From a virus, in IMG/VR virus record IMGVR_UViG_3300000117_000135, positions 1 through 31,204 of that record: a stretch of DNA of 31,204 nt; one strand, 5' to 3'. The notes under the pieces were generated by a model that searched no databases, was not told where the DNA came from, and worked only from the letters and a program-made list of their open reading frames with translations. This document shows, piece by piece, positions 1 through 31,204 of the stretch. Position 1 is the stretch's first letter; each line of letters opens with the position of its first letter. Made by a program: the position numbers and the translations under genes.

Positions 1-34
1 TACTGAAGCCCTTGAAAAGGTAGCACCCACACTA
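1..34. repeat. Terminal direct overlap, left copy
   Basis: These 34 bases match 31171-31204 except at position 3 (C here, T at the right end). The change turns an Ile codon into Val in the fibre gene. Because merging the copies rebuilds a complete gene, the overlap reflects circular or circularly permuted DNA rather than a chance repeat. A defined 34-bp packaged terminal repeat would be unusually short. Confidence 0.85.
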
Positions 35-120
35 GCTAAGTGCGAAGTCATATCCGCAGGCGTTGGTTGCGAATCAAACTGAAGGTTTAGCGATGGTCTA
101 ACGCTTGGGAAATTGCTCAT
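1..120 (-). CDS. Tail fibre / receptor-binding protein, N-terminal part (gene continues at the other end)
   Basis: Reading the minus strand from the ATG at 120-118 gives an open frame starting MSNFPSVRPSLNLQFDS that runs off position 1. The end of the window carries the same 34 bases, and the frame continues there without a break into the sequence that starts VGATFSRAS. An N-terminus with a RPSLNLxF motif followed by ATFxRAS is typical of phage fibres built from repeated binding modules. These 30 residues are therefore the true start of the large gene at 28690-31204; the GTG at 31200 is internal. No Shine-Dalgarno sequence precedes the ATG. The preceding gene ends 20 bases upstream at 141, so the two are probably co-transcribed. 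Confidence 0.85.
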   Translation of the reverse strand, partial: MSNFPSVRPSLNLQFDSQPTPADMTSHLASVGATFSRASV

Positions 121-140
121 AAGATAAATAGGTAAAGGCA

Positions 141-473
141 TTAGTCTAATATATCAACAAGTAGGAATTTAACTGTTCTTTCTGCACCTTCATTGGATGC
201 ACCCTTAACACGAACCTTGTTCACGTCTTTGAATACATCAGCAGGAAGGGAATGTTTACCATCCGCAACACTTACCGAAAACTTAGTTCCGTAGGTATCA
301 TAGATGTCGAACCAAGTTCCATCGATTTCAGCTTGAAGGTCGAATGATGTGTTGGTGTATGTACCTTCTAAAACGAGAGAACCCATTTCGTAAGTAATAT
401 TTCTACCAACTATTTCAACTGCTCCACTTACAGAAGCACCGTTTGCGATTGTTGCCGTTCTAATTTGTGCCAT
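141..473 (-). CDS. Small virion-associated protein, unknown
   Basis: A 110-residue protein beginning MAQIRTATIANG. It is rich in beta-prone residues and Gly/Ser/Thr, with no cysteine, no membrane segment and no recognisable catalytic motif. It lies between the giant tail-tip gene upstream (ends 532) and the tail-fibre start downstream (120), so a minor tail, adaptor or decoration role is plausible from position only. The upstream gap 474-531 is AT-rich and on the minus strand contains TAATTTG, a one-base-short match to the Bacteroidota -7 element, so a weak promoter here is possible. I do not recognise the family. Confidence 0.75.
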   Translation of the reverse strand: MAQIRTATIANGASVSGAVEIVGRNITYEMGSLVLEGTYTNTSFDLQAEIDGTWFDIYDTYGTKFSVSVADGKHSLPADVFKDVNKVRVKGASNEGAERTVKFLLVDILD

Positions 474-531
474 AATATTAGTTTTTTACGTTTGTTTACA
501 AATTACGAATTTTCTCTGTCTTTTGAAATTA

Positions 532-3500
532 TCAACCTGATGAAATCTTGATAGTTCCATTATCGTTATATAAAGCTCCTACTATCTCAGGGTCTCCAGT
601 TGGTAAGTTCTCAAGTATTGTAAGACCACTTAATTTATTAGAATCTCTAGTAAGTCTTGCATATTGTGTAGAATCATTGTTTACATATACACCATCTAGT
701 GCTATTCGTGTTTGGCTTTCGTAGCTCTTGACTGTAAAAGTTGACGTTGTAAAAGTAACTGCCGGAGTTGGTGGAGCTTCTCCTGGATTATCAATATCTG
801 CTTCAATTCTTACTTTAAAATAGTCATAAGTATAACTATAAGCCGTTAAATATAAGGAAGTACTTCCCGAACTTATTATTTGACTCCTTTTTTGTGCAAG
901 TAAATTAGTCGCACTTGTTGATGAGTTACCACCATATAGAGCTATATTAAAAGTCGCTCCATCTGCATTGGTCAATGTTGTTAAGGATGCAGTTACAAAA
1001 ACCTCTACCGCATCGCCTAAATCTACATTGTAATACGTTCCTGCCGTTGTTTCATAAGCAGATAAATCGGTTATAGTTTGTGCTGATATACTTTGATTTA
1101 CATCAACGCTAACACTAGGCGAGCCGTTAGTTATATCTACCTGAGTTCTAACCTTGTTAGAATCTTCTAGCTTTATTGTTTGAGTAGTTGAATCTATATC
1201 AATTCCACCACCCGATGCAGTTGTATCTAACCTAAATGCTTGCGTTTCTATTTCAAATGCACTACCATTAAATGATAGGAAGTTTGTTGTGTCACCAACC
1301 TTGAATGTGTTACTCGTAAGTTGGGCAAGTGTGCTAGTTCCATCCTTTAGAAATAGTCCACCATCGGTTACAAGAATATGCTCGTTTGAATTATCCCCTG
1401 CAAAGAATCCAAAGGTTTCAGAACTCAATCCCGAATATCCATTCAAATCACCGAAAGCTACCCTTGTATTTGCTTCGGCTTGTAGCTTCGAAAATTCATT
1501 TACGCCAGTCTGTAATCTCATTATAAGATTATCTACCGACCTATCAACGTTTCGGTACATTATAGCTTGTCTGTCGGCATTCGAAGTGTTACCGTAGCCG
1601 ACTATTAAATCGCCTTGTTCTAGGTCTGCTAGAGAACCCGATTCTACAGTAACAGTCAATACATTATTTGAAACGGAATCTACTAAACCACGAACGCTAG
1701 TAACTGTTCCAGTATTTATATCAACGGTCTGAACTATCCATAAATCGCCACTAGAAAAAGACGTTGCAGTTGAACCATCTACGTTATCAATTACTATTTC
1801 ACCACTTCCTGCACTTTCTACTCTACCCTGTGCTATGCTTAGTATTTCCGAACCACCTATCGTACTAATTTGCTTTGCTATAAACTCATACACCCTAAGC
1901 GAACCACGTACCCTTAACTCTTGTAATTCTGCCGAACCATCTGCTTTTATTCTCCAATTAGTACCTGTCCACCCCTCACTGAATCCGTCATCTAAAATAT
2001 TATCCTGAGTTGTTAAGACTCCCTGAACGTTAAGCGTGCTGTTTAGGTCGGTTGCTCCGTTTGCCGTTAAGGCATTAAATGTAACATTATCACCAGTACC
2101 TAATGCTTGCTCATCGCCATCGGGGAATAATTGACCTTTCTCGACTTTATTGTCTTGTAAGGATTCGATTTCTAAATGGTTCTCTATTACATCGCTTTCA
2201 AGTTCGTTTATAACGGCAGTATCAGATAACGCCTTAGTGATTGCCTGATTGTTTGAATCACCAATAAATATATCTCCTTCGTCTAAGTTAGGTACGGCAT
2301 TAGTACGACCTGCACCCATAATATAGATTTGACCATCAGTTTCATTAACTCTTATGACCTTGGCAATCTTCTGAAGTAGATTACTTTCACCAGTTGGTGG
2401 TGTATTTACAAGCGTACCACTAGGACCAATAAACAATTCATCGCCTACCGTAAAAGAACTTGTGTCTATTCCTATTAACTTACCATGCGTAACAATATCA
2501 CCTTGAGCGTTATCGTTTACATCTGCTGACAGAATACCAATCGAAGGCATTGTGCCATTGCCATCCGAATCAGCCACGTCTATTGTAAACTGCTGACCTT
2601 CGGCAACTTGTCCCGATATATAAACTGGTGTTCCTTTTGTTAGTGTGCCACCCGTGTCATTCTTTCCTTGCACATGAATAGCACCAGTTAAATCACCAAT
2701 GAAATCAGCCGTTACTGTGTTAAATGTAACATCATCGCCCGTACCCAAACCTAAATTATCCCTAGCAGTTGATACGCTTTGTAGGTCAGATAAGTTATTA
2801 GCTTTTTCTAAATATAAACCAGAAGAACCACTACCACCACCAGAAGAACCCGTACTTGCAGAAGTCGTTACACCTTCACCAGTTGTATTGTAATAAGTAG
2901 TAAGTGTATCAGTTCCAGTTGTAGGGTCTGCTTCTATAAGGTTAGAAGTCCATTGGTAGCTTTTAGAATCCCAAGAACCACCTAGAAAAAAGAAACTTTT
3001 ACTGTCATACTGTATAACTTTGTCTGGTTCAAACTCACCATATAAAGTAGCACGTATGTTTCTTCGTTGCCCACGTTGAAAGTCTAGTATTTCACGTAGA
3101 AGTATTTCTTGGTGGCTAACACTTGTACCTTCACCTATTTGTTTCCAAGCATCTGTTAAATCATTATTAGAATCTTTAAGTGCAGATAAAGAAGCAGTTG
3201 CAGGACCATCACCAAAATAAAATGACCCATAATCATATTCCGCATTGAATATACCAGTTTGTTCTAGTTCAAAATCAATACTTAAACTATTTTCTATGTC
3301 ATCTTGATAGCTAAGATTGAAAATAATATCCCTAAAATAGCTATATACAACGCTTGTAACTATGGTTGGCGATGGGATAAAAGTAATAGTAAGTGTTCCA
3401 TCTGCCGCATCGGGTATAGGGTCAGTAACTAAACTTACTAAGCCACTTTTATAAACATGATTACCGTCTGAATCCGTAGTAGTTGGTCCACTAACTTCAA

Positions 3501-4620
3501 TCGTTACTTCTGTTGAACTTGTTCCCCATGCCGTGCCATTCCAATAATAAGAACCCGATTGTATTCTAATCTGTGCAGAAGGATAATTATCTGGAATACT
3601 ACCAGTATCTGCTACCCATAAATTAAATTCTAGGCTTATATTCCCAGTACCATCACCTTGCCAGAACTGTGAATAGCTTTCGTTAGTTGTGGTAAGCCAT
3701 AGTTCCCTTGGTATCTTTATACCTTGAACAACGCTTTGATGGTCAAACTTAGCCTTAGCCCTTTTAATTCCTGCGAAATAGTTATTGCTAGAACTACCTA
3801 ATAAATAAAGGTCATCACTATCAACTGATTCTCTTAAATTGACGTTTGTTAATGGTGAACCTTGTTGTACACCACTTGAATTGTACGTACTGGTGGGTAC
3901 ACTTGAAGTATCATCTAATGCTGACAACTGGATAAGTTGCCATTCATTGTTGGCTTGCCTAAGAATAAGACCATACGTCTTAAGCATATAGATAAGTGCC
4001 TGCTCGTTTGAAATAGGTCTATCTACTTCGCCCGATGTTTTAGCGTATGTTCTTAGTCTTTCTTTTTCGTGGTAAACTTGATTAAGAACGTCATCACTTG
4101 CACTTATTTCGCTTTCAGTCCACGTAGTATAAGTCTTGATATTTAAACCATAGCCTAAAGTATCTAACAAGTCAGCTATGATTACTATGGCTTTTTCTGC
4201 TCCAGTTGCTAAGGTGTAATCACCACTAAAGAATATATCTTTGGCTTGTAGATTAGCCGATTGATTACCATAGTTTTCTTCGCTTATTGAAATCAAATCT
4301 GGAACTAATAATCCAGTCCAAACAACTGAACCATTTTTCTTAAGCTTAACTTGGTAATCGCCTAATTCAGAACTAGCAATACTTTCTAAAATAGTTCGTT
4401 GTGCAGAATCTTCAACCCGTATTTGACCACTACAAGTTGATTTTTGAATGTTATTTATCTGCCTAAAGGAAAGTTCTTCGTATTGTCGCTTTATTGAAAC
4501 GCCAGTCCATTCAGTAGTACTACCAGAATAACCATCTTCTAAAATTTCAAAACGGTAGGTAGTTTCGGTACTTCCTACTATTTTTTTATCAACAAAATAG
4601 TATTTCAGTCCGTATGCCAT
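532..4620 (-). CDS. Giant tail-tip / baseplate hub and host-interaction protein
   Basis: 1362 residues. Its position directly after the tape measure, sharing one base with it (TAATG), is where siphoviruses encode distal tail or tail-associated proteins. The N-terminal 550 or so residues look like a globular tip domain. A Ser/Gly-rich linker follows (near 600, SSGGGSGSSG), then a motif seen twice, LGTGDDVTFN and LGTGDNVTFN, typical of phage fibre modules. The following stretch (KNDTGGTLTKGTPVYISG) resembles domains found in large marine-phage structural proteins. The C-terminal third is beta-rich and ends in a domain containing TFTVKSYESQTRIALDGV. It probably merges functions that other phages split between Dit, Tal and fibre genes. 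No enzymatic residues were identified. Confidence 0.75.
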   Translation of the reverse strand: MAYGLKYYFVDKKIVGSTETTYRFEILEDGYSGSTTEWTGVSIKRQYEELSFRQINNIQKSTCSGQIRVEDSAQRTILESIASSELGDYQVKLKKNGSVVWTGLLVPDLISISEENYGNQSANLQAKDIFFSGDYTLATGAEKAIVIIADLLDTLGYGLNIKTYTTWTESEISASDDVLNQVYHEKERLRTYAKTSGEVDRPISNEQALIYMLKTYGLILRQANNEWQLIQLSALDDTSSVPTSTYNSSGVQQGSPLTNVNLRESVDSDDLYLLGSSSNNYFAGIKRAKAKFDHQSVVQGIKIPRELWLTTTNESYSQFWQGDGTGNISLEFNLWVADTGSIPDNYPSAQIRIQSGSYYWNGTAWGTSSTEVTIEVSGPTTTDSDGNHVYKSGLVSLVTDPIPDAADGTLTITFIPSPTIVTSVVYSYFRDIIFNLSYQDDIENSLSIDFELEQTGIFNAEYDYGSFYFGDGPATASLSALKDSNNDLTDAWKQIGEGTSVSHQEILLREILDFQRGQRRNIRATLYGEFEPDKVIQYDSKSFFFLGGSWDSKSYQWTSNLIEADPTTGTDTLTTYYNTTGEGVTTSASTGSSGGGSGSSGLYLEKANNLSDLQSVSTARDNLGLGTGDDVTFNTVTADFIGDLTGAIHVQGKNDTGGTLTKGTPVYISGQVAEGQQFTIDVADSDGNGTMPSIGILSADVNDNAQGDIVTHGKLIGIDTSSFTVGDELFIGPSGTLVNTPPTGESNLLQKIAKVIRVNETDGQIYIMGAGRTNAVPNLDEGDIFIGDSNNQAITKALSDTAVINELESDVIENHLEIESLQDNKVEKGQLFPDGDEQALGTGDNVTFNALTANGATDLNSTLNVQGVLTTQDNILDDGFSEGWTGTNWRIKADGSAELQELRVRGSLRVYEFIAKQISTIGGSEILSIAQGRVESAGSGEIVIDNVDGSTATSFSSGDLWIVQTVDINTGTVTSVRGLVDSVSNNVLTVTVESGSLADLEQGDLIVGYGNTSNADRQAIMYRNVDRSVDNLIMRLQTGVNEFSKLQAEANTRVAFGDLNGYSGLSSETFGFFAGDNSNEHILVTDGGLFLKDGTSTLAQLTSNTFKVGDTTNFLSFNGSAFEIETQAFRLDTTASGGGIDIDSTTQTIKLEDSNKVRTQVDITNGSPSVSVDVNQSISAQTITDLSAYETTAGTYYNVDLGDAVEVFVTASLTTLTNADGATFNIALYGGNSSTSATNLLAQKRSQIISSGSTSLYLTAYSYTYDYFKVRIEADIDNPGEAPPTPAVTFTTSTFTVKSYESQTRIALDGVYVNNDSTQYARLTRDSNKLSGLTILENLPTGDPEIVGALYNDNGTIKISSG

Positions 4621-6500
4621 TATCTACCTAATTTATAGTTCGCTTCTTCTAGTGTAAGTACTAAGTCAGTTCCGTTGATTCTAAATTCGCCACCTAAGTT
4701 AATGTTGCTAGTTCCTGCCGTTTGTACACCCGTACCCATCAACTGGTTGTTAGGCACAATAGAACCCGATACATTAGGCATAAATAATTCTGGACCACGT
4801 TCACCAACAACATAAGGTTGATTGCTGAATACTGGACCACCACGGGCTTTGAATAAGCCACCAATTAATTTACCAAATATTCCACCACCTTCACCAAAGA
4901 ATCCATCACCACCTAAGCCACCAGTTAAAAATATGCTTATAGCTTTTTGTATTACTGCACTTGCTAAAAGCTTACCAATATTTCTTAAAGTATCGGCAAA
5001 TTTTTCGCCTTGTAAAATCACATTTGACATTCCTTGACCAAAAGAACTTGTAAATGTATCTGTTATTCCACTAAGTAAAGTAACGGCTTGTGATGCACTT
5101 ATAAATGGTGCTTTAATTTCTTCTGCCGTTGGTATAGATGCAACAAATTCATTTAGTTCAGTACCTAAAGTATCTAAATCTAAATCTATTAATTCGCCTT
5201 CGGTTTCAGTTGCAACAACAAGTGGCTTTAATTGTGGAATGGCTTTCGCACTTTCCTTATAGGCATCAGATACATCATTAGCACTTTGTCTTGCAGTCTG
5301 GGAAACACCCATTAAAGCATCTTTAGCTTTATTAGCCGCACTTGTTAAAATATCACCTAAAGGAACTATATCATTTTCAAAGGTCTTAGTTTCTTCTTTA
5401 AACTGCTCTAAACCTTCTGACATCCCTTCAAATGGGTTGCCGATTCCTTCCCTTCCTGCAAATTCTAATACTTGATTTATCCCTTTTATAATTAAAGAAA
5501 AAGGATTATTCGTCAAGAAGAATTGCATCATGTTTATAAGCGTATTCTTCCACCAAGAAATGTCAGTAAATCTTTCTTTTAAGGCTTCGTAATTAACGAC
5601 TACATAAGTGAATGATGCAGTAAGCGCCGCAATAGCACCAATAGCTAAAGCAATAGGACTTGTCAAAGCACCTATAATAACACCCAATGAACTTATAGCA
5701 ACACCAAGTGCAACTATTGCAGGACCTGCTATCGTGCCAATCAATACTATCTGTGATACAAATAATTTAGTTTGTTCTGATGCACCTTGGAATCTAGTAA
5801 CAAGGCTTTTTAGGCTTGCAATAAATGGCTTTATGTGTTCCATTATTAAGCCACCTATTTCTTCAGTCAAATCACCGAAGCTATTCTGCAACTGCTTTAA
5901 AGGACCTAAACCAACTTCAGCTTCTGAAGTAGCCGCACTAAACATTTGCGTTAATAATTCTTGGGCTTTTGCCGCACGTTCTGTGTCATCTTCTATTTGC
6001 CGTAAAGTTGGCAAATATCTGTTTAACATTGTAGAATCGCCTTGTTCTAGTGCCGCAGTATATCTAATAGCAGATTGCTCATTTATACCCATCGCCTTAG
6101 CTAGGGCTATACTATTCTGCGTTGCTCTTTTGGCTTGCTCATTAGATAAGCCCATAGACTTAGCGAGTTGCAACATCTTCAATGTAGATTCATCACCTAC
6201 AGTTGTTACGCCTTGTAGTCCAATAGCAAAATTCTTAAAATCTTGAAGTGCTTGATTAGAAAATTCACCTGCACTACGAAGTGCCGCTTCTAATCTTTTT
6301 TCTGCTTGTATTTGCGTATCAAACGCTTTTACACTTACACCTGCGGCTAATGTAAGTGGTGCAGATATTCTTGTAGAAATAGTTTTACCAAAGCTAGTAA
6401 CATCTTTACCAAAACTTTTTAACTGACCACTAGCCTTGTTCAAGTCCCCAGTAAAACTTGAAAGGTCAGCAAATAATTTTACACCGAATTGACCTAGCAT
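4620..6500 (-). CDS. Tail tape measure protein
   Basis: 626 residues, starting MLGQFGVKLFADLSSFTGDLNKA. The N-terminus is helical (FGKDVTSFGKTISTRISAP). Long hydrophobic, alanine-rich segments follow near residues 245-305 and a glycine-rich hydrophobic stretch lies near 530-560, the usual pattern of tape measure proteins that span the tail lumen and assist DNA entry. It follows the tail-chaperone frameshift pair and precedes the tail-tip gene, the canonical order. Its ATG shares a base with the stop of the chaperone extension (TAATG at 6498-6502), implying translational coupling. At about 1.5 angstrom per residue it would set a tail of roughly 90-95 nm. Confidence 0.9.
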   Translation of the reverse strand: MLGQFGVKLFADLSSFTGDLNKASGQLKSFGKDVTSFGKTISTRISAPLTLAAGVSVKAFDTQIQAEKRLEAALRSAGEFSNQALQDFKNFAIGLQGVTTVGDESTLKMLQLAKSMGLSNEQAKRATQNSIALAKAMGINEQSAIRYTAALEQGDSTMLNRYLPTLRQIEDDTERAAKAQELLTQMFSAATSEAEVGLGPLKQLQNSFGDLTEEIGGLIMEHIKPFIASLKSLVTRFQGASEQTKLFVSQIVLIGTIAGPAIVALGVAISSLGVIIGALTSPIALAIGAIAALTASFTYVVVNYEALKERFTDISWWKNTLINMMQFFLTNNPFSLIIKGINQVLEFAGREGIGNPFEGMSEGLEQFKEETKTFENDIVPLGDILTSAANKAKDALMGVSQTARQSANDVSDAYKESAKAIPQLKPLVVATETEGELIDLDLDTLGTELNEFVASIPTAEEIKAPFISASQAVTLLSGITDTFTSSFGQGMSNVILQGEKFADTLRNIGKLLASAVIQKAISIFLTGGLGGDGFFGEGGGIFGKLIGGLFKARGGPVFSNQPYVVGERGPELFMPNVSGSIVPNNQLMGTGVQTAGTSNINLGGEFRINGTDLVLTLEEANYKLGR

Positions 6501-7104
6501 TATTTCCCCCTATTTCTTCTACTAATTTCTAATATTCTAGCCAGTTTGTTTTTGTCTATTCTTGTTTTGGTTTTGTCTGTGTCTAAGGGAAACATTTTTT
6601 CTGGTGTAAGCTTTTTTCTGGCTTTTCCTTCTAATCCCGAATAAGCAGAAATTAAGAAGGCGTTTATTCGCATGATGTTGAAGTCATGCTTTCTATTTTC
6701 TGTAAATGCCCTTGCCATTAAGTTGAAGTCATACATGGTAGTACTTCTTAACTCTTTTGGCTTTAGCCCTATTTGATAACCTAGTATGAAAAGTTCTTCT
6801 AAACTTTCAATCGGTTGCCCAGTTACTTCTGGGCTTTTAGGTTTCCCACCGATTCTTTAACTAAATCAAACACTTGGGCTAATTGAGCAAAGTCCATAGT
6901 TCCGATAGCTTCACTAGGTACTTCCTTACCACCAGAAGCTGATAGGGCTTGGATAAATAGCTTGATGTTAGGCACTTTATCTAGTGCTTCATCTAGACCA
7001 TTTAGTCCTACCCCTGCTTCTTCGGTAAAACGCTCTAAAGCGTTAAGGTCAAACCTAAACGAATAACTAACCCCATCTATGGTTACTTTTTTAGAACCCT
7101 TCAT
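6500..7104 (-). CDS. Tail assembly chaperone, long form made by -1 frameshift (gpGT-like)
   Basis: The short chaperone is read for 88 codons to the slippery GGGAAAC at 6847-6841. A -1 slip continues through an open frame to the stop at 6500, giving about 201 residues. After the slip the sequence reads PKSPEVTGQPIESLEELF, then continues into the frame containing MYDFNLMARAFTENRKHDF. The -1 frame has no stop between the slip site and 6500, which explains the apparent 86-base gap between the two separate frames (6737-6822). In lambda and many siphoviruses the long and short forms coat the tape measure during tail assembly. The internal ATG at 6736 need not be a real start. Confidence 0.85.
6817..6847 (-). 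promoter_or_regulatory. Programmed -1 ribosomal frameshift signal: slippery GGGAAAC plus hairpin
   Basis: On the minus strand G GGA AAC lies in the zero frame at 6847-6841 and fits X XXY YYZ exactly. After a six-base spacer (CTAAAA) comes a perfect six-base-pair hairpin, GCCCAG-AAGTAA-CTGGGC (6834-6817), whose loop carries the zero-frame stop codon. Heptamer, spacer length and stem are all in the range of known -1 stimulators, and both frames encode chaperone-like sequence. Confidence 0.9.
6823..7104 (-). CDS. Tail assembly chaperone, short form (gpG-like)
   Basis: 93 residues, MKGSKKVTIDGVSYSFRFDL onward, ending at a TAA (6825-6823) in the loop of the frameshift hairpin. Size, a mostly helical composition and position between the tail tube gene and the tape measure fit a gpG-type chaperone. 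Its ATG overlaps the stop of the tail tube gene by one base (TAATG at 7102-7106), so it is probably translationally coupled. It would be the major product, with the long form a minor fraction. Confidence 0.85.
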   Translation of the reverse strand: MKGSKKVTIDGVSYSFRFDLNALERFTEEAGVGLNGLDEALDKVPNIKLFIQALSASGGKEVPSEAIGTMDFAQLAQVFDLVKESVGNLKAQK

Positions 7105-7517
7105 TAGCTGATAGCAGTTCTAGTTAAAGCACCAGTACCAGTCATTGAGCCAGATAAAGTTACAGTATCTTCCATAGCCGCTACAACGCTTATAGAAGCC
7201 ATTGATGCAGTTCCACTATACTTTACGATTGCACCACTAAATTCAGCCACATCTGGGATAAATTCAACAGTTATTGCATCTCTATCAAGTATGTGATTTA
7301 CTAATCCATCTACATTTTCAGTAGATTCAAATTCTGCAACGCCATCTAAGTCAATAGACCAAGACTTTTGTCCACGAATATGTTCTGCCCATCCCGAAGA
7401 ATCTTTTGTAGAAGCATCGGGTAAGTCCATTTCTACATTTAAAGTACACGAAGTAGTAGAAGCTATTTCCGTTCCACCATCCGTTATTGCTATTACAGTT
7501 CCATTTACTGCCGCCAT
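7104..7517 (-). CDS. Major tail tube protein
   Basis: 137 residues, MAAVNGTVIAITDGGTEIA onward. The composition (many Thr, Ser, Val, Asp, no Lys-rich tail) and the WSIDLDGVAEF segment fit the beta-sandwich tail tube family of long-tailed phages (TP901-1-like). It precedes the chaperone pair and tape measure and follows the completion genes, the usual order. A 71-base AT-rich gap lies upstream (7518-7588), one of the few intergenic gaps in the tail module, so separate regulation of this high-copy protein is possible. Confidence 0.8.
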   Translation of the reverse strand: MAAVNGTVIAITDGGTEIASTTSCTLNVEMDLPDASTKDSSGWAEHIRGQKSWSIDLDGVAEFESTENVDGLVNHILDRDAITVEFIPDVAEFSGAIVKYSGTASMASISVVAAMEDTVTLSGSMTGTGALTRTAIS

Positions 7518-7588
7518 AGTATTATTATGTTTGGTTCAAGTTAAACTTTGTAAAAGATAAAAAAAATGTAGCAATATTGATATAGCAC

Positions 7589-8017
7589 TTATTTTTCTTC
7601 TATGATGTGCCGAAATCTTAATTCACGTATGAAATAAGTGTATGTGCTAGTCTTTTCTTTTCTAGAAATATCATTATCTACTACTGAACTTATCACATTG
7701 AAGTTCGTCAAATCAAAAGGAACTGGTCTTGCTCTAATTATTTGTTTTACTTGATTGACTACATTGTTAAGATTAGCACGGCTACCATTGTCTAAGCTGA
7801 ACCTATCCACCACACTTAAAGAAAATGTTACATTATCCATGAATGTAGTCTTAGTAGAATTGTCAGTTAGTGTAGTATCATTGAACTGTATGTGTGGGTA
7901 TGTACCATTGGCAGGAACTTCGTCATAAACGGGAACTGGCGTACCACTTAGTGTTACATTCGTATTTAATAATGTATAGTATGCTACTTGTAATTCTGTT
8001 GTGCTATCTTTTGCCAT
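7589..8017 (-). CDS. Tail completion / terminator protein (DUF3168-like)
   Basis: 142 residues. The N-terminal helix (STTELQVAYYTLLNTNV) is followed by PVYDEVPANGTYPHIQF, a pattern typical of DUF3168 tail completion proteins (lambda gpU / SPP1 gp17 type), which cap the tail at the head-proximal end. It overlaps the preceding HK97 gp10-like gene by 14 bases and precedes the tail tube gene, where tail terminators usually lie. Confidence 0.75.
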   Translation of the reverse strand: MAKDSTTELQVAYYTLLNTNVTLSGTPVPVYDEVPANGTYPHIQFNDTTLTDNSTKTTFMDNVTFSLSVVDRFSLDNGSRANLNNVVNQVKQIIRARPVPFDLTNFNVISSVVDNDISRKEKTSTYTYFIRELRFRHIIEEK

Positions 8018-8438
8018 TGACTAAATTTTTTAAAGCTTGTATAATTCTAGGTCTTTCTGTTTCAAAAGCAGGAAATAAAAAAGGTCTTGGTCTAACACCA
8101 CCTACTGTACTATCTGATTTTTTAAACTGTATAGCAACATCAGAATAATCTACTCCTAAAATATTTGTTTCTACCTTTCCTTTAGTTCCAAATTCTACAT
8201 AAGGTGCATATTCAACATTGGTGTAAACTTGTCTGCCTAACTCCCCAAATTTTTCTGTTTTGATAGAACTTCTTAGTCTATTCGAATCTACCACACACCT
8301 ACTTTTAGCATCGCTTTCAATTCTAAGTGCGTGTTTATTTATTGTAAATTCTACATCTTTACGCATCTGCTTACTAAGCAGTTGTATCTTGCCAAGAACA
8401 TTATCTAAGTCGCTTTTTGATATTTCTGTTCTAAGCAT
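8004..8438 (-). CDS. HK97 gp10-like head-tail protein
   Basis: 144 residues. The segment VDSNRLRSSI, followed by VYTNVEYAPYVEFGTKGK, is the hallmark of the HK97 gp10 / minor tail completion family (cationic N-terminal helix, then AxYVEFGT). Its start overlaps the end of the stopper gene by 8 bases and its end overlaps the DUF3168-like gene by 14, consistent with one tightly coupled connector operon. Confidence 0.85.
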   Translation of the reverse strand: MLRTEISKSDLDNVLGKIQLLSKQMRKDVEFTINKHALRIESDAKSRCVVDSNRLRSSIKTEKFGELGRQVYTNVEYAPYVEFGTKGKVETNILGVDYSDVAIQFKKSDSTVGGVRPRPFLFPAFETERPRIIQALKNLVNGKR

Positions 8439-8805
8439 CGACTTCTTCCACGGCTATTAGTTCTGTATAAGAATGTTGTTCGCCCTTATCTTGAGCATAT
8501 TCAACATTAAATGTACGACCATCATATTGAACCCTTAACAGATAGTCATAAGTAGCTTTACTGTAGCCAAGGCTTACAAAATCATCACGGTATCTTGTAA
8601 CAATCTTATATTTTACTTTACCTTTTAGCCCACCTACTTCATAAGATTCACTACCAGAAAAAGCACTAACATTACCCCAAACAGTAGCAAGCGTGTTCCA
8701 TGTTCGGGTATTACCACCCATTCCATCCGAAGTAAGACTGTAATACTGGATTGTCAGTCTTTGCTTCATTAAACCTACATTCGCTTGTCTGTTTTTTGTT
8801 TTCAT
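8431..8805 (-). CDS. Head-tail joining / stopper protein (SPP1 gp16-like)
   Basis: 124 residues. LMKQRLTIQYYSLTSDGMGG, then WNTLATVWGNVSAFSGSE and a RYRDD segment, matches the phage head-tail joining family: an N-terminal RLTIQ strand, W-x-x-xATVWG and a small beta barrel. These proteins sit under the connector and close the portal channel until tails attach. It starts three bases after the preceding connector gene ends. Confidence 0.85.
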   Translation of the reverse strand: MKTKNRQANVGLMKQRLTIQYYSLTSDGMGGNTRTWNTLATVWGNVSAFSGSESYEVGGLKGKVKYKIVTRYRDDFVSLGYSKATYDYLLRVQYDGRTFNVEYAQDKGEQHSYTELIAVEEVDA

Positions 8806-8808
8806 TCA

Positions 8809-9408
8809 TCAGATTAGTTTAGCGTACTTTTTGAAATGCGATTTAGAACCATTAGGTAGTTCACTTACACCACCTTCTACTAAATCTTGTCTATCTTCAT
8901 AGCTAGATAGAACTGCTTTTTTTATACCAAGTGTAATGCCATTAGGTATAGAAGTATAGCCTGCTACATATACTACTTTTAATCGCATTCTTTCAAATGG
9001 ATTTTCGTAAGCGTATAGGCTATTAAAAACAAGGGTATCACCTTGTAAGTAAAAATCATCCCCTGCCGTCAATGTAGTTTCAGTGCCTTCGTGATTTATG
9101 GTTTTGACAGAACTCACCGACTGAGCAGGGAATAAAGGCAAATCAACTCTTTTACCATAGCTTTCCCATTCAGCAGTTACAGTTTTTTCAATAAGCTGAA
9201 AAGAATACGATTCTTCAACTACATCTATAACTTCAGCTACTAAGCTTGCTATCAAACTATCTTCAACACTTGATTCTACTTTCATCCAAGATTTTGCATC
9301 TGCCGTGCTAAGTACATCGGTTGAAGCATTTGTACCAGTTGCTACTGTTGAAACTGTTACAACGCCATTTTGCCCGTAATCTGGTGAAACGATACTACTT
9401 CTTAGCAT
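8809..9408 (-). CDS. Head-tail connector protein (gp6/gp15-like adaptor)
   Basis: 199 residues. The ADAKSWMKVESSVEDSLIAS helix, the central LPLFPAQSVSSV segment and the C-terminal part with KKAVLSSYEDRQDL match the phage gp6-like / phiE125 gp8-type adaptor family that binds the portal. It overlaps the preceding small gene by 14 bases and precedes the stopper gene. Confidence 0.8.
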   Translation of the reverse strand: MLRSSIVSPDYGQNGVVTVSTVATGTNASTDVLSTADAKSWMKVESSVEDSLIASLVAEVIDVVEESYSFQLIEKTVTAEWESYGKRVDLPLFPAQSVSSVKTINHEGTETTLTAGDDFYLQGDTLVFNSLYAYENPFERMRLKVVYVAGYTSIPNGITLGIKKAVLSSYEDRQDLVEGGVSELPNGSKSHFKKYAKLI

Positions 9409-9676
9409 TTAACTCATCCTTTAGTTTAATAGCCTTTGATTCTGGAAGTCTATCTATTATTTGGTTGCCTTTCTTGACATAGTACATGGTCTTAGTATTG
9501 TTGTCTTTTTCTATATGTACTTTGTCAGTTGCATTGTATGCTTTTTTATCTTCTTTAGTTTCATACAATAAACCACGTTTAAGCATATCAATCATTGTGG
9601 CATTATCTGCTTTAAAAGGTTGGTCTATTTTGTACGGTTTTTTACCGTACCTAAAGTTTTTTCTACATCTATACAT
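9395..9676 (-). CDS. Small basic structural-region protein, unknown
   Basis: 93 residues from the ATG at 9676, MYRCRKNFRYGKKPYKIDQ, lysine-rich, ending KLKDELNAKK. A longer frame reaches a TTG at 9724, but its first 16 codons would translate the tRNA-like structure, so ATG 9676 is preferred. It lies between the major capsid gene and the connector, where many HK97-like phages carry a short protein of unclear role. No enzymatic motif or membrane segment is visible. Confidence 0.75.
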   Translation of the reverse strand: MYRCRKNFRYGKKPYKIDQPFKADNATMIDMLKRGLLYETKEDKKAYNATDKVHIEKDNNTKTMYYVKKGNQIIDRLPESKAIKLKDELNAKK

Positions 9677-9695
9677 AACAATAAAATTAATTAAG

Positions 9696-9739
9696 AAGGA
9701 TGGGCAGGAATCGAACCTGCCCAAGTTCCAAACATCCTT
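9696..9739 (-). ncRNA. tRNA-like acceptor/T-arm minihelix
   Basis: On the minus strand AAGGATG (9739-9733) pairs with CATCCTT (9702-9696) as a seven-pair acceptor-like stem. Inside lies GGCAGG-TTCGATT-CCTGCC (9721-9703), whose loop fits the TPsiC consensus exactly, and GGTTCGATTCC is a perfect box B / T-arm signature. Only 11 bases (9732-9722) stand where the D and anticodon arms should be, so this is not a functional tRNA. No 3' CCA is encoded. It lies between the major capsid stop and the next ATG. Confidence 0.7.
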
Positions 9740-9741
9740 AT

Positions 9742-9760
9742 GGTAATATTAAGAATTACC
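9742..9760 (-). other. Hairpin enclosing the capsid gene stop codon
   Basis: GGTAAT-TCTTAAT-ATTACC on the minus strand is a perfect six-pair stem with a seven-base loop holding the TAA stop of the major capsid gene. It is followed two bases later by the tRNA-like minihelix, so the two structures may stack and protect or define the 3' end of capsid mRNA. There is no U-run immediately after, so it is not a classic terminator. Confidence 0.5.
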
Positions 9761-10978
9761 TGCGTTCTGTATTGCAGTAGTGAAGTTACCAAACGCACCT
9801 GCATTAGGCAAGTAAGTTGGTAGTGCTAAACGACCACTAATTTGTACAGTTACTAAATCTTTAACCACGTTGTCTTGGTCTTGCTCGTAGAAACGAACTT
9901 GCATAGACTCACGGTCAAATAAAGTACATAGTTGAGCAAAGTCAGCTACTAGGAAGTCATTTGCATTTCCATCAGTTGAATTTATTGCATTAGTAGCAAT
10001 AATAGGTACTCCACGTACAACTGGTACACGAGTTCCATAAACAACATCATTTGGGAATACATAGTTACCGTTAGCATCCTTTCTACGAATCATGTCATAG
10101 AATCGACCTATTGACATCATGATTGCAGATGGGGTGAAGTTACGGTTTTCAACTTGTCTAAGTGCTTCAAGTATTACATCATGCTCGGTTGCATCAGCAT
10201 CGCCAGTATATTGGTCTAAAGTATAGTCAGTAGAAGTTACTGTCAAGCCATAAGTTGAATCATATAGCAAGTAAGAATCTTCTTCTTTCATATACTTCTC
10301 CATTCCACGTAGTGAAATGTGGCTAGCTAGTCCTGCAGTATCATTCAATGCTTCTTTAGAAACACGGAAGTGTGCCGCAATTTTTTCAACAACGGCATCA
10401 GTTGCAGTTAGGTCAAAATCGTTTTGTCCAGAAGCATCGCCTTCAGCAGTTACCGCAGTATTGTCTGTGAAGTTGCTTTCTTTGATGTATCGGATTTTGT
10501 CGCTATTAGTTGTACCGTTTGGTAGGAATTGACGAACATGAGTTTTACGCTCGGCATCGTACTTCATACCTGCAACATAGTCAGCAGGAACAACATCACC
10601 AGTATAAGCATCAGCTTCAGTTATAACTGCTTTAGTGTTCATAGTAAAGCCAGAAATGTTACCTGCTTTGAAGGCTTCCATTTGCTCTTGAACGCTTTTG
10701 CTTTCTAGTGATTCTTGAAGAATGTTTTTAACACTAGCAGGCTTGCTACCAGAACCTAATCTGTTAGCAGACTTTTCGATAGCTTCTAATCTATCTTTTT
10801 GGCTAGAAATTAATTCTTCGATGTTTTTGATTTCGCTTTTAGTAGCAGAATCAGCTTCGCCTGCAAGGCTTACTTGCTCTTGAAGTTTGTCGTAACGGGA
10901 TTCTAAATCGCCTTTTAGAACATCCATGTGTCCTTTTACCGATTCAAGCCCTTCTGATAAGGTTTTTTCTAAGTCCAT
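9749..10978 (-). CDS. Major capsid protein, HK97 fold
   Basis: 409 residues. Residues 1-75 are a charged heptad-rich helix (scaffolding delta domain, MDLEKTLSEGLESVKGHMD...). A linker follows, then the HK97-type shell domain with TGDVVPADYVAGM, FRVSKEALNDTAGLASHI and YLPNAGAFGNF. The adjacent protease gene fits removal of the delta domain during maturation; the cleavage site cannot be read reliably, but a site around residues 100-115 would fit. The start overlaps the protease gene end by 10 bases. The HK97 crosslinking Lys/Asn pair was not assigned. Confidence 0.93.
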   Translation of the reverse strand: MDLEKTLSEGLESVKGHMDVLKGDLESRYDKLQEQVSLAGEADSATKSEIKNIEELISSQKDRLEAIEKSANRLGSGSKPASVKNILQESLESKSVQEQMEAFKAGNISGFTMNTKAVITEADAYTGDVVPADYVAGMKYDAERKTHVRQFLPNGTTNSDKIRYIKESNFTDNTAVTAEGDASGQNDFDLTATDAVVEKIAAHFRVSKEALNDTAGLASHISLRGMEKYMKEEDSYLLYDSTYGLTVTSTDYTLDQYTGDADATEHDVILEALRQVENRNFTPSAIMMSIGRFYDMIRRKDANGNYVFPNDVVYGTRVPVVRGVPIIATNAINSTDGNANDFLVADFAQLCTLFDRESMQVRFYEQDQDNVVKDLVTVQISGRLALPTYLPNAGAFGNFTTAIQNAGNS

Positions 10979-12507
10979 TGTTTGAACTCCTTTTCGATTT
11001 TTAGTTGATTGTTGAATTGTTTAAATACATTTTCAATCAATTCGGCTTCATTCTTTAAAGTGGCTTGAACCGGCTTCTTGGTTTGAAGTGAATCTTTTAA
11101 TGATTGTTCTATGTGTTTAAGTTGTGCTTCTATTAGTCTGAATGTTTCATCAGTATAATCACCAGAATAGAAGGCTTTAGAAAGTTCTTTGTATTTTTCT
11201 ACTTGGTCCTTGATAGACCCTTTAGCCATACCACCTATAGCCATTTCATTCGCTCCCCAAGTTACTGTAGAGCCTTCCCACATCTTGCATTCTTTAACGA
11301 TGTAAGCATCATCTTCTTGGCTATAATCACGTTGAATAAAATTAATACCAACTGAATGCTCTTTAAGTATTCCATCACGGTAAAGTTTAAGAACATCCGT
11401 TCCTAATTCTGTGTCAGAAATCATAGTACGAAAATACAAGCCTTTAGAATCTTCTATCAAAGTCATAGGCTTGCCTAGTACTTGTAATGGGTCATGCTGA
11501 TAAAGGTGCATGATTCTGTTCTTACCATTAGGACCATTTTCTTGCAGGGTCTTTTCGTATGCACCCTTAAGAATTACATCCCCATCAGAATCTTTAAAGT
11601 CAAAGACAGAATAATATCCTTCGACTATTCTTTTTTCTACATCTACGCCTTTAATCGTAGCATTAGTGTCTTTAGTAATCCATGGTAAGTTCATATTTTT
11701 ACCTTGTCGTTGTTCTTCTAGTTCTAGGTTTGTTTCGTGGCTACTACAAGCCATGTAAAATGTTTCACCATCCATTGTATGTGTGTGCGTTCCACGACAT
11801 CCTAAAAATTCAGCATATTCTTCAGCTTCTTCTTCAGTTCTGAAGTAAGACAGTTGTGGTGCTTTTTCTTCCATTTCTTCGTGATAAGATTTTGAACTCA
11901 TAGGATGCCCTTCTGGTAATAAGTCTGTGTCATGTTTTCCACTTCTGTATCTTCCGTTCCTTAAGGCATATAAAAAAGAATTTACTCTTGCCATAGCCCA
12001 AGCTTGTGCAGTTGATACAGTTGGTCGTACTGACTGTGGATTAGTACGGTAAGCACCAATGCCACGGTCATATACTTTTTTTAAAGTCGAAGCAGTTGTT
12101 CTCTTTGAAGCAACACCACCTACTTCATCGTTATGTTCTTTTGCTTTATCACGTAAAGTGTCCATCAAGCCTTTTTCCACGTATTCCATTTCTATACGTT
12201 TCTTCTCTTCATCAATTTGTTTTGATTTTCTTATTGCCCAATCTACGCCTTCTGTGCCACCCCAAGCATCCCACATTAAACCACCACATCCATCTTCATA
12301 AGGAACATCTTTGTGTTGTCTGTGCCTATTAAAAGAAGCCATACGCTTAACAGTATCTTCGCTCAACGCTTCACCCTTTGCTAACTGATTAGCCCTAGCC
12401 CATCCAACTGGTGTGCCACATCCTTTAGGATTACCAGATTCTTCACGGTACTTTAAAGCACGTTTGGCGTTATTAGTTGCAGATTTGGGATAATCGTTGT
12501 AAGTCAT
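10969..12507 (-). CDS. Multidomain prohead protease (HK97 / U35 family, C-terminal) with three N-terminal modules
   Basis: 512 residues. Four parts are visible. Residues 1-100 (YPKSATNNAKRALKYREE, GTPVGWARANQLAKGE, then RMASFNRHR and WGG) are a module common ahead of marine phage proteases. Residues 115-205 (KKVYDRGIGAYRTNP, AWAMARVNSFLYAL, DTDLLPEGHP) are a second helical module. Residues 220-258 are a short CRGTHTH...MACSSH module with Cys237, His241/243, Cys254 and His257, possibly metal-binding. The protease domain from about 280 has VEGYYSVFDFKDSDGDVI, His338 in LYQHD and Ser385 in EHSVG, matching the HK97 protease His and Ser. It processes the capsid and then itself. A -7-like TATTTTTG lies just upstream. 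Confidence 0.87.
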   Translation of the reverse strand: MTYNDYPKSATNNAKRALKYREESGNPKGCGTPVGWARANQLAKGEALSEDTVKRMASFNRHRQHKDVPYEDGCGGLMWDAWGGTEGVDWAIRKSKQIDEEKKRIEMEYVEKGLMDTLRDKAKEHNDEVGGVASKRTTASTLKKVYDRGIGAYRTNPQSVRPTVSTAQAWAMARVNSFLYALRNGRYRSGKHDTDLLPEGHPMSSKSYHEEMEEKAPQLSYFRTEEEAEEYAEFLGCRGTHTHTMDGETFYMACSSHETNLELEEQRQGKNMNLPWITKDTNATIKGVDVEKRIVEGYYSVFDFKDSDGDVILKGAYEKTLQENGPNGKNRIMHLYQHDPLQVLGKPMTLIEDSKGLYFRTMISDTELGTDVLKLYRDGILKEHSVGINFIQRDYSQEDDAYIVKECKMWEGSTVTWGANEMAIGGMAKGSIKDQVEKYKELSKAFYSGDYTDETFRLIEAQLKHIEQSLKDSLQTKKPVQATLKNEAELIENVFKQFNNQLKIEKEFKQWT

Positions 12508-12524
12508 ACAAAAATGGTTTGGTA

Positions 12525-12556
12525 CAAAAATACAAATTTTTTACACCATTTAACAA
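12525..12556 (-). promoter_or_regulatory. Probable promoter for the protease-capsid genes
   Basis: The minus strand carries TATTTTTG (12532-12525), an exact match to the Bacteroidota -7 element TAnnTTTG, 17 bases before the protease ATG at 12507. A TTG lies 21 bases further upstream (12556-12554) as a -33 candidate. The element lies between the divergent plus-strand mini-gene and the protease gene, where a fresh start of transcription makes sense. Confidence 0.55.
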
Positions 12557-12597
12557 TTCAGTATCTTACATTGTCTAAACCTTTAATTTTTAAAGTA

Positions 12598-12723
12598 ATG
12601 CAAAAACTAATAGATAGAGTGCAAGAACAATTAGATAATAATTGGGCAGTAGATAAAGCTGATATTCAAGCTTTGCTAATGTTTGCTATTTGTTTCTGGA
12701 AACAAGTTCATAAATCACATTAG
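12598..12723 (+). CDS. Plus-strand mini-gene, unknown small helical protein
   Basis: 41 residues from the ATG at 12598: MQKLIDRVQEQLDNNWAVD, ending in a hydrophobic stretch with LLMFAICFW. It is the only credible plus-strand gene in the genome. The same frame extends upstream to an ATG at 12514, but those codons would cover the divergent promoter region, so the inner start is preferred. Codon use looks natural (amphipathic helix, then hydrophobic helix). Its last 38 bases overlap the end of the converging glycosyltransferase gene. Function unknown; it may be a small membrane-active peptide. Confidence 0.5.
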   Translation: MQKLIDRVQEQLDNNWAVDKADIQALLMFAICFWKQVHKSH

Positions 12724-13354
12724 CTAGTTCATCTTGTCTTTTTGAATTTCTTCGCTCGCTTATAAAAATAGATTGATTCTTTGAAGATTCGGTTATTTTA
12801 AGCCAGAATATTTTATGTGCTAAACAAATAACCCTTACCCCCTTTTTCGCTAATTCTAAGCTAGCCATTATATCAGCCATCTTGTATTCATTCCATGTAA
12901 GTGGGTCAAACTTTATCGTATCAGTATGGAAAGCACTAACACCCGTACCTGCTACATGGATTTCATAATCATGGGGAACTGTACGCAGACAAGGATAACT
13001 GTCGTGTCCAGTATAGTACGGTAAATTTAAACCCTTAAGCCTTCTACCATGAAATGTTACCCAAGTGTTAGGGTACTTTTTCAAGCCCTTGACAATCGTT
13101 TCTACGTAGTCTGGTGGATAAATAATATCATCATCACAAGAAAGATAGATGCCCTTACTTATGGGTAGCCAAAAAAACTTGGCATTATCTGTGTAGTCTG
13201 GACCAGTATAGACTTCTACATTATCGCCTTCTAGTTCTGGTTGGTAATCGTTACCGTAAACACGAACCTTATCAACTTGAAATCGTAATGAATCAACTAC
13301 TTGTTGTAGATTTTCTTTACGGGCTTCTATTGTGGCAAGGTTGGCAGTAATCAT
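12686..13354 (-). CDS. Glycosyltransferase-like protein, GT-A fold (third of three)
   Basis: 222 residues. MITANLATIEARKENLQQVV resembles the nucleotide-sugar binding N-terminus of GT2-type enzymes, and CDDDIIYP at residues 73-80 provides the Asp-rich motif that binds the metal and sugar nucleotide. The later GTGVSAFHTD and WNEYKMADIMASLELAKKG segments resemble the acceptor and helical parts of such enzymes. Its ATG overlaps the stop of the small membrane protein upstream (ATGA). With two similar genes upstream it probably glycosylates a virion or host-surface component; the donor sugar cannot be told. Confidence 0.75.
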   Translation of the reverse strand: MITANLATIEARKENLQQVVDSLRFQVDKVRVYGNDYQPELEGDNVEVYTGPDYTDNAKFFWLPISKGIYLSCDDDIIYPPDYVETIVKGLKKYPNTWVTFHGRRLKGLNLPYYTGHDSYPCLRTVPHDYEIHVAGTGVSAFHTDTIKFDPLTWNEYKMADIMASLELAKKGVRVICLAHKIFWLKITESSKNQSIFISERRNSKRQDELANVIYELVSRNK

Positions 13355-13527
13355 TTCTGCGAATCTATCAACTGTTTAATAAATACATCAAACTTTGATT
13401 CTAACAAAATTACTATATCGCTTTTTAATGCAATAAAGAATAAGGTAAGTATTATTACTAACTGCCAATCATAAAATGCAGACCATATTAAACAAGCTAT
13501 GCCTGCAACCAATCCTAGTTTATTCAT
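13351..13527 (-). CDS. Small membrane protein inside the glycosyltransferase cluster
   Basis: 58 residues, MNKLGLVAGIACLIWSAFYD followed by a second hydrophobic stretch (LVIILTLFFIAL), then a short charged tail. Two adjacent membrane helices are likely, too short for the family to be recognised. It fills what would otherwise be a 165-base hole. Its start overlaps the preceding glycosyltransferase end by 8 bases, and its TGA overlaps the next glycosyltransferase ATG (ATGA), so it is firmly embedded in the operon. It could anchor or recruit the neighbouring enzymes to the membrane; that is inference. Confidence 0.75.
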   Translation of the reverse strand: MNKLGLVAGIACLIWSAFYDWQLVIILTLFFIALKSDIVILLESKFDVFIKQLIDSQK

Positions 13528-14116
13528 AAGCTTCTCTTATTTTTTTTATAGCCGCTTTCCTTTTATTGGTGTACGCCTTGGTTTTATAATTTGATTTTTG
13601 GTTTTCGTGTTTTCTATACAAGTAAACAAATTCATCGCAGAACCCTATCTTAGCACCGTGTTTAAGTAAGTTTAAATGATAGTCTAGTTCTTCACCAGTC
13701 CAAAGATTTTCGTTCCATTGTACTTTATCATGCCAACTGGTTCTATACATACAAGTACCCCCGAATATGTGGTTCTTTTGCATTAAGTCGTTAAACGTTG
13801 GTTCTAAAATTCCCATTTTATGTGGTGTATATATATCTCCATCCATAAATATACCTTTACCGTGAATAAAATCATTTTCAACCATTGCTTCTACCCTTCT
13901 TTCTATACTGTCTATCGGTAGAATATCGTCATCGCATAAGTACACCCAGTAGTCAGTAGTACATTTTTCTATAGCCCTATTAAGATTATAACCTACTTTA
14001 TTTTTTGACTGGCTTAGTATTAGATTACATTTATATGTTTGGTTTTCTACTGATTCTATAGCCTTATCTAAGTACCCCCTATCTTCTACGAATGGTATTA
14101 TAACGGTTACGTTCAT
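13520..14116 (-). CDS. Glycosyltransferase family 2-like protein (second of three)
   Basis: 198 residues. MNVTVIIPFVEDRGYLDKAI, then SVENQT and a LCDDDILP motif at residues 60-67, are classic GT2 features (beta-strand start, QT turn, Asp-rich metal site). GGTCMYRTSWHDKV and WTGEELDYHLNLLKHGAKIG supply the acceptor region and the catalytic-acid-like acidic pair. It has a lysine-rich C-terminus. It overlaps the upstream enzyme by 4 bases. This is the most confidently classified of the three. Confidence 0.88.
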   Translation of the reverse strand: MNVTVIIPFVEDRGYLDKAIESVENQTYKCNLILSQSKNKVGYNLNRAIEKCTTDYWVYLCDDDILPIDSIERRVEAMVENDFIHGKGIFMDGDIYTPHKMGILEPTFNDLMQKNHIFGGTCMYRTSWHDKVQWNENLWTGEELDYHLNLLKHGAKIGFCDEFVYLYRKHENQKSNYKTKAYTNKRKAAIKKIREAYE

Positions 14117-14757
14117 AAGCTTATAAGTGGTTGTATTTTTCTAAGTTCTGGGTGCATCATGCTTTCGTGATGCCCGTGATAACATAATGATTTTTTAGGT
14201 ATGTACATAGGAATACCAAGCTTCCAAAATTTACGGCTTTGGCTTTCACCAACACCCGATGAAATATTTGACCTATCAAACCTTCTACAACTAATAAAAT
14301 CTTGTTCAAAATTTATAGCTTCTAATGTTTGCCTATTTGTAAAGTAACCACCATCACAATAACTAACTTGAATTGAATCAACACCTTCTACGTTTACTTC
14401 TTTATGTTCTACATAGGTCCAACATTTTGGTCTGCCATCATTCAAAAGATTGTAAGCGTATTTGCCTTTAATTTGTGAATGCAGTTTATGAATCGTGTCA
14501 AAGTCTATTTGTAAAAAATCATCTGGCAAGAATAAAAAGAAATCATCATCAGACTGCTTGCATATTTCAAAAGCGTACTGCCAATTAAGAAAATATTGTT
14601 CCCTGCCCTTATGTTCTAGTCTGTGAAAATGGCATTTCTTAGCAAATAAAAGAGCATCAAAGTCAGAACCATCATCAATAACAACTGGTTTTTCTGGGCA
14701 TTGTTCAATGACCCTTGCTAGCATAGCAGGTCTATTGTAGCTAAATATTATCGTCAT
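14113..14757 (-). CDS. Glycosyltransferase-like protein (first of three)
   Basis: 214 residues from the ATG at 14757 (MTIIFSYNRPAMLARVI). The frame is open to 14811, but the inner ATG gives the canonical start of a GT-A enzyme, and the outer one would overlap the minor head gene by 71 bases instead of 17. VVIDDGSDFDAL (25-36) and FLFLPDDFLQ (74-83) give the nucleotide-binding and Asp-rich motifs. The later SYCDGGYFTNRQTLEAINFE resembles the sugar-binding loop of GT2 enzymes. A short His-rich tail (YHGHHESMMHPEL) lies near the C-terminus. Confidence 0.75.
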   Translation of the reverse strand: MTIIFSYNRPAMLARVIEQCPEKPVVIDDGSDFDALLFAKKCHFHRLEHKGREQYFLNWQYAFEICKQSDDDFFLFLPDDFLQIDFDTIHKLHSQIKGKYAYNLLNDGRPKCWTYVEHKEVNVEGVDSIQVSYCDGGYFTNRQTLEAINFEQDFISCRRFDRSNISSGVGESQSRKFWKLGIPMYIPKKSLCYHGHHESMMHPELRKIQPLISL

Positions 14758-15637
14758 AAGGTTCGTAGATAATAGTACAACGACAGTTGATTGTGTTGCT
14801 TGGTGATGCACCTAATGAAGAATCAGCAGGGTATTTCATATCTTCACCACCTACTTTGAAGTTTCCATCTAATGTATTTACTACTTGACCATCAACTTCT
14901 AAATGTAAATCCCTTGTTCGGTTATCTTGAGTTGCTAACCATATTTTTTTTGAAGGTACACCAGAAGCTTTTGCACCCAATAATGAACCTGCATTTGATG
15001 CTGAAACTATTTCAGTCCTACCTATAAGCATACCCCTTCTAGTGCTGAAACTATAAGTTTTTGCTAATTCTTTGGCAAAAATAGGAATAGGCGTTCCTTC
15101 TTTTAATGCTATAGCAACCTTAGCATATATTTCTTTCTTAGTAGTTGCTTCTATAGAATCCCATATTTTAGTTTTGTTGTCTATTAACCAACTAGAAATA
15201 ACAACATCCCAATCTACGTTAATTTCTTTTTTTAAAGTTTCTTGGAACTGTGCATAGGTTTCTTGACCAAACACCTTCATAACACGACCATACACCTTTT
15301 CAAAGGCTTCTTGTATGGGTTCACTTGTTACTATACCTTCTAAATCAAAGTCAATTTTACCAACTCTTTCTACTTCATTTAAGTACGCATTAAGTTGTTC
15401 ACGAAGTGCTTTAGTAAATATTCTTTCAGCATACTTTTCAAAGGACCTAATCTTATTATCGTAAGCCTTCCATGTCATGTACTTTTTATGGGCTTCCCTT
15501 TTATTGGCATCCCCATATTCTTGGTAACAAATTGCAACTGCTTGTTGTTCGGGCTTGCCTTCATCTACTAGAAAAGAAACACATCTGCCCATGAATGTGC
15601 TTTGAGTTTCACCGATATTTGGCTTAGGTATTGGCAT
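14741..15637 (-). CDS. Minor head protein, Mu F / SPP1 gp7-like
   Basis: 298 residues. The first 45 (PKPNIGETQSTFMGRCVSFL, then QQAVAICYQEYG) form a short module seen on phage head proteins. A long helical middle follows. The C-terminal Mu F domain has GRTEIVSASNAGSLLGA, TRDLHLEVDGQ (His245, Asp249) and the CRC motif at 285-287, all typical. These proteins sit at the portal inside the head and take part in early assembly or DNA delivery. It is separated from the upstream lysis cassette by a terminator. Confidence 0.87.
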   Translation of the reverse strand: MPIPKPNIGETQSTFMGRCVSFLVDEGKPEQQAVAICYQEYGDANKREAHKKYMTWKAYDNKIRSFEKYAERIFTKALREQLNAYLNEVERVGKIDFDLEGIVTSEPIQEAFEKVYGRVMKVFGQETYAQFQETLKKEINVDWDVVISSWLIDNKTKIWDSIEATTKKEIYAKVAIALKEGTPIPIFAKELAKTYSFSTRRGMLIGRTEIVSASNAGSLLGAKASGVPSKKIWLATQDNRTRDLHLEVDGQVVNTLDGNFKVGGEDMKYPADSSLGASPSNTINCRCTIIYEPYDDNI

Positions 15638-15640
15638 AAA

Positions 15641-15673
15641 TAAAAAACCCTAGACCTTTTCAGAGCCTAGGGT
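15641..15673 (-). terminator. Rho-independent terminator between lysis cassette and minor head gene
   Basis: Minus strand ACCCTAG (15673-15667), a 13-base loop, CTAGGGT (15653-15647), then a T-run (15647-15642). A seven-pair stem followed at once by six T residues is a standard terminator. It ends four bases before the ATG of the minor head gene (15637), so that gene either has its own promoter or relies on read-through. Confidence 0.8.
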
Positions 15674-15692
15674 ATAGATAACAAAATAAAGG

Positions 15693-16004
15693 TCAAAGTC
15701 CATTAAGAAGTTCTTGTAATACTTGGCTGAATTTTTCTACATCTTCAGCACTAAGCCAACCCATAATAAGTGCAGTTGTAAGACCAATAGCTACAATATT
15801 ACGGAGCGTAAAAGCTTCAAGAAGTTCGTTTTTGGTTTGATTCCATTCGCCTGCAAAAACTGCTTTAAGTGCCTTACCCAAGAACTGATTAGGTAAAGGC
15901 AAAATATCCAATGCTCCGTGCAACACTTCGCCTGCTTTGTTTTTTCCTTCGGCAGTTTGTGATATGATACGTGCAATTTTCCAGTCCTTAATAGGTTTTT
16001 TCAT
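15693..16004 (-). CDS. Small membrane protein of the lysis cassette, holin or lysis accessory candidate
   Basis: 103 residues from the ATG at 16004 (MKKPIKDWKIARIISQTAEG); the longer frame to 16067 overlaps the preceding gene and is unlikely. A basic amphipathic start is followed by GALDILPLPNQFLGKALKAV, then one clear membrane helix (NIVAIGLTTALIMGWLS) and an acidic helical C-terminus. Its ATG overlaps the previous stop (ATGA). Context with the M15 peptidase and the coiled-coil membrane protein suggests a holin or pinholin part, inferred from position. Confidence 0.65.
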   Translation of the reverse strand: MKKPIKDWKIARIISQTAEGKNKAGEVLHGALDILPLPNQFLGKALKAVFAGEWNQTKNELLEAFTLRNIVAIGLTTALIMGWLSAEDVEKFSQVLQELLNGL

Positions 16005-16267
16005 TTCATCATCTCCGATATTGCATTGAATAAAGCACTTGACCCCAATCCTGCACCCGTTGCCCAAGCGATAATTTTCTGTTTGAACTTAACCAGTTCA
16101 GCTATTTGCTTTTCGTTATTTGTTACTTTTTTAACAAGCCCTTCCTGACCGAACTCATTACCTAGTAAGGCTTCTTTAATATCTTGAATATCTTTAGCAA
16201 GTAACTCAATCATAGCCTCAAGGTTATTTACTTTAAATTTTAAGTCTGAAAATTCTTGGTCAGTCAT
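16001..16267 (-). CDS. Coiled-coil plus C-terminal membrane helix protein, holin-like
   Basis: 88 residues. An N-terminal heptad-rich helix (FKVNNLEAMIELLAKDIQDI and following) and a C-terminal hydrophobic segment (IIAWATGAGLGSSALFNAI) give the shape of XhlA-like hemolysin or holin-associated proteins. It overlaps the endolysin gene by 8 bases and the next membrane protein by 4. A holin or lysis accessory function fits the context; family membership is not certain. Confidence 0.7.
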   Translation of the reverse strand: MTDQEFSDLKFKVNNLEAMIELLAKDIQDIKEALLGNEFGQEGLVKKVTNNEKQIAELVKFKQKIIAWATGAGLGSSALFNAISEMMK

Positions 16268-16631
16268 AATAGTGCCAAATTACGTTTGATGGTTTGTCTT
16301 TATCTATATCAACATGAATAAAATTCTTACCAATACCAATACGATTCAAACCTACAGAAAGTAAGGAATTTATAATTTTATATCTACTGGTACTGTCTTT
16401 TACTGCTAAATCTATTGCCAAGCCTTTTGTGTGGCTACTTGTCCCATCCCTGCCTTGCTCTTGCTCCCAAATTTCGCTTCTAAAGCCCGATGTTGCTATA
16501 AATGGTATCTTAGCTATCTGCCTTGCAATATCTAGCTTCTTCATGAATTTTTTATCCATTTCTTCTAGCTTGCAAGGTGGATTGCATTTATCAAAATCTG
16601 ATTGTGAAAAATATTTAAGACCCGTATTCAT
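16260..16631 (-). CDS. Endolysin, M15-type zinc peptidase
   Basis: 123 residues. FIATSGFRSEIWEQEQ, SSHTKGLAIDLAV and FIHVDID provide the M15 zinc site: His67, Asp74 and His106. This family cuts peptide bonds in peptidoglycan (D-Ala-D-Ala-type or L-Ala-D-Glu-type; the exact bond cannot be told). No signal peptide is seen, so export or release would need the adjacent holin candidates. It overlaps the portal gene end by 17 bases. The position between portal and minor head genes is unusual but seen in some phages. Confidence 0.88.
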   Translation of the reverse strand: MNTGLKYFSQSDFDKCNPPCKLEEMDKKFMKKLDIARQIAKIPFIATSGFRSEIWEQEQGRDGTSSHTKGLAIDLAVKDSTSRYKIINSLLSVGLNRIGIGKNFIHVDIDKDKPSNVIWHYYD

Positions 16632-18009
16632 TCTTTAACATTTTAATATCATCATCGGTTAGTTCAGTAGTCGCATCGGGTATAAGATTCATTGGTATGT
16701 ATCTGTTATTGTCCCCAACTGGTTGGTAGCCCATTTCAATACGCTTTTCATCGGCAGTTAGCCACCAAGCTTTACTTAGCCAGTCAACCTTTTCGCTATT
16801 GTCTTTATTCAACGCATCAATAGCTTGTACATCAAAATCTAAATGATACTTTCTTCCAGTTGCTTCATTAAATAAAGGCACTAAAGAACGATTCAATTCT
16901 GAATAATCCCGTGTAAGTTCTGGGATTACATTATCCATGTACAACTGCTTTCGTGATTGCTCCTTGTTAGCATTGGTTTTGTTGTCTGGGTCATTCAATA
17001 ATTCACTAGGAAAATTGTAAACATTACATATATCCCTTTGGGTCATCTTACCTGCTTCAATGATTTCTAAATCAACTGGTGGTATGCCAAACTTTTCAAA
17101 GCCTAATTTAACACTAGACACTAGCCAAGATTTGTAGTTGCTTGGTCCTTGCATATCACGTAGATAATTTTCTAGCTGACTACGTTGCATTGGTGTCAAC
17201 TGCTCTAAATCTGGGTCGGTAGGATAAACCACCCCACTAGCACCACCATTTTTCAAGGCTTTACTTAAAGCCATATCACCATCGTTGCCCAATCGTATGG
17301 AACGCCTTGCCGCCTTTAATGGACTCATGCCATAAAGATGTGAACCAACTGAATCATAGTCAGGATTCCAGTATTTCCAATGTACAACAGTTTCAGCAGG
17401 TAACTGATGCCCGTCTTGCCCGTACATATCAATGATGTAACCTTTGATAAGGCTTTCATAAGTAGGGTCTGCTACTATCTTTGTAAACTGTGAAGGCATT
17501 ACCCACATTTCACCAACTGTACCATCACCCAACTGCACATAGTGTGTGTATGCGTTGCCCGTTATAAGCTGAAAGCCCTTCATGTTTTCGTACCATTCTG
17601 GGTAACCTTGTAATGGATTTGGTCGGGTCATCAACTTATAAAGTGGGTCTTTTTCATCATGCACTTCATCGAATGCTTCGTTTTTTAGTTCAAGAAGGTT
17701 ATCAATCGTTGATTGCTTTGCCTTATCACGATTTGTAGAAGCAAGCTTTTTATACTTAAGTGCTTTTGCTTCGTTCTTTACAATTTGAACTACGGGTGGC
17801 ACGGCTGATGCCGCTTTAGTGATTCCATTTACAACGCTATACACATCGGGATTTAATTCATACCCATCTTCTACATAGGCGTTTTGGGTATCATCCAAAC
17901 TAATAGGCATACCCCTATGATACCTAAATAACTGTCTATTTAATTCATTCACCAAGTTGGTGTTGGGTGCTTTTGTCCTAGCAAAAGGTAGAAGGTCAGA
18001 TAGAGCCAT
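16615..18009 (-). CDS. Portal protein, HK97 family
   Basis: 464 residues. DVYSVVNGITKAASAVPPVV, RPNPLQGYPEWYENMKGFQL, GNAYTHYVQLG, LYGMSPLKAARRSIRLGND and NVYNFPSELLNDPDNKT are segments characteristic of the HK97/lambda-type portal. Twelve copies form the DNA-entry vertex. It is the first gene after the strong terminator at 18067-18098 and has a well-formed promoter immediately upstream, so it opens the structural operon. Confidence 0.92.
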   Translation of the reverse strand: MALSDLLPFARTKAPNTNLVNELNRQLFRYHRGMPISLDDTQNAYVEDGYELNPDVYSVVNGITKAASAVPPVVQIVKNEAKALKYKKLASTNRDKAKQSTIDNLLELKNEAFDEVHDEKDPLYKLMTRPNPLQGYPEWYENMKGFQLITGNAYTHYVQLGDGTVGEMWVMPSQFTKIVADPTYESLIKGYIIDMYGQDGHQLPAETVVHWKYWNPDYDSVGSHLYGMSPLKAARRSIRLGNDGDMALSKALKNGGASGVVYPTDPDLEQLTPMQRSQLENYLRDMQGPSNYKSWLVSSVKLGFEKFGIPPVDLEIIEAGKMTQRDICNVYNFPSELLNDPDNKTNANKEQSRKQLYMDNVIPELTRDYSELNRSLVPLFNEATGRKYHLDFDVQAIDALNKDNSEKVDWLSKAWWLTADEKRIEMGYQPVGDNNRYIPMNLIPDATTELTDDDIKMLKNEYGS

Positions 18010-18039
18010 AATTTACTTTTTAAGTTGCAGTTAAATTAA

Positions 18040-18069
18040 CAAATATTTACAACTATTGAAATAACCAAA
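18040..18069 (-). promoter_or_regulatory. Probable late promoter for portal and head genes
   Basis: Minus strand TTTG at 18069-18066, 18 bases, then AATATTTG at 18047-18040 (seven of eight matches to TAnnTTTG). This fits the Bacteroidota -33/-7 arrangement. The TTTG lies in the end of the upstream terminator's T-run, and the portal ATG is 31 bases downstream of the -7 element. Layout: terminator for early genes, then new start for late genes. Confidence 0.55.
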
Positions 18070-18098
18070 AAAAACCACTTGACTTTCACACCAAGTGG
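18067..18098 (-). terminator. Rho-independent terminator ending the early operon
   Basis: Minus strand CCACTTG-GTGTGAAAGT-CAAGTGG (18098-18075) followed by eight T residues (18074-18067). A perfect seven-pair stem with ten-base loop and a strong T-run. It separates the DnaA-like gene from the portal gene and probably defines the early/late boundary. Confidence 0.88.
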
Positions 18099-18123
18099 CA
18101 TATCTACAGAATGTATGATTCTA

Positions 18124-18444
18124 CTAAATCGTCAATCTTTTGTGTAAATCTTTATACTGATTATCGTATTTCAATCTGTTAGCATGGTCTTGCCTTAAGT
18201 GCATAATACTGCTATGGTGCATATCAAACAACCGTGCAAGTTCTATATGGCTTAAGTTTACCCAGTTAAAGAATAGTGAACGATAATTAACAAACTTAGG
18301 CTTTCTACTTTTCATAAACAAAGTATCATAGCCTATGTTCATCTTATCACAAAATTCTGCAATCAGTCCTACATGGTTATCTTCTAGTTCACCAGTAACG
18401 CATTGTTCAAATCGCTTAAAGGCATCTAGTGCTAAGGTGTACAT
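18124..18444 (-). CDS. DnaA domain IV-like DNA-binding protein
   Basis: 106 residues. Residues 52-95 (VNYRSLFFNWVNLSHIELAR, LFDMHHSSIMHLRQDHANRL) follow the pattern of the DnaA C-terminal DnaA-box-binding domain, including an HHSSIMH that mirrors the DnaA DHSTVxHA signature. There is no AAA+ ATPase part, so it is not an initiator by itself. It could bind DnaA boxes to regulate, or act as a transcription switch; it is the last gene before the terminator. It overlaps the HTH gene by 13 bases. Confidence 0.7.
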   Translation of the reverse strand: MYTLALDAFKRFEQCVTGELEDNHVGLIAEFCDKMNIGYDTLFMKSRKPKFVNYRSLFFNWVNLSHIELARLFDMHHSSIMHLRQDHANRLKYDNQYKDLHKRLTI

Positions 18445-18623
18445 TCTTTTTCCTTTATTAGTTGAAGTGAACGTATTAACTGGAAGCTAGCATTTTTAGA
18501 TTTACCGTGCTTAAAATAATAAATAGGCGTTGTGCCTAGTCCAGTTTTTCTTGCTAGGTCTGGAACGTGCTTATCTTGTAGCCAATCCCATACCTCTTGT
18601 TCTTCTTTCATTGCTTGTGTCAT
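18432..18623 (-). CDS. Small helix-turn-helix regulator, Cro-like
   Basis: 63 residues. DLARKTGLGTTPIYYFKHGK fits a helix-turn-helix (LARKTG, turn, TPIYYFKHG). An acidic N-terminal helix precedes it. Its start is 5 bases downstream of a run of three direct repeats (18628-18685) that look like operators, suggesting autoregulation. The downstream gene, overlapping by 13 bases, is the DnaA-like protein. Could alternatively be a terminase or replication accessory HTH. Confidence 0.6.
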   Translation of the reverse strand: MTQAMKEEQEVWDWLQDKHVPDLARKTGLGTTPIYYFKHGKSKNASFQLIRSLQLIKEKECTP

Positions 18624-18627
18624 TTAA

Positions 18628-18685
18628 TTGTGCAGATTTTAGGGTTTTTGTTGTGCAGATTGTAGTCAAGTTTTTTGTGCAAGAT
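18628..18685 (-). promoter_or_regulatory. Three operator-like direct repeats upstream of the HTH gene
   Basis: Plus-strand copies TTGTGCAGATT at 18628-18638 and 18651-18661, and the variant TTGTGCAAGAT at 18675-18685; starts are 23 and 24 bases apart, about two helix turns. They cover the region just before the ATG of the small HTH gene (18623), which on the minus strand also holds TATCTTG, a -7-like element (overlapping copy three). The spacing suggests cooperative binding by a small repressor. Confidence 0.55.
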
Positions 18686-18740
18686 ACTTGTCGTTTATTT
18701 TTTCATTCATTAGTTATTGTTTTGATTGTTAGTGAATGAC

Positions 18741-18932
18741 TTACCATTCGCTTCTTGACTCTATTACTTCTTCTGGGCTTGCAAATTCAGCCATAGATGC
18801 ACCACAATTAGGACAAACTACTTCATAGTCGTATTCAGTACCGAAGTGGTGCGTAAAGCTATTATCTTCTATCTCTAGGTCCTTTATCTCTAGTTCTTCG
18901 TCTGAGCATTCGCATTTCATTCTTCTACCCAT
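18741..18932 (-). CDS. Small zinc-ribbon-like protein, unknown
   Basis: 63 residues from the ATG at 18932 (or 59 from the ATG at 18920, which makes a neat ATGA overlap with the upstream stop). CEC near the N-terminus and CPNCG near residues 39-43 give four cysteines spaced for one zinc ion; the remainder is acidic. No enzymatic motif. It is one of five small unknown genes after the terminase, expressed in the same direction. Possible host-takeover or regulatory protein, inferred from size and place. Confidence 0.65.
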   Translation of the reverse strand: MGRRMKCECSDEELEIKDLEIEDNSFTHHFGTEYDYEVVCPNCGASMAEFASPEEVIESRSEW

Positions 18933-19123
18933 GTGAGTTCTTTGCCATACATCTTACGTACTTCGTATCTAATACGGTCCGTGAATCCAATCATGCTTTC
19001 CCCTTCTAAGCTGAAGTAGGTAAAGTTATGGTAGGCGTGTTGGAATTTTAAATCCATTTCATAATAGGTAATGGGTTCATCTTTCCAGTCTTTGCATTCT
19101 ATAGTTCTAAGTATTCCAGTCAT
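18917..19123 (-). CDS. Small early protein, unknown
   Basis: 68 residues, MTGILRTIECKDWKDEPITY onward, aromatic-rich (YHNFTYFSLEGESMIGF). No known domain. It is preceded by a 20-base intergenic gap containing ATAACAAAACACAGATAACA, a variant of the conserved A-rich leader seen before other small genes. It overlaps the zinc-ribbon gene. Confidence 0.65.
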   Translation of the reverse strand: MTGILRTIECKDWKDEPITYYEMDLKFQHAYHNFTYFSLEGESMIGFTDRIRYEVRKMYGKELTWVEE

Positions 19124-19143
19124 TGTTATCTGTGTTTTGTTAT

Positions 19144-19386
19144 TTATATTTCAGTTTCTGTAAAGTCTAAATTCCACTTAGTAAAAAGCTTATCTAGTCT
19201 TTTCTGTGAAGCACTAAATGTTTTAACCGAATGAATTAAAGAGTTATTGAAGAATATCAGAAAGGAATCTAGTTTTGGGCTAAACTCTATCCAGCCTGAA
19301 TCTACGTGGTCTGTGCCGTTCCATTCAGAAAATTCTTGGTTATCAAATTCAAAAGCTTGTCCGTTAAGTAAATCTTGTTTTGTCAT
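19144..19386 (-). CDS. Small early protein, unknown
   Basis: 80 residues, MTKQDLLNGQAFEFDNQEFS onward, acidic N-terminal half, then HSVKTFSASQKRLDKLFTKW. I do not recognise it. Its leader (ACTAAAACTACAGAACA before the ATG) matches the shared motif, but the usual upstream part of that motif is separated by a UUCG hairpin at 19404-19421. Confidence 0.65.
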   Translation of the reverse strand: MTKQDLLNGQAFEFDNQEFSEWNGTDHVDSGWIEFSPKLDSFLIFFNNSLIHSVKTFSASQKRLDKLFTKWNLDFTETEI

Positions 19387-19403
19387 TGTTCTGTAGTTTT
19401 AGT

Positions 19404-19421
19404 GGGCTACCGAAGTAGCCC
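19404..19421 (-). other. Perfect hairpin with UUCG tetraloop in a leader
   Basis: On the minus strand GGGCTAC-TTCG-GTAGCCC: seven pairs closed by C-G around UUCG, an exceptionally stable tetraloop. It splits the leader motif: CAATAACAA upstream and ACTAAAACTACAGAACA downstream. No U-run follows, so it is unlikely to terminate; it may block upstream ribosomes, guide processing or stabilise the mRNA end. Confidence 0.7.
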
Positions 19422-19431
19422 TTGTTATTGT

Positions 19432-19713
19432 TTATAGTTGGCGTTCTACTATAGTTAGTTCTGGGTAGTCGGCTATAGCGTTGTTTATTTTTTCAGCTAG
19501 CCTTGTACCTGCACTATTAGTTGAAGTTTTAAATAGCATCCAACCATAGTAGTCTTTCTGGCATTGAACCTTTACGGCTGAATTATCGCCCTTGTAAATT
19601 ATAGCCATCCAGTTGGCATCTAGGTACATATTTGAAGGGTCGGTTTCGTGTTGTTCTTTTATGGTTTGAAGTTCATCTTTTATGGTATCTATATTGTCTA
19701 TTTGTAGTGTCAT
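19432..19713 (-). CDS. Small early protein, unknown
   Basis: 93 residues, MTLQIDNIDTIKDELQTIKE onward. An amphipathic N-terminal helix is followed by a beta-like core (YLDANWMAIIYKG, VKVQC, YYGWMLFKTSTNSAG) and a helical end. No known domain. It begins right after a leader with AACAAAACTACAGAACA and sits between two intergenic hairpins. Confidence 0.65.
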   Translation of the reverse strand: MTLQIDNIDTIKDELQTIKEQHETDPSNMYLDANWMAIIYKGDNSAVKVQCQKDYYGWMLFKTSTNSAGTRLAEKINNAIADYPELTIVERQL

Positions 19714-19743
19714 TGTTCTGTAGTTTTGTTATCTGTTAATTAA

Positions 19744-19758
19744 GGGGGGTTTCCCCCC
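19744..19758 (-). other. GGGGGG-AAA-CCCCCC hairpin between small genes
   Basis: A perfect six-pair all-GC stem with a three-base loop, striking in an AT-rich genome. It lies between the 74-residue gene's stop (19768) and the leader of the next gene. On the minus strand TTAATT follows, too weak for a standard terminator. It may serve as attenuator or RNA-stability element. Confidence 0.65.
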
Positions 19759-19767
19759 GTTTGTTTT

Positions 19768-19992
19768 TTATACTTCAAATAATTCGGGGTTTTTGTCGAA
19801 CATTATTTTCATTTTTGCTATAAAAGCAATCTTAAACTCTTTGTCGTTATTCCAAATTTCACGAGTAAAGCCCATTGACTTCCATACGCACAAAATTTCA
19901 TATCTGTAGTTCTTGTAAAAGTTTCTTAGGTCTTTTTCGTATTCGGTAAAAAACTCTTTTGTCATTTTGTTGTATTCTGCTTGTGTCATCAT
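19768..19992 (-). CDS. Small early protein, unknown
   Basis: 74 residues, MMTQAEYNKMTKEFFTEYEK onward; highly charged and aromatic, probably all-helical, no cysteine cluster. First gene after the terminase, with its own promoter and leader (20022-20053 and AACGATAACAAATACACAG). Function unknown; small, strongly led early genes of this kind are often host-takeover factors, which is inference. Confidence 0.65.
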   Translation of the reverse strand: MMTQAEYNKMTKEFFTEYEKDLRNFYKNYRYEILCVWKSMGFTREIWNNDKEFKIAFIAKMKIMFDKNPELFEV

Positions 19993-20021
19993 TCTGTGTA
20001 TTTGTTATCGTTTATCTTACT

Positions 20022-20053
20022 TAATGATACGGCATTCCTACATTCAATGCAAA
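20022..20053 (-). promoter_or_regulatory. Promoter before the small-gene operon, in a 163-base gene-free stretch
   Basis: Minus strand TTTG (20053-20050), 20 bases, then TATCATTA (20029-20022), followed by AAACGATAACAAATACACAG leading to the ATG at 19992. Spacing and downstream leader parallel the promoters at 26806-26838 and 27300-27331. The rest of 19993-20155 is AT-rich with two weak stems (GGAAC-ACCC-GTTCC at 20137-20150 and CCC-AAAAA-GGG), but neither is followed by a T-run on the minus strand. Confidence 0.55.
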
Positions 20054-20155
20054 TAAATTTTTAAATTTTTTTTTATTTATTGTAGAATCGCCCTTTTTGG
20101 GTATGTAGGCTATGATTTTTTTTTAATTTTTTTTTAGGAACGGGTGTTCCTTGTT

Positions 20156-21343
20156 TTAAATCAAAGAAATATCTAGGGTCTTTTTCTTCATTCGGTCCAT
20201 GATTGTGTACCTGCCTGCATCTATGCCGTGGTTAAAATCATCTATGGGTTTGTTGGTAGGCGAGCCACTTCTATCTTTTGCCCAAGTGTAACTACTGAAT
20301 TCTTCTATTAGGTCTTTGCTTTGTGCGTGTATTTTAATCGGGTAGTCTTGTAGCAACTGGATTCCAAACATAACAGAATCTTTACCCTTCTTAGCAGGCT
20401 TGACCCATACACCATGGTTTCTTAATTCAGCTATGCTTTTAGGTTCAGCACTATCTGCTACTATTTCATCTGTTATGCCCAGTTCTTTGATTAAACGGCT
20501 AATATGTTGGTTGGTAAGTTGCCTTCGATAGATGTGTTGCTTCCAGTATAAAGCACCACCTGCATAGCGTATTTCTACAAGGGCAGTTGGGTCGTTTGTA
20601 TAACCCCAGTCAAGCCCGAAGCATCGCCACTTAAAATTATCTGGAAAGTCGTTTGTCGTTTCAAAGTTAGGAAACACCAAGCCTTCTAGCCTACCTACTT
20701 CACCCAGTCCATAAACTTGCCATCTGTATTGGTTAGCCGTACCTGCCTTTATGTTTTCTGTAGTAGGTTCGTAGCTTTCTATTTTCTTCTTAATACTAGA
20801 TTGTATGAACGCATTATCACGGTAAGTAGAAACAAACCAATCAACGTCATCACGACCATAAAGCTTTTCGTGTGCCCAGAAGCTTGCAGAAGGATTAAAG
20901 TCAATGATGGTCTGGTAAGTAGTACGCATACTAATCTGTTCGAAAATACCATAGTCTATGCCGTTTGCTTCGTTAAAAAATGAATGTGTTCTTTTACCTG
21001 ACCTTGCATCAATTTCATCGTTGTATGAATTAAATTCAATCTTAGAGCCACTACCAAAGCTGAACACCCTATTGCTTTTATTGTGGTCTTTGAGTTCTTG
21101 GGTAAAGAATTGGTCGTTAAAGATAATCGTTTGTGCATCCCGATACGCACCCACCCTTAAGTTCGGTATGTCTTGACCAACAACAGTAATGACTAAATCA
21201 TTTTCTGTGCAGGCTTTCATTACTAGGGCTTGTAGTATAGCGTATGTCTTGCCAGAAGATGTGCCACCTTGATGAACTACATAAGGCTTGTCGCTATTCT
21301 GTGTAAGCGTGTAAAGCTTTGTTACATCTAAATTATGGTTCAA
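20156..21343 (-). CDS. terL: Terminase large subunit
   Basis: 395 residues. Walker A GGTSSGKT (26-33) and a Walker B-like FFNEAN (122-127, Glu125 catalytic) define the packaging ATPase. The C-terminal nuclease is RNase H-like: GLDWGYTNDPTALVEI with Asp245, DSAEPKSI with Asp297, and DDFNHGIDAGRY with Asp369/Asp375. It cuts and pumps DNA into the prohead through the portal. The terminase_3-like pattern plus circular assembly suggests headful or cohesive-end packaging; the mode cannot be decided here. It overlaps the small subunit gene by 11 bases. Confidence 0.94.
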   Translation of the reverse strand: MNHNLDVTKLYTLTQNSDKPYVVHQGGTSSGKTYAILQALVMKACTENDLVITVVGQDIPNLRVGAYRDAQTIIFNDQFFTQELKDHNKSNRVFSFGSGSKIEFNSYNDEIDARSGKRTHSFFNEANGIDYGIFEQISMRTTYQTIIDFNPSASFWAHEKLYGRDDVDWFVSTYRDNAFIQSSIKKKIESYEPTTENIKAGTANQYRWQVYGLGEVGRLEGLVFPNFETTNDFPDNFKWRCFGLDWGYTNDPTALVEIRYAGGALYWKQHIYRRQLTNQHISRLIKELGITDEIVADSAEPKSIAELRNHGVWVKPAKKGKDSVMFGIQLLQDYPIKIHAQSKDLIEEFSSYTWAKDRSGSPTNKPIDDFNHGIDAGRYTIMDRMKKKTLDISLI

Positions 21344-21608
21344 TGACCCGTACTGTTACCGTGTCTATTTTTTCACCATCAGTTGTATGGTCCACACTTT
21401 GCTTAGGTTGCCCATACCGATAGGATAACCAAGTTTTTATAGCAGTATCTGAACCTTCATTAACTCTAAGTGCTAGCTTCTGCCATACTTCAATAGGTGC
21501 TAGTGTAGCATCCATAGCTTCAAGCATAGCTATCTCATTAGCCTTTGGCTTTCTACCTGCCTTGCCTTTAGTTGAATGCCCACCGTTATTTCTTCTACCA
21601 TCTGCCAT
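21333..21608 (-). CDS. terS: Terminase small subunit, probable
   Basis: 91 residues. A basic N-terminus (STKGKAGRKPKANEI) is followed by helices (LEAMDATLAPIEVWQKLALR, SDTAIKTWLSYRYGQPKQSV), the arrangement of a short terminase DNA-recognition subunit. The YRYGQPKQ segment is common in such proteins. It directly precedes and overlaps terL. Upstream gap 21609-21640 is pure AT-rich sequence. Confidence 0.8.
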   Translation of the reverse strand: MADGRRNNGGHSTKGKAGRKPKANEIAMLEAMDATLAPIEVWQKLALRVNEGSDTAIKTWLSYRYGQPKQSVDHTTDGEKIDTVTVRVIEP

Positions 21609-21640
21609 ACATACAATTTAATAAAAAATAATTAATTAAA

Positions 21641-22279
21641 TCAAAAAAGCGTTCTTTGAACAACTGGCTTATATGAAGCATCGTATCTTACATTATCACC
21701 CTTTGGATAAGGGTATAAATTCATTTTTAAATCACTAATCATTTTTTTTATTTCTCTTTTGCTACCATTAAAATAAATATACCTATGTGTAGGTTTCATT
21801 AATATTTTATCAACAACATTACCCTTTCTATCAATTCCACGTCTTATATCAAATTTACTACCATCTTCAAAAACATATTGATGTTTAGGTGTGCTTTCAC
21901 CAGTATATAACCAATTAGTAGCTTGATAGATATATCCGTTATGCCCATTGTTTTGGTCTGCATAGGAAACTATACAAGAAGGCTTTGGTAATAGCTTTAA
22001 ACATTTAGACACAAAAATAGATAATGAGTTTTCTGGCAATCCTTCATTAATTACCAATCTATTAAGTTCAAGTGTCAAACATTGATAGGAATAGAATACG
22101 CATTTACCATTGTTATAATTATAGTTTGGTGGATAGCCAAAAGTACAAACGCCATTAAGTTCTTGATTTAAATAAAAACCAAAAGAATAAGATATACTGG
22201 GAATCCTTCTAGCATAATGTTTATATAGCAACCAATCATGCGTTTCTTTTGATTTGATTGATTTAACAACAATATCCAA
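21641..22279 (-). CDS. mom: Mom-like adenine modification enzyme
   Basis: 212 residues. His21-Tyr22 in LLYKHYARR, Asp108 in SYADQNNGH and Tyr118 in GYIYQATNW line up with phage Mu Mom residues H48, Y49, D139 and Y149 (from memory), with the same ten-residue Asp-Tyr spacing. The LNRLVINEGLPENSLSIFVS segment, the G-rich end of the GNAT-like fold (GHNGYIYQATNWLYTGE) and the YVFEDG strand also fit. Mom converts adenine in DNA to N6-methylcarbamoyl-adenine, blocking many restriction enzymes. It lies just upstream of the terminase genes, so modification would precede packaging. Com-like translation control was not seen. Confidence 0.82.
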   Translation of the reverse strand: MDIVVKSIKSKETHDWLLYKHYARRIPSISYSFGFYLNQELNGVCTFGYPPNYNYNNGKCVFYSYQCLTLELNRLVINEGLPENSLSIFVSKCLKLLPKPSCIVSYADQNNGHNGYIYQATNWLYTGESTPKHQYVFEDGSKFDIRRGIDRKGNVVDKILMKPTHRYIYFNGSKREIKKMISDLKMNLYPYPKGDNVRYDASYKPVVQRTLF

Positions 22280-22283
22280 TTTT

Positions 22284-22832
22284 CTAAAGTCCCCTTAATT
22301 GGTATTCTTGCTTCAAACGCTTAAAGAACGAATTTGCTCCACCAGTACTGAATAACCCACCAATTAAATCACCATCATTTAACATTTCTACTATGTCGTA
22401 AAGCCTTGATATTTCTACATTTGTGAACTCTTTTATAGTCCTAGATTTACTTTGGTTGTAGGGTAATTCATTCTTAGGTATAAATTCATCAGCATTAAGT
22501 TTAAACCAGTCGTTAAAACACCTAGCTAGTGCTGATATATTATTACCATTTCTTTTAGCTACTTCATAAACAACTGCCATCATCCAAACCCCATAGACAG
22601 AATCGAATCTAACACGGTCTGGTAATATTGGATTGTTTACTGTGATGGTTTCATGTAATCTAACTAGATAATCCTTTAGTGCTTTCTTGTCAGTTGGTAG
22701 TTCCTTTGTAGCACCTATGTCAATATGGAACTGGTAAAGGGTGTTTAAAATGTTCTTATCGTACTCAAATTTCATCTGTAACGAGCGATAATTGTTTACT
22801 TCATACTTTGTATTAGCTATGCGTGTTTCCAT
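22284..22832 (-). CDS. Unknown protein, possible replication accessory
   Basis: 182 residues, mostly helical, METRIANTKYEVNNYRSLQM onward. No P-loop, zinc site or membrane segment. Its ATG shares a base with the stop of the replication-initiator-like gene (TAATG). Lambda-like phages place a helicase loader after the initiator, so a loader or adaptor is worth testing, but no motif supports it directly. Ends five bases before the mom start. Confidence 0.6.
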   Translation of the reverse strand: METRIANTKYEVNNYRSLQMKFEYDKNILNTLYQFHIDIGATKELPTDKKALKDYLVRLHETITVNNPILPDRVRFDSVYGVWMMAVVYEVAKRNGNNISALARCFNDWFKLNADEFIPKNELPYNQSKSRTIKEFTNVEISRLYDIVEMLNDGDLIGGLFSTGGANSFFKRLKQEYQLRGL

Positions 22833-23491
22833 TAGAATGGGTTTTCAAATTTGTTATCTTTTTGTTTGCTGAATTTTACGTAATTGTTTGCCCATGTGCT
22901 AGCTTTAAGTTCCCATTTTTTAATTCTTCTACCATTCTTTTTCCAATCTAATGATTCGTAATGGTTGATAAAGTTTTCAGCTTCTATTGTTATATGGGTG
23001 CTAGCAATCTTATCAGTTTCAGTAAAATATTGTTCTACTTCCGATAGTGTGGGTATTATATTCTTTTCATTTTTTTCATTCTTTTCATTCTTATCATTAT
23101 TAGTAGTTGTTACTTGTTTGTTGCTTGTTTGTTGCTTGTTTGTTAGTTGTTTGTTGCTCCGTGTGTTGCTATCGGAATCTACGTCTTGGTAAGTATCGTA
23201 GTTGCATACATTTACAACAGTACCACGTCTGTTGCTTTGTCTGTTGATTTCTCCAGTACTTTCGAGCTTCTTAAAAACAGTTCTTAATTGTTGGGTAGTG
23301 ATATTTAGTTCATGTGATAGAATTTCCAAACTTGTAACAAAAGTACCCCTTTTAATGACATCACCCCTATATCGCTTATCTTTATGATTAGCCCTTAGTA
23401 AGCAATGTAGGAACACCCTTGTACAGTTTGGTTCATCGTACCATTCCCATTCTAAAAACTGTCTGTGCAGTTTTATCCATCCTTTGCTCAT
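22832..23491 (-). CDS. Replication initiator-like protein (winged helix) with repeat-encoded linker
   Basis: 219 residues. The N-terminal 100 (GWIKLHRQFLEWEWYDEPN, GTFVTSLEILSHELNITTQQ, LRTVFKKLESTGEI) follow the winged-helix pattern of phage O / DnaD-like initiators. Residues 113-143 are a low-complexity linker (NKQ and NEK repeats) encoded by two sets of DNA repeats that look like an origin. The C-terminal part (FINHYESLDWKKNGRRIKKW, ASTWANNYVKFSK) resembles the DnaD-type C-terminal segment. It follows SSB by two bases. No helicase gene is seen, so it probably recruits the host replisome. Confidence 0.75.
   Translation of the reverse strand: MSKGWIKLHRQFLEWEWYDEPNCTRVFLHCLLRANHKDKRYRGDVIKRGTFVTSLEILSHELNITTQQLRTVFKKLESTGEINRQSNRRGTVVNVCNYDTYQDVDSDSNTRSNKQLTNKQQTSNKQVTTTNNDKNEKNEKNEKNIIPTLSEVEQYFTETDKIASTHITIEAENFINHYESLDWKKNGRRIKKWELKASTWANNYVKFSKQKDNKFENPF
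23063..23157. repeat. Candidate replication origin: four 11-bp iterons plus four AT-rich 9-bp repeats
   Basis: Plus strand: TTGTTTGTTGC at 23114-23124, 23125-23135 and 23147-23157, with TTGTTTGTTAG at 23136-23146. Beside them CTTTTCATT-type units occur at 23063-23071, 23072-23080, 23081-23089 and 23090-23098. The 11-bp unit is not a multiple of three, so the protein reads it in changing phase, implying the DNA itself is conserved. Iterons next to an AT-rich block inside an initiator linker is the lambda O layout. Confidence 0.65.
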
Positions 23492-23493
23492 AA

Positions 23494-23862
23494 TTAGAAT
23501 GGTAGGTCATCATCTATGTTGTTCATATCGACTTTAACAGATTCTTCTTTCTGTTCTGCTTTACCACCTAGCATTTCAAGCCTATCACAAATGATTTGCG
23601 TACTGTATTTAGTAATCCCATCTTTTTCATAGCTTGTAGTTTGAATAGAACCTTCAACACAAACCAAAGAACCCTTGGTTAAATATTGTTGGGCTATTTC
23701 AGCCGTTTTGCTAAATGCCACGATGTTGTGCCATTCTGTTTTATCTTCACCCTTTATTTTTTTGCTAGTCGCTAAAGACCAGTTGCATACGGGTGTGTTT
23801 GTTTGTGTGAATCTGGTTTCTGGATTTGCACCCAGTCTGCCTATTAATATTACTTTGTTCAT
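23494..23862 (-). CDS. ssb: Single-stranded DNA-binding protein
   Basis: 122 residues. MNKVILIGRLGANPETRFTQ, then WSLATSKK, EWHNIVAFSKTAEIAQQYLT, KGSLVCVEGSIQT and YSTQIICDRLEMLGGK cover the OB-fold of bacterial SSB. The C-terminal tip is DDDLPF, the acidic-hydrophobic tail that recruits partner proteins. It protects single strands in replication and recombination. ATGA overlap with ninG upstream; initiator follows directly. Confidence 0.95.
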   Translation of the reverse strand: MNKVILIGRLGANPETRFTQTNTPVCNWSLATSKKIKGEDKTEWHNIVAFSKTAEIAQQYLTKGSLVCVEGSIQTTSYEKDGITKYSTQIICDRLEMLGGKAEQKEESVKVDMNNIDDDLPF

Positions 23863-24281
23863 AATTGTATTGCCTTTTCTTTTGCTATTTTTTCTGCTTC
23901 TTGTTTATAATACTGTGCTAGTTCCATAACTTCAACCTTATTTAGTTTTATCATGCTCCTAGACAGTTGTTCTAAGTAATCTGCCGTTCCTTCACCGTAT
24001 AGTAAATCTATTTCGATGCCGTGTCGGTACTGTTCACCTGCATTGTATTTGTTGCAGGATTGACATTGTGCGTGTGCGTTCTGCTCGTGGTATCTTGTTG
24101 CCGAAAATCTACGGCTTTGAAAATGACCACAATCCATTTCTTTCCAATGTTTGATAGTGTTGCACGTAATACATTTACACAACTCGTTATGGTTGGCATC
24201 ACGTAGCCGTACATACTTTGAAAACCAAGTATCGCAAGTATCTTTGGCACTACTTAAGTTTTTGCTTCTATTCAATCCCAT
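23859..24281 (-). CDS. ninG: NinG/Rap-like recombination nuclease
   Basis: 140 residues. KCITC, MDCGHFQSRRFSATRYHEQN and AQCQSCNKYNAGE reproduce the Cys/His-rich HNH-like centre of lambda NinG (Rap), with cysteines at 35, 37, 40, 51, 73 and 76 and His53. LYGEGTADYLEQLSR fits its helical C-terminus. NinG resolves branched recombination intermediates. It overlaps the PD-(D/E)XK nuclease by 14 bases and ssb by 4. Confidence 0.9.
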   Translation of the reverse strand: MGLNRSKNLSSAKDTCDTWFSKYVRLRDANHNELCKCITCNTIKHWKEMDCGHFQSRRFSATRYHEQNAHAQCQSCNKYNAGEQYRHGIEIDLLYGEGTADYLEQLSRSMIKLNKVEVMELAQYYKQEAEKIAKEKAIQL

Positions 24282-24741
24282 TTAAATCTATTGTTTTAAG
24301 ATGTGGTTCTTTATTTACAACGTCTATTGTTGGCACTATCCAACCTAATGCGTTTTCGTTATCTACTTTTGATTTAAGGGTTTTATATTTTCCTTCAAAT
24401 ATAAATCTAAGTAAGTAGCCACGATTAAAAATGTAAGCTTTTAGGCTATCTCTATCAATATAAACATAGAAGTCAGCCGTGCTTGTAAAAATACCAGACA
24501 AAGCCATACGATTAATGTTTAGAAACTCGATATAAAAGTTACCAGTTTTATGTATTAGTCTGTCTGTCTTTACTTCGTAAGTATGTTTTTTACCGTACAG
24601 AATACTTGCTATATCGTAGAAGGGAAATTCAGATTCTGGTGCAGGTTGCACATTCAACCCTTTCAGTTGTAAATATCTTTGAAACAGATATTCACCATAC
24701 TTGCCTTCTTCTAGGTCATCTAAAAATTGTGCCTTACTCAT
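24268..24741 (-). CDS. PD-(D/E)XK nuclease-like protein
   Basis: 157 residues. EEGKYGEYLFQRYLQLKG is a typical first helix with a conserved Glu (Glu17). FYDIASILYGKKHTYEVKTD then gives Asp43 and the E-x-K pair (Glu56, Lys58), the catalytic core of PD-(D/E)XK enzymes. It may cleave Holliday junctions or act as a recombination exonuclease; it is sandwiched between recombination genes. Its ATG overlaps the stop of a small membrane protein (ATGAGTAA). Confidence 0.75.
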   Translation of the reverse strand: MSKAQFLDDLEEGKYGEYLFQRYLQLKGLNVQPAPESEFPFYDIASILYGKKHTYEVKTDRLIHKTGNFYIEFLNINRMALSGIFTSTADFYVYIDRDSLKAYIFNRGYLLRFIFEGKYKTLKSKVDNENALGWIVPTIDVVNKEPHLKTIDLNGIE

Positions 24742-24883
24742 CTTTTATTTTATTAAAGGACCGTTTGTATCTTTCTGTTTTACGCCAATCTGTAAGGGCA
24801 ATAGCTATTGAATACAACGCAATAAAACCAAGTATCTTAGCTATCAACCCAACACCATCAAGCATTAAGTTTAATAGTTCCAT
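24734..24883 (-). CDS. Small single-span membrane protein
   Basis: 49 residues, MELLNLMLDGVGLIAKILGF followed by IALYSIAIALTDW, then a basic tail (RKTERYKRSFNK). One membrane helix of about 20 residues with a positive cytoplasmic end. A second possible start lies at Met7 (24865). An A-rich leader (AAACTACAAAACTATAAAA) favours the first. It overlaps the upstream HTH gene by 26 bases and the nuclease gene by 8, in a different frame from both. Confidence 0.65.
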   Translation of the reverse strand: MELLNLMLDGVGLIAKILGFIALYSIAIALTDWRKTERYKRSFNKIKDE

Positions 24884-25052
24884 TTTTATAGTTTTGTAGT
24901 TTTCTGATTGTAGTGTAAGAAGGGTCGATTGTATTCATATTTCTAAATGCCCTAAGCCTTGGCACGGGTATTTGTATAGCAAAGCTTAAGTCATTTAAGT
25001 CTTGCGAAGAAAGCCATTCACGAATTTCTTCTAGTTCTTTTTCTGGTGTCAT
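24858..25052 (-). CDS. Small HTH-like protein
   Basis: 64 residues, MTPEKELEEIREWLSSQDLN, then LSFAIQIPVPRLRAFRNMNT and YTTIRKLQNYK: the shape of a Cro/C1-like helix-turn-helix without a dimer domain. It overlaps ninB by 4 bases and the small membrane protein by 26. Could control the recombination genes or act as a Cro equivalent; the target is unknown. Confidence 0.55.
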   Translation of the reverse strand: MTPEKELEEIREWLSSQDLNDLSFAIQIPVPRLRAFRNMNTIDPSYTTIRKLQNYKNGTIKLNA

Positions 25053-25432
25053 AATGGTAGTTTAATTGAATGTTCAGCACAGAAGTGGGATATACGGTCC
25101 ATGTATTTGGTCATTTGTTCCACGTTCATCTTGCTAGTTCTTGTTCTTTTTTGTTTTGGTTTACCGTTTAAATCTCTAGTGTCGTAAATGGGTGCAAATT
25201 GGTCTATAAATGCTTCGTGAAGTTCTTCTGGGTAGTAGCCTAAATCTTCACTTATTATTGCTATCCATTTCCAGTAAAGCTTGTTTTGTTCAGCACTTCT
25301 ACTGTTAATGGTCTTACATACTTCTATTGTGTATTCACCATTAGGCAAGGAAGCTAGATAGTCCCGAAGGTCAAACTTCCAAGCCTTAGTGGTTTCACCG
25401 TCTGTTATTCTAAACATTCTTTTGAATCTCAT
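25049..25432 (-). CDS. ninB: NinB/Orf-like recombination mediator
   Basis: 127 residues. RSAEQNKLYWKWIAIISEDL, then GYYPEELHEAFIDQFAP, matches the lambda NinB (Orf) pattern (RSxxQNxxYWxxI, then a helix with ELHExF). These proteins bind SSB-coated DNA and help load the annealing protein, and indeed the Erf-type gene is directly upstream (4-base overlap). Confidence 0.82.
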   Translation of the reverse strand: MRFKRMFRITDGETTKAWKFDLRDYLASLPNGEYTIEVCKTINSRSAEQNKLYWKWIAIISEDLGYYPEELHEAFIDQFAPIYDTRDLNGKPKQKRTRTSKMNVEQMTKYMDRISHFCAEHSIKLPL

Positions 25433-25965
25433 TTAGCAATAGAATAGAAGTAATCCATATTGGGTTTAGATACTGCGTACTTTTGCCGTAGAAGGCTAGG
25501 ACTACCACCACCCTTTACAAACTCTTCTGCCTTATCCCATTCGGGCATACCTTCATTAAGCCATGGCTTTTTTTCTTCTTTCTTGAAGGCTTTAGATACT
25601 TTTGGCTTGTTACCTGCGGCAGTATTGCCATCATCATCTTCTGCTTCTATACCTAGCAAGCTACCTAGTGTAAATCTTCTGTAATAGGTTACACAAGCAC
25701 CAAGCTTTTGTGGGTCATCTATATTGGGCAGGGAAATAAATGCTTCTACTGAATCACCAGATTCTATATCTATGATTCGTGTGCCAACTGCACCATTTTC
25801 TATGGGCTGAAGTAGTAGTAAATCTTCTGCAATAAGTGCAGGTCGTACTGCTTCTATTAGTTGGTTAATATCAAAATACTTTGACTTGAAAAAGGGATTG
25901 GTTGAATCCTTCTTCATCTTATCCATTGTGCTTGTTACCTTAAATAATTTTTTGTAAATCTTCAT
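25429..25965 (-). CDS. erf: Erf-family single-strand annealing protein
   Basis: 178 residues. NPFFKSKYFDINQLIEAVRP, then LLLLQPIENGAVGTRIIDI and VTYYRRFTLGSLLGIEAEDD are the Erf/Sak core, including the YxRR-x2-L...LGIxxEDDDGN signature. It promotes annealing of complementary strands, useful for concatemer formation and repair. A lysine-rich linker and a helical C-terminal domain follow (WDKAEEFVKGGGSPSLL). Its neighbours are ninB and the 141-residue helical protein. Confidence 0.9.
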   Translation of the reverse strand: MKIYKKLFKVTSTMDKMKKDSTNPFFKSKYFDINQLIEAVRPALIAEDLLLLQPIENGAVGTRIIDIESGDSVEAFISLPNIDDPQKLGACVTYYRRFTLGSLLGIEAEDDDGNTAAGNKPKVSKAFKKEEKKPWLNEGMPEWDKAEEFVKGGGSPSLLRQKYAVSKPNMDYFYSIAK

Positions 25966-26387
25966 TTTATTATATCTATTAATGGTGTAGGTGATTGCTC
26001 CATTTTAATGAAGCCACTACCTTGTTTGATTTGTACGGGTTCGATTATTTCGCCCGTGTGTTGGTCCACTATTGACACACCGTCTTTGGTTGCTACCTTA
26101 ATTAATCTTTCGATTCGCTTCTTTTCTGTGTCTGCTTCTTTCCACATTGAACTTTCTTTATAGTCGTAAGAAGTTCTTCCTGCAACATGGGTAATTTTGT
26201 ACCCATTTACAACTAGGGCTTCTTTGCTATCTAAGTAAGTTAGTTCGTCAATTATTTGACTTTCTATTTGCTTTATAGCGTATTCAATTTCGCTTTTTAA
26301 AGCACGAAGTGTTACATAGGCATTACTTGCCTTAAGGTTACCTTCTTCGACCTTCTTGATTAAGTTATACGGTTCTTCTATTGGCAT
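25962..26387 (-). CDS. Unknown helical recombination-operon protein
   Basis: 141 residues. A long helix (LRALKSEIEYAIKQIESQII) is followed by VVNGYKITHVAGRTSYDYKE and a C-terminal GSGFIKMEQSP. Proteins of this size and helical shape often lie beside Erf and may be partner proteins, but I recognise no named family. It overlaps erf by 4 bases, so they are probably co-translated. Confidence 0.65.
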   Translation of the reverse strand: MPIEEPYNLIKKVEEGNLKASNAYVTLRALKSEIEYAIKQIESQIIDELTYLDSKEALVVNGYKITHVAGRTSYDYKESSMWKEADTEKKRIERLIKVATKDGVSIVDQHTGEIIEPVQIKQGSGFIKMEQSPTPLIDIIK

Positions 26388-26514
26388 AATATACTAAGTA
26401 TGTTCCAGTTGTTGTTATCATTATAAATTGTATAAGTATGTGCTTCATGGTTTCCCCTTCCACCATAAGGAAGAAGAAGAATATAATGCCACAAATGTAT
26501 GCTAGTATTTTCAT
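26365..26514 (-). CDS. Small two-span membrane protein
   Basis: 49 residues, MKILAYICGIIFFFFLMVEG, then a second hydrophobic stretch ILIQFIMITTTGTYLVYYA and a basic end NRRTV. Two membrane helices likely. It fills most of the 26388-26529 gap. The leader ends AGATAACA before the ATG, like the 19123 gene leader. It overlaps the next gene by 23 bases in another frame. Confidence 0.65.
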   Translation of the reverse strand: MKILAYICGIIFFFFLMVEGETMKHILIQFIMITTTGTYLVYYANRRTV

Positions 26515-26529
26515 TGTTATCTAGTTTAG

Positions 26530-26775
26530 TTAGTGGTATAATTCTTCTATTCTATGTGGTCCATGTTCTTTTAATAAGGCACGAACTTCTGTAGCCATTC
26601 TATAATAAGCAGTAGATTTCCCATCTTCATAATCTGATTTTAAAGAATCACACTTATCCATCTTTTTATAAGCATCAGATATTAAATCTGCTAAATCTTC
26701 TAATAAATTATTATAAAGACTTGTTGTTTTTTCGTATTCAGCTTTTGCTACTTCTACCATTTCTATTTTCATCAT
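26530..26775 (-). CDS. Small early coiled-coil protein, unknown
   Basis: 81 residues, MMKIEMVEVAKAEYEKTTSL onward, strongly helical and acidic (LLEDLADLISDAYKKMDKCD). Either of the two first Met codons could start it. It has its own promoter (26806-26838) and the shared leader AACAAAACTACAGAA just before the start. No recognised family. Confidence 0.65.
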   Translation of the reverse strand: MMKIEMVEVAKAEYEKTTSLYNNLLEDLADLISDAYKKMDKCDSLKSDYEDGKSTAYYRMATEVRALLKEHGPHRIEELYH

Positions 26776-26805
26776 TCTGTAGTTTTGTTATTGTTTAATC
26801 TGAAA

Positions 26806-26838
26806 TAAATATAGCAAGGTTAATTATTAATTTCAAAT
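26806..26838 (-). promoter_or_regulatory. Early promoter with shared leader
   Basis: Minus strand TTTG (26838-26835), 21 bases, TATATTTA (26813-26806), then the leader AACAATAACAAAACTACAG to the ATG at 26775. Nearly identical in layout and sequence to the promoter at 27300-27331. Confidence 0.65.
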
Positions 26839-26855
26839 ATTTTTTTAATTTTTTT

Positions 26856-27266
26856 TTACTCCACTATTGCTATGTCCTCAATTTTCCAACGGCTATTGGG
26901 AGCAGTATCTATTAAGGTTTCTGCGTTTCCGTTTAATACCATTAAGTGAGCACTTTTACATTGACGCCCAATAACTACAAAGTAATCGCTAGCACCGTAC
27001 TCAGACTTTCTTAGCATCTGCTTTAATCCGGTCATCGTTGGGCGTTTTTTAACTTTGAACATTGAATTACGAGAGCGAACCGAATAACCAAATCTCCTGA
27101 GAACATTCTTATAAGCGTATCTATTGCCATTACTTGAAGTATAATGGTATTGGTTAGGCTGAATACCGAAAAAGCTTAGGCAAGTGCTTACGCATACTGT
27201 TTTATGCCCACCGTTAGTGTGAATGTGCTCGTTTAATTTTCTGTGCTTTAATGTTAGTGCGGTCAT
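26856..27266 (-). CDS. Papain-like cysteine peptidase-like protein
   Basis: 136 residues. GGHKTVCVSTCLSFFGI (Cys25 or Cys29), a middle RYAYKNVLRRFGYSV helix, then KSAHLMVLNG (His107) and TLIDTAP (Asp120) follow the Cys-His-Asp order and lengths of short phage proteins that resemble papain-like peptidases or transglutaminases. The catalytic use is not certain. It could cleave a host factor early, or act as an anti-defence enzyme (inference). It has its own promoter and leader. Confidence 0.6.
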   Translation of the reverse strand: MTALTLKHRKLNEHIHTNGGHKTVCVSTCLSFFGIQPNQYHYTSSNGNRYAYKNVLRRFGYSVRSRNSMFKVKKRPTMTGLKQMLRKSEYGASDYFVVIGRQCKSAHLMVLNGNAETLIDTAPNSRWKIEDIAIVE

Positions 27267-27299
27267 TTTTCTGTAGGTTTTGTTATCGTTTAACTTGAA

Positions 27300-27331
27300 T
27301 AAATATACAAATAATAAATAATACTTGTCAA
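27300..27331 (-). promoter_or_regulatory. Early promoter with shared leader
   Basis: Minus strand TTG (27331-27329), 21 bases, TATATTTA (27307-27300), then AACGATAACAAAACCTACAG to the ATG at 27266. It follows a likely terminator (27352-27396), so this is a new transcription start for the recombination operon. Confidence 0.65.
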
Positions 27332-27351
27332 GTTTTTTTTTATAAATTTTT

Positions 27352-27396
27352 AAAAAAAAGTTAAAAAAGGGGTAAAATATGCCCTTAGATAACTTT
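27352..27396 (-). terminator. Probable terminator after the metallophosphoesterase gene
   Basis: Minus strand AAAGTTA (27396-27390) pairs with TAACTTT (27363-27357), and inner AAGGG (27386-27382) with CCCTT (27371-27367), with internal loops; a T-run follows (27359-27352). The stem is imperfect and AT-rich at its base, so strength is moderate. It lies 17 bases after the stop at 27413. Confidence 0.55.
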
Positions 27397-27412
27397 AAAC
27401 AAAGAAAAAAAA

Positions 27413-28300
27413 TTAGAAACTTTCTACTGGTGTTTCTATTACTTGGCTAATTATGTGTTGGTCTGCGTTTGATTTCTTAAGCTTGAAATCGACAAACCAA
27501 CCACCAATATCTGTAGGGTTAAAATTCTTTTCAACTGCCCAACCTGACTTACCTGCACCAATGCCATCTACATAACTACCAGACTGAATGTATTTTATTT
27601 TGTCTTTGTAGATTCTGCCATTTGGTGAAACTCGCATTCTAGCAGTCGATGGGTCGTACCACTTTTGATGCGTATGACCACGGACCAAAATATTAGCATC
27701 TGGGTATTTCATCGCTTCGATTTGAACATCTAGCATACCCTTAGAACGTTTGGCACTTCCACCAAAGCCATGATGGTAATGTATCTTACAAATCTGACTG
27801 GAACGCTTGTTCCTTAATCGCAAAAACACCCAACCAGAATAAGCACCTAACTGGATATTAACACCATGCTCCAAGTTCAATGCCCAAACGATTGAACGTA
27901 GTATGTCGTGGTTGTGAAATTTGTTTATGGTCTTTTCGTGATTACCATACGATATAAGGGCTATATTCTTTGCGTAAGGCTTTAAAAACTCAATAGTGTA
28001 TTCAGCTACCAAATCAAGGTAGGTACGCCCATGCTGAATGAATTGTGGGTCTATATCCTCACGTTGTAAACGTCTATCTCCATACGAACCCATTACATCG
28101 AGTAAATCGCCAAAAATAAAGATAAGCCCATCGGCTTCTTTTACTTCGTCAAAGTGTCTTTTAAGTATGTCCCTTTTACACCCAATAGAATCTAAGTGTA
28201 TATCAGAACAAAAAAGTGTAGGCACTATGTCAGTAGAACGGCATCCATCAAACTCAAACAAATGCACATTTTCAGATAACTCTTCAACAAAATGTTTCAT
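27413..28300 (-). CDS. Calcineurin-like metallophosphoesterase
   Basis: 295 residues. CSDIHLD (31-37), FGDLLD (63-68), YGNHE (118-122), HYHHG (174-178) and RGHTHQ (207-212) form the full metal-binding set of the family. Substrate unknown; phage members are proposed to hydrolyse phosphoesters such as nucleotide signals, or to repair DNA or RNA ends. Its transcription would start in the 28301-28357 gap, or continue from the fibre operon. No signal peptide. Confidence 0.85.
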   Translation of the reverse strand: MKHFVEELSENVHLFEFDGCRSTDIVPTLFCSDIHLDSIGCKRDILKRHFDEVKEADGLIFIFGDLLDVMGSYGDRRLQREDIDPQFIQHGRTYLDLVAEYTIEFLKPYAKNIALISYGNHEKTINKFHNHDILRSIVWALNLEHGVNIQLGAYSGWVFLRLRNKRSSQICKIHYHHGFGGSAKRSKGMLDVQIEAMKYPDANILVRGHTHQKWYDPSTARMRVSPNGRIYKDKIKYIQSGSYVDGIGAGKSGWAVEKNFNPTDIGGWFVDFKLKKSNADQHIISQVIETPVESF

Positions 28301-28321
28301 AACCTTTGGTTAGTGAAGGTT
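28301..28321 (-). other. Small hairpin abutting the metallophosphoesterase start
   Basis: Minus strand AACCTT-CACTAACCA-AAGGTT ends directly before the ATG at 28300, with six pairs. It would place the start codon next to a structured leader, which could reduce initiation. The rest of the gap 28322-28357 is AT-rich. Weak evidence; it could be chance. Confidence 0.35.
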
Positions 28322-28357
28322 TACCGAAATTATCACTTTTTTATTGGAAAAGAAAAA

Positions 28358-28693
28358 TTAAGCCCAAACCCTACTAGGAGAGTTAGGATATACTTGCTCT
28401 ACATTCGTGAAGGTAGGTAACTCTACATCGCCTAGTACTCGAATGTTTAGGTGTACCCCATCTATAAACGTAGGTGCTTGTAGTTCGTTGCCATCTTCGT
28501 CATACGTGCCTGCTACATCGACAATAGTACCCACATACGAACAAGCGTGTGTTACTTCCGTAGTGAAATACGTTTTGGCAGGTACTTCGTTTCCTTCTTC
28601 GTCTGTATAGGCTTCTATTGTACGAACAAATGGTTCACCTAGTTCGTTGAAGAAATCTTCTTTGGTTGGTGCTTTTAGGTATATGTCTGTCAT
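28358..28693 (-). CDS. Small protein after the tail fibre, unknown
   Basis: 111 residues, acidic, beta-rich, MTDIYLKAPTKEDFFNELGE onward. Its ATG overlaps the fibre stop (ATGA), so the two are translationally coupled, and it could be a fibre chaperone or accessory tip protein. No known domain, and no membrane segment. Confidence 0.65.
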   Translation of the reverse strand: MTDIYLKAPTKEDFFNELGEPFVRTIEAYTDEEGNEVPAKTYFTTEVTHACSYVGTIVDVAGTYDEDGNELQAPTFIDGVHLNIRVLGDVELPTFTNVEQVYPNSPSRVWA

Positions 28694-31204
28694 TGGGTAA
28701 GTTTTATAAGTTCGTTGTTAGATAAACCTCTTGGGAAGTAAATAAATTTGTTAATTTTGCCGTTGATTTGACTACCACCACCTCTTGAACCAATATAAAC
28801 ACGAGTTATAGTAGGTGTAGCATTGTAAGTGTCTGTTGATACATCAGTTCCATCAAGAATACCCCTATAATCTCCTGCTTTGATTCTTATAGCTACATTA
28901 TAGGTAGTATCTTCTGCAATAGTTCCAATGTTATCACTAAAAGCACTAGAACCATCATCTTGAACCCTAAAATCTAAATTTCCCGTACCACCCGAACCAT
29001 ATAATAAATATACCCTTTCATCATTTGTTCCATCGTCTGAATTTATTATGTAGCTTGAAGCTGATAAATCATTAACATCATTAAACTTGACAAAATATGT
29101 CCCTTCATCTTGATTGTAAAAGTCAGTAAACGCAGTACCAGTAATTTCACAAACATCAGCGCTTCTTACTTTTGTTGCCGTAGTATAAGAATCGGCATCT
29201 CTTGTTCTGTCAGCACTTGACTTTGCACTTGAAACATCTTCTGCTCTATCAGCAGTTGCTCCGCTTGTAGGAATGTAGCTTGTTGCTTGGCTTTGTTCTT
29301 CTAGTTGCGCTCCCCAAATGTAGATACCCGAAGTACCATCTCTAAGTTCTGCATTTCTAATAAGTTGAATTTGTCCACTTGTTACAGTAGAAGATGTTGT
29401 CATACTTGTTGAAACCCTATACCATCCGTTTCCAACATCTTCAATAGTACCACTACTTACTGTTCCATCAGACAAATCAAATGAACAAGTAGAAAACCCA
29501 GTTTCAGCACTATACAATCTAATATCTGCCGTATCATAATCTTTTCTTTTAACAAAAAGACTTAAAGTATATGTTGTATTTGCATCTAAAGAAATAGACC
29601 TAACTATTGGTGAATTACTTGATTCTCCATCATCTACAATATATGTATCAGCGGTAGTTGTTCCATCAGGTGCGACAATAGAATTTGCTGAAATAGTTCC
29701 TTGTGATTTACTATAATATCCATGATTAAATTCTTCTGAATAAAAAAGCTCATTCGTACTTGCACCTTCCAACAATAGCCCTGCTTCTACCCATTGCCCA
29801 CCAATATATTTGTGGTCGGTTCTTGCTACGTTAGTTGAAGCCGTAGATAGTACCCCACTTGCGTTAAAGAACGTTGCCGAACTTGCTCTACTATCAAAGG
29901 AACGTTCCGTTGGGAAGTAGCTTGTAGGTTGTGAACCTGCTTCTATTTGTGCACCCCATACATATAAACCTTTTGTTGTATCTCCTGCATAGCTTATAGT
30001 TCCATCGTCTTTGGCAATACTAAAGCTTGCCCTTGTATTATTATCGTTACTTACAACGTAACATCTGTACCACCCGTTTCCATAATCTTCTATACCTAAA
30101 GAATCAGGAATAGTAAAATCACTAAAAGCAGTAACCGTACCATTTGTTAAATCAAAGATACCTTGAACATTTGTGCCATTTAAAAGCAATGATAAGGCTA
30201 TATGGTCACGTTCTCCTGCTTTGGCAAAAATAGAAAAAGTATATTGTTGATTTGATAAAGCATCTACTTGAAAAGCGTGCGCACCCGTATCTGATGTTTC
30301 AATAATTCTGTCAGCTGAAGCCGTACCATCAGGCGCAATTATATTGTTTCTTTCTACTGTTACCCTAAAAGGTTCTAAATCAGGGTCAGAAACATAAGGA
30401 AGTGAAAAATCTTCACTACTTGTAACCAAGTTCTCAGCACTTCCTTCTAGTAACAAGCCTGCCTCTGTTAGTACATCATCAACATATACATACGTATCAG
30501 AACGAGCCACATCAACCGAAGCCGTTTGGATTAGTCCATCACTACCTAGAAAGGTTGCAACACTATCTCTATCAGTAAAGGTTGGTATCGTAGGAATGTA
30601 GGAAGTAGGGAATGAACCTTCTTCTAATTGCGCACCCCAAGCGTAAACCGTTGCAGTCTGTTGATTATTTCCTGAACTTCGTAGATTTAAAGGTCTTGAT
30701 GCCGTAGAAGTTGATACTGTTTCGGTAACTACACATTTTTGCCATTCTGTTGTAAGCGTAAAAGAAGTAAAGGTAGTGCCGTCTGCGTGTCTTATATTAA
30801 TTATTTCACCACCACTATCTCCTTTTAGATAAATCTGTGATGTATAAGTATTTCCTAATGTAACCGATACACCGTTAGAAGTTAATTGTGAACGGTCTGA
30901 ACTTGTAGTGCCACCTGCATCAAAAAAAATCTTGTCAGCCGAAGCCGTTCCATCAGGTGCGATTGCTTGATTAACTGTAACTACTGCGCCAGTACCTGCT
31001 CCTGCGCTTGCACCAGTCCAATCAACAGAAAAATCTTCACTACTTGTAACTAAATTCGTTCTACTTTCTTCTATCAATAATCCTTCATGAACCCCTGCCG
31101 TTGAATAGTTTGGTCTAGCTTGTCCTGCCGTAGCTTCTCGAACAAGCCCATTCGCATCGGTATACGTACCTATTGAAGCCCTTGAAAAGGTAGCACCCAC
31201 ACTA
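28690..31204 (-). CDS. Modular tail fibre / receptor-binding protein, main part
   Basis: With the 30 residues encoded at 1-120 the protein is 866 residues. Three tandem modules of about 200-230 residues each (full-protein residues near 31-235, 236-465 and 466-680) share an ATF start, VAR (copies 2-3), GLLLEG-like, APDGT-x-(S/T)AD, a WYR core (copies 2-3) and a WGAQ(L/I)E...TSY(I/F)PT end. This pattern fits carbohydrate-binding modules. The last 150 or so residues (FTDFYNQDEGTYFVKFND to GKINKFIYFPRGLSNNELIK) resemble a LamG/concanavalin-like domain. It probably binds surface glycans of the host. The first base triplet here continues from the other contig end. Confidence 0.85.
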   Translation of the reverse strand, partial: SVGATFSRASIGTYTDANGLVREATAGQARPNYSTAGVHEGLLIEESRTNLVTSSEDFSVDWTGASAGAGTGAVVTVNQAIAPDGTASADKIFFDAGGTTSSDRSQLTSNGVSVTLGNTYTSQIYLKGDSGGEIINIRHADGTTFTSFTLTTEWQKCVVTETVSTSTASRPLNLRSSGNNQQTATVYAWGAQLEEGSFPTSYIPTIPTFTDRDSVATFLGSDGLIQTASVDVARSDTYVYVDDVLTEAGLLLEGSAENLVTSSEDFSLPYVSDPDLEPFRVTVERNNIIAPDGTASADRIIETSDTGAHAFQVDALSNQQYTFSIFAKAGERDHIALSLLLNGTNVQGIFDLTNGTVTAFSDFTIPDSLGIEDYGNGWYRCYVVSNDNNTRASFSIAKDDGTISYAGDTTKGLYVWGAQIEAGSQPTSYFPTERSFDSRASSATFFNASGVLSTASTNVARTDHKYIGGQWVEAGLLLEGASTNELFYSEEFNHGYYSKSQGTISANSIVAPDGTTTADTYIVDDGESSNSPIVRSISLDANTTYTLSLFVKRKDYDTADIRLYSAETGFSTCSFDLSDGTVSSGTIEDVGNGWYRVSTSMTTSSTVTSGQIQLIRNAELRDGTSGIYIWGAQLEEQSQATSYIPTSGATADRAEDVSSAKSSADRTRDADSYTTATKVRSADVCEITGTAFTDFYNQDEGTYFVKFNDVNDLSASSYIINSDDGTNDERVYLLYGSGGTGNLDFRVQDDGSSAFSDNIGTIAEDTTYNVAIRIKAGDYRGILDGTDVSTDTYNATPTITRVYIGSRGGGSQINGKINKFIYFPRGLSNNELIKLTQ
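31171..31204. repeat. Terminal direct overlap, right copy
   Basis: Same 34 bases as 1-34 with one mismatch (T at 31173 for C at 3). See the left copy. The overlap lies inside the first fibre module, so the ends of the assembly fall in coding sequence. Confidence 0.85.

Follow-up and report, generated by a model that had tools for sequence, protein, structure and literature searches.

What does a tRNA-like structure do between two protein genes of a phage? The question is raised by a short sequence directly behind the major capsid gene in the window, meaning the whole analyzed stretch of 31,204 nt (IMG/VR virus record IMGVR_UViG_3300000117_000135). An initial annotation had taken it for a possible RNase P–type processing site acting together with a hairpin that spans the stop codon of that gene.

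Architecture of the element behind the capsid gene

The element lies on the minus strand, which is the strand of the phage genes. It starts 9 nt past the capsid stop codon, and 19 nt separate its paired part from the next ATG. The location right behind the capsid gene, as initially annotated, is borne out by a Pfam match to the upstream product. The features are, in the direction of transcription:

9749-10978, minus strand: major capsid protein (MCP) gene, lying upstream; its product matches Pfam Phage_capsid PF05065 (E 8.7e-24)
9742-9760, minus strand: hairpin GGTAATTCTTAATATTACC holding the capsid stop codon 9749-9751, ending 2 nt before the element
9695-9739, minus strand: whole mini-tRNA-like element, 45 nt (covariance model match and covariation)
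9733-9739, minus strand: acceptor-like stem, 5' strand AAGGATG, pairing with 9696-9702
9722-9732, minus strand: linker TTTGGAACTTG, 11 nt, with the mini D-like hairpin TT-TGG-AA; TTTGGAA is invariant in the MCP family
9716-9721, minus strand: T-like stem, 5' strand GGCAGG, pairing with CCTGCC at 9703-9708
9709-9715, minus strand: T-loop TTCGATT (UUCGAUU in RNA), near-invariant in the MCP family
9703-9708, minus strand: T-like stem, 3' strand CCTGCC, on the same basis as 9716-9721
9696-9702, minus strand: acceptor-like stem, 3' strand CATCCTT; its last T is position 73, paired with A-1
9395-9676, minus strand: downstream gene with no assigned function (open reading frame; start also from comparison of relatives)

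Both the seven-pair acceptor-like stem (9733-9739 with 9696-9702) and the perfect T-arm with its TTCGATT loop stand as first described, now placed on the minus strand. The perfect T-stem measures 6-7 bp, compared with 5 bp in tRNA. The anticodon arm and the canonical D arm are absent, and 11 nt separate the acceptor from the T arm. These 11 nt had been seen as a mere replacement of the two missing arms; the length is right, but they are not filler, since UUUGGAA is invariant in relatives and makes a mini D-hairpin, one that covaries in other phages. The extent had been drawn too long: the element does not reach 9760 but comprises 9695-9739, and 9740-9760 form the separate stop-codon hairpin. 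Directly past the acceptor-like stem, a conserved C at 9695 occupies the register of tRNA position 74.

The window element folds more stably than shuffled sequence (z = -3.05). A covariance model, built from sequences that include the window's own element, gives a single strong match in the window (68.1 bits, E 5.8e-21). In the same window, ARAGORN reports 0 tRNA genes, and the best Rfam match is tRNA-Sec (RF01852) with 22.6 bits, under the cut-off of 47. An exact 27-mer of the element is present in 15 viral contigs. The product of the downstream gene (9395-9676) has no Pfam match.

Conservation and covariation among capsid-gene relatives

A capsid protein scan of viral contigs yielded 79 loci. 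The element is present at the same place in all 65 sequences that extend past the capsid gene (window included; 63-99% protein identity), and each of the seven longer relative contigs carries exactly one copy. Ten distant capsid relatives (~35% identity) lack it and have terminator-like hairpins with long T runs instead, and the element is also absent from several phages whose capsid or terminase genes are related.

Compensatory changes between 9696-9702 and 9733-9739, which the initial annotation had named as the check on its proposal, are present. Among 12 distinct versions of the element, gathered by capsid-protein homology with pairing ignored, 97.8% of cells pair and 26 cells show double changes versus 8.3 in shuffles, whereas slid structures on the same versions reach only 44-67% pairing. 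In MCP-family relatives, pairs 6 and 7 of the acceptor-like stem are altered on both sides; in the 6-bp T-like stem, both-side changes occur in three of six pairs in the MCP family and in five of six across all phages. The T-loop shows a single T/C difference in the MCP family, which was gathered by protein homology, and is otherwise invariant; the wider searches demanded TTCRANY. An alignment of diverse phages, whose rows were chosen partly by pairing, has double changes in 14 of 15 pairs and a score of 0.941 versus 0.185 when shuffled. Among sequence-only matches outside the MCP family, 35 of 81 form 6-7 of the seven acceptor pairs, compared with 8% for permuted strands.

The stop-codon hairpin is likewise conserved. 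It folds in all 27 distinct MCP-family sequences (mean -5.9 versus -1.6 kcal/mol shuffled), is built from differing base pairs among the members, and ends 0-2 nt before the acceptor strand in every one of the 27. In the family of the window, a hairpin lies upstream of the element, and none lies directly downstream. In five loci (L028, L029, L043, L044, and L045), the stop-codon hairpin is tandemly duplicated behind the capsid gene and can make one longer stem.

A widespread class of elements

The initial annotation saw one element and did not foresee a class. The pattern of linker and T-arm occurs in at least 119 stretches of viral contigs, many of which belong to unrelated phages and show this architecture immediately behind a stop codon. 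Scanning by structure alone gave 98 elements versus 0 in shuffles, with a 13-bp stack in 90; a relaxed-rule scan of additional loci gave 166 distinct ones, spread over 96 loci, again versus 0. Both counts depend on the choice of loci and give no estimate of prevalence. Most copies have an acceptor plus T stack of 12-13 bp capped by a TTCRANY loop, which is the shape of an RNase P minihelix, and some have 11-bp stacks.

Genomes carry between 1 and 14 copies. The covariance model finds one match in the window. A 69-kb contig has 14 matches, a 53-kb contig has 8, and Mycobacterium phage Fowlmouth has 11; several further phages have 4-6 each, and a few weak matches comprise the T-arm only. The model finds no element in T4, lambda, T7, Cellulophaga phi18:1, Patience, crAss001, or BV283P2, and BLAST of the element against isolated phages returns only weak, chance-level matches. 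The copies of other phages are missed by Rfam (gathering scores) and ARAGORN as well, with the exception of one doubtful tRNA-Phe call (L139, 11638-11709, minus strand), which overlaps a mini element and is probably false.

The closest counterparts of the window terminase, at 34-43% identity, are found in phages from faecal samples and phages of Phocaeicola, which is a weak hint that the host of this phage may belong to the Bacteroidota. Together with the mycobacteriophages, this suggests that the element occurs in phages across bacterial phyla.

The mini D-hairpin and the 3' end

Across phages, the linker forms a hairpin of 2-3 bp with a UGG or CGG loop. The variants TT-TGG-AA, AA-TGG-TT, CT-TGG-AG, CA-TGG-TG, TA-TGG-TA, and GA-CGG-TC differ on both sides of the stem. 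The first structural scan made no demand for pairing of the D-hairpin; in the aligned set, every D-hairpin cell pairs, and both pairs are altered on both sides. In tRNA, the elbow is formed by G18 and G19 of the D-loop docking on the T-loop; RNase P stacks on the G19-C56 surface, and RNase Z, too, recognizes the elbow (PMC4810234). By analogy, the GG of the mini D-hairpin may contact the T-loop as G18/G19 do, giving a tRNA-like elbow. Because the weak D-hairpin does not emerge from an energy model on its own, this elbow is something that we only infer.

At the 3' end, the conserved C stands at nucleotide 14 after the T-loop, i.e., at the position of tRNA C74, in 122 of the 166 elements and at nucleotide 13 in another 36 (158 of 166 together). 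The acceptor stack often carries an additional -1:73 pair, and the C is kept both in copies with a paired A(-1):U73 and in copies with an unpaired A73. RNase P base-pairs with the 3' RCCA (PMC11143913), and by this analogy the conserved C is suggestive, although no proof, of an RNase P contact. A full encoded CCA is rare among the 166 elements, which hence do not share the 3' RCCA of the minihelix substrate. In one locus (L095, e.g., at 2941, 3302, 5330, and 5702), several copies have an encoded CCCA at their end, following a closing G-C pair, which resembles tRNA-His (G-1:C73).

Gene gaps of multi-copy phages

The laboratory host M. smegmatis served for the isolation of Fowlmouth, Cuke, Indlulamithi, and Predator. 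Many of the 70-125-nt gaps in the gene run of their right arm share one layout—stop codon, mini-tRNA, ACG, hairpin, short purine-rich stretch, and ATG—with the purine-rich stretch being AGGATGG-like in Fowlmouth, Cuke, and Indlulamithi. A full-length model match is found in 6 of 11 gaps in Fowlmouth, 8 of 11 in Cuke, 9 of 10 in Indlulamithi, and 2 of 8 in Predator, and more gaps hold low-scoring variants as judged by eye. Although annotated gaps make up only 15-23% of the sequence, 26 of the 32 full-length matches lie inside them, and all matches in the four annotated regions are on the gene strand. The elements thus sit between genes, on the coding strand of co-oriented genes, as t-elements and punctuating tRNAs do. 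The same gap grammar is seen in a metagenomic contig (L143). Of 62 folded tails from multi-copy phages, 58 begin a downstream stem 0-3 nt past the C.

The GenBank records of these mycobacteriophages annotate no such element. Some copies fall within annotated hypothetical open reading frames or extended starts, namely in Fowlmouth (L214, 1982-2021 and 2845-2889), Cuke (L215, 3437-3476 and 3720-3759), Indlulamithi (L216, 10963-11007), and Predator (L217, 9208-9247), suggesting spurious genes or wrong start codons at these places. Fowlmouth (3859-3978 and 4934-5133) and Cuke (5528-5724) also have larger forms in which a long additional arm separates the D-like hairpin from the T arm; they are possibly intermediates between tRNA and the mini element.

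Upstream reading frames often terminate at the start of the element. Among non-MCP elements of the 13-bp class, 25 of 75 have a stop-like triplet split as T|AA at the element start. In seven loci (L094, L107, L123, L151, L154, L158, and L185), the first AA of the element belongs to the upstream TAA stop codon, an overlap that recalls mitochondrial messages with a stop codon split by tRNA removal.

Proposed punctuation by host tRNA enzymes

We consider it probable that the element mimics a tRNA in minimal form; host tRNA enzymes—RNase P and perhaps tRNase Z—would process it, and it would thereby punctuate the operon. Going out from the observed structure, covariation, D-hairpin, C74 register, coding-strand orientation, intergenic position, and abutting hairpins, this reading would entail a tertiary elbow, enzyme binding, cleavage, and an effect on mRNA levels. 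The acceptor stem, tiny D-hairpin, and T arm would rebuild the elbow by placing the GG on the T-loop, with no need of an anticodon arm, and host enzymes that read the elbow and the acceptor end would handle the element as a pre-tRNA. RNase P would be the likeliest cutter; its cut would fall on the 5' side, either between 9739 and 9738 in the transcript of the minus strand or immediately ahead of 9739, and tRNase Z might add a 3'-side cut near 9696/9695. Such a cut would split the capsid message from the downstream message, with the stop-codon hairpin becoming the protected 3' end of the former. In multi-copy phages, the hairpin stands on the opposite side and would shield the 5' end of the message of the next gene.

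This reading is supported by covariation in homologs that were gathered regardless of pairing, by a D-hairpin that covaries unselected together with the fact that RNase P reads the G19-C56 face, and by the tRNA register (12 bp, N73, and C74) that is kept. It gains further support because the copies sit in gene gaps on the coding strand and because hairpins adjoin the predicted cut points, as in the 58 of 62 tails and the 27 of 27 stop regions. RNase P is near-universal in bacteria, which suits the occurrence in phages of unrelated hosts. Known substrates of the enzyme further include hairpin models made of acceptor and T stem, the M3 and C4 RNAs of phages, and certain mRNAs (PMC11143913).

The main doubt about an RNase P cut comes from the stop codons: because about one-third of the non-MCP 13-bp class overlaps a stop-like triplet, a 5' cut would split the UAA. 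In mitochondria, a UAA split by tRNA removal is completed by polyadenylation; in bacteria, we know of no obvious equivalent. The near absence of CCA also counts against this reading, as it lowers RNase P binding in model systems, and so do the extra -1:73 pair, the 11-bp stacks, and the related phages without the element. The processing site first proposed is partly supported: covariation, the C74 register, the GG, and the abutting hairpin speak for it; cleavage itself is a prediction, a 3' cut by tRNase Z would fit some arrangements equally well, and in some phages the stop codon would be split.

Alternative readings

A cut mainly or only on the 3' side, by tRNase Z or an enzyme of the RNase E/J type, is possible although unlikely. 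Herein, the element would cap the 3' end of the upstream message, and the downstream message would begin with a hairpin. The stop codons overlapping the 5' side would stay whole, the hairpins of multi-copy phages begin 0-3 nt after the C, and most copies lack CCA, as do the pre-tRNAs that are substrates of RNase Z (PMC4810234). The family of the window, however, has its hairpin upstream and none directly downstream. Moreover, RNase Z does not require an encoded C74, which nearly all of these elements have. We regard as more doubtful still a static, uncut structure that blocks exonucleases, insulates translation, or slows ribosomes, its tRNA likeness being that of a compact stable fold. A stable fold between stop and start codons with extra hairpins agrees with this, but a plain stem-loop would do, and the conserved GG, the T-loop, and the C74 register would go unexplained. 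It is quite improbable that the element is bound by another tRNA-reading factor (TruB, TrmA, the CCA enzyme, a synthetase, or a phage protein) for translation control or as a decoy. TruB and further enzymes do recognize the T-arm or the elbow (PMC4810234), yet one copy per gene gap with an adjoining hairpin would be unexplained, most copies lack the CCA for charging, and single-copy genomes would make poor decoys.

Two further readings have next to no probability. The T-arm and acceptor do look like the 3' half of a tRNA, as in a decayed phage tRNA or a tRNA 3' attachment-site remnant. A decayed tRNA, however, would not covary, and all relatives keep a fixed, anticodon-less length; an attachment-site remnant is disfavored because the element recurs in successive gaps on the coding strand, and a genome can have many differing copies, all of them in gene gaps. 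In addition, ARAGORN finds no tRNA in the window. The low rank that the initial annotation gave to both is thus upheld by covariation and by recurrence gap after gap. For an intrinsic transcription terminator, as negligible a candidate, a simple scan does flag the T-arm plus TCCTTCTT. The T-rich tail is the acceptor strand, though, which is G/C-rich in other phages (e.g., CAGGGGC) and varies by covariation and not toward T runs; no T run is conserved, and in the distant capsid relatives the place of the element is taken by ordinary hairpins of the terminator type, which do have long T runs.

Three more candidates were rejected. Stop codon readthrough would need a frame that stays open into the downstream gene; the window has one, but relatives do not conserve it: among the 65, gap lengths modulo 3 are distributed 29/21/15, and 42 have a further in-frame stop codon. 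An internal start at AAGGATG (Shine–Dalgarno-like sequence plus ATG) fails, as the ATG is not conserved (AAGGAAG, AAGGAAA, and AAGGAAC). An aminoacylated viral tRNA-like structure is unlikely, since most copies lack CCA.

Comparison with known systems

The closest known systems are the t-elements of plant mitochondria, tRNA-like structures between protein genes that mark the cleavage of long messages (PMC8003010). Both are intergenic and non-functional as tRNA; t-elements are organellar, whereas the phage elements occur in DNA phages, are uniformly 45 nt long, covary, and are repeated in many gaps. In mitochondrial tRNA punctuation, elements lie at or overlap stop codons, with predicted cuts by RNase P and RNase Z (PMC8003010). 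The position is alike, but real tRNAs are used there, whereas the phage elements cannot decode. The phage M3 RNA and the C4 antisense RNA of P1/P7 are likewise non-tRNA phage RNAs and are cut by RNase P (PMC11143913); going by their description in that review, they are individual RNAs and not a recurring intergenic element. RNase P model minihelices share the acceptor stem, T stem, and T-loop, which suffice for cleavage there (PMC11143913), but they are synthetic, whereas the phage version adds the tiny D-hairpin and lacks a full CCA. Viral mimicry of the elbow is shared with the 3' tRNA-like structures of plant RNA viruses such as TYMV (PMC4810234); these lie at genome 3' ends and are aminoacylated (PMC4810235), whereas the phage elements are internal and mostly without CCA. 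The likeness to bacterial tRNA and tRNA-Sec (RF01852) is below threshold, the phage element being without an anticodon arm and canonical D arm. No description of these elements was found in a search that covered mainly openly available papers, and the novelty of the class is provisional.

Taken broadly, we lean slightly toward the view that many DNA phages of unrelated hosts arrange their operons by evolved 45-nt mimics with a D-loop of three bases, which lie between genes and recruit host RNase P, and perhaps tRNase Z, to yield gene-sized messages protected by hairpins. If true, an unannotated class of phage RNA would explain relative gene levels within one transcript by means of borrowed tRNA maturation enzymes, and it would be the bacterial-virus counterpart of mitochondrial tRNA punctuation. 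Structural studies of RNase P would also gain a natural tRNA mimic that is very small and contains an elbow, and gene starts of phages would be corrected. Mycobacterium phages and phages of unrelated hosts would then have a common grammar of mRNA processing that annotation has missed.
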